Source of the DNA: Nitrosomonas sp.
Lineage (GTDB): Bacteria; Pseudomonadota; Gammaproteobacteria; Burkholderiales; Nitrosomonadaceae
Length of the DNA stretch: 64,000 nucleotides
NCBI GenBank assembly: GCA_019635215.1
Contig: JAHBZZ010000003.1
Coordinates: forward strand, 62,001-126,000
Reading direction: 5' to 3'
The translations under genes and the position numbers were made by a program. A model generated the notes under the pieces. It was given only the letters and a program-made list of their open reading frames with translations, searched no databases and had not been told where the DNA came from. Positions 1 to 64,000 of this stretch are shown piece by piece. How positions within the stretch are numbered: position 1 is the first letter of the stretch; every line of letters starts with the position of its first letter.

Positions 1-765
1 TATCAACTGCGCAGAATCAAACAGCAGGCAGACCAGGTTTGGACCAATATCGATTGTCTGTTGACGCCAACTGCCGGAACGATTTATCCCATTCAGGCCG
101 TGCAGCAGGATCCGATTCGCCTCAATACCAACCTGGGTTACTACACCAATTTCATGAATCTGCTCGATTATGCCGCAGTTGCCGTGCCTGTCGGTTTTCA
201 GAATGACGGATTGCCTTTTGGTGTTACGCTGGTAGCACCCGCCCATCAGGATGAGCCGCTGCTGCATCTGGCACAGCGTCTGCAGCAAGCCTATTCGTTG
301 CCGTTGGGTGCAACCGGCGTCGTATTTCCCCAAGATACTTCCATTCCAGCCACATCCCAATCTGATCGGGTATGTATAGCCGTCTGTGGTGCGCATTTAT
401 CCGGCTTGCCGTTGAATGAGCAGTTAACCAGCCGCCAGGGCCGGTTAGTGACTAGCACGGTGACTTCATCCGACTATAAACTCTACGCATTGCCAGGAGA
501 AGCGCCGCAACGCCCCGGATTAATCCGGGTCAACCCAAATGAGCAAGGCACAGCAATCGAAGTGGAGGTTTGGGAATTACCGGTACACGAATTGGGCAGT
601 TTTGTGGCCGGTATTCCGGCACCGCTGGGTATCGGTACGATTACCCTGGCCAACGGCGAAACAGTTCAGGGCTTTCTGTGTGAGCATTACGCCATCGGTA
701 CTGCAAAAGATATCAGTCACTTCGGCGGATGGCGCAACTACCTGCTGAAGCCGGATTGCTTATAG
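1..765 (+). CDS. atzF: Allophanate hydrolase, C-terminal part (5' end outside window)
   Basis: The reading frame is open from the first base (TAT CAA CTG...) to TAG at 763-765, so only the last 254 residues are present; the family is usually about 600 residues. Residues 1 to about 115 are the end of an amidase-signature domain (PVGFQNDGLPFGVTLVAP is typical of its last strand). Residues about 120-254 are the separate allophanate hydrolase C-terminal domain, ending in HFGGWRNYL. The enzyme hydrolyses allophanate to ammonium and CO2, the second step of ATP-dependent urea breakdown after biotin-dependent urea carboxylase. That carboxylase gene would be expected upstream, outside the window. Family assignment is firm from the two-domain order. 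The catalytic Ser-cisSer-Lys triad lies in the missing part and cannot be checked. Confidence 0.85.
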   Translation, partial: YQLRRIKQQADQVWTNIDCLLTPTAGTIYPIQAVQQDPIRLNTNLGYYTNFMNLLDYAAVAVPVGFQNDGLPFGVTLVAPAHQDEPLLHLAQRLQQAYSLPLGATGVVFPQDTSIPATSQSDRVCIAVCGAHLSGLPLNEQLTSRQGRLVTSTVTSSDYKLYALPGEAPQRPGLIRVNPNEQGTAIEVEVWELPVHELGSFVAGIPAPLGIGTITLANGETVQGFLCEHYAIGTAKDISHFGGWRNYLLKPDCL

Positions 766-838
766 GACGGCAGGATTACTCTCAAAGTAATGGATACCGC
801 ACTTATATGCTAAGAAACAGTATAGGAGGTCAATGGAC

Positions 839-1846
839 ATGCGTTTAGATTCACTTACAAGCAGCAAAATACAACCTGATTCAATTCAGGGAACTGGAAA
901 ACCGGATAATGCTATAGATTGGAATCCGACAGAAGTACTTGCATTACTGGATGCGCCTTTTAACGATCTGATTTATCGTGCGCAAAACGTACATCGCCAG
1001 CATCATGACGCTAACGGTGTGCAGTTGTCGACCCTGATTTCAGTGAAAACAGGGGGATGCCCGGAAGACTGCGGCTATTGTCCGCAAGCAGCACGTTATC
1101 ATACCGGCATCCAAAATCAGGATATGCTGTCGCTGGACGAAGTGGTGTCCGCTGCAGCTACCGCCAAGGCAAAAGGTGCGTCACGGTTTTGCATGGGCGC
1201 CGCGTGGCGTGGCCCCAAGCAGCGCGATATCGAAAAAATGACGGCAATGATACGCGCAGTCAAATCACTGGGTATGGAAACCTGTGCCACATTGGGTTTG
1301 TTAAAAACAGGCCAGGCGCAGCAGTTGGGTGAGGCCGGCCTGGACTATTACAACCACAATCTCGATACCGCACCGGAATTTTATGAAGAAATCATCACTA
1401 CACGGCAATACCAGGATCGCCTGAATACTTTGCAGGAGGTGCGCGAAGCCGGGATTAATGTGTGTTGCGGCGGTATTGTCGGTATGGGGGAGACCCGCCG
1501 TTCACGCGCCGGATTGATCGCGCAATTAGCCAATCTGAATCCATATCCGGAATCGGTGCCGATTAATCATCTGGTGCAGGTTAAAGGTACGCCTTTGTAT
1601 GGCACCGCCGCGCTTGATCCGCTCGAATTCGTGCGCACCATCGCCGCAGCGCGGATAACCATGCCGAAAGCAATGGTGCGATTGTCAGCAGGACGTCAGG
1701 AAATGTCAGAAGCAGTGCAAGCACTGTGTTTTCTGGCCGGTGCCAACTCAATTTTTTATGGCGACAAACTATTGACGACGGGAAATCCGGAAACAGATCG
1801 TGACCGGGCATTATTGGATAAATTGGGGCTGCACGCGCTGTCATAA
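839..1846 (+). CDS. bioB: Biotin synthase
   Basis: Radical-SAM enzyme that inserts sulfur into dethiobiotin, the last step of biotin synthesis. The CxxxCxxC cluster is seen as [12 protein letters not shown] (C74, C78, C81), followed by the BioB-typical [11 protein letters not shown] and YYNHNLDT motifs. The length (335 residues) is normal. Two in-frame ATGs exist, at 833 and 839. The strong Shine-Dalgarno AGGAGGT ends at 830, only 2 nt before the first but 8 nt before the second, so 839 is preferred. It begins 73 bp after the allophanate hydrolase stop on the same strand and may be co-transcribed. Urea carboxylase, the partner of allophanate hydrolase, needs biotin. No other bio gene is nearby. 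Confidence 0.96.
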
Positions 1847-2045
1847 ATATTAGCCGATTTGACCAAGTAGATTTAATGGACAGTTATTGTTTCCACAGCG
1901 ACACGCAATTTTCGACATTCCAGTCCGCATAATCGGGTTTTTGTGTCACACTTTTATCCGTGACTGGTTTGGAGTGATGGGATTGTGCTCTACAGCCCTG
2001 ATTTGATCAGGTCTGATTAAACTGTTATTTAAGATAGGAGACAAC

Positions 2046-2444
2046 ATGATAAAGAATATCGAACGGTTTTTGTGTGTTTTGTTAGTATTCATGCCTATTA
2101 CTGTGTTTGGTGTTGACCTGGAATCAGTTGATGGGATATGGCAGGATAAGGAGCGAAAAAGTAGTTACTATTCTATTTTCCAAAATGAAAACACAATTGT
2201 GATGACTGATTTGAAAGCATTGGAAGTTGATGGCAGTACGCGTGCAGCAACTTATGTTGGATCAAAAGATGATCTTTTGTTAACACCGTTAGCGCCACGT
2301 CAGAGTGGCCCCTTCAGTCCAGATAACCCTTTGAGTCAGATACCTATAGTTTTAAATTTTGTTTCTAATAATGAATTAGAGCTGATTATTCAATGCGATC
2401 TTTGTGGAGTAGTTCCTAGAAATTTAATAAAGGTTTTTAAATAA
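2046..2444 (+). CDS. Small secreted protein of unknown function
   Basis: 132 residues, starting at ATG behind TAGGAG. Residues 1-22 look like a Sec signal peptide (basic start, hydrophobic core, cleavage near VFG|VDLE). The mature part is about 110 residues with a DGIWQD start that recalls small beta-rich periplasmic proteins, and a CDLC pair near the end that could hold a metal or disulfide. I do not recognise a family. It stands alone between bioB and the convergent AGCS symporter gene. Confidence 0.6.
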   Translation: MIKNIERFLCVLLVFMPITVFGVDLESVDGIWQDKERKSSYYSIFQNENTIVMTDLKALEVDGSTRAATYVGSKDDLLLTPLAPRQSGPFSPDNPLSQIPIVLNFVSNNELELIIQCDLCGVVPRNLIKVFK

Positions 2445-2608
2445 GCCCACTGCTATCCCTCCCGTTAGCTAACGAACGGAGGAGACCAGATTTGCCCAAA
2501 TATACGGCGCCAAGACTTATCCTTTCCAGCCTGATCGAATAAGTGCGTGCAGAGCCCGCGCAGGGGGGTATAGCACCAAATCTGCGATAGCAATCCGCCG
2601 CGGACAAA

Positions 2609-3982
2609 TTAGTCGACATTGCGCCAACCAGGGTTGGAGAAATAGGTGCGTGTTTCCTTGACTACAATGTTCGATAACAGCAGCAGGCCGATCAGGTTGG
2701 GCAGTGCCATCAGTCCGTTGGCGATGTCGGAGAAGGTCCACACCAGTTCCAGTGACAGCACCGCACCGAGGTAAATCGTTGCAGAGAACACCAGTCGGTA
2801 AGGCACGACTCCCGTTCGCCCGACTAGGCGCTCGATGCAGCGTTCACCGTAGTAGCACCAGCCAAGGAGGGTGGTGAAAGAGAAAATCAGCACACTGAGG
2901 GTCACGGTATACGTTCCCCAATCGTTACCCAATCCTTGTTCCAACGCCCAGGCAGTCATCGGTGCGCCGACCAGCCCTTCCTGCATCCAGGCGCCGGTGA
3001 CGATGATCGCCAATGCGGTGAGGCTGACCATGATGAGTGTATCGATAAAGGTTTGCGTCATGGACACCATGGCTTGGCGCACCGGTTTGTCAGTGATGGC
3101 GGAGGCTGCCGCGATGGCACCGGTGCCGAGGCCGGATTCGTTGGAGAAGATGCCGCGCGCTACGCCCATTTGAATCGCCAGGATCACGGCTGCGCCGGTA
3201 AAGCCGCCGGCGGCCGCAGTACCGCTGAAAGCATCGGTAAATACCAGCATGATCGCCGCGGGCAGCTGGTCGGCGAATACAGTCAGTACCACCAGGTTAC
3301 TGATCATATAAAGGATGCACATCAGGGGTACCGCACCGGCTGCAAAGCGGGCGATGCGCTTGATGCCGCCGAGGATGACTGCTGCTGCGGCGATCGTCAT
3401 CACGGCGCCACTCCAGATGGGCGGTATGCCCCAGGTGGACTGGAGTTGTGTCGCAGCGGTGTTGGCTTGTACCATATTGCCGATACCCAGTGCGGCGATG
3501 GCGCCGAATACTGCGAAGGCAATGCCCAGCGTATTACCCCAGAAACCGCCGATACCGTAAGTCAGATAATACATCGGCCCGCCGCTTTGTTCTCCATGGG
3601 CGTCAGTACGCCGGTATTTTACGCCCAGCAGTCCTTCGGCGTACTTCGTTGCCATGCCGACCAGGCCGGTTATCCACATCCAGAACAGTGCGCCCGGTCC
3701 GCCAATGCCAATTGCTGTCGCGACACCGGCAATGTTGCCGACACCGATGGTTGCTGCCAGTGCTGTGGTCAATGCTTGATAATGCGATACATCACCGGTC
3801 AGTGTACTGCGCTCTTTGCGGCGGACGAAAGCGAGCCACAATGCATGCCCGAGTATCCGGAACTGCAGGCCCCGCAGACGGATTGTCAGATACAGGCCGG
3901 TGAGCAGCAACAACGGGATCAGCAGGAACGGCCCCCAGACAAAAGTATTGATTGTCGTCAGCACCGCATGCAGTTGTTCCAT
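2609..3982 (-). CDS. AGCS-family sodium/amino-acid (alanine/glycine) symporter
   Basis: 457-residue integral membrane protein with about ten hydrophobic segments. It carries the AGCS hallmarks: the N-terminal GPFLLIPLLLLTGLYLTIRL segment, ALAATIGVGNIAGVATAI (the sodium/substrate-binding loop), GGPGALFWMW, a YAEGLLGVKYR stretch and GIFSNESGLGTGAIAAA. Known members import alanine or glycine with sodium. It sits just downstream of the Mrp sodium/proton antiporter operon on the same strand (121 bp gap), which would suit sodium-coupled uptake, although a separate promoter is likely. The substrate cannot be told from the sequence. Confidence 0.93.
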   Translation of the reverse strand: MEQLHAVLTTINTFVWGPFLLIPLLLLTGLYLTIRLRGLQFRILGHALWLAFVRRKERSTLTGDVSHYQALTTALAATIGVGNIAGVATAIGIGGPGALFWMWITGLVGMATKYAEGLLGVKYRRTDAHGEQSGGPMYYLTYGIGGFWGNTLGIAFAVFGAIAALGIGNMVQANTAATQLQSTWGIPPIWSGAVMTIAAAAVILGGIKRIARFAAGAVPLMCILYMISNLVVLTVFADQLPAAIMLVFTDAFSGTAAAGGFTGAAVILAIQMGVARGIFSNESGLGTGAIAAASAITDKPVRQAMVSMTQTFIDTLIMVSLTALAIIVTGAWMQEGLVGAPMTAWALEQGLGNDWGTYTVTLSVLIFSFTTLLGWCYYGERCIERLVGRTGVVPYRLVFSATIYLGAVLSLELVWTFSDIANGLMALPNLIGLLLLSNIVVKETRTYFSNPGWRNVD

Positions 3983-4103
3983 CGTTATTATTCCTCAGGT
4001 GATTGCCGGGTAAGCGGCTGCATCTCAAAGCCAAGTTGTGCAGCAGCCCGCACACATTACTCTTGCGGCGTTTGATCGGGATTTACCAGCTCTTGAATAA
4101 TCA

Positions 4104-4526
4104 TCACTCAGGTTTTCCGTCATCCTGTTGCGCAGATTCAGATTTATCGGTTTGGCTGGATTGATCCAGTATGCCTTCAGGGGGATCCAGAGCGGGTACA
4201 CCGGGGTTGTTTTCCACCCGGTCGCGATAAAGTGCAGCGCGGCCGAGCAGCATCAAGGTGACCGGTGTTGTCAGCGTGACGAAAATCCCGATCAGGATTT
4301 CGTGGAAAACCGGCCGTGATTGCAGCATACTGAAACAGGTGATTGACGCCAGGACGATGGCCGCCGTACCCCAGCTTGTGCCCAGTGTCGGTGCATGGAT
4401 ACGGTCGTAGAAGCTGCGCAGGCGATGTAATCCGAATGAGCCGATGAGCGTCAGTCCAGATCCGATAAACAGGAACGCGGCGATGAGGCATGCCGCCCAC
4501 AAAGGGAGGTCGTCAAAGTGGTTCAT
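4104..4526 (-). CDS. mrpG: Mrp/Mnh monovalent cation/H+ antiporter subunit G
   Basis: 140 residues with three hydrophobic segments. The motif GSFGLHRLRSFYDRIHAPTL is typical of MnhG/MrpG (PhaG). A polar tail of about 35 residues rich in acidic residues follows residue 105. It is the last gene of the mrp operon, and its ATG overlaps the mrpF stop by 4 bp (ATGA), which indicates translational coupling. The complex exchanges cytoplasmic Na+ (or K+) for protons. Confidence 0.92.
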   Translation of the reverse strand: MNHFDDLPLWAACLIAAFLFIGSGLTLIGSFGLHRLRSFYDRIHAPTLGTSWGTAAIVLASITCFSMLQSRPVFHEILIGIFVTLTTPVTLMLLGRAALYRDRVENNPGVPALDPPEGILDQSSQTDKSESAQQDDGKPE

Positions 4527-4804
4527 TCGATGACCTCGCCGCGCATCAGGAATTTGGCCAGCGCCACCGTTGCGACAAAGCCTAGTATCCCGATGATCAG
4601 TGATGCTTCGAAATAAAGCGTATTCCCGGTACGCATGCCGAAAACGAGCAACAGCAGCATCGAATTAACGTAGAGTGTATCAAGACCCAATACGCGATCC
4701 TGCGCGCGCGGCCCTTTGATCATTCGCGTCAATGCGAGCGCCATGGCGATTGCCAGTGCAATTTGTGCGAAAGTGATGGCCCAAAGAAGGATAGCAGCAC
4801 TCAT
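4523..4804 (-). CDS. mrpF: Mrp/Mnh monovalent cation/H+ antiporter subunit F
   Basis: 93 residues with three transmembrane segments. The pattern RMIKGPRAQDRVLGLDTLYVN is the conserved centre of MnhF/MrpF (PhaF); the Asp in RVLGLD lies in the family's membrane motif. It overlaps mrpE upstream and mrpG downstream by 4 bp each. Confidence 0.92.
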   Translation of the reverse strand: MSAAILLWAITFAQIALAIAMALALTRMIKGPRAQDRVLGLDTLYVNSMLLLLVFGMRTGNTLYFEASLIIGILGFVATVALAKFLMRGEVIE

Positions 4805-5286
4805 TCAAATATCTCCCGCAAAAGGTATTCATAGCGATTTTTGATCAGGTCAAGCCAGACAGTTTCGTCTACAAGATCGAAAACATGAAGTAACAATGTT
4901 CCGCGCGCAGCATTGTAATCCAGCCAGGCCGTACCGGGCGTGCTGGTTATGATAACCGCCAGTGCAGCGAGGCCTGTGGAATCGCGTAAGTCGAGCGGAA
5001 TAGTCATAAACCCGGATTTCCGCGCCCGTTTGCCGCCCTGAAGGATGATTCTCGCTACAGCAATATTCGAGCGCACGATATCGTAGAGTACGATGCCGGT
5101 CAGCTTGAGCAGCAGATCCCAGCGCTTGAGGCGCGGCTTGTCAGGCTGGAGCGCGGCCATGCCCTGTACAGCGATAAACGCGATAGCGCTGCCGACAATC
5201 AGTTGGCCCAGTGAAAAATGGGTCAGCAGCAGCCACATGATAATCAGGAAGATCATCAGCAGCGGATGGGGAAATATGCGGTTCAT
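4801..5286 (-). CDS. mrpE: Mrp/Mnh monovalent cation/H+ antiporter subunit E
   Basis: 161 residues. The frame stays open further upstream to about 5700, but that stretch lies inside mrpD and reads as nonsense. The ATG at 5286 overlaps the mrpD stop by 4 bp like the other junctions and gives the family's usual length. Two N-terminal hydrophobic segments are followed by an amphipathic domain; the conserved TSTPGTAWLDY stretch (MnhE TPGT motif) and the LHVFD motif are present. Confidence 0.92.
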   Translation of the reverse strand: MNRIFPHPLLMIFLIIMWLLLTHFSLGQLIVGSAIAFIAVQGMAALQPDKPRLKRWDLLLKLTGIVLYDIVRSNIAVARIILQGGKRARKSGFMTIPLDLRDSTGLAALAVIITSTPGTAWLDYNAARGTLLLHVFDLVDETVWLDLIKNRYEYLLREIFE

Positions 5287-6908
5287 TCTTCTGCCTCCGT
5301 GCGCCACTGTGCGGCTTGCGGCGCTTTCAATACGGCTTCGATATAGGATTCCGGTTCGTGCAGGCTGACAGCCGTTGCTTCCATAAAGCGCATGACCGGC
5401 CCTGCCTGGACAGTGAGCGCCAGTGTCATGAACAACAGCACGGCTACGGGCACAATTTCGGTGAGCAGCACGCGTGGTACTAAAGCCGCTACCGGCGCCC
5501 AGAAGATGCGGATGCCGGCACGCACCAGCGCAATCAGCGCGGCAAGGCCTGAAAGAATGAGCAACGCCACAAACCACCATGCCGCCGATACAATCGTACC
5601 GCCTTGCCCGAATCCCTCGGGGTTGAGAATGGCTGTAAGAATGGCGAATTTGGCGATGAAGCCGGAAAGCGGCGGCAGGCCGGCCAGCAAGATACTGCAC
5701 GCGGCAAAGCTGATACCGAGTAAAGCAACCGCCCCCGGAATAGCGATACCGACGATTTCTTCATCCTCCTCTTCCTCGTCGCTTTCACCAAAGGCTTCCA
5801 TGGTCACGGCCAGAATGCTGGTAATCGGGTTCTGTTCTTTCTCGACGAGTTCGATGAGCATAAAAAATGCGCTGATCGCCAGTGTGGAGCTAGTTAAGTA
5901 GAACAATGCGCTGGCGGTGATATCGGTTTGCGTGAGACCGATGGCCGCCAGCAACGTTCCGGATGAAACCAGCACGGAAAAACCGGCAAATCGGCCAAGC
6001 GACTGTGATGCGAGGACGCCGATAATACCGAAAACGATAGTGATCAGTCCGCCATAGAAGAGGATCTGTGATCCAAAACCACCGCCCGGTTCTTCGCCGT
6101 AAAAAAGCAACGATAAGCGCAGTAGTACATAGATACCGACCTTGCTCATAATGGCAAATATCGCTGCTACGGGCGCCGATGCAAAAGTGTAAGTTGTCGG
6201 CAGCCAGAAGCCGAGCGGCCACATACCCGCTTTGATGAGGAAAGCCACGCCGAGAATGGCTGCGCCGATTTCCAGCAGCATGCGGTTCTCTTCAGCGATC
6301 TGCGGGATGCGCACAGCAAGATCGGCCATGCTGAGTGTACCCGTCGTACCGTAAATCAGAGCGACGCCGATCAGGAATAGCAGCGAAGCTGTCAGATTGA
6401 TGGCGATATAATGCAATCCTGCCCGGACCCGTTGCAGCCCCGAACCGTGCAGCGCCAGACCATAGGATGCGGCGAGCATGACTTCGAAAAAGACAAAGAG
6501 ATTGAACAGGTCTCCGGTAAGGAATGCGCCATTTAAACCCATGAGCAGCAGCAGGAATAGGGTATGGAAGTGCAGGCCGGCTTTGTGCCAGCGTCCGAGC
6601 GAGAAGATCAGCGTGGGAATCGCAAGTATCGAAGTCAGCATGAGCATCATGGCTGACAGACGGTCGAGAACCAGATTGATGGCAAAAGGCGGTGGCCAGT
6701 CGCCAAGCAGATAGACTACGATCCGTCCCCCGCTGGCGTGTGAAATTTCCAGAAGTTCATAGGCTATTCCAAGTAATGCGAGCGTGGCCAGAATCGATGC
6801 GCCTGCCTTAAGGTGCCGTTTGCGGTCCTCGACAAACAGCAGCAGCGCACCTGTGATAAACGGGATCAGAATCGGCGCGATAACGAGATGTTCCGGCGTC
6901 AATATCAT
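5283..6908 (-). CDS. mrpD: Mrp/Mnh monovalent cation/H+ antiporter subunit D
   Basis: 541 residues with about 14 transmembrane segments, homologous to the proton-pumping NuoL/M/N subunits of complex I. Conserved stretches are FFEVMLAASYGLALHG (the key membrane glutamate) and IKAGMWPLGFWLPTTYTFA (the key lysine and the PLHxWLP-like motif). A cytoplasmic loop around residues 370-385 is strikingly acidic (ESDEEEEDEE), which I believe is usual in this subgroup. The gene overlaps mrpC and mrpE by 4 bp each. Confidence 0.95.
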   Translation of the reverse strand: MILTPEHLVIAPILIPFITGALLLFVEDRKRHLKAGASILATLALLGIAYELLEISHASGGRIVVYLLGDWPPPFAINLVLDRLSAMMLMLTSILAIPTLIFSLGRWHKAGLHFHTLFLLLLMGLNGAFLTGDLFNLFVFFEVMLAASYGLALHGSGLQRVRAGLHYIAINLTASLLFLIGVALIYGTTGTLSMADLAVRIPQIAEENRMLLEIGAAILGVAFLIKAGMWPLGFWLPTTYTFASAPVAAIFAIMSKVGIYVLLRLSLLFYGEEPGGGFGSQILFYGGLITIVFGIIGVLASQSLGRFAGFSVLVSSGTLLAAIGLTQTDITASALFYLTSSTLAISAFFMLIELVEKEQNPITSILAVTMEAFGESDEEEEDEEIVGIAIPGAVALLGISFAACSILLAGLPPLSGFIAKFAILTAILNPEGFGQGGTIVSAAWWFVALLILSGLAALIALVRAGIRIFWAPVAALVPRVLLTEIVPVAVLLFMTLALTVQAGPVMRFMEATAVSLHEPESYIEAVLKAPQAAQWRTEAEE

Positions 6909-7249
6909 CGTTCAGGTTCCTTTCCATCGACATGATCGGTTCCTGTCAGTCCGCGGGAGGCCAGCAGGACGACAAGAAAGAGCGCCGTCGTGGCAAAACC
7001 GATAACGATTGCGGTCAGCACGAGTGCCTGCGGAATGGGATCCGCAAAAGCAGCGGGATCAATTTCGGCACCCGCCTGGACGACGGGAGGCGCATTGACC
7101 GTTAGTCGCCCCATGCTGAAGATGAACAGGTTGACAGCATAGGAGAGCAACGCCAGTCCGATGATGACTTGATAGGTGCGCGGACGGAAGAGCAACCATA
7201 CCCCCGATCCGACCAATACACCAATGCCCAGCGATAAAACCAGTTCCAT
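6905..7249 (-). CDS. mrpC: Mrp/Mnh monovalent cation/H+ antiporter subunit C
   Basis: 114 residues, three transmembrane segments, a NuoK-like subunit. The pattern GLALLSYAVNLFIFSMGRL matches MnhC. The ATG at 7249 shares one base with the mrpAB stop (TGATG). The frame is open upstream, but that region lies inside mrpAB. The motif DPIPQALVLTAIVIGFATTA is a strong family signature. Confidence 0.94.
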   Translation of the reverse strand: MELVLSLGIGVLVGSGVWLLFRPRTYQVIIGLALLSYAVNLFIFSMGRLTVNAPPVVQAGAEIDPAAFADPIPQALVLTAIVIGFATTALFLVVLLASRGLTGTDHVDGKEPER

Positions 7250-10164
7250 CAGTGATTTTCCTCCTGTTTTGTGATTTCGGCAGCCCGCGTGCGATGGCTG
7301 CGGATCGATTGATGGGCAAGCGCGATAAGGATCAAGGCAGTGGCTCCGACGACGAGTGCAAATACCCCGAGATCGAAGAACAGTGCGGAGGCGAGCGGGA
7401 CTTTTCCGATGAGTGGGACCTCCAGATAATAAAAATGGGAAGTGAGAAAGGGAAATCCGAACAGCCAGGATCCTATGCCGGTACTGGCTGCTATGATCAG
7501 ACCGAAGCCAATCCAGCGCATGGGCAGGATATGCAGGCGGTCTTCCATCCAGCGTGTGCCGCCGGAGATATAGAGGAGCAGGAAACCGGTCGCCATCGTG
7601 ACGCCCGCAGCGAATCCCCCGCCAGGCAGATCGTGGCCGCGCAGGAAGAGATAGGCAGCCAGAACGATGATGAACGGAAACATCCACTGCATGATGACAG
7701 AAGGGATTTTTACGTACTCATGCGCCGTTTCGCCAACTTCCCGGTTTACATTCGCATCGTCATAGGCATTCTGTATGCGCTGCTGTTCAGGTATCTCAAT
7801 GCTGTCTGGCGCGGGACGGAAGCGCCGCAGTAAGGCGAAAATGGTCAGTGCAACGATGCCCAGCACGGTAATTTCGCCGAACGTGTCGAATCCCCGGAAA
7901 TCGACCAGAATGACGTTGACAACGTTGGTGCCGCCGCCTTGCGGATAGGCTTGTTCCACGAAGTAGCCGGAAATGGTATCGGGTAAGGGGCGGGTCATTA
8001 TGATATAAGCCATCATCGCCATGCCGCCACCGCAAGCGACCGCAATCAGAAAATCGCGGTATCTGCGGATACGTGCTGTGAGTGCATCGTTGTTGTCGAT
8101 TTTTTCATACCGCTTCGGCAACCAGCGGAGACCGAGCAGGATGAGGATCGTCGTTACGATCTCGACAACCAGTTGCGTAAGCGCAAGGTCGGGAGCTGAG
8201 AACCAGATAAAAGTGATACACGTCACCAGGCCTGCGCCGCTCATCAGGATCAGTGCAGCCAGCCGGTGGTATTTTGCCTGATACGCAGCACCGAGTGCGC
8301 AGGCGATGCCGATGACCCAGATGATCGCGAAGACCGGGTCGATGTCTGTAAAGACGGATAAACTCATATCGGTATTGGCGGCGTAAAATGGCCAGAACCC
8401 GGCGGCGAGGGCTACGAAGATGACCAGCCGCAGTTGGGGTTGCAGGCGTTGCGTACCGAAATGTGATTCCATCCAGCGCGCCCAACGCCAGGAGATTGTT
8501 ACCAGAATCTCCTCGAAGACACGTTTTCCCTTGAGGTTGCGTATCAGTGGCGGGCCGTCCGCACCTTGTGCCAGATATCCGCGCAGTATCCAATAGAACA
8601 CCAGACCGGAGGCGAGCGCAACGAAACTCATGATCAGCGGCGTGTTGATACCGTGCCAGACGGCAAGACTGTATTCCGGGGTGTGTTCACCCAGGACCGA
8701 TACTACGGCAGTGTGCAGGTAAGGACCGATAGTCAGACCCGGAATGATGCCGACAATCAGGCAGACCAGCACCAGAAATTCTATCGGTACACGCATCCAG
8801 CGTGGTGGTTCGTGCGGCTCGCGTGGCAAATTCGCCGGTTTGGAGCCGAAGAAAACCGTGTGGATAAAACGCACGGAATATGTCACTGCGAATGCGCTCG
8901 CAATCGTGGCGACGTAAGGCGCAACACCATCCAGCAGTGATGCGCGATGCTGCTCCAGTGTTTCGGAAAAAAACATTTCTTTTGACAGAAAACCATTGAG
9001 CAGCGGCACACCGGCCATGGCCGCACTGGCCACCATTGCGAGTGTAGCTGTAATCGGTAGGAAGCTGAAAAGGCCGCTGAGTTTGCGCATGTCGCGTGTG
9101 CCGGCTTCATGATCGATGATGCCGGCCGCCATAAATAACGATGCCTTGAAGGTCGCGTGATTGATCATGTGAAAAATGGCGGCAACCGCTGCCAGCGGAC
9201 TGCCCAGGCTGAGCAGTGTTGTAATCAGCCCCAGGTGGCTGATAGTCGAATACGCAAGCAATCCCTTCAGGTCCTGCTGGAAAATGGCAAAAAACGCGCC
9301 AAGCAGCAATGTGCTCATGCCTGCAAGGCCAACGATAAAGAACCATTCATCGGTACCGGACAGAACCGGCCATAACCGTGCAAGAAGAAACACGCCGGCT
9401 TTGACCATGGTTGCCGAATGCAGGTAAGCGGAGACAGGAGTCGGCGCGGACATGGCGTTAGGCAGCCAAAAATGAAACGGAAATTGCGCGCTTTTGGTGA
9501 GTGCTCCGGTCAGGATGAGCAAAAGTGCGGGAAGATAGAGAGAATGCTGACGTATCGTATCGCCCGCAGCCAATATGTCATCCAGTTCGTAGCTGCCAAC
9601 GATGTGTCCAAGAATCATCAGGCCGACAAGTAGACAAAGCCCGCCGATACCGGTGATGATCAAAGCCATGCGTGCGCCGTCACGTGCAGCGGCATTGTGG
9701 TGCCAATAGCCGATCAGGAGAAACGAGAAAATGCTGGTGAGCTCCCAGAAGATCGCGAGCAAAATGATGTTGCCTGAGATCACCATGCCTTGCATAGCGC
9801 CCATAAACGCGAGCAGGAACGAAAAAAAACGTGGTACCGGATCTTTGGGCGACATGTAGTAACGTGCATATAGCACTACAAGAAAGCCAATGCCGGTAAT
9901 CATCACCGAGAACATCCACGCAAAACCGTCGGCCCTGAGTGTAAAGTTCAGGTCGAGTTCCGGCAGCCATGTAATTGTGTAGCGTACTACGCCGCCATCC
10001 GTGACCCATGGATAAAGGCAAATAACGATAATAAACGCCGCGATGGCCACGCCTGCCGATAACCATGCTTCCGCATTCCGCGCGTTTGCTGGCAGCAGCG
10101 CGGCCAGTATGCTTCCCATAAAAGGGAGGAGTATCAGATACAGAAGAAGATTTTCATTAGACAT
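7249..10164 (-). CDS. mrpAB: Mrp antiporter subunits A and B fused in one protein
   Basis: 971 residues. Residues 1 to about 780 are MrpA: a NuoL-like core with FWELTSIFSFLLIGYWH (key glutamate), KSAQFPFHFWLPNAM (key lysine) and SHLGLITTLLSLG, followed by the MrpA extension. Residues about 820-965 are a complete MnhB domain (FLRGHDLPGGGFAAGVTMAT and following segments), which in Bacillus is a separate gene. The fusion is typical of the proteobacterial group-2 operons (PhaAB). First gene of the six-gene operon mrpAB-C-D-E-F-G. Expected role: sodium extrusion and pH homeostasis. Confidence 0.95.
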   Translation of the reverse strand: MSNENLLLYLILLPFMGSILAALLPANARNAEAWLSAGVAIAAFIIVICLYPWVTDGGVVRYTITWLPELDLNFTLRADGFAWMFSVMITGIGFLVVLYARYYMSPKDPVPRFFSFLLAFMGAMQGMVISGNIILLAIFWELTSIFSFLLIGYWHHNAAARDGARMALIITGIGGLCLLVGLMILGHIVGSYELDDILAAGDTIRQHSLYLPALLLILTGALTKSAQFPFHFWLPNAMSAPTPVSAYLHSATMVKAGVFLLARLWPVLSGTDEWFFIVGLAGMSTLLLGAFFAIFQQDLKGLLAYSTISHLGLITTLLSLGSPLAAVAAIFHMINHATFKASLFMAAGIIDHEAGTRDMRKLSGLFSFLPITATLAMVASAAMAGVPLLNGFLSKEMFFSETLEQHRASLLDGVAPYVATIASAFAVTYSVRFIHTVFFGSKPANLPREPHEPPRWMRVPIEFLVLVCLIVGIIPGLTIGPYLHTAVVSVLGEHTPEYSLAVWHGINTPLIMSFVALASGLVFYWILRGYLAQGADGPPLIRNLKGKRVFEEILVTISWRWARWMESHFGTQRLQPQLRLVIFVALAAGFWPFYAANTDMSLSVFTDIDPVFAIIWVIGIACALGAAYQAKYHRLAALILMSGAGLVTCITFIWFSAPDLALTQLVVEIVTTILILLGLRWLPKRYEKIDNNDALTARIRRYRDFLIAVACGGGMAMMAYIIMTRPLPDTISGYFVEQAYPQGGGTNVVNVILVDFRGFDTFGEITVLGIVALTIFALLRRFRPAPDSIEIPEQQRIQNAYDDANVNREVGETAHEYVKIPSVIMQWMFPFIIVLAAYLFLRGHDLPGGGFAAGVTMATGFLLLYISGGTRWMEDRLHILPMRWIGFGLIIAASTGIGSWLFGFPFLTSHFYYLEVPLIGKVPLASALFFDLGVFALVVGATALILIALAHQSIRSHRTRAAEITKQEENH

Positions 10165-10630
10165 AGGTCATCAACTCGGTTTAATATGGCATCAAAAAAC
10201 AGGCAGCATTATACCAATTACTGTGATGGGACTTTTCAAGCGTTTTTGAAAAGTCAGTTTGTGGACAATTCACTTTTCATATGACTATGCATGAAATATG
10301 CGTTCCGGGAAAATATTGCGGACATGATTCAGAGCCGAGGTTGTGATAAGAATTCTGCACGTCAGATACGGTGATCGGTTTTGTGCTGCGTTTTTCCGGA
10401 TAAGGTTGCAATCGAATTTTGTTCGATAACCCATGTTGCCATGCGATCGACGGGATAGAGATCGTCGTGAGCTCAAAACAGAATCGGCCGGGAATATTTC
10501 CTATCAAGTGCTGAGTCAATTACCGATCAATTTTGATATGAATAGGATTGAGATTGAATCAATCGGCTGTATATCGCTAATTCATTCCAAACTACACTAG
10601 ACAAGACTTATTACTCAAAGAAGCTATCTT
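10165..10630. other. Divergent intergenic region, mrpAB / AI-2E permease
   Basis: 466 bp with no convincing gene. It must carry the promoters of the mrp operon (minus strand) and of the permease gene (plus strand). A perfect 10-bp hairpin is at 10230-10255. Small open frames here on the minus strand have no ribosome site or recognisable content. Confidence 0.5.
10230..10255. repeat. Hairpin in the mrp upstream region
   Basis: Perfect inverted repeat gacttttcaa / ttgaaaagtc (10 bp) around a 6-nt loop. Read on the minus strand it would lie in the mrpAB leader, 66-91 nt before the start codon. Neither strand shows a clear U-run after it, so a terminator is not obvious; an operator or mRNA structure is possible. 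Confidence 0.5.
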
Positions 10631-11881
10631 ATGTCATTCAGTTTAAACAATATCTACGAAGCGAACCATCGTATCATAATCTGGCTGATTTTGATCGGTT
10701 TGCTGTGGATACTACGTGACTTTTTTGGATTGATTTTAATGACATTCGTTCTCGCTTTTATTGCGACACCTTTGGTTCATATGGGCCAGAGCAAACTGAA
10801 GCTGCCTTATCGCTTGTCATTGACGCTTGTTTATATTTTTTTTCTGATTGTCCTAGGCAGTTTTTTTCGGTACGTTACACCGAGTGTGATTGGCGAAGCT
10901 AACCGCTTTTTGGATAATTTCAGCGAAGTGCAATTGAAATTGATTGAACTGGAACGCGATGTCGTTGGTAAATATCCCGGCATAGAGCGCTCTTTGCATG
11001 GTTATATGCGGAGTATATTGGATGAAAATGCACTCAGGATCATTGATGATGATCTGAGTGCGTTTAAACAAAGGATCCGCCTTGCCAGTGACGTTGATCC
11101 AGAGCATGTCATCGATACGGATGACATTCCGGAAGTGACGCGCGAGAAACTGAAGAAATATTACGATAGAGAAGCTGAGTTGCTGATGAATTCCCTCGTA
11201 ACTAAACAGATAGGGAAAGTCGGTGAGCATTTGCCCAAGCTAATTAATTACTTTTATCAGGGAACAGGAACGGTATTGCTGGCGCTGTTATTCAGCTTCC
11301 TGATTCTATTCGACAGTGTCCGTTTGAGTAGTTTGATGAAAAGCCTGCATGATTCGCGTTTACGGGATTTTTATCAGGAGACGGCGCAACCGGTGATCCG
11401 TTTCGCATACGTCGTGGGTCGTGCGATCCAGGCACAGGCCATGATCGCTTGCGTCAATACTTTTCTGACCTTGGTCGGATTAATCATTCTGGGTATTCCT
11501 TCGGTTGCGCTTTTATCACTCATTGTTTTCGTTTGCAGCTTTATCCCTGTATTGGGTGTGTTCATTTCCACCACACCGATGGTGCTGGTTGCATTGAATA
11601 CAGGCGGGCTGACTTTGGCCATAGCGGTGGTGGTTATGATTACTGTCATCCATATTATTGAAGCTTATGGACTGAATCCCTTAATTTACGGGAAGCATCT
11701 CAAACTCAATCCGGTGCTGGTGTTGATCATTTTATTGGTGGCTTACCATACTTTTGGTTTGTGGGGGATGGTGCTGGGTGTTCCGGTTGCCTATTACTTC
11801 ATTCATGACGTTTTTGGTGTTCCTGTGTGGGATGAGCGCCGGATAGAACCAATAGAAGCGGGGTCGAACGTAGGGGAGTAA
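10631..11881 (+). CDS. AI-2E family (PerM/YdiK-type) membrane transporter
   Basis: 416 residues. Hydrophobic segments at about 15-55 and 68-90, then a large soluble insert of about 120 residues (about 95-215), then five or so segments. Family motifs seen are FSFLILFDSVRL, the GRAIQAQAMIACVNTFLTLVG region, ALLSLIVFVCSFIPVLGVFI and the end LGVPVAYYFIHDVFGVPVWD. Members export AI-2 (TqsA) or act as Na+/H+ antiporters in some bacteria, so substrate is open. The insert between segments two and three is longer than I expect for E. coli homologues. It is a single-gene unit. Confidence 0.88.
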   Translation: MSFSLNNIYEANHRIIIWLILIGLLWILRDFFGLILMTFVLAFIATPLVHMGQSKLKLPYRLSLTLVYIFFLIVLGSFFRYVTPSVIGEANRFLDNFSEVQLKLIELERDVVGKYPGIERSLHGYMRSILDENALRIIDDDLSAFKQRIRLASDVDPEHVIDTDDIPEVTREKLKKYYDREAELLMNSLVTKQIGKVGEHLPKLINYFYQGTGTVLLALLFSFLILFDSVRLSSLMKSLHDSRLRDFYQETAQPVIRFAYVVGRAIQAQAMIACVNTFLTLVGLIILGIPSVALLSLIVFVCSFIPVLGVFISTTPMVLVALNTGGLTLAIAVVVMITVIHIIEAYGLNPLIYGKHLKLNPVLVLIILLVAYHTFGLWGMVLGVPVAYYFIHDVFGVPVWDERRIEPIEAGSNVGE

Positions 11882-12044
11882 TTCTATTTGTCACGCACAT
11901 TGACGCAAAAATTTCTGATTCTCTGGAATTGTACCGATAATACACAATTGTCAGTTATTACCTGTACGGGTACACTGCAATTGATGCCGTTTTTCAGCAC
12001 ATAATGGAACGGAATGACAATTCGATGGTTAAAGGGAGCTTTAG

Positions 12045-12404
12045 ATGAGAGAAATGATTCAATTGATTCTTGTGCTGTTTTTTCTGATGTTTCCGTTCTC
12101 GCACGCAATGGCGGCAGAACAGTATGGATACAACAACTACATCAGCACCTCCAGTAAAAAACTGGTTACCGGTATTGCCAATACTGCAACCGGATTTATG
12201 GAATTGCCCAAGAATATCATTCTGACCACGCAGCAGGAGTCTATCGTGCATGGTCTGACCTTTGGGCTTGCATCCGGGGTGATGCATGCTGTGGGTCGTA
12301 CTGTTATCGGTGTTTTTGATGTTGCAACATTCTGGATTCCGACATCACCCTCGGTACAGCCGGCTTATATCTGGGATGATTTCTCAGTAGAAAGCTCTTA
12401 TTAA
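12045..12404 (+). CDS. TIGR04073-type exosortase-associated protein
   Basis: 119 residues with a signal peptide (residues 1-23, cleavage near AMA|AEQ). The mature part matches the pattern I know for the TIGR04073 'putative exosortase-associated' family: KLVTGIANTATGFMELPKNI, then GRTVIGVFDVATFWIP, ending in a short acidic tail. Function is unknown; the family was defined by co-occurrence with exosortase/PEP-CTERM systems. No exosortase or PEP-CTERM gene lies in the window. Followed by a strong terminator hairpin. Confidence 0.75.
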   Translation: MREMIQLILVLFFLMFPFSHAMAAEQYGYNNYISTSSKKLVTGIANTATGFMELPKNIILTTQQESIVHGLTFGLASGVMHAVGRTVIGVFDVATFWIPTSPSVQPAYIWDDFSVESSY

Positions 12405-12430
12405 ATAACAGCTCGAACTCTGGAATCAAA

Positions 12431-12467
12431 AAAACGCCGCATCGAGATACGCATGATGCGGCGTTTT
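12431..12467. terminator. Bidirectional rho-independent terminator
   Basis: A 12-bp perfect stem, aaaacgccgcat / atgcggcgtttt, encloses a 13-nt loop. The stem starts with A-run and ends with T-run, so it works on both strands. It lies between two convergent genes, the TIGR04073 gene (plus) and htpX (minus), and would end both. Confidence 0.9.
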
Positions 12468-12497
12468 ATTTTTCGCTTAATTTTTTCGAGATCTGTC

Positions 12498-13385
12498 TTA
12501 ATAGCGCGACTCGCGCAGCGCCGCAATTCTTTCTTCCAACGGCGGATGTGACATGAATAAACTTTTTAATCCTGAACTGATTCCACCGGAAATACCGAAA
12601 GCTGCCAGCTGGTCCGGCAGATGTGCTTGATTGACGGTCATTTGTAGCCGTTGTAATGCGGCGATCATTTTATCCCGCCCGGCCAGACTGGCACCGCCTG
12701 CATCCGCACGAAATTCACGTTGGCGGCTGAACCACATGACGATAATACTCGCGAGTATGCCCAGCACAATCTCAGCGATAATTGCAGTTACCCAGAATGC
12801 CGGGCCGTGACCGTTTTCAGTCTTGAAAACGACGCGATCAACCGTATGGCCGATGACACGTGACAGAAAAATAACGAATGTGTTAACAACACCCTGAATC
12901 AATGCCAGTGTTACCATATCGCCATTTGCGATGTGACTGACTTCATGCGCCAGAACAGCTTCCGCCTCATCTTCGGTCATGGTGTTAAGCAGTCCCGTGC
13001 TGACCGCCACAAGCGCATCATTTCTTGACATACCGGTGGCGAAGGCATTGACATCGGGTGCATGATAAATAGCAACTTCCGGCATACCGATACCTGCTTT
13101 TTTAGCTTGGCGCTGCACTGTGGTAAGCAACCAGTGTTCCTGCGCGTTGCGCGGCATCTCAATGACCTGTGCACCGGTGAAACGTTTTGCGGTCCATTTG
13201 GACATGGCCAGTGACATCAATGAACCACCAAAACCAAAAACGGCCGCGAACAGCAGCAACGAATTAATATCGAGCCCCGCACCCTGTTCATCCAGTATAC
13301 GTTCGAACCCCAGCAGTCGCAGTGTAATACTCAAAACAACAACAATAGCCAGATTCGTCGCGAGAAAAAGAAAAATTCTTTTCAT
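12498..13385 (-). CDS. htpX: Membrane zinc protease HtpX
   Basis: 295-residue M48 metalloprotease of the inner membrane that helps remove damaged membrane proteins together with FtsH. Two N-terminal transmembrane segments (about 5-25 and 42-62) and two more near 160-215 are seen. The zinc site HEVSH is at residues 147-151, and the distal glutamate motif FRADAGGA follows the last membrane segment. Length and order are as in E. coli HtpX. It forms its own unit with a terminator at its 3' end. Confidence 0.96.
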
Positions 13386-13492
13386 ATTCGATTACTCCAT
13401 GGAAAAATTCAATCGTTTAATTGACGCTATAAATATACGGCTTGTTTACTTGTTTTCAAGTAATACTATTTAGAAAAAGGGCCGGTTTGAAA

Positions 13493-13819
13493 TTACCGGG
13501 TTTGATTGGCACGTGCAAAACCTGCCGATGGTATTGTACTGGTAGGGTTTGTTTCAACGATCTGGAAGAAAATCTCATTTTTCTTGATCATGCCGATATC
13601 ATTGCGCGCACGCTCTTCGATTGCGTCCGTTCCTTGCTTCAGATCATTGATTTCGGCATGGAAAATCATATTGCGGTTTTGAAGTTTGAGATTTTCTTCC
13701 TGTGTCTGGATGATGTCTTGCTCGATCGTATGCACCTGTAACCAACCGCCTTTTCCAGTCCACAATGGAAACTGGATCAGCGCGATTAGCATCATCAGTA
13801 CGATGGCGAGTGATTTCAT
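13493..13819 (-). CDS. ftsB: Cell division protein FtsB
   Basis: 108 residues: a single membrane anchor (residues about 4-22) followed by a periplasmic leucine-zipper-like coiled coil (about 30-70), the FtsB/DivIC pattern. FtsB binds FtsL and FtsQ in the divisome. The gene follows eno by only 10 bp, the classic eno-ftsB arrangement of beta- and gammaproteobacteria, which supports the call. The EERARNDIGMIKKNEIFFQI stretch is the conserved end of the coiled coil. Confidence 0.9.
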   Translation of the reverse strand: MKSLAIVLMMLIALIQFPLWTGKGGWLQVHTIEQDIIQTQEENLKLQNRNMIFHAEINDLKQGTDAIEERARNDIGMIKKNEIFFQIVETNPTSTIPSAGFARANQTR

Positions 13820-13829
13820 TTCTGCAGTA

Positions 13830-15140
<1,311 letters not shown>

Positions 15141-15295
15141 TTATTTGGCTTTTTTGTTTCGGATTTTGATTTTTTAATATACTTCAAATTCAAATAGCTA
15201 TTTGGTTTTTTTGTATGGAATACACATTAAATGGCTACATGCCGGTGTGCCTGTTGTATTTGCAACACAACACGAACCATCTGGCGGACAACGCA

Positions 15296-16984
<1,689 letters not shown>

Positions 16985-17093
16985 CTAAAACGGATTAAAA
17001 ATTGCTGTTGTGCGGTAAAACTGTGTTTAATGAATATGTCAGTGTCGGGCATTGCGCTTTATGAAGCTTCTGTACTATAAGCCTTTTTGTCTA

Positions 17094-17978
17094 TTAACGA
17101 ATCTCTGCAAGCAAATCATTCATCATCCGTTCAGCCTGCTGACGATAACCGCCGCCAAACAGGTTCAAATGATTCAGGATATGATAAAGATTATATAAAA
17201 CCTTGCGCGCATTATACCCTGAATCCAGTTGATATTCATGTCGATAAGCGGAATAAAACCGTTCAGGAAACCCGCCAAACAATTCAGTCATCGCCAGATC
17301 CGCCTCCCGGTCACCGTAATACACCGCAGGATCAAATAAAACAGGTTCACCCGTACGTAGATAGGCATAATTTCCACTCCATAGGTCACCATGCAGCAGA
17401 GACGGAAGTGGTTTATAACCGGTAAAAAAATGACCGACGTTTTCAAGCAACCGTTCGCCAAGTTGCTGCAACCGGCCACGGTAACCGTTTTCCTGTGCCA
17501 GATGCAGTTGAAAGCCAAGCCGCTGCGTGCGCCAGAACGACAACCAATCGTCCGACCGGGTGTTTATCTGCGGTGTGCTGCCGATCGTGTTGTTCATTGA
17601 CCAGCCGAACTGTACTGCATAAGTCCGGTGTAGCGCCGCCAACCCGTAACCCAGCGTATCCGGGTTGCTTCCAGAGCATGCGCCGAGATCCAGATACTCG
17701 AGCACCAGCCAGGCATGGCTTGCATTCTGTCCCTGGCATACCGGCTGCGGAACGCGCAATGTACCGGACCGATTGATCTCCTGAAGTCCTTTGGCTTCAG
17801 CTACAAACATGTCCAGTTTGTCGGCTGAATTGAGTTTGACAAAAAAATGCTGTCGGTTATCCGCAATGCAATAGGCTTGATTGATACACCCGCCCCCGAC
17901 TGCGTCGATTGTTTCAGGATGAAACGGCTGGCCTGTAGCGGCCTTAATATGCGCCGTTATCTCAGGCCATACGTTCAT
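17094..17978 (-). CDS. Fructosamine kinase family protein
   Basis: 294 residues. An aminoglycoside-phosphotransferase/kinase-like fold is recognisable from GGGCINQAYCI (glycine-rich start), FVKLN (lysine), FVAEAKGL (glutamate), the LLHGDLWSGNYAY catalytic loop and LFDPAVYYGDREADLAM (metal-binding aspartate). This order is that of the FN3K/YniA family, whose members phosphorylate ketosamines or ribulosamines so that protein glycation can be reversed. It is followed downstream on the minus strand by pyrG (115 bp) and preceded by argH (34 bp); a shared transcript with argH is possible. Confidence 0.9.
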   Translation of the reverse strand: MNVWPEITAHIKAATGQPFHPETIDAVGGGCINQAYCIADNRQHFFVKLNSADKLDMFVAEAKGLQEINRSGTLRVPQPVCQGQNASHAWLVLEYLDLGACSGSNPDTLGYGLAALHRTYAVQFGWSMNNTIGSTPQINTRSDDWLSFWRTQRLGFQLHLAQENGYRGRLQQLGERLLENVGHFFTGYKPLPSLLHGDLWSGNYAYLRTGEPVLFDPAVYYGDREADLAMTELFGGFPERFYSAYRHEYQLDSGYNARKVLYNLYHILNHLNLFGGGYRQQAERMMNDLLAEIR

Positions 17979-18012
17979 TTTCTGGCATCCGGTCCGTCAC
18001 CGCGGCGTCTTG

Positions 18013-19404
18013 TCAGCGGCCTGAGGACAACCAGTCCTGTGCACGCATAATCGCACTGCGGACCTGTTGCGGCGCGGTTCCCCCGATATGGTTGCGACTT
18101 TCAAGAGACCCCTTCAGGGTCAGTACTGAAAAAATATCGTGATCAATATGCGCCGAAAACTGCTGTAATTGGCCAAGATCCAAATCCGCCAGATCGCATC
18201 CCTTTTGTTCGGCGTACTGAACGGCGCGGGCAACGATTTCATGCGCATCACGAAACGGAATCCCTTTTTTAACCAGATAATCGGCCAGATCCGTAGCGGT
18301 TGAAAAACCCTGTAACGCAGCTTTTCGCATCGCTTCGGCATTGACCTGCACGCCGGCCAGCATATCAGCGTAAATGCGCAGTGTATCGATCAATGTATCC
18401 ACGGCATCAAAAAGCGGCTCCTTATCTTCCTGGTTGTCCTTATTGTAGGCAAGCGGCTGCGCTTTCATCAATGTCAGCAAAGCAACCAGATGACCATTGA
18501 TACGGCCGGTTTTGCCACGTACGAGCTCAGGAACATCAGGATTTTTTTTCTGCGGCATGATCGACGATCCCGTACAGAAACGGTCCGCCAGCATGATGAA
18601 ACCGACAGCCGGGTTCATCCATAATATCAATTCTTCTGACATACGTGATAAATGCGTCATGATCAATGATGCGCAGGAGCAGAATTCTATGGCGAAATCC
18701 CTGTCGGAAACCGCATCCAGAGAGTTTTCACAAACCCCCTCGAAGGCGAGTTCCCGCGCCACCATTTCACGGTCTATGGGATAGCTCGTTCCGGCCAGGG
18801 CGGCAGCGCCAAGCGGCAATTGATTGACACGCTTTCTGCAATCAGACAGGCGCCCGGCATCGCGTTTGAGCATTTCAAAATAAGCCATCAAGTGATGCGC
18901 AAAAGATACCGGCTGAGCAACCTGCAGATGGGTAAAACCGGGCATCACGGTTTCGGTATGATGTTCAGCCAGTTTCAAGAGCGCTTGTTGCAGCGATCTG
19001 ATCAGCGCCATGATCTCATCAATCGCGGCACGTAAATAAAGCCTGATATCGGTAGCCACCTGGTCATTGCGCGAGCGGCCGGTATGCAGTCGCTTTCCCG
19101 CATCGCCGATGATGTCTGTCAGGCGTCTCTCAATATTCAGATGCACATCTTCCAATTGTAGCGACCAGCTAAACCGCCCATCCCGGATTTCATCACGTAT
19201 CTGCCCGAGGCCGTTCTCAATCGCGATTAAGTCTTCCTGTGTAATAATGCTCCGGGCAGCGAGCATTCGCGCATGCGCCAGCGAACCCTGGATATCATAT
19301 TCAGCAAGCCGGTAATCAAAACTGATCGAGGCAGTATAGCGTTCGACCAGCGCCGAAACAGGTTCATTAAACCGTCCAGACCAGGTTTTTTTATTGTTAT
19401 CCAC
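18013..19404 (-). CDS. argH: Argininosuccinate lyase
   Basis: 463 residues, normal length. It cleaves argininosuccinate to arginine and fumarate, the last step of arginine synthesis. The superfamily signature [12 protein letters not shown] is present, as are WSGRFNEPV at the N-terminus and [13 protein letters not shown] in the middle. The gene stands as the first of a possible two-gene unit with the fructosamine-kinase gene. Confidence 0.98.
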
Positions 19405-19753
19405 TAACCCCTTATTTCCTTTATAAAATTCTCTTCATTCCTGCAGTAGACCGGAAAACTACCGCAACCACTGCAAACAGCATGAGGAATTGAATGCATC
19501 TATTACCGAATTGAAGCTGACCCATTCCAAATCATGATGATTCAGCTTCAGGCTGCATTATAAAACAAAACAGCCTGGCCGTTATTTGATATACCGCTGA
19601 CATGTCGGCCAGGGGGGTGCTGTTCAATTCACATGATCGAGTGAGTTTGTGCAGACAATACTAAATTTTATGGCACTCTTCTTTTACTTCCCTTGGGTTT
19701 AGTGGATAATTAGGGTTTTTTTACCTGTCACCTAAAAAATCAAGGAGCTATTC
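19405..19753. other. Divergent intergenic region, argH / membrane-anchored protein
   Basis: 349 bp between divergently read genes. I see no gene, repeat or RNA in it. It should hold the argH promoter and the promoter of the plus-strand gene, whose ribosome site (AAGGAG) is at about 19742-19747. Confidence 0.4.
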
Positions 19754-20356
19754 ATGACGAGTCAGAACAAGGAAAACGAAACGCTGCAATCCAAAGCAAC
19801 CACAGCTTACACCATGCTTACCAAGAAGTTTGCCATGCTTGAAGATCTGCCGCAAAAGCAGCTGCCCATGAAATACGCATTTGTTATGGCGGGTATTATA
19901 GTTTTTGTATTTGCCTGGAAAATCATCGCGGTAAACAAAGTCGAATCAGACGCGCAAAAACAAATCGCTAATGAGCGCACCCTGATCACTCAGCAGGCCC
20001 GGGAACAGGCTGATAAACAATACAAAAAAGAAGAAGAGCGTTTTGCACAAGTGTTGTCCTGGGCTGTACGCAGCGAATTCATCCGCAACAATATCGACCA
20101 GGTTGGCCTGTACCTCAATGACATCGTGAAGCAGCTCAACGCAGAACGCATTGACCTGATCGGCGAAAAAGGCGAACTGCTGGTATCCACCGATAAACGC
20201 TTGGAAGATGTTAAAGGCAGTGATTTGTATCCCAAAGAAACCATCAACGAACATAAAATCGCCATTAAAACAGATGCAAATGGTAAAAAATTGGTCATTG
20301 CGCCTGTTTCCGATTTCAACAAACGTATTGCGGTACTCGTCATCAGCTACAAGTAA
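19754..20356 (+). CDS. Membrane-anchored coiled-coil protein with a small sensor-like periplasmic domain, function unknown
   Basis: 200 residues. A cytoplasmic N-terminal part of about 40 residues is followed by one transmembrane segment (about 42-60), a charged helical stretch (about 65-100, likely coiled coil), and a C-terminal domain of about 95 residues. That last part (LYLNDIVKQLNAERIDLIG, GELLVSTDKRLEDVKGSDLY, LVIAPVSDFNKRIAVLVIS) resembles one half of a periplasmic PAS/Cache-type sensor domain, but no histidine kinase, GGDEF or methyl-accepting part follows. Clear start behind AAGGAGC and clear terminator after the stop, so it is a real single-gene unit. Function is not known. Confidence 0.7.
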   Translation: MTSQNKENETLQSKATTAYTMLTKKFAMLEDLPQKQLPMKYAFVMAGIIVFVFAWKIIAVNKVESDAQKQIANERTLITQQAREQADKQYKKEEERFAQVLSWAVRSEFIRNNIDQVGLYLNDIVKQLNAERIDLIGEKGELLVSTDKRLEDVKGSDLYPKETINEHKIAIKTDANGKKLVIAPVSDFNKRIAVLVISYK

Positions 20357-20380
20357 CACTGCATCAACGCATCATCATTG

Positions 20381-20413
20381 AATCCCTCCTGATTATCCAG
20401 GGGGGATTTTTAT
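20381..20413 (+). terminator. Rho-independent terminator
   Basis: Stem aatccctcc / ggggggatt (9 bp, one T-G pair) with a 10-nt loop, followed by tttttat. It lies 25 bp after the stop of the membrane-anchored protein gene. The A-rich flank is weaker, so it mainly serves the plus strand, although it could also end the convergent murA transcript. Confidence 0.85.
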
Positions 20414-20442
20414 TGCAACGATTACTCTGAAGACTACTCTGT

Positions 20443-21759
<1,317 letters not shown>

Positions 21760-21947
21760 CTAGCGTTCGCAGAAATTGAATGCCGAATTATATAAGAGTT
21801 ATTACCGCATACTGTTGAAAACTGTTACTTGCTGGAAATCATGAAAACCATACTTCTTCTCTTTACCCCAAGTCATCATGCTATGCTTAGCAAGCCTGTT
21901 AGTCCGGCCATGCATGCGCTACGCGTACACTTTACTGGAGACCGAAA

Positions 21948-23933
21948 ATGACTCTGTGCCCCAAAACACCGGAAAAAGACACACCCGAAGCTCTAGGATT
22001 TGAAAAACAGAAAATGATCGCCTGGTTTGATCCGGGCGTATTATCACGATCCGCATTACAAGCCCTGCTGGCTGATATATTCGGCCGATATGCCGATAAT
22101 CGCGAAATTCAGGCCGCGTTCCGGCTCGACGATCCTCCATATACGGATTTATCCGATAAGAAGGAAATCTGGTTTGATTATATTGCCGATTTGGGGGATG
22201 GATGGAATTCGACCTATACCATGGCGCGTTTGCTGGCTGAACGACGCCTGATGCTCACAGAAGCGGGCAATGGTAAACGCTATGACACCCAACGCGGTGA
22301 CTTTCTGGTCATGGGCGGTGATCAAGTCTATCCGGCAGCAGGCAAAGAAGATTACAGCAATCGTTTGGTAGGTCCTTATCGCAGTGCATTGCCATGGGCG
22401 CCTAAAGGCAAGAATCCGCTGCTGTTCGCCATTCCGGGCAATCACGATTGGTATGACGGATTGGCCAGTTTTTCACGGCTATTTCACCATAAGCGTTGGA
22501 TCGGCGGATGGCAGACCCAGCAAACACGCAGCTATTTTGCGATCAAACTGCCGCATGACTGGTGGATATGGGGGATCGATATTCAATTGGGTTCGGATGT
22601 GGATAACGCACAAATTGATTATTTTAAAGACATTGCCCAGAATAGAATGCGCAACGGGTCCAAACTGATCCTGTGTTCCGCCGAACCCAGTTGGGTTTAC
22701 GCGGAATTGGAAGGCTACAAAGCCTACGACAATATGGCGTACTTCGAAAAGCGCGTGATAGAAGACCAAGCGCAAAATTACAAACATCATTTCATGGTTG
22801 GTCTGTCCGGTGACCTGCATACCTATGCGCGTTATGAAGATGCGGGAAATACCGGCAAACAACGATTCATCGCGGGTGGCGGTGGTGCTTATCTCTATCC
22901 CACGCATGATTTGCCGGAAATACTGAACATTCCTCAGATGACGGATAGTCCTCCCACTGTGGTTATTGAAAAATTTCATATCGGAAATAAGACGCGCCAG
23001 CCTGATGGCTATGCTGAAAATGCATCCGGCAATCCGGCTTTTTTTCCTGACCGCAACCAGTCCCGCAGCATTGCGGACAACTGCCTGCTATTTCCTTTTA
23101 AGAATCGATGGTTTTGCCTGCTCGCCGGTTCCATGTATTTTCTGATCGCCTGGATACTGGACAGTGTTGCACGATCACTGGGTGCCGGTCTGTTTGAAAC
23201 GATCAAAACTGAAGGACTGACAAATACGGTTGATATTCTGTCTTTTAGCGTCATCGGCTGGGCGCTGGCCTGGATATTCAAAATGTGCATCAGCAGTCCG
23301 GGTGTTGCCTTGCTGCTCGGCGCAATCATCTGGGGGCTGTTTCAATTTGCCAAACAGGGAATCACCGTTTTTAAACAAATAACGCCACCCCCGCAATCAG
23401 AGAACCATCAATCGAATGAAACGATACGTACAGTTGATCAAACACGTTCGAGGGCAATACGGATGTCATTCGCGGTCGCGCATTTTGCCATGCTTTTTAC
23501 CACGTTTGTGTTTACACTGCTGATCACACTGAGGGTACTCGAGTGGAGCCAAACAGACAATTTCTTTCTATTCATGGCATGCATGATTCTCATTGGCGGT
23601 TTTTTCGGCGGCGCGGTCATGGGTATTTATTTGTGGCTCAGCAACAGTTTCTTCGGCGCACACAGCAACGAAGTCTTTTCCTGCCAGAGTATTCCAGATT
23701 ACAAAAACTTTCTGCGGTTGCATATCGACAAGAAAGGCGGATTGACGATTTATCCGGTGGGCGTGAATAAAGTGTGTTCAGACTGGACACTCAATAAAGC
23801 AGCGAAAGATGGTGCTGCGTGGTTTGAACCCAAGAATGGAAAAATCCATCAATTCGCACATCTGATAGAAACACCTATTACCGTCAAGCGAAAGAAACCG
23901 TCATCCTTATTAGACTGGTTGCTTCCGAAATAA
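21948..23933 (+). CDS. Large membrane-bound metallophosphoesterase
   Basis: 661 residues. Residues about 110-370 form a calcineurin-like phosphoesterase domain: FLVMGGDQVYP (metal-binding Asp), IPGNHDWYDG (the GNHD motif) and GLSGDLHTYARYE (the late GDxH motif). Residues about 385-580 contain about five hydrophobic segments, and a soluble C-terminal region of about 80 residues follows. The substrate is unknown. Standalone proteins of this kind, with a phosphoesterase head on a membrane tail, are found across environmental proteobacteria. Start at ATG behind CTGGAG. Read divergently from murA. Confidence 0.82.
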   Translation: MTLCPKTPEKDTPEALGFEKQKMIAWFDPGVLSRSALQALLADIFGRYADNREIQAAFRLDDPPYTDLSDKKEIWFDYIADLGDGWNSTYTMARLLAERRLMLTEAGNGKRYDTQRGDFLVMGGDQVYPAAGKEDYSNRLVGPYRSALPWAPKGKNPLLFAIPGNHDWYDGLASFSRLFHHKRWIGGWQTQQTRSYFAIKLPHDWWIWGIDIQLGSDVDNAQIDYFKDIAQNRMRNGSKLILCSAEPSWVYAELEGYKAYDNMAYFEKRVIEDQAQNYKHHFMVGLSGDLHTYARYEDAGNTGKQRFIAGGGGAYLYPTHDLPEILNIPQMTDSPPTVVIEKFHIGNKTRQPDGYAENASGNPAFFPDRNQSRSIADNCLLFPFKNRWFCLLAGSMYFLIAWILDSVARSLGAGLFETIKTEGLTNTVDILSFSVIGWALAWIFKMCISSPGVALLLGAIIWGLFQFAKQGITVFKQITPPPQSENHQSNETIRTVDQTRSRAIRMSFAVAHFAMLFTTFVFTLLITLRVLEWSQTDNFFLFMACMILIGGFFGGAVMGIYLWLSNSFFGAHSNEVFSCQSIPDYKNFLRLHIDKKGGLTIYPVGVNKVCSDWTLNKAAKDGAAWFEPKNGKIHQFAHLIETPITVKRKKPSSLLDWLLPK

Positions 23934-23979
23934 CGGGTTACGGCTGAAATTTGACTGCCTGGATGACGGCTGAGGTTTA

Positions 23980-24110
23980 ACAAGCTGTCGAAAAATGTGA
24001 TCGAGGCAGCCAAAACAGGTGAAAAAGCGGAGTTTATAGGTGATAAATGAGCATTTTGAGTCTGTTTTTAACGCCGCAGCGGCAACGCAGATAATTTTTC
24101 AACAGCTTGT
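23980..24110. repeat. Small palindromic (MITE-like) element, copy 1
   Basis: 131-bp element bounded by a 17-bp inverted repeat with one mismatch (acaagctgtcgaaaaat at 23980-23996, matched at 24094-24110). Its interior carries gaaaaagcggagttt (24021-24035) and taaatgagcatttt, both also found in the element at 32251-32391, while the ends differ from that copy. No coding capacity. It sits between the metallophosphoesterase stop and ridA, and creates a false upstream extension of the ridA reading frame. Confidence 0.7.
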
Positions 24111-24174
24111 GAATGATGATAAGCTGCCACATTTTACAATACATGTAGCCAACCCATCATACACAGGAGAATCC

Positions 24175-24564
24175 ATGAGCAAACAAATCATCCAGACACC
24201 TGATGCGCCTGCGGCTATTGGCACTTATTCCCAGGCGATAAAGGTCAGTGGCGGTGAGACAGTTTATCTTTCAGGGCAAATCGGCCTTGACGCATCGACC
24301 ATGCAAATGGTGAATGGCATTGAAGCGCAGATCCAGCAGGTCTTTCTGAACCTCAAAGCAGTTGCGGCGGCAAGTGGTGGAAGTCTGAACGATATCGTGA
24401 AACTGAATATTTTTCTGACCGATCTAACGCATTTTGCACGGGTCAATGAAATCATGGCCACGTATTTCGAACAACCGTACCCGGCACGCGCCGCAATTGG
24501 TGTCAAAGAGCTGCCGCGCGGCGCGCTGGTCGAGATGGATGCGGTAATGGTGCTGCAAGGCTAG
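24175..24564 (+). CDS. ridA: RidA family enamine/imine deaminase
   Basis: 129 residues, the usual length. RidA hydrolyses reactive 2-aminoacrylate and related imines released by PLP enzymes. The family pattern is clear: [41 protein letters not shown], and the signature [20 protein letters not shown] with the active-site arginine. The ATG at 24175 has CAGGAGA just upstream; the frame continues upstream to 24040 but only through the palindromic element. 41 bp separate it from recG, so the two are probably co-transcribed. Confidence 0.96.
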
Positions 24565-24605
24565 CGCACCGCGCTGCGTAACCACGGATCGTCCGTGCAA
24601 CGGAC

Positions 24606-26723
24606 ATGTTGATCGCTATGCCCGATGCAGTTGATACATCCCCCAATGCGCCCGATCTGCCCGATGCAGCGATTACAGCGCTGACCCAGAGTAAAAAAAC
24701 GCTGGAAAAACTGCTGCGGCTCGGCATCTGTACTGAAATGGACCTGGTGTTGCATTTACCGCTGCGCTACGAAGACGAAACACATGTATTTCCGATCAAC
24801 AACGCGCCAGAAGGCAAAGCTGTGCAGATTGAAGGCGTCATCGTACATACCGAGGTACTGTTAAAACCGCGGCGTCAACTGGTTTGCCAGGTTGAAGATG
24901 GCAGTGGCAGTTTGTGCATGCGCTTTCTGAATTTTTACGGCAATCAAATCACAGCGTATGCCGCAGGTAAGCGCGTACGACTGTTTGGTGAGATCCGTCA
25001 CGGCTTCTTCGGCGCGGAAATGGTGCACCCGAAATGCCGGGTGATCACCCAAAACGAACCGTTGTCCGATGCCATGACACCGGTTTATCCGGTAACCGCC
25101 GGATTACACCAGCAAACCCTCAGCAGACTGATCAATCGGGTGCTGAACAGTCCGCATGCCCCATCACTGTTGTCCGAAACATTGCCAGCCGGCATTATTC
25201 AGCGCATTCGACTGCCCGGCTTCCGGGAAAGCCTGCAGACGCTGCACCATCCACCGCCGGAAACAGTGGCCGCTTCGCTGCAAAACCGCACACATCCGGC
25301 CTGGCAACGCATCAAATTCGATGAATTACTCGCGCAGCAGCTGTCGATGCGGCTGCATTACCGTCAGCGCCGCAGCCGCAGAGCGCCGCGTCTGGGTCGC
25401 CATCCGCCTTTACATGACGCTTTCATGGCGCAGTTACCGTTCCGACTGACACAGGCGCAGAATCGCGTGATTGCGGAAATCAGCCATGATTTGGATTCGG
25501 ATCATCCCATGCAGCGCCTGTTGCAGGGTGATGTCGGCAGCGGAAAAACTGTCGTGGCCGCTATTGCCGCGTTACAGGCGATCGCCAATGGCTATCAGGC
25601 AGCAATCATGGCGCCGACCGAAATCCTTGCCGAACAGCATTTTCAGAAATTAAGCGCCTGGTTCGCACCCATGCAAATACCGGTGGCTTGGTTGTCGGGC
25701 AGTCAGAAGAAGAAAGACCGCCAGACTGCGCTCGCCGCTATTGAATCCGGCACAGCCATGCTCGCCGTCGGCACGCATGCGCTGTTTCAGGATCAAGTCA
25801 ATTTTCACCGATTCGGACTGGCGGTTATCGACGAACAGCACCGTTTCGGCGTACACCAGCGCCTGGCATTACGCATGAAAGGCATGCCGGCGTCAGCGCA
25901 GGCGCCGCACCAATTGATGATGAGCGCCACGCCGATTCCGCGCACATTATCAATGAGCTATCTTGCCGATCTGGATATGTCGGTGATTGATGAATTGCCG
26001 CAGGGCAGGTCGCCAGTGGTCACCAAATTGGTCGCCGACAGCCGCCGCGACGAAGTGATCGAACGCATTCTGCACGTGTGCAAGCAGGGCAGACAGGTTT
26101 ACTGGGTGTGTCCGCTGATCGAAGAATCGGAAACACTACAATTGCAGACCGCAATGGAAACGTATGAAACACTGTGCAAAACATTTTCCGGCCTGCGGAT
26201 CGGTCTGGTGCACGGGCGGCTTGCCGCACAGGAAAAAACCGGTGTCATGACACAGTTCAAGCACGGCGATATTCAACTGCTGGTCGCGACAACGGTCATC
26301 GAAGTCGGCGTCGATGTGCCCAATGCCTCGCTGATGGTGATCGAAAACGCGGAACGCATGGGATTGTCGCAATTGCATCAATTGCGCGGGCGCGTCGGGC
26401 GCGGCGCGGATGCCAGTGTATGTATCCTGATGTACCAAAAACCGCTGTCCGAGATCGCCCGCAAGCGCCTGAGAATCATTTTTGAACTCAGCGATGGTTT
26501 TGAAATTGCGCGTCAGGATCTACATTTACGCGGGCCGGGGGAATTTCTCGGTGCGCGGCAGAGCGGTATTCCGATGTTGCGCTTTGCCGACCTGGAACGG
26601 GACGGCGCGTTATTGACCGCCGCGCAGGCGGTCGCCGATGAAATGCTCAATCATTACCCGGATCGGGCACAACAACACATTCATCGATGGCTGGGTCAGA
26701 AAACCGAATATCTGCGCGTTTAA
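24606..26723 (+). CDS. recG: ATP-dependent DNA helicase RecG
   Basis: 705 residues, full length. RecG reverses stalled forks and branch-migrates Holliday junctions. The N-terminal wedge/OB domain spans about 60-160. The helicase core has Walker A in LLQGDVGSGKTVVAA (near residue 308), the DEQH box in VIDEQHRFG, motif III MSATPIPRTL, and motif VI QLHQLRGRVGRG. A second start at 24618 would shorten it by four residues. Confidence 0.97.
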   Translation: MLIAMPDAVDTSPNAPDLPDAAITALTQSKKTLEKLLRLGICTEMDLVLHLPLRYEDETHVFPINNAPEGKAVQIEGVIVHTEVLLKPRRQLVCQVEDGSGSLCMRFLNFYGNQITAYAAGKRVRLFGEIRHGFFGAEMVHPKCRVITQNEPLSDAMTPVYPVTAGLHQQTLSRLINRVLNSPHAPSLLSETLPAGIIQRIRLPGFRESLQTLHHPPPETVAASLQNRTHPAWQRIKFDELLAQQLSMRLHYRQRRSRRAPRLGRHPPLHDAFMAQLPFRLTQAQNRVIAEISHDLDSDHPMQRLLQGDVGSGKTVVAAIAALQAIANGYQAAIMAPTEILAEQHFQKLSAWFAPMQIPVAWLSGSQKKKDRQTALAAIESGTAMLAVGTHALFQDQVNFHRFGLAVIDEQHRFGVHQRLALRMKGMPASAQAPHQLMMSATPIPRTLSMSYLADLDMSVIDELPQGRSPVVTKLVADSRRDEVIERILHVCKQGRQVYWVCPLIEESETLQLQTAMETYETLCKTFSGLRIGLVHGRLAAQEKTGVMTQFKHGDIQLLVATTVIEVGVDVPNASLMVIENAERMGLSQLHQLRGRVGRGADASVCILMYQKPLSEIARKRLRIIFELSDGFEIARQDLHLRGPGEFLGARQSGIPMLRFADLERDGALLTAAQAVADEMLNHYPDRAQQHIHRWLGQKTEYLRV

Positions 26724-26909
26724 GTGTTTAGAATCACGGCTTGCATCATGCAGTGTTACCCCGCTAAGACTACCGGACTATTGTATAATGTGCGTTTTTA
26801 CCCGAAGCCGGTTTGCGGCTTTGCCTGGGCAATATCCATTAATGATGTCTTGCCATAGTGCTGGTTGCCACATGCGGCATATTAATTCCTTTATCATCGT
26901 ATCGCTGAC

Positions 26910-27452
26910 ATGAACACCGCACATCCGCAGGCGTGGCTGCCGGCCATAAGCGCCGTTTCTCCTCAAATTCGTTTCTGGCTGCAGGATCGTGGTTCACTGA
27001 CGCGCCGCATTCAGGAGCGCTGCACTCGGTTTTATGTGGAGCCCGTTTTTCAGCAGCTGACCCGTGTTTATGAAGACGAATGGATTCAAATGAAATTGCG
27101 CCGCGATGAGCTCGCCATGGTGCGCGAAGTATATCTGTATTGCTGTGACAAACCCGTGGTATTCGCACATTCGGTTATTCCACGCCAGGGCCTGCGTGGT
27201 GCATGGCGGGCATTGAGCAGTCTTGGTAATCGGTCACTCGGCAGCATGCTGTTTAAAAACCCGAAAATCAAACGCACCCCGCTTGAATTCAAAAAAGTCA
27301 GCAGCGGCCATTTCCTGTATGACCGGGCTGTCACACGATTAGCCGTTCTGCCCGCCGATCTATGGGCACGGCGTTCGCTGTTTACGCTGCAAGGTCAGTC
27401 TATTCTGGTGACTGAAGTTTTTTTACCCGGCATTTCAAATTTAAAATTGTAA
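26910..27452 (+). CDS. ubiC: Chorismate lyase
   Basis: 180 residues. UbiC splits chorismate to 4-hydroxybenzoate and pyruvate, the entry step to ubiquinone. The pattern REVYLYCCDKPVVFAHSVIP and the arginine and glutamate near ARRSLFTLQG...VTEVFLP fit the family. Its stop shares one base with the ubiA start (TAATG), and the three genes ubiC-ubiA-ubiD lie in order. Confidence 0.93.
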   Translation: MNTAHPQAWLPAISAVSPQIRFWLQDRGSLTRRIQERCTRFYVEPVFQQLTRVYEDEWIQMKLRRDELAMVREVYLYCCDKPVVFAHSVIPRQGLRGAWRALSSLGNRSLGSMLFKNPKIKRTPLEFKKVSSGHFLYDRAVTRLAVLPADLWARRSLFTLQGQSILVTEVFLPGISNLKL

Positions 27453-28321
27453 TGGTTATCGATCAACCAAGCAGATTCATGATTTATGTGCGCCTGATGC
27501 GTCTCGACAAACCCATCGGTATCCTGTTGTTATTGTGGCCGATGCTCTGGGGGTTGTGGTTTGCCGCAAAGGGTTTTCCCGATTGGCATATTCTGGCGAT
27601 TTTTGTCATGGGCACTATTCTGATGCGTTCCGCCGGTTGTGTAATGAACGATTTCGCCGACCGGAAAATCGATCCGCATGTCGAACGCACCAAGACCCGC
27701 CCGATGGCTATCGGACTGGTCAGTTCCAGGGAAGCGTTGCTGCTCGCGGCAGGTTTGAGCCTGATCGCATTCATTCTGATTCTGCCGCTCAACCTGCTGA
27801 CGATACTGCTGTCCGTGCCCGCTTTATTTCTGGCGGCTTCTTATCCGTTCACCAAACGCTTTTTTGCCATGCCGCAAGCGTATCTCGGCATGGCTTTCAG
27901 CTTCGGCATCCCGATGGCATTCGCCGCGCAGACGGGCGCATTGCCTTTAATTGTCTGGATTCTGATGCTGGCCAATCTGTTTTGGGTGATCGCGTATGAC
28001 ACCGCATACGCCATCGTCGACAAACCCGACGATCTGAAAATCGGCATTAAAACATCCGCAATTACGTTTGGAAAATATGACGTCATGGGCGTCATGGTAT
28101 GCCATGCCTTATTTGTCATCCTCATGGCCTATATCGGGCAGTTGCAATCCATGGGCGTGGCATATTACACCGGATTGTTGACCGCTGCTGGCCTTATGGG
28201 TTATCAATACATGTTGATCCGCAACCGTGATCGGGCGTTGTGCTTCAAAGCGTTTTTGCATAACAATTATGTCGGTATGGCGGTATTTACCGGTATTGCG
28301 CTCGATTTTCTGATTCGGTAA
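27452..28321 (+). CDS. ubiA: 4-hydroxybenzoate octaprenyltransferase
   Basis: 289 residues with about eight transmembrane segments. It prenylates 4-hydroxybenzoate. Both aspartate-rich motifs are visible: NDFADRKIDPHVERTK (first, binding the prenyl diphosphate through Mg) and DTAYAIVDKPDDLKIGIKT (second). The N-terminus MRLDKPIGILLLLWPMLWGL is typical of UbiA. Translationally coupled to ubiC. Confidence 0.97.
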   Translation: MVIDQPSRFMIYVRLMRLDKPIGILLLLWPMLWGLWFAAKGFPDWHILAIFVMGTILMRSAGCVMNDFADRKIDPHVERTKTRPMAIGLVSSREALLLAAGLSLIAFILILPLNLLTILLSVPALFLAASYPFTKRFFAMPQAYLGMAFSFGIPMAFAAQTGALPLIVWILMLANLFWVIAYDTAYAIVDKPDDLKIGIKTSAITFGKYDVMGVMVCHALFVILMAYIGQLQSMGVAYYTGLLTAAGLMGYQYMLIRNRDRALCFKAFLHNNYVGMAVFTGIALDFLIR

Positions 28322-28339
28322 TTTTCATGCTATGAGACT

Positions 28340-29803
28340 ATGAAATACAAAGATCTTCGTGATTTTATCGCGCAACTCGAGGCCATTGGCGAACTCAAAC
28401 GTATTCCGGTCGAAGTCGATCCCCGGCTCGAAATGACCGAAATCTGCGACCGCATCCTGAAAGCCGAAGGCCCGGCAATCTTGTTCGAAAAACCGAAAGG
28501 CCACAATATACCGGTGCTCGGTAACCTGTTCGGCACACCCAAGCGGGTCGCCATGGGCATGGGGCAGACATCGGTCGAAGCGCTGCGCGAAGTCGGCAAG
28601 CTGCTGGCGTATCTGAAAGAACCCGATCCACCGAAAGGACTGAAGGACGCGTGGGACAAACTGCCGGTGCTCAAGCAGGTCTTGAACATGGCACCCAGGG
28701 TGTTGAGCAGCGCGCCATGCCAGGAAATCATCCGGGAAGGCGACCAGGTTGATCTTGGTCAAATTCCGGTACAGATCTGCTGGCCCGGCGATGTTGCGCC
28801 GCTGATCACCTGGGGACTGACAGTCACGCGCGGACCGAACAAAACCCGCCAGAATCTCGGCATTTACCGTCAGCAGGTCATCGCACCGAATAAAGTGATT
28901 ATGCGCTGGCTGGCGCATCGCGGCGGCGCGCTCGATTTCCGCGACTTCTGCCTGAGAAATCCCGGCCAGCCGTATCCGGTCGCCGTTGCACTGGGCGCTG
29001 ACCCGGCAACCATACTCGGCGCGGTAACGCCAGTACCTGACACGCTGAGCGAATATCAGTTCGCCGGACTGCTGCGCGGCTCCAAAACTGAAGTCGTCAA
29101 ATGCCTCGGCAACGACCTTCAAGTACCCGCGAGCGCTGAAATCGTGCTCGAAGGCGCGATCTATCCCGATGAAACCGCACTCGAAGGCCCATACGGCGAC
29201 CACACCGGCTACTACAACGAACAAGAAACCTTTCCGGTATTCACCATCGAACGTATCACGATGCGCCGCGATCCGATCTATCATTCCACCTACACGGGCA
29301 AACCGCCCGACGAACCGGCGATTCTCGGCGTGGCGTTGAACGAAGTGTTCGTACCGCTTCTGCAGAAGCAATTTCCCGAAATCACCGATTTCTACCTGCC
29401 GCCCGAAGGCTGCTCGTACCGCATGGCGGTGGTCAGCATGAAAAAACAGTACGCCGGACACAGCAAACGCGTGATGTTCGGCGTCTGGAGCTTCCTGCGC
29501 CAGTTTATGTACACCAAATTCATCATCGTCACCGACAACGACATCGATATCCGTGACTGGAAAGAAGTCATTTGGGCGATTACTACCCGCGTCGACCCCG
29601 TGCGCGATACCCTCATCGTCGAAAATACCCCGATCGATTACCTCGACTTCGCCAGCCCGATTTCAGGACTCGGCGGAAAAATGGGACTCGATGCCACGAA
29701 TAAATGGCCGGGCGAAACCATTCGTGAGTGGGGAACGCCGATTGTGATGGATAATGCGGTTAAACAGAAGGTGGATGCGATGTGGGAGGGGTTGGGACTG
29801 TAA
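28340..29803 (+). CDS. ubiD: UbiD family decarboxylase (3-polyprenyl-4-hydroxybenzoate)
   Basis: 487 residues, normal length. It removes the carboxyl group from prenylated hydroxybenzoate using prenylated FMN made by UbiX. Seen motifs are [20 protein letters not shown] at the start, [10 protein letters not shown], the conserved [15 protein letters not shown] stretch, and the ARG-GLU-rich core around residues 170-290. ubiX is not in the window. 18 bp after ubiA. Confidence 0.97.
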
Positions 29804-30025
29804 TCAGCCTGATCAGGCTAGCTTAGGGCAGTTTTGTATTAAGTGCTTATACCCCTTTCTCAATAGCATTCACTTTTCTACATGATTCCGCAATCCTGGG
29901 AATTATTCCGTCAGTTCGTTGACAATAAAATAGGCTTTCAGTATATTCGCGTAATAACGATGTTACGCGCCCGCGGTTCCAGTTAAACCTTACCTTTGAA
30001 TATATCTGCCTGAACTTACAAAAGT

Positions 30026-31243
30026 ATGCGCATAGTTGTCACCGGCATGGGTGTCATTTCACCGATTGGTTCCAGTGTTGATCAGTTCTGGAGCTCCGCT
30101 GTCAATGGCCAAGGTGGCATACGCAAAATCACCTGTTTCGATGCATCCGGACACCGTTCGCGTATTGCCGGGGAAATTTCAGATTTTGATCCGAAATCCT
30201 TTCTGTCCGGTAAACAGATCGAACAGACTGACCGTTTCACTCAGCTTGCTTTATATGCCGCCAAAGAAGCCTTGAACGACGCAGGCGATCTTAGCGGTTA
30301 CCCGGCTCGGCGGCTTGCAGTCAGTCTCGGGTCAGGCATGGGGGGATTTTCCACATTTGAATCCTCAGCCATCCGCAAGCTGCAGCATAAATCCGTGCCC
30401 CCATTTACCGTGCCGAGAACCATGGCCAATTCTGCCGCCGCATGGATTGCGGCGCAATATGGCCTGAAGGGCGCCAATCTGACATGCAGTACAGCGTGCT
30501 CCTCCGCTGCCAATGCAATCGGTACGGCACTGGATCTGCTACGCACCGGTAGAGCGGATGCTGTCGTCACCGGCGGTGCTGAAGCCTGCGTTCTGCCACT
30601 GACGATTTCCGGATTTGAAGCATTACATGCATTGTCCACCGGTTTTAATGACGACCCTGAACAGGCATCACGTCCCTTTGCTATCGGCCGCGATGGTTTT
30701 GTCATGGGCGAAGGCGCTGGCATTCTGGTTCTGGAAAAGGAACAGGACGCAATACAACGTGGTGCAAAAATATACGCCGAAATCGCCGGTTACGGCTGTA
30801 CCTGCGATGCGGCGCATATTGTCGCGCCGGATATCGACGGACAAGTGGCGGCGATGCAGGCTGCCATTGAAGATGCACACATTACGCCTGATGCCGTTGA
30901 CTACATCAACGCGCACGCAACGTCCACGCCACTCGGCGACATTGTTGAAACCAGGGCCATCAAACAGCTGTTCGGTGATCATGCCTATACACTCGCCATC
31001 AGCGCTACCAAGTCACTGGTCGGTCACACGATCGGCGCATCCGCAGCGCTCGGCAGCATCGCCACCATTATGACACTGAGTACCGGCACCATTCACCCGA
31101 CCATCAATTTAGCTACCCCCGATCCCGAATGCGATCTGAATTATGCTCCCAATACAGCTTTGCATAAGGCAGTCAGAATCGGTTTATGTAACGCTTTCGG
31201 ATTTGGCGGTAACAATGCCACACTCGTTTTCAAAACCTACTGA
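30026..31243 (+). CDS. Beta-ketoacyl-ACP synthase (FabF-like)
   Basis: 405 residues. Condensing enzyme with an intact Cys-His-His triad: C158 in CSTACSSAANAIG, H297 in NAHATSTPLGD and H334 in KSLVGHTIGASAALG. This is the KAS II pattern. It is followed 16 bp later by an acyl carrier protein gene, but no ketoreductase, dehydratase or acyltransferase genes are near, so it is not the main fatty-acid synthesis cluster. It probably elongates a dedicated acyl chain on its own carrier protein. Start ATG has weak ribosome site. Confidence 0.93.
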   Translation: MRIVVTGMGVISPIGSSVDQFWSSAVNGQGGIRKITCFDASGHRSRIAGEISDFDPKSFLSGKQIEQTDRFTQLALYAAKEALNDAGDLSGYPARRLAVSLGSGMGGFSTFESSAIRKLQHKSVPPFTVPRTMANSAAAWIAAQYGLKGANLTCSTACSSAANAIGTALDLLRTGRADAVVTGGAEACVLPLTISGFEALHALSTGFNDDPEQASRPFAIGRDGFVMGEGAGILVLEKEQDAIQRGAKIYAEIAGYGCTCDAAHIVAPDIDGQVAAMQAAIEDAHITPDAVDYINAHATSTPLGDIVETRAIKQLFGDHAYTLAISATKSLVGHTIGASAALGSIATIMTLSTGTIHPTINLATPDPECDLNYAPNTALHKAVRIGLCNAFGFGGNNATLVFKTY

Positions 31244-31259
31244 TTGATGAGAAAACCTA

Positions 31260-31523
31260 ATGACCACAGAAAATATTGAAGAAAAAATCATCGTATTCAT
31301 TGCCTCTAAAGTTGAGAACGTAGATCCCGCGACGATTAACAGATCCTCCGATTTCGAATCACTGGGCCTGGATTCCATGGATAGAGTGCAGCTTTTGTTT
31401 GATGCTGAAGAAATCTTCGGCGTGACATTCGACGATGAAGAAGTGAAAAATTTCAGTTGCGTGGGGGATATCGTCGACTACATCAGCAAGCATCATTCCG
31501 CAGACCAATCGCCCGAAGCGTAG
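31260..31523 (+). CDS. Acyl carrier protein (paired with the ketosynthase)
   Basis: 87 residues. The phosphopantetheine site is S39 in LGLDSMDRVQLLFDAEE, and the strongly acidic four-helix pattern is typical. The C-terminus (SADQSPEA) is an extra tail. It pairs with the ketosynthase immediately upstream and differs from housekeeping AcpP (which has DSLDTVEL), so it is a specialised carrier. Confidence 0.92.
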   Translation: MTTENIEEKIIVFIASKVENVDPATINRSSDFESLGLDSMDRVQLLFDAEEIFGVTFDDEEVKNFSCVGDIVDYISKHHSADQSPEA

Positions 31524-31639
31524 CGCCTGTCATTACAGACTGATCGCGCCTCTGAATCAGGTTTCAATACCATTATCCACCGGATTTTACGCGTACCTTG
31601 TTTTGTTTCAAACTTTGAATTTTTAGAAGGCCCCCAAAT

Positions 31640-32233
31640 TTGGTTGAAACCGTTATTGACTTGATTCGGCACGGCGAACCGATAGGTGGGCGTCGTTACC
31701 GCGGCCATGCGATTGACGACCTGTTGACTGAAAAAGGCTGGTCACAGATGTGGCGCGCCGTTGGCGATTCCCCAGCCTGGCAACAGATTATTTCGTCTCC
31801 GCTACAACGTTGCCATGCCTTTGCTGCTGCACTCGGCGAAAAACATCGGATCAATGTCAGCATCGAACCACGGTTTAAGGAGGTTGGTTTCGGCGCCTGG
31901 GAAGGTTTGAGCCACGATGAAATCAAAATCGACCGCGCCGGCGAATATCAATGCTTTATGAATGATCCGGTACATTATCGGCCACAGGGTGCGGAAGCGC
32001 TCGATGACTTCATTCGCCGCGTCAGTACGGCTTACCATGAAGTAATCACACGCTATCAAGGCCAACACTGTCTGATCGTCACGCATGCAGGCGTAATGCG
32101 CGCCATCATCGCGCAAATCGTGCATGCCGATCCGGTCGGGCTTTACCGCATCAAAATCAGCAACGGCGGCATAACGCGTATCCGGCACACTGAAACACAT
32201 GGCATTCTGGAATGCCTCAACGGAAAGCTATAG
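31640..32233 (+). CDS. Histidine phosphatase family protein
   Basis: 197 residues. Branch-1 histidine phosphatase with LIRHGEP near the N-terminus (catalytic His), SSPLQRCHAFA, and VTHAGVMRAI with the second His. The size and motifs resemble alpha-ribazole phosphatase (CobC) as well as phosphoglycerate-mutase-like phosphatases; the substrate is not decided. The start is TTG at 31640 behind AGAAGG, because no in-frame ATG precedes the RHG motif. Confidence 0.88.
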   Translation: MVETVIDLIRHGEPIGGRRYRGHAIDDLLTEKGWSQMWRAVGDSPAWQQIISSPLQRCHAFAAALGEKHRINVSIEPRFKEVGFGAWEGLSHDEIKIDRAGEYQCFMNDPVHYRPQGAEALDDFIRRVSTAYHEVITRYQGQHCLIVTHAGVMRAIIAQIVHADPVGLYRIKISNGGITRIRHTETHGILECLNGKL

Positions 32234-32250
32234 CACAGTTTCTTCGAACT

Positions 32251-32391
32251 GAGACCTTTGCACGGTGTTATGAGCGGTACGAGAATAAGGCAAAAATTTG
32301 CGAAAAAGCGGAGTTTGCACGGGGTAAATGAGCATTTTTCGCAAATTTTTAACGCAATTATCGTGCCGCGTAGTAGCCGTGCAAAGGTCTC
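32251..32391. repeat. Small palindromic (MITE-like) element, copy 2
   Basis: 141-bp element bounded by a perfect 15-bp inverted repeat (gagacctttgcacgg at 32251-32265, ccgtgcaaaggtctc at 32377-32391). A second nested inverted repeat, aaaaatttgcgaaaa against ttttcgcaaattttt, lies inside, so the whole element can fold into one long hairpin. It shares the interior gaaaaagcggagttt and taaatgagcatttt with the element at 23980-24110. It fills the space between the convergent histidine phosphatase and selO genes and could double as a terminator. Confidence 0.8.
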
Positions 32392-32398
32392 GAACTGA

Positions 32399-33886
32399 TT
32401 AAGTGCCACAGAAAGTCTGCTGCACCCGCTCCGATGCTGCAGGCGGCGTGCGGTAAGCATCATACTCCGGCACATCGGCGTAGGGTTTTGCGACAGCAGC
32501 CAATAACCGCTTCAGCACGGTATAATCGCCATGCTCCGAAGCCGCATTCAGCGCTTCTTCGACACGGTGATTACGCGGCAGAATCGCTGGATTGTTCGTG
32601 CGCATCAGGTCAAACGATGCCTGCAGCGGTTCAGCCTGGTGTGACAACCGCGCCCGCCATTGCGCATGCCAGGCCGCAAATGCGGCATCCCTGAAGAGAT
32701 TATTCTCAGGCCGATGTTCATCGGACAGTGCGCGGAAACTGTTGGTGTAATCCGCCTGATGTTTGTGCATCAAGGTCAGCAAGGCCTCAATCAGCAGGTG
32801 ATCGTCCGCTTCTTCGGTAAACAGTCCCAGTTTTTTACGCATACCGGCCATCCAGTAACGCTGAAAAATATCGGGAAACATCCGGATCGCTTCCTCTGCT
32901 AGCACCAGTGCTTGTTCCTGCTCTGTATGCAGCAACGGCAGCAATGTTTCAGCAAAACGCGCAAGATTCCATTGTGCGATACGCGACTGGTTACCGTAGC
33001 AATAACGCCCGTGATAATCGATCGAACTGAACACGGTTTGCGGATCGAACTCATCCATGAATGCGCACGGACCATAATCTATTGTTTCTCCGCTGATTGC
33101 CATATTGTCGGTATTCATCACACCATGAATAAAACCGATCAGCATCCAGCGCGCGACAAGCGATGCCTGGCGTGCGATGACCCTGTTTAACATCGCCAGA
33201 TAGGGATTATCTTCATGGGCGAGTTCCGGATAATGACGTTGAATGGTGTAATCGGCGAGTATCTTTACGCCATCTGCACCGCCTTTCAGCGCGATATATT
33301 CGAAGGTACCCACGCGGATATGACTGGCCGCCACACGCGTCAGGACAGCACCCGGCAAAGGTGTCTCGCGCATCACGGTTTCACCGGTTGTCACTACTGC
33401 GAGACTGCGTGTGGATGGAATGCCGAGCGCGTGCATTGCCTCGCTGATGATGTATTCACGCAGCATGGGCGCGAGCGCGGCGCGGCCATCGCCCCGGCGC
33501 GAAAACGGTGTACGCCCTGAGCCTTTTAGCTGGATATCCACTCTGCCGCCGTCCGGTGCCAGATGCTCGCCGAGCAATATTGCGCGTCCATCGCCAAGTA
33601 ACGTAAAACTGCCGAATTGATGGCCGGCATAGGCTTGTGCGACAGGTTGCGCCGCATCCGGCAAAACATTGCCGGAAAACAGCAGTGCTGCTTCATCTTC
33701 GGTAAGCACGTGCAAATCCAGGCCGAGCGATTCGGCCAGCGCGTAATTCAGTATCGCTACACGCGGCATTCGCACCGGTACCGGCCGGATAGGCACATAA
33801 AACGATTCGGGCAAGCGGGCATAACTGTTATCAAAACACCAGCCGATGCCGTTGTTTTCGATCTTTGTATTCTGTTTCAAAGACAT
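32399..33886 (-). CDS. selO: Protein adenylyltransferase SelO (YdiU family)
   Basis: 495 residues. SelO is a pseudokinase-fold enzyme that transfers AMP to Ser, Thr and Tyr of target proteins. Motifs seen are AYAGHQFGSFTLLGDGRAILLGE, LKGSGRTPFSRRGDGRAAL, SEAMHALGIPSTRSLA and MNTDNMAISGETIDYGPCAFMD (active-site NDN-like). Start is taken at ATG 33886; a GTG 12 bp upstream is also possible. The bacterial proteins usually lack selenocysteine, and the C-terminus here ends FCGT, with Cys in the position where eukaryotic SelO has selenocysteine. Confidence 0.95.
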   Translation of the reverse strand: MSLKQNTKIENNGIGWCFDNSYARLPESFYVPIRPVPVRMPRVAILNYALAESLGLDLHVLTEDEAALLFSGNVLPDAAQPVAQAYAGHQFGSFTLLGDGRAILLGEHLAPDGGRVDIQLKGSGRTPFSRRGDGRAALAPMLREYIISEAMHALGIPSTRSLAVVTTGETVMRETPLPGAVLTRVAASHIRVGTFEYIALKGGADGVKILADYTIQRHYPELAHEDNPYLAMLNRVIARQASLVARWMLIGFIHGVMNTDNMAISGETIDYGPCAFMDEFDPQTVFSSIDYHGRYCYGNQSRIAQWNLARFAETLLPLLHTEQEQALVLAEEAIRMFPDIFQRYWMAGMRKKLGLFTEEADDHLLIEALLTLMHKHQADYTNSFRALSDEHRPENNLFRDAAFAAWHAQWRARLSHQAEPLQASFDLMRTNNPAILPRNHRVEEALNAASEHGDYTVLKRLLAAVAKPYADVPEYDAYRTPPAASERVQQTFCGT

Positions 33887-34171
33887 CACAGGGTCCACAT
33901 CGAATAAATTGAATGATTGAAAATGATTATAAACAAATTAACAAATTGAAATAACGGTATTGTTATCAAGAGTCAGGCTTACCGATTAACGATCAATCCA
34001 CTGCTCATCACTTTTAACCCGCCCCGGGCAATCATGCTGTTCCGGTAGTTGTTTAGTCCCATGCAGATGGGCAGTTGTTCAGCGCATGGATATTCTGCTA
34101 TGGTAAACGGTCATTTATACGCATACCCTCCAACGTGTAATAACAATACTGATCCGTTTCATGTTTTTATC

Positions 34172-35107
34172 GTGACAGAAAACAAATCAACCATTTATCG
34201 TGGCCGTTTTGCGCCTTCGCCGACCGGACCGCTGCACTTCGGTTCGCTGGTCGCGGCTGTCGGCAGTTATCTGGACGCCAGAGCAAACCAGGGCGAATGG
34301 TTGGTACGTATTGAGAATATCGACACACCGCGTGAAATACCGGGTGCATCGCGCGATATCCTGATGCTGCTGGAAAAACTGGGTATGTACTGGGACGGTG
34401 AAGTGGTTTATCAGCGCGAACGTCATGCCTTGTACCACGAAGCGCTGGCCATGCTTGAAAAACAGAATCTGACCTATGCTTGCACCTGTTCGCGGAGAGA
34501 AATCGCCGACTCCAGCATTGTCGGTATTGAAGGCCCGGTTTATCCGGGAACATGTCGGAATACCTCGCAGCGTCCGAATTCGCCATACCGGCAGAACAGA
34601 CAGCGTGCGGTACGCGTCCGAACAAACAATCGACCGGTTGCTTTTACCGATGCGGTGCAAGGTTATGTTATGCAACGGATCGGCAAAGCTATCGGCGATT
34701 TTGTGTTGCATCGTGCTGATGGCATATTTGCGTATCAACTGGCTGTTGTTGTTGACGATGCTGCGCAGGCGATTACACATGTGGTGCGCGGCGCGGATCT
34801 GTTGAATTCAACGCCGCGCCAGATGTATTTACAGCAACTGCTGGGTTATGCCACACCGGCTTATATGCATCTGCCTGTCGTAACTAACACACAAGGCGAG
34901 AAACTGAGCAAACAAACCTTTGCTGCACCTGTGGCGCAATTCAATGTATCATTTCAGCTCGTATCCGCACTCAGGTTTCTCGGACAGAGTCCGCCCGATG
35001 ATCTGCTGGACAACAATCTGGAAACATTCTGGCACTGGGCTATTGCGCACTGGAATCCGGCGAATATCACCGCAACCGGTATCAGGCAACCGGATTGCAT
35101 CACATAA
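34172..35107 (+). CDS. gluQ: Glutamyl-Q tRNA(Asp) synthetase
   Basis: Truncated glutamyl-tRNA synthetase paralogue that attaches glutamate to queuosine in tRNA-Asp. Seen: RGRFAPSPTGPLHFGSL (HIGH-like), the zinc-site cysteines in YACTCSRREI and YPGTCRN, and EKLSKQ (KMSKS-like). The protein is 311 residues from GTG 34172 (VTENKSTIYRGRFAPSP), the family's usual length. The frame is open for 41 more codons upstream without family similarity, so longer starts (TTG 34049, ATG 34061 or later) cannot be excluded; no good ribosome site marks any of them. Confidence 0.92.
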   Translation: MTENKSTIYRGRFAPSPTGPLHFGSLVAAVGSYLDARANQGEWLVRIENIDTPREIPGASRDILMLLEKLGMYWDGEVVYQRERHALYHEALAMLEKQNLTYACTCSRREIADSSIVGIEGPVYPGTCRNTSQRPNSPYRQNRQRAVRVRTNNRPVAFTDAVQGYVMQRIGKAIGDFVLHRADGIFAYQLAVVVDDAAQAITHVVRGADLLNSTPRQMYLQQLLGYATPAYMHLPVVTNTQGEKLSKQTFAAPVAQFNVSFQLVSALRFLGQSPPDDLLDNNLETFWHWAIAHWNPANITATGIRQPDCIT

Positions 35108-35130
35108 GCACATAGAATCAAGGAGAACAC

Positions 35131-36288
35131 GTGGCGCTGTTGCCATTTTACATACCCGGGAAGCGCAGGACTAATGTGATCATCGTCGGTGGCGGCTACG
35201 CCGGAATGACGGTGTTGACGACCCTGAAGCAGTACGCGTCCAATGTGGACATCACCCTCATCGATCCTAATACACACCATTTAAAAATCACGCACCTGCA
35301 CGAAACTTTCCGTTACCCGTTGTCAGATCTGCGGGTGCCGTTCAGCGAACTGGAAAAACGCTTCGGCTGCCGCCACATCCAGGCCTCGCTGACGATAAAC
35401 GACGCCATGCTGCGACAATGGCAATCGGACAAATATCTTGCGATCGGCAATGAAATACTGCATTTCGACTATCTGGTAATTGCAACCGGAGGGGAAATGC
35501 CAGAACCGGAACCGGCGGCGAATGTACTTACTCTCCAGGACTTCATGCGCACCGCAGGATCACCATTGTTGTTAAGCCATCTAGAAACAGTTGCCGTAGA
35601 AGAACCGGTGATTTCTGTTGTTGGTGCAGGCGCTACCGGTATCCAGTTCTTGTTTGAAATCCGCCAGTTTCTATGCCGACAGAAAATCAGCGCCAGACTG
35701 CGTTTGATTAACGCCGGCGATCATGTACTGACACAGTTTCCACGCGGGTTTGACAGTTATGTGCAATCGCGCATGCAGGAGTTCAAGATTGATTGTATGC
35801 CGAATACCCAATACCATGGACAGACAGACCAAAAAATACTGCTTGAGGATAAACAATCCGGTAAAGCTGATACATTGCCTTCACACCTGACATTATTGTT
35901 TCTCGGTAAAAAGCAGGAACACATATGGCCGGCAAATACTTTTGGCCAGATAACGATCGATCAGAAAATATTACCGCATATTTTTATTGCGGGTGATTGT
36001 TCTATTTACAACGCGCTGGGATCCAACGTGCAATCGGCGCAGTCCGCCGTGCGTAAAGGTAAACTGATCGCCCGGAATATTTTGCGGCATTCCGGCCTGT
36101 TAAAAATACTTGAACCCTATCTGCATCACGACATCGGCTATGTCGTCAACCTTGGTCCTACAGACGCCGTCGGTTGGCTGGTAACGCAGGGCAACATTGT
36201 TACCGGCTTGCCAGCACTGGCTATCAAAGAGATTGTAGAAGCGCAGTATGATTTATTGTTAATGGGAATAGATACTTATGTGATCTAG
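35131..36288 (+). CDS. FAD/NAD(P)-dependent oxidoreductase (NDH-2 / sulfide-quinone-reductase-like)
   Basis: 385 residues starting at GTG behind AAGGAGA. The N-terminal Rossmann motif VIIVGGGYAGMTVL binds FAD; a second nucleotide-binding motif SVVGAGATGIQFLFE (near residue 155) binds NAD(P)H; FIAGDCSIYN is the FAD-closing motif near residue 290. The order is that of type II NADH dehydrogenases and related flavoproteins. No C-terminal amphipathic anchor is obvious, and the redox-active CxxC of disulfide reductases is absent. The natural acceptor is unknown. Confidence 0.85.
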   Translation: MALLPFYIPGKRRTNVIIVGGGYAGMTVLTTLKQYASNVDITLIDPNTHHLKITHLHETFRYPLSDLRVPFSELEKRFGCRHIQASLTINDAMLRQWQSDKYLAIGNEILHFDYLVIATGGEMPEPEPAANVLTLQDFMRTAGSPLLLSHLETVAVEEPVISVVGAGATGIQFLFEIRQFLCRQKISARLRLINAGDHVLTQFPRGFDSYVQSRMQEFKIDCMPNTQYHGQTDQKILLEDKQSGKADTLPSHLTLLFLGKKQEHIWPANTFGQITIDQKILPHIFIAGDCSIYNALGSNVQSAQSAVRKGKLIARNILRHSGLLKILEPYLHHDIGYVVNLGPTDAVGWLVTQGNIVTGLPALAIKEIVEAQYDLLLMGIDTYVI

Positions 36289-36722
36289 GATGTTCCCGGG
36301 GGTATCTGATTATTTCGTTAGACTGGCGCCCGCCGCTTAATCGGCATTTCCTCAGGAATTTCACGAGGAGATTAATTTATATTCGGTTTGTTAAAAGCAA
36401 TCCCGATCACCGATAAAGCTGACACATATGATCCACAGTCATCCGACAGATTATTTGGTTTTATTGGCGTTGAATTGCACATAAAACCATTTGATTTGAT
36501 TCAAAAGGCAATCTGCTCTACTTCCTTTGGCATACCATGACACCACACAACAGAGCTAAGCCGATGAAGAAATCGAGCATCCAAAAGAGCAACTCGCAGC
36601 GTTCAAGTCATAGCTACCAGATCTGAACAATCCAAGCGCGCCAGACACAATGAATTGCACTGGCAAAAATACGCATGAAAGAGTATGATACCGGCTCCGC
36701 AAAGCATTACAAAAGCAAGATT
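36289..36722. other. Intergenic region between the oxidoreductase and tRNA-Ser
   Basis: 434 bp with no convincing gene, apart from a possible tRNA promoter at 36661-36689. I see no known repeat. Confidence 0.4.
36661..36689 (+). promoter_or_regulatory. Possible tRNA-Ser promoter
   Basis: TGGCAA and TATGAT are 17 bp apart, with the -10 box 33 bp before the first base of the tRNA. The -35 box matches the consensus at only three of six positions. The -10 box matches at five of six. Confidence 0.3.
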
Positions 36723-36812
36723 GGAGGTGTGGCCGAGTGGTTTAAGGCAGCAGTCTTGAAAACTGTCGTAGGGGCGACTCTACCGTGAGTTCGAATCTCA
36801 CCGCCTCCGCCA
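36723..36812 (+). tRNA. serT: tRNA-Ser (anticodon UGA)
   Basis: 90 nt including encoded CCA. The 7-bp acceptor stem ggaggtg / cgcctcc has one G-U pair, the anticodon loop is ct-tga-aa inside cagt...actg, and the T-arm gtgag-ttcgaat-ctcac is intact. A long variable arm follows, as in type II tRNAs. It reads UCA codons (and others by wobble). Confidence 0.97.
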
Positions 36813-37169
36813 ATTTTGCATTCATAGCACAGTATGCAGCAATCCAAGAAACCCAATAAAGAAGAGCACTACAAGGTTTCTCTTGTCCGTCAAAATAGGA
36901 CAACGTCCAAAGTGTAAGCATATATCGCAACTTTTTTGAGGGAGTGTTAGTGATTACATAGGGATTAAATGGGGGGGCATTTATGCATAGTGTATTAAAA
37001 TAGCTAAAAATTATTAGATTTATCTGGGTCAGGATCAGGCATGATGCCAATACCCGCAGAATTTACACAACAATATTATGTAATGCTGCTAGCAGCTTAA
37101 TTCTATGCATTTCATAATTGTAATTGGCAGGACACCTCACCAACGAAGCATGTTAATTGAATAGAATCT
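36813..37169. other. Intergenic region between tRNA-Ser and the FkbH gene
   Basis: 357 bp, A/T-rich, without a gene. It contains a run of seven G (36971-36977), an exact 12-bp palindrome gctgctagcagc (37085-37096), and should hold the promoter of the fkbH module. No repeat of the tRNA 3' end (attachment site) is seen in the window. Confidence 0.4.
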
Positions 37170-39035
37170 GTGGAAAAAAATCCTAACGATTATCTCGCAA
37201 CACAAACCCGAAGAGCGTTAAAAGAACAAGCATTTAACTGGTCTAAGGATCTTTCTCTTCCCGAAGCGCGCGCGTTAACCAAGCGTTTGAATGAAGAAGA
37301 GCCGCCTGAAAAAGAATTCAGACTGGGTATTGTTCACACCTATACCAGCAATCTTCTGGATCCATGGTTGAATTTTCATGCCATCGTTCAAGGCATAGAC
37401 CTTAAGACCTATCATGCGCCTTATGGATTGAATCTGATGGAAAGCCGGAAAGGCTCTGGTCTGTATGCTCATGCACCCGATATGATTTTGTTTATGCTAA
37501 CGCTGGACGATATTCACCCGGGATTCTCAAAACCGGATTCCAGATTGCATTTGGATCAGCAATATGATCTGTTTGAAGATGCGGTTAAACGCGTACTCGG
37601 AATCCTGACCCTGTTTCGCACCAATACATCCGCACGTATCGTATTGACGATATTACCGCCGATCATGCCACCGGCATTAGGGATTTATGACGTACACTCC
37701 GGTTGTTCCGAGAATCTATGGCGGACATCCCTTAAAAAACAATTTGCTACCGCACTGAGCAATATGATCGAATCCAGCTTCTTTTTCGATATGGACCAGA
37801 TGCTTGCTGAGATCGGCGGATTTCATTTTTTTGATTTCCGGTTTTGGTACACCTCGCGATTTCCGTTCACACCATTAGCGGCAAATGAATTTGCACGCCG
37901 ACTGGTCAATCTGATGACGATATCAATTTGCCCCAAAGCGAAAGTCATTGCATTGGATGCGGACAACACCCTGTGGGGCGGCATTATCGGGGAAGACGGC
38001 ATTAACGGGATCGCACTGGGACCGGAATACCCTGGCAATACCTATGTCGATTTTCAGCGACGACTGCTGCATTTCCAGCAACGCGGATTCATTCTGGCAT
38101 TATGCAGTAAAAATAATGCCGAGGATGTTTATGAAGTACTGGACAATCACCCGCATCAAATATTGCGCAGACATTATTTCGCCGCTGAACGCATCAACTG
38201 GCTTCCGAAACATGAAAACCTTCTGTCTTTGTCAAACGAATTAAATCTCGGTTTGGACTCATTTATTTTCGTGGATGACAGCAACCATGAATGTGACATT
38301 ATACGAAGCCAATTGCCACAAGTTGAAGTGATACAAACACCATCAAAACCTGTCGAGATACCGAGGTGCCTCGAACAAATTAATAGACTTGAAATAATTT
38401 CGCTGACTGCAGAAGATACATTAAAAACACAATTATATGCACAGGAAAAACAGCGAAAACAATTCAGGCAAGATACAGTTGCGCTTGATGGCGATTTAAA
38501 CAGCTATCTCGCATCACTGAAAATGAAAATGCACATTGAAATTGATTCCAGGAAAAATATTGCCCGACTGGCACAATTAACCCAGAAAACTAACCAATTC
38601 AATGTCACAACACGGCGCTATAGCGAACAACAGATTCTTGATTTCGTTGAATCGAATGCATGGACAGTGAGCTCATTTACATTGAATGATATTTTTGGCA
38701 ACAGCGGTATCGTCGGCCTGGCTTTATTTCGAAAATTGAACGACGAAGCAATCGAAATCGATAATTTTCTGATGTCGTGCCGCATTATCGGAAGATCAGC
38801 CGAAAGCGCATTTTTATATGCTATGCTGAACCATTTTGCTACGATAGGCATCACGCAATTTACCGCAACATATCTTCCTACGCAGAAAAACAGTTTGGTC
38901 GTGGATTTTTTCAGTACGCATGGCTTTGTCGCCGGGAATGGAGCAGGTTGCTATAAACGGGATTTATCCACGTCACCTGTGGATAAAAATCTATTTCCGC
39001 CTATTGAAATTGAGATAGAAGATACCGATAAATAA
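37170..39035 (+). CDS. fkbH: FkbH-like protein (HAD-superfamily, glyceryl-ACP type)
   Basis: 621 residues from GTG 37170. The N-terminal 250 residues are the SGNH-like region typical of the family. A HAD domain follows: the DxDxT motif is at 263-267 (VIALDADNTLWGGIIGEDG), with CSKNN and FVDDSNHE as later motifs. The C-terminal part (about 450-600) is acetyltransferase-like and carries FLMSCRIIGR with the conserved cysteine. Known FkbH proteins take 1,3-bisphosphoglycerate and load glyceryl groups onto a carrier protein; here the next gene is a carrier protein, and an acyltransferase-type gene follows, which supports this role. It is not part of a polyketide cluster. Confidence 0.88.
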   Translation: MEKNPNDYLATQTRRALKEQAFNWSKDLSLPEARALTKRLNEEEPPEKEFRLGIVHTYTSNLLDPWLNFHAIVQGIDLKTYHAPYGLNLMESRKGSGLYAHAPDMILFMLTLDDIHPGFSKPDSRLHLDQQYDLFEDAVKRVLGILTLFRTNTSARIVLTILPPIMPPALGIYDVHSGCSENLWRTSLKKQFATALSNMIESSFFFDMDQMLAEIGGFHFFDFRFWYTSRFPFTPLAANEFARRLVNLMTISICPKAKVIALDADNTLWGGIIGEDGINGIALGPEYPGNTYVDFQRRLLHFQQRGFILALCSKNNAEDVYEVLDNHPHQILRRHYFAAERINWLPKHENLLSLSNELNLGLDSFIFVDDSNHECDIIRSQLPQVEVIQTPSKPVEIPRCLEQINRLEIISLTAEDTLKTQLYAQEKQRKQFRQDTVALDGDLNSYLASLKMKMHIEIDSRKNIARLAQLTQKTNQFNVTTRRYSEQQILDFVESNAWTVSSFTLNDIFGNSGIVGLALFRKLNDEAIEIDNFLMSCRIIGRSAESAFLYAMLNHFATIGITQFTATYLPTQKNSLVVDFFSTHGFVAGNGAGCYKRDLSTSPVDKNLFPPIEIEIEDTDK

Positions 39036-39075
39036 CACGTCTATTAACTTTAATCAACTTACAGGTTTGAACAAA

Positions 39076-39309
39076 ATGAGTGTATCGGAACAGGTCATTC
39101 ACGTAGTTGCAGAAACACTGAATGTCTCATCATCAACTATTACAAAAGAAAGTACCGCCGAAAATACCAACGGTTGGGACTCGCTCGCACATGTCAATCT
39201 GATGATCGCGCTCGAACAGACATTCGACATTACACTGGACGTTGAAGATTTTGCAAAACTTAATTCGATTCAGGCAATTACTGAATTTATTGAAAAAATG
39301 AAAAACTGA
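39076..39309 (+). CDS. Acyl carrier protein of the FkbH module
   Basis: 77 residues. The phosphopantetheine serine is S36 in NGWDSLAHVNLMIALEQ, followed by FDITLDVEDFAKLNSI, a normal helix III-IV pattern. The start is ATG 39076, 10 nt after ACAGG; a TTG three codons upstream is unlikely. It lies 40 bp after fkbH and 16 bp before the AAC(3)-type gene. Confidence 0.93.
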   Translation: MSVSEQVIHVVAETLNVSSSTITKESTAENTNGWDSLAHVNLMIALEQTFDITLDVEDFAKLNSIQAITEFIEKMKN

Positions 39310-39325
39310 TCGGATTTGACCGCTC

Positions 39326-40234
39326 ATGAACTGGCTTCATTCTGTTTCAAAGACGGCAAAGCGTTTTTTGCCGGACAATGCTTTCCTAAAAGTACGGAAT
39401 GGTTATTATGCGCTGCGCAAGGCATCTACACCGGCATTAAAAATCATTTACGGCACATTTGATACCACAGCATTACGGCGGCATCTTGAAGAAACTCTGG
39501 ATCCCGACTTTGAAATCCTGATGGTGCACAGTTCGGTCAATCATATGTTGCCTTACTACACCGGCAATCCATTAGAACTTGTACGCATGCTGATTGATTT
39601 TTGCGGTCCGCACCGAACACTGGTCATGCCGGCGTTTTTTTTCGGTGATCCTAAAATCGGCTCGGTAATCGATACATTCAAAGCAAGTCCCTTTTGCGAT
39701 CTCAAAAAAACACCTTCACAAATGGGATTGGCGACTGAGCTATTCAGACGTACAAAAGGCGTCATACAAAGCCGTCACCCGGTCTACAGGGTATCCGCGT
39801 TGGGACCTCTGGCAAAAGCATTGACCGAGGGACACGAAAATGCGTTCGGCCCTGCGGGAAGGGGTTCCCCTTTTGAATATATGGCCGCGCGCAACACGCT
39901 GATTATTGGCATAGGAAAATCGTTTGATGTAATGACGCAGACACATCATGTTGAAGGCATCATGGGCGATGTATTTCCAATACCGAGAAAAGCGGATGCC
40001 GAAAATATGGTTGTTACGGTAATCGACGGGCAGGAAAAAGTCCCGGTAACCTTGCGTGGCTCAGGTATCCAAGGGTACTTCAACATTGCAAAACTGCCGC
40101 AATTATTGGACAAGGAAGATTTAAAACTCTGGAAATTTCATAATGTTCCCTTTTTTGCAGCAAAGGCTTATACGGTAACCACTAAGCTTATCGCGGCGGC
40201 AAAGCAAGGAAAAACCTTGTACGACCCATTTTAA
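39326..40234 (+). CDS. AAC(3)-family acyltransferase
   Basis: 302 residues of the aminoglycoside N3-acetyltransferase fold (YokD/AAC(3)). Signatures are LMVHSSVNHML, LVMPAFFFGDP, SRHPVYRVSALGP and HENAFGPAGRGSPFEYM. Housekeeping members in surface-polysaccharide gene sets act on sugar amines, and a carrier-protein-bound acyl donor is plausible here because the gene lies right after an ACP gene. I do not infer aminoglycoside resistance. Confidence 0.87.
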   Translation: MNWLHSVSKTAKRFLPDNAFLKVRNGYYALRKASTPALKIIYGTFDTTALRRHLEETLDPDFEILMVHSSVNHMLPYYTGNPLELVRMLIDFCGPHRTLVMPAFFFGDPKIGSVIDTFKASPFCDLKKTPSQMGLATELFRRTKGVIQSRHPVYRVSALGPLAKALTEGHENAFGPAGRGSPFEYMAARNTLIIGIGKSFDVMTQTHHVEGIMGDVFPIPRKADAENMVVTVIDGQEKVPVTLRGSGIQGYFNIAKLPQLLDKEDLKLWKFHNVPFFAAKAYTVTTKLIAAAKQGKTLYDPF

Positions 40235-40250
40235 GCGGAAACAACGTAAT

Positions 40251-41708
40251 TTATTTTATGTTATCCAATTCCATTCGCATCACATTCAGAGCCGATGCAC
40301 ATTTCACAGGAATAATGCTTGAATTCTGATCGGTCGCCATGCGCGGCAGGCGTGGCACGAAAAATCGTAAACCGGGATATTTGGCCGCAAGCTGTCTGCA
40401 CAATATCTCACCTGCACCCTTGGCAACAGCGTACTCGGTAAAGCCTTTTTCCGGTTCATCGATAAAAATGGTTGAAGGATAAAAAATTGTCAGGGACATA
40501 CCGGATTGCGCCGCATATCCGACATACAGTGACATCAGGTTGGAAAATGCATCAAGATAAAATTGACAGAACTGATTAAACAGCGCTGTGTTCCAGATCT
40601 TGGAACGATTGGATGAAATATGCGGCGATGCAAAATAATAAATATGCGTCGGCAATTGTTCCCTAAAGAAAATCAACGACTGTGCTGATAGCGTATTAAT
40701 ATCGAGCGCAGCGACTTGACAACATCCATGGCCATCGGTGATTTCTTCGGCCACATTTTTCGCTTCTTCCAGACCCTGATGATATGTGATGATGACATCC
40801 GCTCCACCGGCAGCAAGGAGTTTGGCGGTGACTTCGCCAACACCTCTGGAACCGCCGACAATTAAGGCGCGTTGCGCAGCAAATTGAGCATCAGGAACTG
40901 TTGAGCAGACCGCGGCATACGTCGGCTGCTTGACGGGTACAGGACGTAAAAATGTATCCAACATCCCCTTCATGCCTTCCGCTTCGACATCGATTTTCAG
41001 CATCTTTACCCGCTCGTCCAGGTATGTCACGGAATAGCGGATTTCATCTCCATCACTTCCACTACCGGCGATATCGTCACTGAAATTTAAACGTATACCT
41101 GCAAAAATAGAGTTTAAGCCGGGGCACCGCATACCGACGATACGCGTGCATGCAACAATCTGGGCCAACTGCTGTGGTGAAACATAATGCATGAGATCTG
41201 GAAACAGCTTTTCTGCACAGGACCGATTAAGATAAAGCTGACATTCCCCTGAATCATGCGCTGGTGGGAAATTCTGATTCAAAGGCGCTTCTTTAGGCGG
41301 ATACACCGGTAAAAACACCCCAGTTTCCACTGTTCGGCCAACAGAAAATTTGAGTTTCAGGGACAGGATTTTCTGGTCTTCACAAAAGGCGGAAATTGCC
41401 GCACTTCGTTGCTCAGGAAACAATTCGCAGCAGTATTCGATTATCTGGCCTGCGCGCACTGGATTCGGAAAAACAGCGACAAGTTCGCTGAGGTATAATG
41501 GTGCTGCACTGCTGTGTTGCAATACAGCGAAATTGGCGGCATTCCATGTGGCTAACAGATGGTGAATGCCATGAATAACCGGATGACCGAATTGTAATCG
41601 CCGCGCATAAACAGCATCAACATGAAGCGGATTATAATCGCCAGACAACTCGGCAAATGCATCACTTTGCTGCTTGGAAATGATATACCGTCCAGTTTGT
41701 CGCAGCAC
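40251..41708 (-). CDS. MaoC-like dehydratase fused to short-chain dehydrogenase/reductase
   Basis: 485 residues. Residues 1-130 have the MaoC/hot-dog hydratase pattern FAELSGDYNPLHVDAVYARR with the GDYNPLH catalytic stretch. Residues about 150-270 may be a second, degenerate hot-dog. Residues about 283-485 are an SDR domain: ALIVGGSRGVGEVTAKLLA (cofactor motif), ALDIN, and YAVAKGAGE (Tyr-xxx-Lys). The combination fits two steps of acyl reduction on a CoA or ACP thioester. It is read toward the AAC(3)-type gene (17 bp between stops). Confidence 0.85.
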   Translation of the reverse strand: MLRQTGRYIISKQQSDAFAELSGDYNPLHVDAVYARRLQFGHPVIHGIHHLLATWNAANFAVLQHSSAAPLYLSELVAVFPNPVRAGQIIEYCCELFPEQRSAAISAFCEDQKILSLKLKFSVGRTVETGVFLPVYPPKEAPLNQNFPPAHDSGECQLYLNRSCAEKLFPDLMHYVSPQQLAQIVACTRIVGMRCPGLNSIFAGIRLNFSDDIAGSGSDGDEIRYSVTYLDERVKMLKIDVEAEGMKGMLDTFLRPVPVKQPTYAAVCSTVPDAQFAAQRALIVGGSRGVGEVTAKLLAAGGADVIITYHQGLEEAKNVAEEITDGHGCCQVAALDINTLSAQSLIFFREQLPTHIYYFASPHISSNRSKIWNTALFNQFCQFYLDAFSNLMSLYVGYAAQSGMSLTIFYPSTIFIDEPEKGFTEYAVAKGAGEILCRQLAAKYPGLRFFVPRLPRMATDQNSSIIPVKCASALNVMRMELDNIK

Positions 41709-41745
41709 AAAAAACTCCTTCTGAATGGATTATTTTACCGATGAT

Positions 41746-42714
41746 TCAATGATACAACAGCTCACGCAGCGCCTGCTCTGCATATCGCAAACCGGCCGGA
41801 ATCAGATTGCCTGAAACAACGGGCGGCTGGGGCTGTATATCTTTGGGTACCAGATCACGAAATCCTCTGACATTGAATCGGTCACGGTTATTGTCCAGAT
41901 ATTGGCAGAATCGCTGAAATCGTTTCCTGACAATTTTATCGACTTTTGTTTTATCGCGGCTGAGTAGTTCAAAGTTGTGTGTGACGATAACGACTGAATC
42001 CCACGCTTCTTCAAAACCGGTTTCCAGACAATGGATCAGTTCGGCCAATGACAGTGCATTAATCTGGACATTCCGATAATTCCTCCGTATCGGATCTTTA
42101 ATGACGGATAAGGGATATTCATAGACATTGTCGATATAACGGGGTTGGTGTAACAATTCACCCGGTGCGATATCTGCCACACCGATTGGACCGGAAAGAT
42201 TATAGCTCGAATCAAAGACAAGGTGATTTTCGGCTACCGCATGCAAAGTAGCACGATTAGCACAAAAACCGCCGGCCCTGAAAGCGTTAATGTGGCTGAC
42301 ACCGGCTTCATGCATACGCTGAATGGCCCATCTGATCAGTTGAGATTGCTGTTCCTGAGTGCAACGCGTCATATTCGGGATTTTTTTCCTAATCCCGGGC
42401 AACAGGCGGTCGCCGACTTCATCGACCCATTCGGGATGCATATGGAGCTGGATTTCCTGATTCTTTTCCTGGAGCAGGCCAACCATTTCTTTAAGCGGTT
42501 CTATACCGAATCTTTCTGAAAACAGTGGTTCAACGAAAAAAACAGCCGGAAGATTATATTCCTCGAGAATGGATAATGTACCCGGTAACGCGAAGTTCCC
42601 ATCCGATGTCGGGCCGTAGACATACGATTTAAAATATTTTGGAAACTTGCGATCCAGATCGTTCCAGCCGTCGCACCAGATTTCCGTATCTACGGTTATA
42701 AACACATTCAGCAT
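41746..42714 (-). CDS. Polysaccharide deacetylase family protein
   Basis: 322 residues. NodB-like domain with FITVDTEIWCDGW (metal-binding Asp) and LHMHPEW (His-His) and AFRAGGFCANRA. It removes N- or O-acetyl groups from glycans. The start at ATG 42714 has AGGGCGAT before it; the frame can be extended to a TTG at 42792 without a ribosome site. Located 37 bp upstream of the MaoC-SDR gene on the same strand, so they are probably co-transcribed. Confidence 0.85.
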   Translation of the reverse strand: MLNVFITVDTEIWCDGWNDLDRKFPKYFKSYVYGPTSDGNFALPGTLSILEEYNLPAVFFVEPLFSERFGIEPLKEMVGLLQEKNQEIQLHMHPEWVDEVGDRLLPGIRKKIPNMTRCTQEQQSQLIRWAIQRMHEAGVSHINAFRAGGFCANRATLHAVAENHLVFDSSYNLSGPIGVADIAPGELLHQPRYIDNVYEYPLSVIKDPIRRNYRNVQINALSLAELIHCLETGFEEAWDSVVIVTHNFELLSRDKTKVDKIVRKRFQRFCQYLDNNRDRFNVRGFRDLVPKDIQPQPPVVSGNLIPAGLRYAEQALRELLYH

Positions 42715-42821
42715 ATCGCCCTGATCCGATTTGAAATTTTCCACAGTATACACAAAGCATTGATCAATGACACCGGATATGAAAAACAACAACTGGAGGA
42801 GAACCGGTATTTACAGTTTAT

Positions 42822-43307
42822 TTACCAATACAACTGCTGAAAATAACATGACGGACAATGCCAGTAATAGTTATTGCGATAAACAACAGCCCAGAGATGA
42901 ATACCGGTAGCTTTGATCAACGGCAATTCTGCACCGCCGTATTTGGTCAGAGGCTCAGTTTTTCCAGCCAGGATTCCCACAACAACTATTTCCCGCCCTT
43001 CGATATACTGTTCTTGATCAAGCGGTTCAGGGCTACTGACAAGAAAATAACCCTCGCTGGGCTTGTCGACATCCGGACGGCCATAGCTATCCAGAGGATG
43101 GAACAGTACCTGCAGCATGTCCTGCTGCTCAGCATTTTCCAATCCGATGATAACCCCGCCCCATCGTACCATCGTATCGGTATGAACTTCCGCATGCTCG
43201 AGCGCCTGGGCGTATGAAATTTCTTTTATGCGCGCATCATTGAAAACCGGCGGCAAAACGGAACAAGCGCTAAGCAACAAGCTTATCAGCAGAATATAAA
43301 ATTTCAT
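42822..43307 (-). CDS. Slp-family outer membrane lipoprotein
   Basis: 161 residues from ATG 43307, which has a near-ideal ribosome site (GGAGGT, 5 nt upstream). Residues 1-14 are a lipoprotein signal with lipobox LLLSAC (acylated C15). The later sequence, RWGGVIIGLEN and RPDVDKPSEGYFLV, matches the Slp (starvation lipoprotein) family. It is the first gene of the minus-strand set slp-deacetylase-MaoC/SDR, although the gap to the deacetylase start is 107 bp. Confidence 0.88.
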   Translation of the reverse strand: MKFYILLISLLLSACSVLPPVFNDARIKEISYAQALEHAEVHTDTMVRWGGVIIGLENAEQQDMLQVLFHPLDSYGRPDVDKPSEGYFLVSSPEPLDQEQYIEGREIVVVGILAGKTEPLTKYGGAELPLIKATGIHLWAVVYRNNYYWHCPSCYFQQLYW

Positions 43308-43531
43308 GTGACCTCCAAGTATAAAATGATATTCGGCTATATTAGCAAAATTGCTGTTTTTACATTCACTTTCAACAATGCTAAACAATGCGTCATTGAA
43401 TTAAACCGTCGTTACCGGTTCGACTTATCCGCAACCGCATAGTATGCTTTGTATAAAGATCCGTACCGCTGTAACCAGCGCCGGTCATTTGGATTACACA
43501 CTGTGCTTTACTTTCCCGGAATCCCGAAATC

Positions 43532-45157
43532 ATGCGCCCTATACGCGATATCGCCGCATCTCTCGGCTTACAGGCCAACGCACTGATATGCTACGGCGAA
43601 CACATGGCCAAGCTTCATCAGCACGCTCTGCCTGGTAAACACACCTCGCCGACGGGTAAAATCATTCTGGTTTCCGCCATCAACCCCACTCACAACGGTG
43701 AAGGGAAAACCACCGTCGCCATTGGCCTGGCGCAAGGCTTGGCCCGTATCGGCAAAAAAACGGCGCTTGCACTTCGCGAACCCTCGCTTGGTCCGATTTT
43801 CGGGATTAAAGGTGGCGGCACGGGCGGTGGGCGCTGCCAGCTCGAGCCCGCTGCACGGATCAATATGCATTTTACCGGAGACATACATGCTGTCGGCGCG
43901 GCGCACAACCTGTTGGCCGCACTGCTGGACAATGCCATTCACTTTCGCAGCGAACTGGATCTGGAACACCGCCAGATATTCTGGCGCCGCGTGGTAGATA
44001 TGAATGACCGTGCTCTACGCCAAACCGTGATCGGATTGGGCGGAAGGCTGAACGGCGTACCGCGTGAAACTGGCTTTGATATCACCGCGGCGTCGGAAGT
44101 CATGGCCATTCTCTGTCTGAGTGAAGATACCGCCGATATGAAAGCCCGGTTGGGACGTATTTTGCTGGGTTACACTCGTTTGAACGAACCGGTAACAGCG
44201 CAAAGCCTGCAGGCAACAGGTGCAATGGCGGCACTGTTGCAGGACGCCATACTGCCGAACCTGGTGCAATCCACCGAAGGCGTTCCCGCTTTTGTCCATG
44301 GTGGACCATTCGGTAACATCGCGCATGGCTGTAACAGTGTTATCGCCACCAGAGCGGCGGCAACCTATGCAGACTATGCAGTCACTGAAGCCGGTTTTGG
44401 TTTTGATCTGGGTGCCGAAAAGTTTTTTGACCTGAAATGCCGCAGCTCCGGCCTTTGGCCCAGTGCCGTAATACTTGTCATCACCGCACGTGCTTTGAAA
44501 ACGCATGGCGGCGGCGATGCCACCCATTCCGGCGCTGTCACTGAAATCGAACGCGGTCTGGAACACCTGGATCATCATATCCGCAGTGTACGCGCTTTTG
44601 GTTTTGAACCGGTCATCGCCATCAATTGCTTTCCTAATGACAGCGAACAGGAACTGGCTGTCATTGAACACTGGTGTAACGAACGCGGATTATATACGGC
44701 ACGCTTTACCGGCTTCAGCGGCGGAGGCGCTGGTGCCGAAGCACTGGCACATACGGTAATCAATGCAACCGCACAGCCGACGCCATCGGTACGTTATCTC
44801 TATGATCTGGAATCCTCTCCTGAAACGAAAATTACCGCCGTGGCGCGTACGATTTATGGTGCCGACAGCATCGAATTCAGCAGGAATGCCCGAAAGGATC
44901 TTAAGCGAATCAGTACACTGGGTTATGACCGACTTCCAGTCTGTATTGCCAAAACCCATCTATCACTCAGCGGCGATCCTGCGTTGGTGGGCCATCCGCG
45001 GGGATTTGCGCTTCCGGTTGAATCGGTGCGCATTGCCGCCGGAGCGGGTTACCTGCTGGTGCTGACCGGCGATATCGTCACCATGCCCGGATTACCGCAT
45101 GATCCGGCTGCCTGCCGTATCAATCTGACTGACACGGGAGAAATTACAGGACTTTAA
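43532..45157 (+). CDS. fhs: Formate-tetrahydrofolate ligase
   Basis: 541 residues. It forms 10-formyl-tetrahydrofolate from formate and THF with ATP. The P-loop appears as INPTHNGEGKTTVAIG, and REPSLGPIFGIKGGGTGGG and RINMHFTGDIHAV follow in the standard order. The motif wording differs from the common type (NPTHNGEGKTT in place of TPTxxGEGKTT), which suggests a proteobacterial side branch. Start ATG has no strong ribosome site. Single-gene unit. Confidence 0.96.
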   Translation: MRPIRDIAASLGLQANALICYGEHMAKLHQHALPGKHTSPTGKIILVSAINPTHNGEGKTTVAIGLAQGLARIGKKTALALREPSLGPIFGIKGGGTGGGRCQLEPAARINMHFTGDIHAVGAAHNLLAALLDNAIHFRSELDLEHRQIFWRRVVDMNDRALRQTVIGLGGRLNGVPRETGFDITAASEVMAILCLSEDTADMKARLGRILLGYTRLNEPVTAQSLQATGAMAALLQDAILPNLVQSTEGVPAFVHGGPFGNIAHGCNSVIATRAAATYADYAVTEAGFGFDLGAEKFFDLKCRSSGLWPSAVILVITARALKTHGGGDATHSGAVTEIERGLEHLDHHIRSVRAFGFEPVIAINCFPNDSEQELAVIEHWCNERGLYTARFTGFSGGGAGAEALAHTVINATAQPTPSVRYLYDLESSPETKITAVARTIYGADSIEFSRNARKDLKRISTLGYDRLPVCIAKTHLSLSGDPALVGHPRGFALPVESVRIAAGAGYLLVLTGDIVTMPGLPHDPAACRINLTDTGEITGL

Positions 45158-45305
45158 CCGGACGGCAATCTTACGCAATCGGCTTCAAAGGTAATGTCTA
45201 ACTTCTGTAGGTCGGTTTGCAGCACTGCCGGGAATTAATTAGTAGGCAGGTAAGTTTCATCTATTTCCGGAAGCCTTGCTGTATATGTTTGTGCGCACAA
45301 TATCA

Positions 45306-45797
45306 TCAGAACAATGTATCGTGCCTGACTTCATGTGCCAACAACCACCGTTTGCGGTGGAGACCACCGCCATAACCGGTCAGCTTGCCGCTGGCGCCGA
45401 TGACACGATGACAGGGAATAATAATGGAAATAGGGTTCTGGCCGTTTGCCAGCCCCACCGCGCGTGTTGCCTTGGGCGCATGCATGCGCTCGGCAATGCT
45501 TTTATAGCTGACGGTTTCTCCGTAGGGAATAGTTGACAGCAGCTGCCAAACAGTTTCCTGGAAGGCCGTCCCGGATGTTTTCAACGGGAGATCGAACTGG
45601 CATAGTTCTCTTGCGAAATAGGCTTTCAACTGGGTAATGGTTTCTGTAAAGAGCGCTGGATCATGCTTCCATTTTTCCTTCATGTCCGGCAGGAATTCCT
45701 GTATTTGCGTATCCATATACAACCCCGTCAGATGCTCACCATCGCCTGTAAGCAATAGTGGGTCGATCGGACTTTCCATAATGGTATAGTAATGCAT
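45306..45797 (-). CDS. ogt: Methylated-DNA-protein cysteine methyltransferase
   Basis: 163 residues. Repairs O6-methylguanine by transfer to its own cysteine: IIIPCHRVIGASG (C129). The downstream LTGYGGGLHRKRWLLAHE end is typical, and the FQETVWQLLSTIPYGETVSY recognition-helix start precedes it. It lacks an Ada regulatory part, so it is the constitutive type (Ogt/YbaZ class). Confidence 0.95.
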   Translation of the reverse strand: MHYYTIMESPIDPLLLTGDGEHLTGLYMDTQIQEFLPDMKEKWKHDPALFTETITQLKAYFARELCQFDLPLKTSGTAFQETVWQLLSTIPYGETVSYKSIAERMHAPKATRAVGLANGQNPISIIIPCHRVIGASGKLTGYGGGLHRKRWLLAHEVRHDTLF

Positions 45798-46314
45798 TGC
45801 TTAACCTTTCCCTATTAGATATTTTTACAAAATCCCTGATTTCATAAAACTCAGGAAAAACATGATTTCAATTTAGCTTTCTCACCTTTTTATAGGTTTT
45901 TTAAGGATAAAATGCGTCATGAATACGCATTCACTTTGCTTTTTAGTATTTTTCAGCTGTTTTCTGTTTAAAAGGCATACTTTTCCTGTTTTGTATTACA
46001 CCAGCCGGACATACACTGGAATATCTGCCAGACTACTCACCAGATTTTAACCCCATTGCGCATAAATGGGTCAAGCCAAAGCAATCAGAAAACAACACAA
46101 CCAGATCGTGGAGCAATTTTTACTAACAATGAAGAAAGTGGCCTCAATGATGTATTCAGCCGAAAAGTACGTTGACAACCACCGTAATATTCCTTTGAGT
46201 TTTCCGTTTTTTGGTGTTTTTCGGAAAAACAAGATGTTTTCAATCGCTGCTTGAGGCACAGTCTTCTGCAATTTGCTGGTTTAATACGTAGATTGAATTC
46301 AATTAATATTGATT
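45798..46314. other. Intergenic region before the MBOAT gene
   Basis: 517 bp, A/T-rich. The only recognisable content is a 53-bp IS630-type remnant at 46064-46116. A 62-codon open frame starting at 46066 is a chimera of that remnant and random sequence and is not called a gene. Confidence 0.5.
46064..46116 (+). mobile_element. IS630-type transposase remnant (53 bp)
   Basis: The stretch from aaatgggtcaagccaaagca to gtggagcaa is nearly the same as part of the larger remnant at 49201-49390, read in the same direction. It codes for QAKAIRKQ and is too short to be functional. Confidence 0.7.
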
Positions 46315-47910
46315 ATGCTATTTAATTCTTACGAGTTTATTTTTTTATTTCTGCCGTTGACGTTGCTTGGATATTACAAAGTTGTGCAAACTGGTCGTGA
46401 GAATGCAATGTTATGGCTGGTACTCGCTTCACTTTTTTTTTATAGTTGGTGGAATCCGTACTATTTGGTTCTGATTCTAGTATCGCTGTTCATCAATTTT
46501 TTGATTGGTAAAATTCTCGTTCGGACTCATCAGACTTGCTATGGCAGCAAGGGAATGCTTTGGCTTTCTATCGGGATAGGTATCAATCTAGGGCTTCTTG
46601 GTTACTTCAAATATGCTAATTTCTTTGTAGATAACGTCAATTTCTTGTTCGGAACGGATATATATCTGAGCGAAATCATATTGCCGCTCGCAATTTCATT
46701 TTTTACTTTCCAGCAAATTGTTTATCTTGTTGATGCTTACAAAGGTATTACCAAGGAATACATGTTTTTGCATTATGCGCTCTTTGTGACATTCTTTCCG
46801 CAACTCATTGCAGGGCCGATTGTGCATCATCGAGAGATGATGCCACAGTTCATGCGAAAAGAAGCGCTCAAACCTTATATCTCGAATATTTCCATTGGTC
46901 TGACTATTTTTGCTATCGGTCTTTTTAAAAAGACAGTTTTAGCTGATGGCATGGCTCAATATGCCATGCCTGTGTTCGATGCTGCAGAGAAAGGTCAAGT
47001 ATTGACATTCTTTGAAGCATGGGGTGGCGCACTTTCGTATACTTTCCAGCTTTATTTTGATTTTTCGGGTTATTCCGATATGGCAATTGGCATTGCCCGC
47101 CTTTTTGGAATAAAACTGCCGATTAATTTTCATTCACCTTATAAAGCAATCAATATCGTCGAATTCTGGCGCAGATGGCATATGACATTGTCCAGATTTC
47201 TAAAAGAATATCTTTATATACCATTAGGCGGAAGTCGGCATGGTAAAGTCAAACAGTATCGTAATCTGATCATTACGATGCTGTTAGGCGGGTTATGGCA
47301 TGGTGCCGGTTGGACATTTTTCATGTGGGGCGGACTGCACGGGATCTATCTGATCATTAATCATGCATGGTCATCGGTAACATCGCATTGGGAAGTTTGG
47401 AAGCAATTCAAGCCTATAGCCAAACTACTTTCATGGATGTTGACATTCACTGCGGTAGTTATCGGATGGGTTTTTTTCCGGGCCAATTCATTTGAAACTG
47501 CAATATTGATTTTGCAAGGCATGTCAGGCAGTAATGGCATTGCCATACCTAGTGCAATTGCCAGCGTAATGGCAAATCACATGAGTGAGACCTGGCTGAT
47601 CCTTGAATCGGCAGGCATAACCACTTACATCGGTGGAGGCATGCAATTTATCTATACTTGGCTGTGGATTGCAGTTTTGTTACCAGTTGCGCTCTTTTTT
47701 CCCAATACGCAACAAATAATGTCGCGTATTGAACCTGCGCTTAGTCTGTACAAATCAAACGAACAAAACGAATTGACATTGTTCAAAACCATGCAAAACC
47801 GTATCTGTTGGCAACCTAATATCCGCTGGGCTGGAATAATTGGATTGTTTGGCGCATTTGGTATTCTTGCTTTGACCAGTGTATCCGAATTTCTATATTT
47901 TCAGTTTTGA
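46315..47910 (+). CDS. MBOAT family O-acyltransferase (AlgI-like)
   Basis: 531 residues with about 12 hydrophobic segments. It matches the AlgI/DltB type of the MBOAT family: MLFNSYEFIFLFLPLTLLGY at the start, ISFFTFQQIVYLVDAYKG, FFPQLIAGPIVHH, FRRW-like EFWRRWHMTLSRFLKEYLYI, and the catalytic-histidine motif GGLWHGAGWTFFMWG. It transfers acetyl groups across the inner membrane to cell-surface glycans. Start is ATG 46315; a TTG two codons upstream is possible. The next gene starts 5 bp later. Confidence 0.95.
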   Translation: MLFNSYEFIFLFLPLTLLGYYKVVQTGRENAMLWLVLASLFFYSWWNPYYLVLILVSLFINFLIGKILVRTHQTCYGSKGMLWLSIGIGINLGLLGYFKYANFFVDNVNFLFGTDIYLSEIILPLAISFFTFQQIVYLVDAYKGITKEYMFLHYALFVTFFPQLIAGPIVHHREMMPQFMRKEALKPYISNISIGLTIFAIGLFKKTVLADGMAQYAMPVFDAAEKGQVLTFFEAWGGALSYTFQLYFDFSGYSDMAIGIARLFGIKLPINFHSPYKAINIVEFWRRWHMTLSRFLKEYLYIPLGGSRHGKVKQYRNLIITMLLGGLWHGAGWTFFMWGGLHGIYLIINHAWSSVTSHWEVWKQFKPIAKLLSWMLTFTAVVIGWVFFRANSFETAILILQGMSGSNGIAIPSAIASVMANHMSETWLILESAGITTYIGGGMQFIYTWLWIAVLLPVALFFPNTQQIMSRIEPALSLYKSNEQNELTLFKTMQNRICWQPNIRWAGIIGLFGAFGILALTSVSEFLYFQF

Positions 47911-47915
47911 TCAGT

Positions 47916-49121
47916 ATGAAAGAACAAATTATCTATCAACGCTATTATAAAAACTTATTGCTGATCGGTACCCTCTGCGCCTGTCTTGCTGCTGCTATTA
48001 ATCTGTTGGTAGATCCTTATGATATTTTTGGTAATGACCGCATACCGTATTTTAATTTATTAAAACCAGCTGCTATAGAACGGACACGCGTTTTCAAACC
48101 GTATCAGGCTGAAAGGCTTGCTCCAAAAACTGTTATCGGCGGAAATTCAAGGCCTGAGATGGGTATAAATCCGCACAGTCATTGTTGGGAAGCTTTTGAG
48201 CAACCCGTTTACAACATGGGTATTCCAGGAGCCAGTTTTTATCTGCAATCTTTATTTGCACTGCATGCGGTTACCAGTGGTGGTGGGAATAAAATATTCA
48301 TGGGGATTGATTTTAGTGATTTCCTCATAGATTCATCAGCAAAGCATCAAAATGCGCGTAGTCAAATAGAATTTTCTAAGAATGAGTTACGCCTTGCGCC
48401 TGTATTAACTGGTGCACCAGATTTTGACCATCTTCGTCAACGAAGTGCCGATCGTTTAACGGCATTGTTTTCGCTCAATGCGCTTTTTGATTCTGCTGTG
48501 ACAATATTGCAACAGCGTAATAAAAATGCAGCGACTCGAGATGAAAATGGTTTTAACCCATACCATGAATTTAACTATATCGTGCAATCTGAGGGGCAGT
48601 GGGTTCTTTTTGAACAAAAGAACCAGGAACTTGCAGCCATGTTTCAGCGGCCAAATTTAGCTATAAAATTTGCTGATAATTCGTTGTCACCTGATTTTGA
48701 TGATTTAGAGCAGTTTCTTGAACTCGCACATACAAAGAATATTGATGTTATACTTTTTATTAATCCTTATCACATTGATTATTTTAAACAAATTTCGCGC
48801 GCGCAGCTGTGGTCGGATTTTGAAGAATGGAAACGGGAAATTCTGCGTATCGCAGATGCTTATCAAACCGTTTTGTGGGATTTTAATACGGTAGATCAAT
48901 ATTCCACTGAAAGTCCGCCACCACGCAACAAGCTTGGCGAAACACTGAGATGGTTTGTAGAACCGGCCCATTATAGTAGTGAATTGGGATATCTTATGCT
49001 CACATCGCTGCTTGGAAGGCAATGCGCGGATATTGATTCTTCTGATTCCTTTGGAATACAACTCAATCAAACTATGATTGATTCACACCTGAAAATAATA
49101 CGTGAGGCTGTCATTCAGTAA
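47916..49121 (+). CDS. SGNH-hydrolase-like/AlgX-type partner of the MBOAT protein
   Basis: 401 residues from ATG 47916. An N-terminal membrane anchor (about residues 10-30) is followed by a periplasmic domain with TVIGGNSRPEMGINP, which resembles the SGNH block I Ser motif of AlgX/AlgJ-like proteins, and later PAHYSSELGYLML, consistent with the His-containing block V. Pairs of this kind with MBOAT proteins place O-acetyl groups on exported polysaccharides. Called with moderate confidence because the block II-III residues are not obvious. The module is more A/T-rich than its neighbours. Confidence 0.75.
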   Translation: MKEQIIYQRYYKNLLLIGTLCACLAAAINLLVDPYDIFGNDRIPYFNLLKPAAIERTRVFKPYQAERLAPKTVIGGNSRPEMGINPHSHCWEAFEQPVYNMGIPGASFYLQSLFALHAVTSGGGNKIFMGIDFSDFLIDSSAKHQNARSQIEFSKNELRLAPVLTGAPDFDHLRQRSADRLTALFSLNALFDSAVTILQQRNKNAATRDENGFNPYHEFNYIVQSEGQWVLFEQKNQELAAMFQRPNLAIKFADNSLSPDFDDLEQFLELAHTKNIDVILFINPYHIDYFKQISRAQLWSDFEEWKREILRIADAYQTVLWDFNTVDQYSTESPPPRNKLGETLRWFVEPAHYSSELGYLMLTSLLGRQCADIDSSDSFGIQLNQTMIDSHLKIIREAVIQ

Positions 49122-49200
49122 AGTAACCTGAATTGGGAATAAGCGCTCAAGTATCAGTCAAGCTATAGTAAAACTCAAATAAATTGATTGCAATCCATAG

Positions 49201-49390
49201 ATGACTTATCCGTCATCATTTCGCTGTAAAGTTTTGTCCGTTGTCCGTTCGTAAGAAGGAAGGATTGACAATTGCGCAGACGGCGGTGCGTTTTTGTGTG
49301 GGAATTGCCAGCGTGACGCGCTGGGTGAAATGGGCTCAAGCCAAAGCAATCAGAAAACAACAAAACCATACCGTGGCGCAACGCTTTAAA
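49201..49390 (+). pseudogene. IS630-type transposase gene remnant, frameshifted
   Basis: An ATG at 49201 starts MTYPSSFRCKVLSVVR, then one base shift at about 49245-49252 continues in another frame as RKKEGLTIAQTAVRFCVG and SVTRWVKWAQAKAIRKQ. This is the helix-turn-helix N-terminus of IS630-family OrfA. It breaks off at the left end of the IS982 element (49393). No catalytic part survives. Confidence 0.8.
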
Positions 49391-49489
49391 ATTAACCTGA
49401 GTTCGGGATAAGAAAAGAAGAAGTGGACGTCTGCCATTTTTCGTAAGATTATGTTTCTACACATCAATCAATCGCGCAAGGAGACGCCC

Positions 49490-50297
49490 ATGGACAGTTT
49501 AACCGAGCTTTTCTGCCTTATGGATGATTTTTGTCACCTGTTCGAGCCCGCTTTAGAGCATCGCCTTCTGGAAACAGGGGCAAAAAAGCGTAAGCGCCGC
49601 AGTGAGTTGAGCTTATCGGAATTGATGACATTGACCGTTTTATTCCATCAGTTGCGCTTTCGCCAATTCAAAAGTTTCTACCTGGCCTACGTGTGCCGCC
49701 ACTTGCGGGCTGAGTTTCCGAAGCTGCCGAGCTATCAACGATGCGTGGCTTCTACCACGCTGTGTGGTTCCCCTGGTAGCCTTGTTTGAGGTGCTCAAAG
49801 GTCAATGTGACGGGATTTCCATCGCTGATGCTACTGCAATCGCCGTTTGCGATAACCGGCGCATCGCCCGCCATCGGGTCTTTGCAGACAGTGCCAAGGC
49901 GTGGCAAGACCTCAATGGGTTGGTTCTATGGATTCAAGCTCCACACCATTATCAACTCCAAGGGTGAGTTATCCGCCTCAAGCTCACTCCGGGTAATGTG
50001 GATGACCGTCAGCCCATACCTGATCTCTGCAAGAGAATGTTCGGTCAATTGTTCGCCGATAAGGGTTACATTGCCCATTGGCTCACTGAGGTACTGGCCC
50101 AGCAAAACCTTCAACTCATCACCCCCCTCAAGAAAAACATGAAACCCGTACCCCGCACCGAGTTCGAGAAAGCCATTCTGCGCCGGCGTTCCCTGATCGA
50201 AACAGTCTTCGACAAATTGAAAAATCTTTGCCAGATCGAGCACACCCGCCATCGTTCTCCCTTCAATTTCCTCGTCAATCTGATGGCTGGCTGTTGA
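49490..50297 (+). pseudogene. IS982-family transposase, degraded
   Basis: Starts at ATG 49490 behind AAGGAG (MDSLTELFCLMDDFCHLFEP). The IS982 pattern is clear: LTVLFHQLRFRQFKSFYLAY, AVCDNRRIARHRVF, KTSMGWFYGFKLHT, VDDRQPIPDLCKRMFGQLF, LITPLKKNM and RRRSLIETVFDKLKNLCQIE. To read it all one must switch frame near 49770, near 49900 and near 49975. The C-terminus is cut by IS21 (stop TGA belongs to the IS21 end). Confidence 0.85.
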
Positions 50298-50398
50298 CAC
50301 CGGTCGAAAATTGACCAGAAAAAGCTAGTTGTAACGGTTGAAAATTGACCAGGTAATTTCCGTATCCTGCCTAAATTTTAGGCAGGAGAATTTAAGAG

Positions 50399-51906
50399 GT
50401 GATTACCATGGTTATGTATGCAAAGATACGGCGGATGTTTTACCGTGAACATTTGTCGATTAATGAGATTCAACGAAGAACGAGTCTGTCACGGAACACG
50501 ATCAAGAAGTGGTTGAAAGCGCCAAGTGACAGTGCTGTTAAATATCAAAGGGCGAAGAAGCCCGGCAAGCTGACACCATTTGAATCCAGATTGTTGCTGG
50601 CGCTGGAAGCGGATGCCCGCCGTCCCAGGAAAGACCGGCGCACTGCCAAGATGCTGTTCCAGGAAATCAGGAAGGACGGCTATGTTGGCGGTTATACGAT
50701 TGTGTGCGAATTTATCCGTAACTGGCGTACTCAAGGAAGCCAGAGTAAAACGGCGTATGTACCACTGAAGTTTGCGCTGGGTGAAGCGTTTCAGTTTGAC
50801 TGGAGCGAGGAATGGCTGGTGATCGGCGGTATTCACCGTAAAATGTTGGCAGCACATACCAAGCTATGCGCCAGCCGTGCTTTCATGTTGTCGGGCTATC
50901 CGTCACAAAGTCACGAAATGCTGTTTGATGCGCACACCCGTGCATTTGCGGCTTTTGGCGGCGTGCCGCAGCGCGGCATTTACGACAACATGAAGACCGC
51001 CGTGGACAAAGTATCCAAAGGCAACGGACGTGTGGTGAATACGCGCTTCTTTGCCATGACGGCACATTACCTGTTCGACCCTGATTTTTGTAATGTTGCT
51101 TCCGGCTGGGAGAAAGGCGTTGTCGAGAAGAATGTTCAGGATATGCGTCGCTGCATCTGGAATGAAGCCAAACAGCAGCCATTCAGCTCATTCGATGATC
51201 TGAACAACTGGCTTGAGGCACGCTGCCGCGCGTTGTGGTCTGAAATCGAGCATCCGGATTATGCGGGTATCACCCTCGCCGACGCATTGGAACAGGAACA
51301 GCTGTACCTGATGCCGATGCCGGCACCGTTCGATGGTTATATCGAAGTATTGGCACGGGTATCCAGCACGTGTCTAATCACATTACTGCGCAACCGTTAT
51401 TCCGCTCCCTGCCGTCTGGCCAATCAGATGGTGGCCGTTCATCAGTATGCCGACCGCATCAAGATCGTCCATAATAACGCCGTGGCAGCCTGTCATAGCC
51501 GCCTGTTGAATGGCGACCAGGTCAGCTATGACTGGCAGCACTATATTCCGGTCATCGAAAAGAAACCGGGCGCTTTGCGCAACGGTGCGCCATTTGCCGA
51601 ACTGCCGGCACCTTTGCTGCAGTTGCAGACTGCGCTGCGGCGCAGGGAGCGCCAGCAGGCTGATCGAATCATGGCCAAGGTACTTCAGCCTGGTGCCAAC
51701 GCATGGGCTGGAAGCGGTGCTGGTTGCCGTTGAATTGGTATTGGAATCCGGCGCCCAGTGCCGAGCATGTCTCCAATGTATTGGCACGGTTGAAACACAC
51801 CGACATGCCGGCGTCAGTGGAAACAACGCTGAAACTCAAGGAAGAACCACAGGCCGATACGGCGCGCTATGATCGCCTGAATACCAAAGAGGTGCCGCAT
51901 GTCTGA
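50399..51906 (+). pseudogene. istA: IS21 transposase IstA, frameshifted
   Basis: Starts at GTG 50399, ATG 50408 or ATG 50414. An HTH region (REHLSINEIQRRTSLSRNTI) is followed by a DDE core: FQFDWSEEW, the IYDNMKTAV motif, and EKNVQDMRRCIW. After codon 430 the frame must shift twice (about 51690 and about 51750) to recover the conserved end SLVPTHGLEAVLVAVELVLE then PSAEHV and TARYDRLNTKEVPHV. It overlaps istB by 8 bp, as usual. Probably inactive. Confidence 0.9.
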
Positions 51907-52658
51907 TATTATCGCGCAGTTCAAAGCGCTGAAATTATATGGCATGGCGGGTTGCTATTCCGAGCTAAGACAGCAGAATACGTCCGATGTCGCTGAAAGT
52001 TTTAATTTCGCAAATACACTGTTAAACCAGTTACTCCAGGCTGAAACCACCGAGCGCAACATCCGTTCCATCCGCTATCAAACCCAAGCCGCCAGATTCC
52101 CGGTGCAGCGCCACTTACAGGGATTCGATTTCAATCAGTCCAAAGTCGATCCACAACTGATTCATCAACTGGCTACGATGGAATTTACCGCCGTCGCACA
52201 GAACCTGGTGCTGGTCGGCGGCACCGGTACTGGCAAAACGCACCTGGCTATTGCCATCGGCACTTCAGGCATACAGTATCACAATAAAAAGGTGCGCTTC
52301 GGAAGCCGCCATTGATCTGGCCAATAGCCTGGAACAGGAAAAATCAGCGGGCAAACAGGGCAGGCTTGCCCTGCGGCTGTTGCAGATCGATCTGGTCATT
52401 CTCGATGAACTGGGCTATCTGCCATTCTCACAGGCCGGGGGTGCACTACTGTTTCATCTGCTCTCCAGGTTGTATGAACGCACCAGTGTCATTATCACCA
52501 CCAATCTCGCATTCGCAGAATGGAGTAACGTATTCATCGACGCCAAAATGATCACCGCACTGCTGGATCGACTCACACACCATTGCCACATCATCGAAAC
52601 CGGCAACGAGTCTTTCCGCTACAAACAAAGCACTGCCAATGCAAAGATCAGAATATAG
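51899..52658 (+). pseudogene. istB: IS21 helper ATPase IstB, frameshifted
   Basis: DnaA/DnaC-like AAA+ ATPase that helps IstA. The first part ends in [19 protein letters not shown] (Walker A) and a premature stop at 52313-52315; a one-base shift near 52300 recovers [13 protein letters not shown], then [16 protein letters not shown] (Walker B) and the sensor region. One frameshift splits it. Confidence 0.9.
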
Positions 52659-53034
52659 CAGCGGGAAAAAGAAAAATACTCACCAGAAGAAAATCTGGTC
52701 GATTCGTAGTCAATGACAACAAACTAAAACATCAACAGGAGGCAAAATACCAATTCAGTCTGGTCGACTTATCCACAGATGCGTAGTATCCTGCGCTCTG
52801 TTTTCCCCTGGTCAAATTTCAACCGTAATGGGTGGTCATTTTTATACCGGTATCAACATCTTACGTAAAATGGCAGACGTCCACCTCTTCTTTTTTTATC
52901 CCGAACTTAGGTTAATAATAGGGTTAATCAAGTTTCTCATGCTTTGATTAGCCACTATACAAAAACTTCACAAAATTTTTAGATTCTCTTAATGACTGGA
53001 ATTGAGATTTTTTTAGCAAAAATTTATTCTTGTT

Positions 53035-53053
53035 GGATGGATGGATGGATGGA
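53035..53053 (+). repeat. GGAT tetranucleotide repeat
   Basis: Four full GGAT units plus GGA in a row. It lies in a short open frame of no known function just before the recombinase remnant. Confidence 0.85.
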
Positions 53054-53080
53054 AGGTACCAGTGGTGGGAGGGCCATCAT

Positions 53081-53192
53081 GCAAGGTCTGTCACCAGAGC
53101 AGCGGTTACAAGATGGTTATGCTCGGCAGATGGTCAGCCGGGAATTGGGGCATGACTGGGTGCAGATTACTGCGGTTTATTGTGGGAGGTAA
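53081..53192 (+). pseudogene. Possible tyrosine recombinase C-terminal remnant
   Basis: The frame ending at 53192 reads ...QRLQDGYARQMVSRELGHDW then VQITAVYCGR and stop. The piece VSRELGHxxxQITAVY closely follows the last conserved motif of tyrosine integrases (SxxLGHxxxxxTxxYL, with the histidine and catalytic tyrosine). No upstream catalytic arginine part is present, so it is a fragment of about 37 residues. It marks the junction between the IS cluster and the defence island. A chance match cannot be excluded. Confidence 0.45.
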
Positions 53193-53239
53193 GCAGCGAT
53201 GCCAGGATCAGACGGTCGCCGTTTGTTCTGCTCCATGCC

Positions 53240-54724
53240 TTACTTTAGTTCCGCCAGCACCGTGCGGAAACTCGCCAACCCCGCTTCCAGGTTCTCGATG
53301 ATCTCTTCCGCCAGCTCATCCGGTTCCGGTAGGTTGTCGAGATCGGTCAGGCTTTTGTCTTTCAACCAGAACACATCCAGGCTGGTTTTGTCGCGCACGA
53401 TCAGTTCTTCATAACTGAACGCCCGCCAGCGGCTCTCTGGATTTTTCTCTGCATCCCAGGTTTGTTTGCGCTGATGGCGGTTTTCCGGGTTGTAGCACTG
53501 GATAAACTCGGACAAATCCTCGAAACGCAGCGGCTTTTTCTTCAGGGTGTGGTGAATGTTGGTGCGGTAGTCGTAGTACCAGACTTTTTTGGTCCAGGGC
53601 TTGGGGCTGGCCGGTTGGTTATCGAAGAACAATACATTCGCTTTTACGCCGTGTGCGTAAAAAATGCCGGTGGGTAAGCGCAGAATCGTATGCAGGTCGG
53701 TGTTTTCCAGCAGCTTCCAGCGAATCGTCTCGCCCGCGCCGCCTTCAAATAACACGTTATCCGGCACCACCACGGCGGCCTTGCCGGTGGTTTTGAGCAT
53801 GGTGCGAATATGCTGCACAAAGTTAAGCTGTTTGTTGGACGTAGTGGCCCAGAAATCCTGGCGGTTGTAGGTCAGGTCATCGGTTTCCTGTTCACCTTCT
53901 TCATTGGTAAAGCTCATGGTGCTTTTTTTTCCAAACGGCGGGTTGGCCAGCACATAATCAAAACTTTGCGGACTTTGCGCCACCAAGGCATCATTGGATG
54001 ACACCATGCTATCGCCATCGATCTCGCCGATGTTATGCAGGAACATATTCATCAAACACAATCGGCGGGTGTTAGCGACAATCTCATTACCGTAAAAAGT
54101 TTGGTGTTTCAGAAAGGTTTTTTGCGCTTTATCCAACTTGTAATTGTCTGGATTGGTAATGAAATCATAGGTGGCGAGGAAAAAACCGCCGGTACCACAG
54201 GCCGGATCGGCAATAGTTTTGCCCGGTTCTGGCCGTACACACTCCACCATGGCGCGAATCAAGGCACGTGGCGTGAAATACTGGCCAGCGCCGGATTTGG
54301 TGTCCTCGGCATTCTTTTCCAGCAATCCTTCGTAAATATCGCCTTTAACGTCTGCCCCCATGGTTGCCCACTGGGTACTGTCCACCATATCGACCAGCCG
54401 GTAGAGTTTTGCCGGGTCCTGAATTTTATTCTGGGCCTTGGTGAAAATTTGTCCCAGCATCCCTTTGTACGTACCCAGCGCGCGCAATAATTCCACATAA
54501 TGCACCTCCAGCTCAGCACCGCGTTTGGTTTTCAGTGTCTGCCAACTGTGTTTTTTCGGGATGCCGACATCGCGGTTATACGGTGGCCTGGAATACTCAT
54601 CTGCCATCTTCAGGAAAATCAGGTAGGTGAGCTGTTCAAGATAATCGCCATAGCCGACTCCGTCGTCGCGCAGAGTGGTACAGAAACTCCAGACTTTGGA
54701 AATAATTGGGGCAGTAGGGCTCAT
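53240..54724 (-). CDS. hsdM: Type I restriction-modification methyltransferase subunit
   Basis: 494 residues, full length. N6-adenine methyltransferase of a type I system. The N-terminal HsdM domain (about 1-140) is followed by the SAM-binding motif DPACGTGGF (173-181) and catalytic NPPF (261-264). It is the last gene of the operon; its ATG overlaps the stop of the AlbA-type gene by 4 bp. It is separated from hsdS by the embedded Argonaute and toxin genes, an unusual order. Confidence 0.97.
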   Translation of the reverse strand: MSPTAPIISKVWSFCTTLRDDGVGYGDYLEQLTYLIFLKMADEYSRPPYNRDVGIPKKHSWQTLKTKRGAELEVHYVELLRALGTYKGMLGQIFTKAQNKIQDPAKLYRLVDMVDSTQWATMGADVKGDIYEGLLEKNAEDTKSGAGQYFTPRALIRAMVECVRPEPGKTIADPACGTGGFFLATYDFITNPDNYKLDKAQKTFLKHQTFYGNEIVANTRRLCLMNMFLHNIGEIDGDSMVSSNDALVAQSPQSFDYVLANPPFGKKSTMSFTNEEGEQETDDLTYNRQDFWATTSNKQLNFVQHIRTMLKTTGKAAVVVPDNVLFEGGAGETIRWKLLENTDLHTILRLPTGIFYAHGVKANVLFFDNQPASPKPWTKKVWYYDYRTNIHHTLKKKPLRFEDLSEFIQCYNPENRHQRKQTWDAEKNPESRWRAFSYEELIVRDKTSLDVFWLKDKSLTDLDNLPEPDELAEEIIENLEAGLASFRTVLAELK

Positions 54725-56289
54725 GTATTTTCACTTGCTCTGTATTGGGCCAGGGTGTGCCTGCCTTTTTCTGTTAATCGGTATTTTTGGGTTGGGCTAC
54801 GCGGGGAATCTGGCTGGGTCATTTCTACCAAACCATTATCCAAAGCAGGCTGCAAATAGTTCTGGATAAATGTTGGCCGGTGATTCAGCTCCAGCTCTTC
54901 CAGCAGGGCTTTGGTGCCCAAAGGTTCAGCTTTCAAAGCATCCAGCAAACGGGTTACTTGTTCGGTTACTTGTTCGGTTACTTGTTCGGTTACTTGTTCG
55001 GTTACTTGCTGGATGGCTTGTTCTGTCTCAGCAAACCCCGCGTGTACCGGCAGGCGGATCAGAAACCAGGTGCGGTTTTCATCGGTTTCAAATACCGGCG
55101 CAGGTGAGCCATTGGCCGCCATCACCCGTAGGATTTTAGGGATGCCGGTAGAGCGGCCTTCGGTCAAATCCAGCTCTTTGAGGAACTCGCCGATACGCCG
55201 GTTGCGGTAACGGCGGCTGACGGCTTTACCTGCCTGCAAGTCTTTCAGGCAGATGGAACGGTCAGGGCCGGGAAAACTCAACACCATCAGTTCTTCTGCG
55301 GTAATACGAATTTCCACCGGCTCGCGGATTTCATAGGAACGGTGATAAACCGCATTCACTACCGCTTCTTCGATGGCGGCTAGGGGGAAATTCCAGAAGC
55401 GCTCAGCCTCCGGCTTGTGTGGGTGCTTAACGACCGTCTCGGTTAAATAATGACGCCCGATATAATCCACCGCATCGCGGGTAATGCGCCCCAGCGGCCC
55501 GAGAAACTCTTTTTCCTCAAATCTGTCCCCGCCCGGCCCATCGGGAAAATACACCACATCAATCTGGGTAGCAGGGAAAAACTGCTCCGGGTGCTCATTG
55601 AAAAACAGCAGGCCTACGTTCTTCGGGAACGCCATTTCCGCAGGGCCAGATACGACATTCATACGGCGACCCAGAGCCGCTACATCCAGCGAGCTTGCCT
55701 CTGCTGCCAGTTCACTGCCGATTTCCTGCAAAAACTCTCGCATTAAATAGGGTGATAAATCATTCAAGATGGCCGACTGCCGGTAACGATCATCAAACGG
55801 CGCCGTAGCCGCCAGTGACAGCAACTCCCGCTCATCTTCGCCTTTGGCGCGCACGGTACTGGTGTGCTTGCGAATATAAAACGCCCAGTCGGATTTTTTA
55901 TCGCTCAGACTCACTCGCGCTTTATAAGGTCGGGTTTCACCGCCCGGCACCCATAACACCAGAATCAAGCTGTCTTGTACTTCATAGGTAGCCGTTAGTG
56001 GATGATAGGGCGGCTGGATGGCCGAGTTGCCCTGGTTTAGCAACTCTTTCTGAATACTGTCGATCTGCTTCGGCAACAAACCAATAGGCGGCAATACCGG
56101 TTGCCCATTCTTCTCCTCCACGCCGATCACCACATAACCGCCACCCAGATTATGAAAGTCGTTAGCGAAAGCGCAGACACTGTGCAGGATGGATTCTGGA
56201 TTCCAGCCGGACTTGTATTCAATGCGCTCACTTTCGATGGTGCGCTGGTGGAGCAGGTCGTGGAGATTGATGGGGAGTTTGGACATCAT
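54721..56289 (-). CDS. AlbA_2/HATPase_c_4 (Schlafen-AAA-like) protein with winged-helix tail
   Basis: 522 residues. The N-terminal AlbA_2 domain (residues about 10-140) begins [20 protein letters not shown] and carries GGGYVVIGVEE. The central part has AIEEAVVNAVYHRSYE, the N-box of HATPase_c_4, and VLSFPGPDR. The C-terminal 80 residues look like a winged helix (KALLEELELNHRPTFIQNYL). Between them the linker has a repeated EQVT unit coded by a 12-bp DNA repeat. Proteins of this kind often occur inside type I R-M operons; their role is unclear and may be regulatory. Start ATG 56289 or 56286, abutting the upstream stop. Confidence 0.88.
   Translation of the reverse strand: MMSKLPINLHDLLHQRTIESERIEYKSGWNPESILHSVCAFANDFHNLGGGYVVIGVEEKNGQPVLPPIGLLPKQIDSIQKELLNQGNSAIQPPYHPLTATYEVQDSLILVLWVPGGETRPYKARVSLSDKKSDWAFYIRKHTSTVRAKGEDERELLSLAATAPFDDRYRQSAILNDLSPYLMREFLQEIGSELAAEASSLDVAALGRRMNVVSGPAEMAFPKNVGLLFFNEHPEQFFPATQIDVVYFPDGPGGDRFEEKEFLGPLGRITRDAVDYIGRHYLTETVVKHPHKPEAERFWNFPLAAIEEAVVNAVYHRSYEIREPVEIRITAEELMVLSFPGPDRSICLKDLQAGKAVSRRYRNRRIGEFLKELDLTEGRSTGIPKILRVMAANGSPAPVFETDENRTWFLIRLPVHAGFAETEQAIQQVTEQVTEQVTEQVTEQVTRLLDALKAEPLGTKALLEELELNHRPTFIQNYLQPALDNGLVEMTQPDSPRSPTQKYRLTEKGRHTLAQYRASENT
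54952..55008 (-). repeat. 12-bp in-frame tandem repeat in the AlbA-type gene
   Basis: On the plus strand ggttacttgttc is repeated, four full units and a final ggttacttg. On the coding strand it gives the peptide unit EQVT repeated (QQVTEQVTEQVT...). Being a multiple of 3, changes in copy number alter linker length without breaking the frame. Confidence 0.95.
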
Positions 56290-56481
56290 TCAGGAATTCG
56301 TGCCAGTTTCAGCCTTTACAGCCACATCGGCATCCACCAACACGGGCTGCCCATCCTGCCAGATCACTACGGGCTGCCCCAGTCGTCGCTTTTTATCCAA
56401 TTCCTTTGTAACGGCATCTTGCAAAGCCTGTAATATTTCCTGGCTTTTGGGGGAGGTTTGTTCTGTTATTGTGACTTTCAT
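56290..56481 (-). CDS. Small protein, putative antitoxin of the zeta-like kinase
   Basis: 63 residues. The pattern [20 protein letters not shown] is one I associate with small proteins coded next to zeta-toxin-like kinases. The N-terminal half looks helical, the middle beta-rich. It overlaps the zeta-like gene's stop by 4 bp (ATGA) and its own stop touches the AlbA-type gene's start. The antitoxin role is inferred only from position. Confidence 0.6.
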
Positions 56482-57050
56482 TGCTTTGCCTCCTGTACTA
56501 ACTGTTGATACATCGTTTCGTTCACCACATTACGCCCGTTTGGTGTTTGTTCAAAAACCTGCATGGGTGTACCGCTGACGTTCATAAAGCAGACACAGTA
56601 ATCGACTGTTGAACTGAATGCGTAGAGCAGATGATACAAGCTGCGGGGAAAGCGGCGCTGAATATCATCTGCCGGAATGTTATGCCCGCCCTGCCGAACC
56701 CGCTCTGTTACCCGCATTTTTGACATTTCCACACTGGGCAGTGCGAGGTAAATCAACTCGATTCGCCAGCCTTCGGCCTGTAAACGCTTAATCAAACGCA
56801 GATAGCTGCGGCCCGATAGCGTGGTTTCAAAAGCAAAATCCTGTCGGGCTTTAATGCGGGATTCAATTTCTTGAAGAAAAATCCTGCTGGCAGTTAGCAA
56901 TTCACGTTCTGGTGCAAGCGGTGACAAGCCTGCCGCAATCAGGTCAGCATTGATAAAATGTGAGCACTTCGCCACCTTGGGCAGGTAATTCAAGGCAAAG
57001 GTAGTTTTACCTGCCCCATTTGGGCCAGCGATAATCCAGCAAGTTGGCAT
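56478..57050 (-). CDS. Zeta-toxin-like P-loop kinase
   Basis: 190 residues from ATG 57050. P-loop [12 protein letters not shown] (residues 9-20), the [11 protein letters not shown] stretch (D36, catalytic in zeta toxins) and [19 protein letters not shown] follow in the order known from zeta/PezT-like proteins, which phosphorylate UDP-N-acetylglucosamine. Many short chromosomal versions exist without proven toxicity. The frame continues upstream to 57242, but that region is the AlbA-type fragment in another frame. Confidence 0.82.
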
Positions 57051-57092
57051 TACGAATTGCCTCGCTTTTGGATAGAAATACTGAAGCGGTAT

Positions 57093-57196
57093 AGGATGGA
57101 TTCTGAATTCCAGTCTGTCTTGTATTCGATGCGCTCGCTTTCCACTGTGCGATGGTGGAGGAGGTTGTCGAGGTTGATGGGGAGTTTGGGGGTCAT
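57093..57196 (-). pseudogene. Duplicated 5' fragment of the AlbA-type gene
   Basis: Read from ATG 57196 on the minus strand, the first 35 codons give [20 protein letters not shown] and on to [12 protein letters not shown], which pair with KLPINLHDLLHQRTIESERI and EYKSGWNPESIL at the start of the intact gene (56289). After this the similarity ends. It begins 8 bp after the Argonaute stop. A gene copy has evidently been cut here. Confidence 0.85.
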
Positions 57197-57204
57197 AGTT
57201 CCCA

Positions 57205-58626
57205 TTACATGTAGTAGCCATACCGAATTTGTGGCCGATCATTCTCGTCCAGATATTTCATGATTTCTCCCACCTTCCTAGCGCAGCTAAGCGTTATCGG
57301 ATATTTGCCGTCCAGCTGGGTGTTGTTCCAATTCATTTTGGTCAGGGCCAAGATTTCCTTTGCTAGGAACGCGGGGCTTTGCTCTGATCTTACAACACGT
57401 AACTCAAGTGGTTGTGGAATGTACATACCAGGATAAGTCTTGTAATACCAGATAGAACCGCGAGTGTAGAGCAACTGGCGTTGTTCATTGAGAACAAGGG
57501 AGGTGCCACGGTAGGGCGGATACGCTCCATTTCTGAAGAGTCGGAGCTGTGAATCCATGACCGTTACGAAATCTACCGTGTCGATGCGTAAATCCGAGGC
57601 AGCACCCATGAACCCGGACATTTCCGGATCAGAGAAATTGGATGTTTTATGCACCACCACTCGCCTAGGATACATTCTCATCGCGTTCCGATACTCTTCC
57701 AGGGCTGCCTTGAACAAGGTGCAAGCTTGCTCTTCAGATAGCCTCGGCACGCGATCTCCCTTTTCTAAATGAACCGGGGTGCCACGTAGAATCAAACCAT
57801 TACCCAGCTCATCGAAAACCTGGGCCAGACTAGTATTGAGAGTCTTCTTGTCTCTACTGCGATAGAAAGCCACTCCCAATGCACAGGAGAGCAAATTGCT
57901 GTCTGCTTTCTCCAAGCGCCAAGGGTTGGTCGCACCAGCTTTATAATATAGGGCCGTCGCCAAATTCCAGGCTTTGGTTGCATCATCCTGCTGACCCTTA
58001 CTACCAGAGATGAGCGATTCTACCCTCACCAACTGTAGTGGCTTACCCAAATGCATCGCCTTTGCTTTCAGTGCCCTACGGAAATTCAGCTCTGATTGAA
58101 CTTCGATACTTTCTTCGAGCTTTTCCTCATCTCCAACAGGTGCCTCCTTACTGACAGCATCGAAAATTGGCTTCGGAAGCACACAAATAATCACATCAAC
58201 TGGTCGATTCTGTGCGAGAAATTTTATCTCCTCATAATAAAGATTAATGGCCTCTTCTATTCGCTGTGAGCGATTTTTTATTTTGGTGATTTTTTCTATG
58301 TCCACCTGCCTGAGCGATCGCCCCAAATCCTGGTTGAATACTAATTCCGCATGAAAACCAACATCCTTATTGAACCCACAGAAATCCGGAAAAAGATTAT
58401 ATTTACGATCATCTTCAATATCTTTTATAGGAGACTTCATCCTCTCAAGAAGACTTGAAAGATCTTCAAGATCTTTGCTTGTCCCTATAGCACCCAACAG
58501 GATATTAGTTCGCCGAGTCAGAGAGCCCTTGTCATATACCCCATAAGCTGCGATACCTCGCCTTGGACAGATATGCACTCCATTAAAAAATTCGAGCCTT
58601 GGCTCATTGATATGCACCAGCTTCAT
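57205..58626 (-). CDS. Short prokaryotic Argonaute (MID-PIWI)
   Basis: 473 residues, the size of short pAgos, which lack the N and PAZ domains. The MID part (about 1-245) begins [20 protein letters not shown], and [13 protein letters not shown]...NPWRLEKAD leads into PIWI. PIWI-specific stretches are [19 protein letters not shown] (264-282), [31 protein letters not shown] and [20 protein letters not shown] (427-444), then KVGEIMKYL. The first catalytic position has GVAFY (A253) in place of the usual Asp, so the slicer site is lost. Known short pAgos use guides to sense DNA or RNA and switch on a partner effector with an APAZ domain. Its ATG overlaps the stop of the upstream gene by 4 bp, which marks that gene as the partner. 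Confidence 0.88.
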
Positions 58627-60074
58627 AAGCCAAAAAGCCCCTGTAGTTGTCCAGACTCATCTGAAGGCATTGAAGGTAAAGCTGTCCACTGTGTTTCATC
58701 CAAAGACGGTGCGCCATCCAGATTTAGAATCTGACTAAAAGAAAGGAATGAATCCTTAGAGCTTTTCTCTGAGAACAAATCTTCTTCATCAATAGATGAT
58801 AGCCAGGCAGCGATAAATCTGAAGTGATTCATGACCTGCTGATTGTTCTCCTGTCGTTTTATCCAGCCTAGATTGCTATGGCTAAAATCAGACTTTTTAA
58901 AGCCAGGGCCATAGCTAAAAAACCAGCTCGGCGTTATGGACATAAACCAGTTACCATCAAAATTCAGAAAATCCGCCGAGAACGATAGATGTTTCTGCAT
59001 GTAAACTTTGGACGAATCCTTCTTGTTGTATTGCCTTACGAAAACGGAGCGCTTAGCTTTTTTCTCTCCCTGCCACACTTCTTTTCTCTGATCCAGAGCG
59101 TCTTCACGAGGCAGAAATACAAACTCCTTTTCATCATTTTCCCAATGTACGCGCTCTTGGAACAGTCGATGCTGTAAGGAGAAGCGCAATAAAGACTTGA
59201 ATACGCGCTCATAATCTTCTCCGATCATGTAAAAATCTTGACTCCGATGTTCCTCCGCAGTTCCGTCTTCGATCAGATGCCGGTATGGGTTGTTGTTGTC
59301 GGTTAAGTCAAAAAAAGTGATCAGAGAACGACCATGAACAACATAAGTAGAAGGAATGCGTACCTGCATATCCTGATTGAACTCGCGGATTGTCTCGCGC
59401 CATCGCCCCTCTCTTCTTTTCCCATGATGCTCTACAAGATCACTATTTAGCTGCGCAATATATAGATATTCAGAAAAACCAATGGCGATCAGGTTGCTCG
59501 TTATTGTTTCTGGTGGATTTAGGGGTGGATCAATATCTTCATCCGCCAAGCCGATCGGAATACCGCGCAAGTAAGCCTTCAGATGATTGATCGTTGCTTG
59601 CAGGCTATGTGGTGAAGCATCCGCCGCCTTAGCACAAAGCTCCTGATAATCCCAAATATCCTTATTGGCAGAGAATTGGATTTTTTCTTGGCATACCGAA
59701 TCAATAGCCGATTGGGAGTAGCTGCCTTGCTTGGTAGATAGTATATAGACAACCAAGCGGCCATAACTCTGGTGCAGATTATGGTTTACAAATTTCTCGA
59801 TGGTGTGTTTGATCTTTCCAATATCAGCGGTAGCTGTGACCTGAACAGCAATGCGAGCGGTGTCATCGGCCAAGTCTATACCAGGGAAATTGGCCTGTTC
59901 AGCATTTAGGTTATGCAGATCGGGCCAGCCGCACAATTCACGCAAAAGGCCACAGATGATGTTTTCTGCCACTTTATGGGAATCAAAATTCCCCATGGCA
60001 CTGGAAGCTTCAATTTCATTGCGAAACTGGGAAATCAGCTCACGAAACTCATTCTGCAAGTCAAGAATTTTCAT
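58623..60074 (-). CDS. SMEK-like effector domain fused to an APAZ-like domain (pAgo partner)
   Basis: 483 residues from ATG 60074 (AAGG 9 nt upstream); a longer frame to 60161 lacks a ribosome site. Residues 1 to about 170 look like a SMEK domain: NFDSHKVAENIICGLLREL, then NFPGIDLADDTARIAVQVTA and KIKHTIEKF. The GID...QVT block has the look of a PD-(D/E)xK nuclease core (D67, Q78) although the usual lysine is T80. Residues about 185-483 resemble APAZ, the domain that pairs with short pAgos: FYMIGEDYERVFKSLLRFSL, MQKHLSFSADFLNFDGNWFM, SITPSWFFSYG and GWIKRQENN. The pairing with the Argonaute gene (4-bp overlap) is the strongest support. Both domain names are from memory of the families, without a profile search. 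Confidence 0.72.
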   Translation of the reverse strand: MKILDLQNEFRELISQFRNEIEASSAMGNFDSHKVAENIICGLLRELCGWPDLHNLNAEQANFPGIDLADDTARIAVQVTATADIGKIKHTIEKFVNHNLHQSYGRLVVYILSTKQGSYSQSAIDSVCQEKIQFSANKDIWDYQELCAKAADASPHSLQATINHLKAYLRGIPIGLADEDIDPPLNPPETITSNLIAIGFSEYLYIAQLNSDLVEHHGKRREGRWRETIREFNQDMQVRIPSTYVVHGRSLITFFDLTDNNNPYRHLIEDGTAEEHRSQDFYMIGEDYERVFKSLLRFSLQHRLFQERVHWENDEKEFVFLPREDALDQRKEVWQGEKKAKRSVFVRQYNKKDSSKVYMQKHLSFSADFLNFDGNWFMSITPSWFFSYGPGFKKSDFSHSNLGWIKRQENNQQVMNHFRFIAAWLSSIDEEDLFSEKSSKDSFLSFSQILNLDGAPSLDETQWTALPSMPSDESGQLQGLFGL

Positions 60075-60198
60075 ATGATAAAACCTTATTCCGGGCAGCC
60101 CTGCATTCCATCCGCTCTTTCCTGCCCACCGTGTTTTCGGTACAGAAATGTTTGATGACACAAAAATAAATTACTCGGCTGACGATAAGCCTTTAGGG

Positions 60199-61539
60199 TC
60201 ATGTTTCTACCTTAGTTTCAACAAGCCGACCGGAGAAGGCTTTTTTCAGGATAGACTGGCGTAGGATTTCAGCTCGCGCTAGTTCGCTGGCTATTTCCCC
60301 ATTCAATTTCTGCATCTGGGTTTCTTGTTGCTCAACTATCTTGGAGATTTTTTCTGTTTCCTTCGCGCCACAAAGAGGAAAAGCAATACTTTTGATACGG
60401 TTTTGCCCAATGTTTCTCATGGACTCCTGATTTCCTGAGGAACGACTCATAATTTCGTTACGGCCTATTGGACTTCGAAGCCAATAGAGAAAATACTCTT
60501 GCAACAAGCTGGAAAATTCTATCCTCAAGGTTTTATCACTGAGCATTATCCTTTTCGTAACATTCTTAGCGATAACACAAGCACCTACGAGTTCTATCGT
60601 ATTTGCCCTGCTGAGAAGAAAGTCCCCTTTCCTAATAAAATAGCTCTCGTTTATCTTGCCTAGATCATTGCAGGTTTTGCTTTCTGATTCATCGTATTCG
60701 CCCCATGTTACAGCGCTTACTTTTGCCACGCCTATTTCTTCTTCCGAAGGCTCACGTTCATCACACTTAAAGCTCTTCCCTGCATCAATTCCCAATATAA
60801 AAGAACCCAATCGGGCATATTTCCATTCTGGTGGAATCCGAGGAAGGCCGAACAACTCTTCTTTGGTAATTTCGCTCTTGCAATGAAATTGCTCGGGAAT
60901 TTCCAGCTTGTCGACGTTTTCCTTGCGCCATTGTTCGGTGAGTTTACCTTCGAAGGCATGTTTGAGCACGGCCTGACGGTAGACTTTGAGTTGTTCGCGG
61001 GCGGTTTTTAGGGATTCTATGCCTTTGTCCAGTTCGGAGAATAGGGTTTCGATTTTGGCAACGATGCTGTGTTGTTCGTTAATGGGTGGTAATGGAAACT
61101 TATTTTTCTTTAGAAACGAATAATGACGAGAATATCCTCGATCAGGCAACCGCAAAGACTTGCAGGCATAAAATGCGTATTTCTCAACAACATTATTTCT
61201 TGGAACAAGAACCTTTATCTCATCGGCGCCAGGTGCAAACGGAAATGAAATGTACTTGAAGCACTTGGTGTGGTCACCAAACACTATGGCAGAACGCGAA
61301 ATATGCAAAACCTTGTCTAAATCGTTGGTGTAACCACCAATCAAGTTAGCGCCCTGATCAATCACCGGGTACTCACCTGACTGTTCATATTCCTTCTGTG
61401 GAATTTTCAATCCTGTTAAAGGAAGGTTTTCAAAAGCCTCCTCAAAGTCTACATATACCCAATGATTAGGGATAGGAGGTGATTCTGGCATCCAGTCTTC
61501 TGTGGCAGATTCAGATTTCATCGCATCAGAACTCATCAC
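60199..61539 (-). CDS. hsdS: Type I restriction-modification specificity subunit
   Basis: 446 residues with two target-recognition domains. TRD1 covers about 20-155 (VYVDFEEAFENLPLTGL; FPLPPINEQHSIVAKIETLF follows as the first conserved helix); TRD2 covers about 235-400 (EWKYARLGSFILGIDAGKSF; later SIAFPLCGAKETEKISKIVE). The helices after each TRD are the spacer that sets the gap of the bipartite site. Its ATG overlaps the hsdR stop by 4 bp. The recognition sequence cannot be read from the protein. Confidence 0.94.
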   Translation of the reverse strand: MMSSDAMKSESATEDWMPESPPIPNHWVYVDFEEAFENLPLTGLKIPQKEYEQSGEYPVIDQGANLIGGYTNDLDKVLHISRSAIVFGDHTKCFKYISFPFAPGADEIKVLVPRNNVVEKYAFYACKSLRLPDRGYSRHYSFLKKNKFPLPPINEQHSIVAKIETLFSELDKGIESLKTAREQLKVYRQAVLKHAFEGKLTEQWRKENVDKLEIPEQFHCKSEITKEELFGLPRIPPEWKYARLGSFILGIDAGKSFKCDEREPSEEEIGVAKVSAVTWGEYDESESKTCNDLGKINESYFIRKGDFLLSRANTIELVGACVIAKNVTKRIMLSDKTLRIEFSSLLQEYFLYWLRSPIGRNEIMSRSSGNQESMRNIGQNRIKSIAFPLCGAKETEKISKIVEQQETQMQKLNGEIASELARAEILRQSILKKAFSGRLVETKVET

Positions 61540-64000
61540 GCCATCAACTCCCGATTCAATTCCTCAATCACTTCATCCATCTGATCACCAAACAATTGAT
61601 ACATTTTTCCCATACCACCCTGACCATCAAAGGGTGCCATTTCCAAGTCGTTCCGCTCCATATGAAAAGAACTGATAATGTGGTCGCGGATCATATGCAG
61701 CCAAGCCATTTGTGCTTCATTGAATTTTTCTCCGGCGCCGCTGTGGTGTTGCATGATCCAGCTTTGGAAGTTGCGGCGCACGGTATTGTTGTAGGTGGAA
61801 AGGGTGTTGTCCAATCCGGTGACGCGACGGATCAGCGCCACCAGCGCGGTAAGGTCGCTGATGGGGTTGTCGCCCTGATACTTTTCCAGGTGGGCGTAGG
61901 CTTGCCAGACGCGCAGCGGGGCCAGCTTGGGCCGGTCTTGCCGCAGGCGATCCAGCAGGGTTTTGATCATGTCGTAACTGACCTCGGCGCGACGGGCCGG
62001 GGTTTGAAAGTAAATGGTCAGAGCGTCTATGTCGTTTTGCTGTTCACGCAGGTAGTCGGCAAATTCCTGAGTGAGTGTCTTGGCGTTTTCGGTGGTGTCG
62101 CCGTCCCATTCGGCGCGGGTCACGCTGTCCAGGTCGTCGTGAACGATGGTCTGTTCCTTGTCGCGGCGGATGCTGTCAATCAGTTCCACCAATTCGCCGG
62201 TAAACACATTGGCGGCCTGCCCTACCAGTAGGTCGCGCGCTTGGTCGCGGGCGCTATCGCCGGGGTTGGTGCCTTCGGGTTGCTGGGCAATCTGTAGGGC
62301 TTTTTGCTCGACGGTATCGGGGTTGATGGCATTGAGCAGTTCGCCGACGATCAGCAGCAGCGGTTTGCCGCCGGCTTTTTCGCTGATGCGGGCGCGGTCT
62401 TTGTCGTCGAGCTGTCTGTCCAGCCGCGCCAGGCGGCCGGCGAGCGAACTGACGGTGTCTTCATCGCGCACGCCCATCATTACACCCATGGCCAGTTCCT
62501 TGAGGGAGACGCCGGGTTTGGTAATCAGCGGCTGGCTGGCGGTTTTCAGGGATTTGGTGACGCCGATAGCATCCACAATCACGTAATGGGTTTTGGCGCT
62601 GGTGGCGGACGGGGTGACTTTTTTCAGGCTGTCGGCATCCAGAGTGCGGGTGCCCCGGCCTTTCATTTGTTCGAAGTAGTTGCGGCTTTTGACATCGCGC
62701 ATAAACAGCAGGCATTCCAGCGGGCGCACGTCGGTGCCAGTGGCGATCATATCCACCGTTACGGCAATGCGCGGGTGGTAGTCGTTGCGGAATTGGGCGA
62801 GCACGGATTTGGGGTCTTCTTCGATTTTGTAAGTGATCTTTTTGCAGAACTGGTTGCCCTCACCGAACTCTTCGCGCACGGTATTGATAATGTCGTCGGC
62901 GTGGCTGTCGGTTTTGGCGAAGATCAGGGTTTTGGGCACTTCCTGGCGGCCGGGGAATATCTCCGGCAGTTTTTCCTTAAAGGTGCGGATGACAGTACGA
63001 ATCTGGTCCGGGTTGACGATATCCCGGTCGAGTTGTTTGGCGGTGTAGGTTTCGTCTTCGTCCTGGATTTCCCAGCGTTTTTTGCGGGTGAGGCGTTCGC
63101 GCTTTTCCACCTGTTGTTTGGCGGTAAGAATGTCGCCCTGTTTGGTTTTTTCGGTTTCGATCACATAGATTTCGTTACCCACGTTAACGCCGTCGGCCAC
63201 GGCTTTTTCGTGGTCGTATTCGCTGACCACGTTCTTTTTGAAGAAGCCGTAGGTGCGGTTGTCCGGGGTGGCGGTGAGGCCGACCAGGTAGGCGTCGAAG
63301 TATTCAATCACCTGCCGCCACAGGTTGTAGATGGAGCGGTGGCATTCGTCGATGACGATAAAGTCGAAAAATTCCAGTGGGATTTTTTCGTTATACACCA
63401 CCGGCAGGGGTTCTTTTCGCAGAGGGGCACGCTCTGCCGGGTTGTCTTCCTCGGTGGCTTCGTCCAGCTCCTCGCCTTTGAGCAGGGAGTACATGCGCTG
63501 AATGGTGCTGATGCTGACCTGGGTGTCTGTGGCGACAAAGGACGATTTGAGCCGCTGCACGGTGTACAGCTCGGTGAACTTGCGGTTGTCGTCATTAGGC
63601 AGGAAGGACATGAATTCCTGCTCCGCCTGTTCGCCGAGGTTTTTGGTATCCACCAGAAACAGGATGCGCTTGGCGCCGGCGTGTTTCAGCAGGCGGTAGG
63701 TGGCGGTAATCGCAGTAAAGGTTTTGCCGGAGCCGGTGGCCATTTGCACCAGGGCGCGGGGTTTGTCCTGTTTGAAGGACGCTTCCAGGTTGGTGATGGC
63801 GGTGATCTGGCAGTCGCGCAGGCCGGAGGTATCCAGCGGTGGCATCTGTTGCAGGCGGGCGCGCAGGGTTTGCGGTTGGGCCAGCCATTCGGCCAGGGTT
63901 TCCGGGCGGTGGAAGTTGAAAATTTCGCGGGAGCGGGGTACCGGGTCGCGACCATCGGTAAAGCGGGTAATGATGCCAGTGCTTTCGTACACGAAGCGCA
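61536..64000 (-). CDS. hsdR: Type I restriction enzyme, R subunit (5' end outside window)
   Basis: The frame is open to the window edge, giving at least 820 residues (first in-frame GTG 63992). The SF2 helicase/translocase core has ALVQMATGSGKTFTAIT (Walker A), VIDECHRSIYNLW (DECH), GLTATPDNRT and the late MKGRGTRTLD. The C-terminal HsdR domain follows. The N-terminal nuclease part (RecB-type PD-ExK), about 200-250 residues, is missing at the edge. It is the first gene seen of the operon hsdR-hsdS-effector-pAgo-zeta-antitoxin-AlbA-hsdM. Confidence 0.96.
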   Translation of the reverse strand, partial: RFVYESTGIITRFTDGRDPVPRSREIFNFHRPETLAEWLAQPQTLRARLQQMPPLDTSGLRDCQITAITNLEASFKQDKPRALVQMATGSGKTFTAITATYRLLKHAGAKRILFLVDTKNLGEQAEQEFMSFLPNDDNRKFTELYTVQRLKSSFVATDTQVSISTIQRMYSLLKGEELDEATEEDNPAERAPLRKEPLPVVYNEKIPLEFFDFIVIDECHRSIYNLWRQVIEYFDAYLVGLTATPDNRTYGFFKKNVVSEYDHEKAVADGVNVGNEIYVIETEKTKQGDILTAKQQVEKRERLTRKKRWEIQDEDETYTAKQLDRDIVNPDQIRTVIRTFKEKLPEIFPGRQEVPKTLIFAKTDSHADDIINTVREEFGEGNQFCKKITYKIEEDPKSVLAQFRNDYHPRIAVTVDMIATGTDVRPLECLLFMRDVKSRNYFEQMKGRGTRTLDADSLKKVTPSATSAKTHYVIVDAIGVTKSLKTASQPLITKPGVSLKELAMGVMMGVRDEDTVSSLAGRLARLDRQLDDKDRARISEKAGGKPLLLIVGELLNAINPDTVEQKALQIAQQPEGTNPGDSARDQARDLLVGQAANVFTGELVELIDSIRRDKEQTIVHDDLDSVTRAEWDGDTTENAKTLTQEFADYLREQQNDIDALTIYFQTPARRAEVSYDMIKTLLDRLRQDRPKLAPLRVWQAYAHLEKYQGDNPISDLTALVALIRRVTGLDNTLSTYNNTVRRNFQSWIMQHHSGAGEKFNEAQMAWLHMIRDHIISSFHMERNDLEMAPFDGQGGMGKMYQLFGDQMDEVIEELNRELMA

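Follow-up and report, generated by a model that had tools for sequence, protein, structure and literature searches.

The 64,000-nucleotide stretch of Nitrosomonas DNA analysed here (the window) carries a short prokaryotic Argonaute (pAgo) gene overlapping a gene for a SMEK-APAZ protein, and the pair is very probably a SPARDA-type defence system of the SMEK-APAZ kind, which would work as an RNA-guided, DNA-triggered collateral nuclease. It adds one member to an already known SPARDA branch (SMEK-APAZ, also called Mrr-APAZ) and lies, with recombination remnants, between hsdS and hsdM of a type I restriction-modification (R-M) operon, in a slot whose content varies. The features of the region are the following.

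53240 to 54724, minus strand: hsdM, type I R-M methyltransferase subunit (Pfam N6_Mtase 7.1e-72, HsdM_N 1.2e-11)
54721 to 56289, minus strand: cargo gene for a Schlafen AlbA_2/HATPase_c_4/Fic-like_C protein (Pfam 4.3e-14, 1.6e-8 and 3e-29)
56478 to 57053, minus strand: Zeta-toxin/AAA_33-like P-loop kinase (Pfam Zeta_toxin 1.2e-8 with either start)
57089 to 57196, minus strand: remnant of a second AlbA-gene start, between pAgo and kinase (tblastn 5.6e-12)
57205 to 58626, minus strand: short prokaryotic Argonaute, 473 aa, MID-PIWI, first PIWI Asp lost (PADLOC and solved SPARDA-type Argonautes)
58623 to 58626, minus strand: 4-bp stop/start overlap of the SMEK-APAZ and pAgo genes (from ORF coordinates)
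58623 to 60074, minus strand: SMEK-APAZ effector gene, 483 aa, nuclease-like SMEK at about residues 9 to 160 and APAZ at about 183 to 480 (Pfam, PADLOC and PDB matches)
59808 to 59879, minus strand: predicted SMEK active-site stretch, residues 66 to 89 (D67, D70, Q78, T80, K87; alignments A3 and A5)
60199 to 61539, minus strand: hsdS, type I R-M specificity subunit (Pfam Methylase_S 1.2e-13, PADLOC Specificity_I 1.2e-52)
61536 to 63992, minus strand: hsdR, type I R-M restriction subunit (Pfam ResIII 2.5e-40, EcoEI_R_C 7.9e-40)

The initial annotation had described a 473-residue MID-PIWI Argonaute overlapping an upstream partner by 4 bp, and both reading frames and the overlap at 58623-58626 were confirmed. 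The pAgo frame has an ATG start in the ORF list (57205-58626, minus strand), and translation placed an in-frame ATG for the 483-aa partner at 60074. A GTG at 60161, also in the ORF list, would extend the partner to 512 aa, but the 29 extra N-terminal residues did not improve the SMEK match (5.8e-45 versus 5e-45 in Pfam). Given the stop/start overlap, the two genes are likely to be translationally coupled. A promoter/terminator scan around the pair gave no excess over shuffles (3 versus a mean of 5.6, and 3 versus a mean of 3.0). GC content was 0.437 to 0.458 over 58001-62000, but comparable dips occur elsewhere in the window, so no case for transfer was built on this one.

The domain matches of both proteins, at the level of sequence, are far above chance. 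The pAgo matched nothing in Pfam at E values up to 1, and the PADLOC model pAgo_I spanned all 473 residues (4.8e-178). The nearest solved pAgos were those of the DUF4365/DREN entries 9qbp, 9jsb and 9qbl (2.9e-76 to 6.6e-71), followed by that of the HNH entry 9om4 (2.2e-65), with the remainder, presumably including SPARTA, at 6.1e-37 or worse. The first PIWI Asp is replaced within the motif GVAFY (residues 251 to 255; G-[VI]-[AGS]-FY in aligned relatives), a loss already noticed in the initial annotation and borne out by alignments to solved and related pAgos. In the alignment to solved short pAgos, HKTS occupies what we take to be the third position of the tetrad, and the DEDX pattern is not present. 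In NbaAgo, according to the available text of PMC12205087, R183, K187 and K240 hold the 5' phosphate of the guide, and N181 and F182 lie in the first-base pocket. The aligned residues of the window pAgo are R183, K187, K229, N181 and F182, and all five are invariant in the 13 pAgos of alignment A2; the NbaAgo pocket residue W201 is replaced by R201, and the guide preference of the window pAgo may therefore differ.

In the partner, residues 287 to 481 align with the APAZ part of the solved DREN-APAZ protein 9jsb (7.6e-12; 1.2e-32 in a profile search, over profile positions 241 to 475), in keeping with the earlier reading of the C-terminal half as APAZ, and a weak match was obtained to the partner in the solved HNH complex 9om4 (0.00089). 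The N-terminal domain, as first proposed, is SMEK: SMEK_N was found by Pfam (residues 10 to 150, 5e-45) and NCBIfam (residues 6 to 100, 4.5e-26). It was the sole N-terminal domain in a Pfam scan up to E = 1, which rules out DUF4365, SIR2 and TIR; DUF4365 was present in all four DREN-type relatives checked (L009, L011, L012 and L016). The PADLOC model Aga_REase-PNTD1-PNTD2, a model of pAgo-associated REase proteins whose label PNTD1-PNTD2 we read as APAZ, covers residues 1 to 469 (1.4e-166). The SMEK domain matched PDB 26bh, entitled Mrr domain from Kordia jejudonensis Mrr-APAZ pAgo, at 3e-42 in a profile search and at 4.5e-16 (61.6 bits) as a single sequence. The domain had been called SMEK rather than Mrr; it is SMEK by Pfam, but the depositors of 26bh call the same domain Mrr, and the distinction is thus partly a matter of naming.

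The initial claim that SMEK-APAZ belongs to no described short-pAgo system did not survive. In its available text PMC10810196 lists SMEK among APAZ-fused nucleases, citing a 2020 study of Kordia jejudonensis, so a published SMEK-APAZ system, which the annotation itself had named as the finding that would count against it, exists. SMEK-APAZ paired with a short pAgo is mentioned in the accessible portions of both PMC10810196 and PMC12205087, one of which files SMEK under SPARDA, and PADLOC-DB of 2023 already contains a nearly full-length model for the partner. On this literature and the PADLOC model, a novel system was rejected.

The window pair shows the SPARDA features of a MID-PIWI-only pAgo lacking the catalytic tetrad, an adjacent APAZ partner and an N-terminal SMEK domain. 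With the pair from Kordia jejudonensis (SMEK-APAZ/KjAgo), reported as a heterodimer in what is accessible of PMC10810196 and PMC12205087, it shares the same SMEK/Mrr domain on the APAZ partner of a short pAgo; the single-sequence similarity is moderate and refers to the SMEK domain, the Kordia pAgo and APAZ being absent from the matched PDB chains. The DREN SPARDA systems (NbaSPARDA 9jsb, 9qbp/9qbl, TmuRE-Ago) have solved pAgos matching at about 1e-70 or better, detectable APAZ homology and the guide-phosphate residues in common with the window pair, whereas the window N terminus is SMEK rather than DUF4365, with no homology between these domains detected at the sequence level and QVT instead of QxK. 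The HNH-APAZ short pAgo (9om4) resembles the window pair in its pAgo and weakly in APAZ, but its effector is HNH. SPARTA (TIR-APAZ) and SPARSA (SIR2-APAZ) share the logic of short pAgo plus APAZ; their effectors are NADases, according to the text available from PMC12205087, and the window partner has neither TIR nor SIR2.

By analogy with the characterised relatives, the MID-PIWI Argonaute, which is catalytically dead, would join the APAZ domain in a heterodimer and take up a small guide RNA. When the guide base-pairs with invading DNA, the complexes would assemble and bring the SMEK domains together. Assembled SMEK, as a PD-(D/E)XK-like nuclease, would cut DNA regardless of its sequence; the cell would die or stall, and phage or plasmid would spread no further. 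The available portions of the open literature on SMEK-APAZ reported no assay in which a SMEK pair was tested for defence. It is unlikely that SMEK instead cuts the recognised target specifically, clearing plasmid or phage DNA without cell killing. The Kordia heterodimer work is described as RNA-guided target DNA cleavage in the accessible text of PMC10810196, but that of PMC12205087 gives the Kordia pair weak collateral activity on dsDNA and ssDNA, and the DREN systems TmuRE-Ago and NbaSPARDA act collaterally (PMC10810196 and PMC12205087, same portions).

The initial annotation had suggested that the GID...QVT block could be a degenerate PD-(D/E)xK core. The block is the conserved core of the domain, and the closest solved relative is named Mrr, but homology to DREN was not detectable at the profile level: hhalign of SMEK against four DUF4365/DREN domains, tried twice, gave a probability of about 1% and an E value of about 0.05, which is not significant. 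The fold assignment therefore draws on the depositors' name for 26bh and on the D...Q pattern, with D67, Q78 and K87 conserved. Residues D67, D70, Q78, T80 and K87 are invariant in 14/14 rows of alignment A3 and 15/15 rows of A5, although the latter reduce to 10 clusters at >80% identity (L002/L003 form one; L044, L056, L057, L058 and L061 another) and the invariance of N62, I66, D67, L68 and D70 in their viral-contig rows is due in part to selection. All of these rows except L035 were found with patterns requiring N62, I66, D67 and L68, and in one search also D70; the second pattern of one search also includes Q78 and T80, which bears on L032 and L033, and K87 is in none of them. T80 occupies the place where DREN nucleases carry lysine, and D67, Q78 and K87 may form a candidate displaced-lysine site, T80 replacing the DREN lysine.

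The missing QxK lysine and the undetectable homology to DREN would also suit a SMEK domain that is DNA-binding or structural, the effector being another operon gene, either the Zeta-like kinase or the AlbA protein; both genes lie directly downstream of the pair, and in relative L003 the second gene upstream of SMEK-APAZ is of the AlbA_2/HATPase_c_4 type. We consider this quite improbable, since D67, Q78 and K87 are conserved, the domain is named Mrr in 26bh and, in the stretches searched by tblastn (1e-3), none of the other 14 SMEK-APAZ loci had the kinase and a single one, L003, had the AlbA protein.

The 15 SMEK-APAZ loci (the window, L002, L003, L018 to L023, L025 to L029, and L035, which entered through its pAgo) match the window protein over both SMEK and APAZ. 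SMEK-only proteins were left out of this count; in four of them (L030 to L033) no pAgo match was found in the stretches searched. In 14 of the 15 loci the ORF immediately after SMEK-APAZ encodes a pAgo, and in the other (L028) the contig ends there. Pairs are sparse: 5/398 genomes of the phylum have one, and in two of these it is damaged, being split in G339 and lacking the SMEK start in G283. Decay was seen in L022, with pAgo in two ORFs, L029, with SMEK-APAZ in two ORFs, and L027, lacking the SMEK start; L068 has an APAZ remnant adjoining a pAgo. These damaged relatives, and the gene-start remnant adjoining the pair, would fit a pair that has decayed and is carried along in the R-M operon without function, but this is very unlikely for the window pair, whose ORFs are open throughout, with the invariant alignment residues and the overlap intact.

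In the pAgo tree, computed without any SPARTA row and without L022 and L028, and with long branches and odd composition flagged, the SMEK-linked group also takes in pAgos with an EAD8-like and a DUF4062 partner, and SIR2-linked rows form a separate group; L013 was labelled DREN by similarity, whereas L009, L011, L012 and L016 were checked by Pfam. One relative, from Nostoc, has an EAD8-like APAZ protein adjoining an EAD8-trypsin gene, an arrangement that may merit separate study.

Regarding the R-M operon, hsdR measures 818 aa in the window versus 847 to 939 aa in L084 to L090, and its 5' end probably extends past the window edge. The AlbA-protein gene overlaps hsdM by 4 bp. The kinase ORF as listed starts at 57242, and the Met at 57053, which immediately precedes the P-loop, is the likely start. 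The remnant at 57089-57196 matches residues 1 to 36 of the AlbA protein (72%) and is likely a recombination scar. Other cargo lies between hsdS and hsdM in 8/8 complete genus relatives examined. Modules found in the slot within one genus are DarT with a macrodomain gene, Mrr, YhcG, GIY-YIG, PIN, AlbA or short-pAgo modules. Defence systems within type I R-M operons have been published, as seen in the available text on TgvAB in Vibrio cholerae (PMC11411939) and on DarTG2 in Escherichia coli, embedded among hsd genes (PMC12255303). In these loci, as in the window, a further defence system has been placed within the hsd operon; in the window it is a short-pAgo pair, accompanied by two more genes, and the site is the hsdS-hsdM interval.

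A broader proposal, tentative and on balance doubtful, is that SMEK has a rearranged PD-(D/E)XK site (D67, Q78 and K87, the latter from outside the QxK place) and becomes active only when the pAgo assembles, and that in this genome the pair is an embedded second line of the type I R-M operon, aborting infection by restriction-evading invaders. The hsdS-hsdM interval would be a site of exchange, at which last-resort effectors replace one another or accumulate through recombination at the starts of genes, with gene-start remnants left behind. What the window adds to the described branch is narrow: a candidate site, D67/Q78/K87, in a domain on whose mechanism the open papers that were found say little, and a type I R-M cargo slot that holds varied modules within one genus.

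The pair under study lies on the minus strand of the window, as follows:

60074 (ATG) to 58623 (stop end), minus strand: SMEK-APAZ gene, 483 amino acids (translated ORF)
58626-57205, minus strand: short Argonaute (pAgo) gene, 473 amino acids (ORF list)

The two genes share 4 bp. Residues 10 to 150 of the 483-residue protein correspond to SMEK_N (Pfam, 5e-45), its APAZ region could be aligned to that of solved DREN/DUF4365 (nuclease) and HNH partners, and the pAgo was covered end to end by the PADLOC model pAgo_I (4.8e-178). The SMEK-like N-terminal domain, the APAZ-like C-terminal half and the overlapping 473-residue MID-PIWI Argonaute proposed in the initial annotation were thus confirmed, the ORF coordinates being in agreement. 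Among solved chains, those nearest to the pAgo were Argonautes from DUF4365/DREN entries (2.9e-76 to 6.6e-71), followed by the one from an HNH entry (2.2e-65), the remaining, more distant solved short pAgos scoring 6.1e-37 or worse. Pfam yielded no matches for the pAgo, even at E = 1, so a Pfam-only check would overlook this Argonaute.

The pairing is not new. Residues 1 to 469 of the SMEK-APAZ protein matched a 2023 PADLOC-DB model (1.4e-166), and the window SMEK domain matched PDB entry 26bh, "the Mrr domain from Kordia jejudonensis Mrr-APAZ pAgo" (4.5e-16 with the single sequence, 3e-42 with the SMEK profile). A SMEK-APAZ system had already been published, contrary to the initial view that this combination was absent from described short-pAgo systems. 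Six plasmid relatives, with at least 80% of the SMEK-APAZ protein covered, bear the annotation "SMEK domain-containing protein", and each adjoins a gene identified here as a pAgo; that of L022 is in two pieces and absent from the gene listing. The pair is genuine and undamaged; it belongs to a kind already described and adds modest new details.

SMEK and APAZ were found on one gene, or split pieces thereof, in 15 loci, window included, one of them (L035) through its pAgo. A pAgo ORF directly followed in 14 of the 15, the exception being L028, whose contig stops at that point. Damage was observed in three: the pAgo of L022 and the SMEK-APAZ gene of L029 are each spread over two ORFs, and L027 lacks the SMEK start and has a transposase-like ORF close by (by eye). 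Model PDLC02399 matched 11 of 398 genomes in the phylum survey, five of which (G000, G259, G283, G339 and G383) we read as SMEK-APAZ, the rest matching via APAZ or SMEK alone, and 2 of 369 in the class survey, one being the window's own. Among 61 genomes of the genus, the window pAgo matched one other (28% identity over residues 180-471). The system is sporadic in distribution.

Residues E37, N62, I66, D67, L68, D70, Q78, T80, K87, T91 and F95 of SMEK were invariant in a 15-row alignment (window, L002, L003 and L035, all with APAZ, plus 11 SMEK proteins from viral contigs; 10 clusters at 80% identity), in which the viral rows except L035 were retrieved with patterns containing the IDL block, so that invariance of that block there is partly due to selection; K87 formed part of no search pattern. 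D67, D70, Q78, T80 and K87 were also invariant in a second alignment (14 rows, 12 from SMEK-APAZ proteins) and, together with E37, are kept in the aligned Kordia domain of 26bh. Since DREN uses D41, Q60 and K62 as nuclease residues (PMC12205087), SMEK Q78-V-T80 can be read as resembling the DREN Q-x-K without its lysine, for which we infer K87 as a candidate stand-in. By hhalign, comparison of SMEK with four DUF4365 domains gave a probability of only ~1%, which is not significant.

In NbaAgo, the Argonaute of a DREN system, the guide 5' phosphate is held by MID residues R183, K187 and K240, and N181 and F182 are two residues of the first-base pocket (PMC12205087). Their counterparts in the window pAgo (R183, K187, K229, N181 and F182) were invariant in all 13 aligned pAgos. 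GVAFY stands at the place of the first Asp of an active PIWI, as initially noted. Because the guide-binding residues are kept and this Asp is replaced, the protein is well supported, at the sequence level, as a predicted guided sensor without slicing. NbaAgo W201, in the pocket, is replaced by R201, and the first-base preference may therefore differ. By analogy with NbaSPARDA and TmuRE-Ago, models for DNA-triggered assembly and collateral DNA cleavage (PMC10810196, PMC12205087), target DNA would trigger complex assembly, followed by collateral DNA cleavage.

In a tree of 25 pAgos, the 13 SMEK-linked sequences formed a single group (support 100/98) together with three others, L024, L034 and L068, whose partners are EAD8-like, DUF4062 and an APAZ remnant, respectively; five DREN-labelled pAgos formed the neighbouring group (96/98). 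L034 (3609-6425, from the viral-contig collection; fork placing it inside, 92/93, not starred) encodes a pAgo with 47% identity to the window pAgo and an APAZ protein carrying DUF4062 (Pfam, 7.4e-25), and is another effector swap.

L024 (3533-7342; 96/96 for placement inside the group) comes from a Nostoc carneum NIES-2107 plasmid (AP018182.1), and its pAgo is 54% identical to the window's. The N terminus of the preceding APAZ protein is EAD8-like: the Pfam match is only 0.036, but 72 of 128 residues are identical to those of a Nostoc sp. HK-01 EAD8-FGE protein, whose own EAD8 match (4.2e-5) is below Pfam's cut-off. An EAD8-trypsin protein lies upstream on the same strand (4.4e-23 and 4.3e-23); the two EADs of L024 did not align with each other by blastp. 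This arrangement suggests a short pAgo recruiting a protease via adaptor domains. "Effector-associated domain" was not found among the matches listed of the literature search, nor was APAZ found by term search in PMC8195603 and PMC7159879; two further papers name both TRADD-N and Argonaute. On a Nostoc sp. UHCC 0926 plasmid (L067, 4699-7434), a gene on the opposite strand precedes a pAgo that shares 98.7% identity with the L024 pAgo, and DISARM genes are close by. Among the 22 records listed as matching the EAD8-APAZ protein this one does not appear, and its pAgo may be an orphan.

The window order is hsdR-hsdS-[SMEK-APAZ, pAgo, Zeta-like kinase, AlbA protein]-hsdM, with every gene in the same orientation. 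Near hsdM, an ORF at 50399-51733 resembles by eye an IS21-type transposase (candidate). hsdM matched (E <= 1e-100) in 15 of 61 genus genomes, own included, and loci from nine of the other 14 were compared. hsdR, hsdS and hsdM occurred together in eight, L091 being cut by the contig end. Neither SMEK-APAZ nor pAgo was found in any of the nine (tblastn, 1e-3); all eight loci with the three hsd genes together carried other cargo.

Cargo between hsdS and hsdM in the eight genus loci that hold all three hsd genes (Pfam)
L084: DUF4357/GIY-YIG, DarT, macrodomain gene
L085: DUF4357/GIY-YIG
L086: Mrr, DUF4143 ATPase, AlbA fragment, among others
L087: YhcG/DUF1016
L088: DarT, macrodomain gene
L089: GIY-YIG
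L090: PIN
L092: AlbA_2/HATPase_c_4 protein, after split hsdS

At the DNA level, hsdM (68-77%) and hsdR (69-73%) of the window aligned with all eight; between them, only parts of hsdS and one cargo piece did so, a 168-bp AlbA fragment in L086. The hsdS-hsdM interval is one type I R-M slot with variable cargo within a genus. Defence genes embedded in type I R-M loci have been published (PMC11411939, PMC12255303), and HsdS and AlbA_2 proteins have been noted in pAgo operons (PMC6299218). Elsewhere the SMEK pair adjoins a type ISP enzyme in L018, BREX in L020 and type I R-M in L021. Its neighbours in L003 are a DrmMI-like methylase and a DpdE/DrmD-like helicase; in L002 it adjoins the helicase, the only one of the two tested there. 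With the window, this makes at least 6 of the 15 loci.

The Zeta-like kinase ORF, as listed (56478-57242), overlaps the pAgo end, but translation more likely begins at the Met immediately ahead of the P-loop (57053). The additional N-terminal stretch of the listed ORF covers an AlbA remnant, in which codons 1 to 36 of AlbA recur (57089-57196, between pAgo and kinase; tblastn). In L084 (5730-5846), DarT is immediately preceded by codons 4 to 43 of an additional hsdM start, and a C-terminal piece of hsdS lies beside cargo in L086 (5377-5562). These gene remnants from the operon, lying beside the cargo, suggest that stacking in the slot is driven by recombination.
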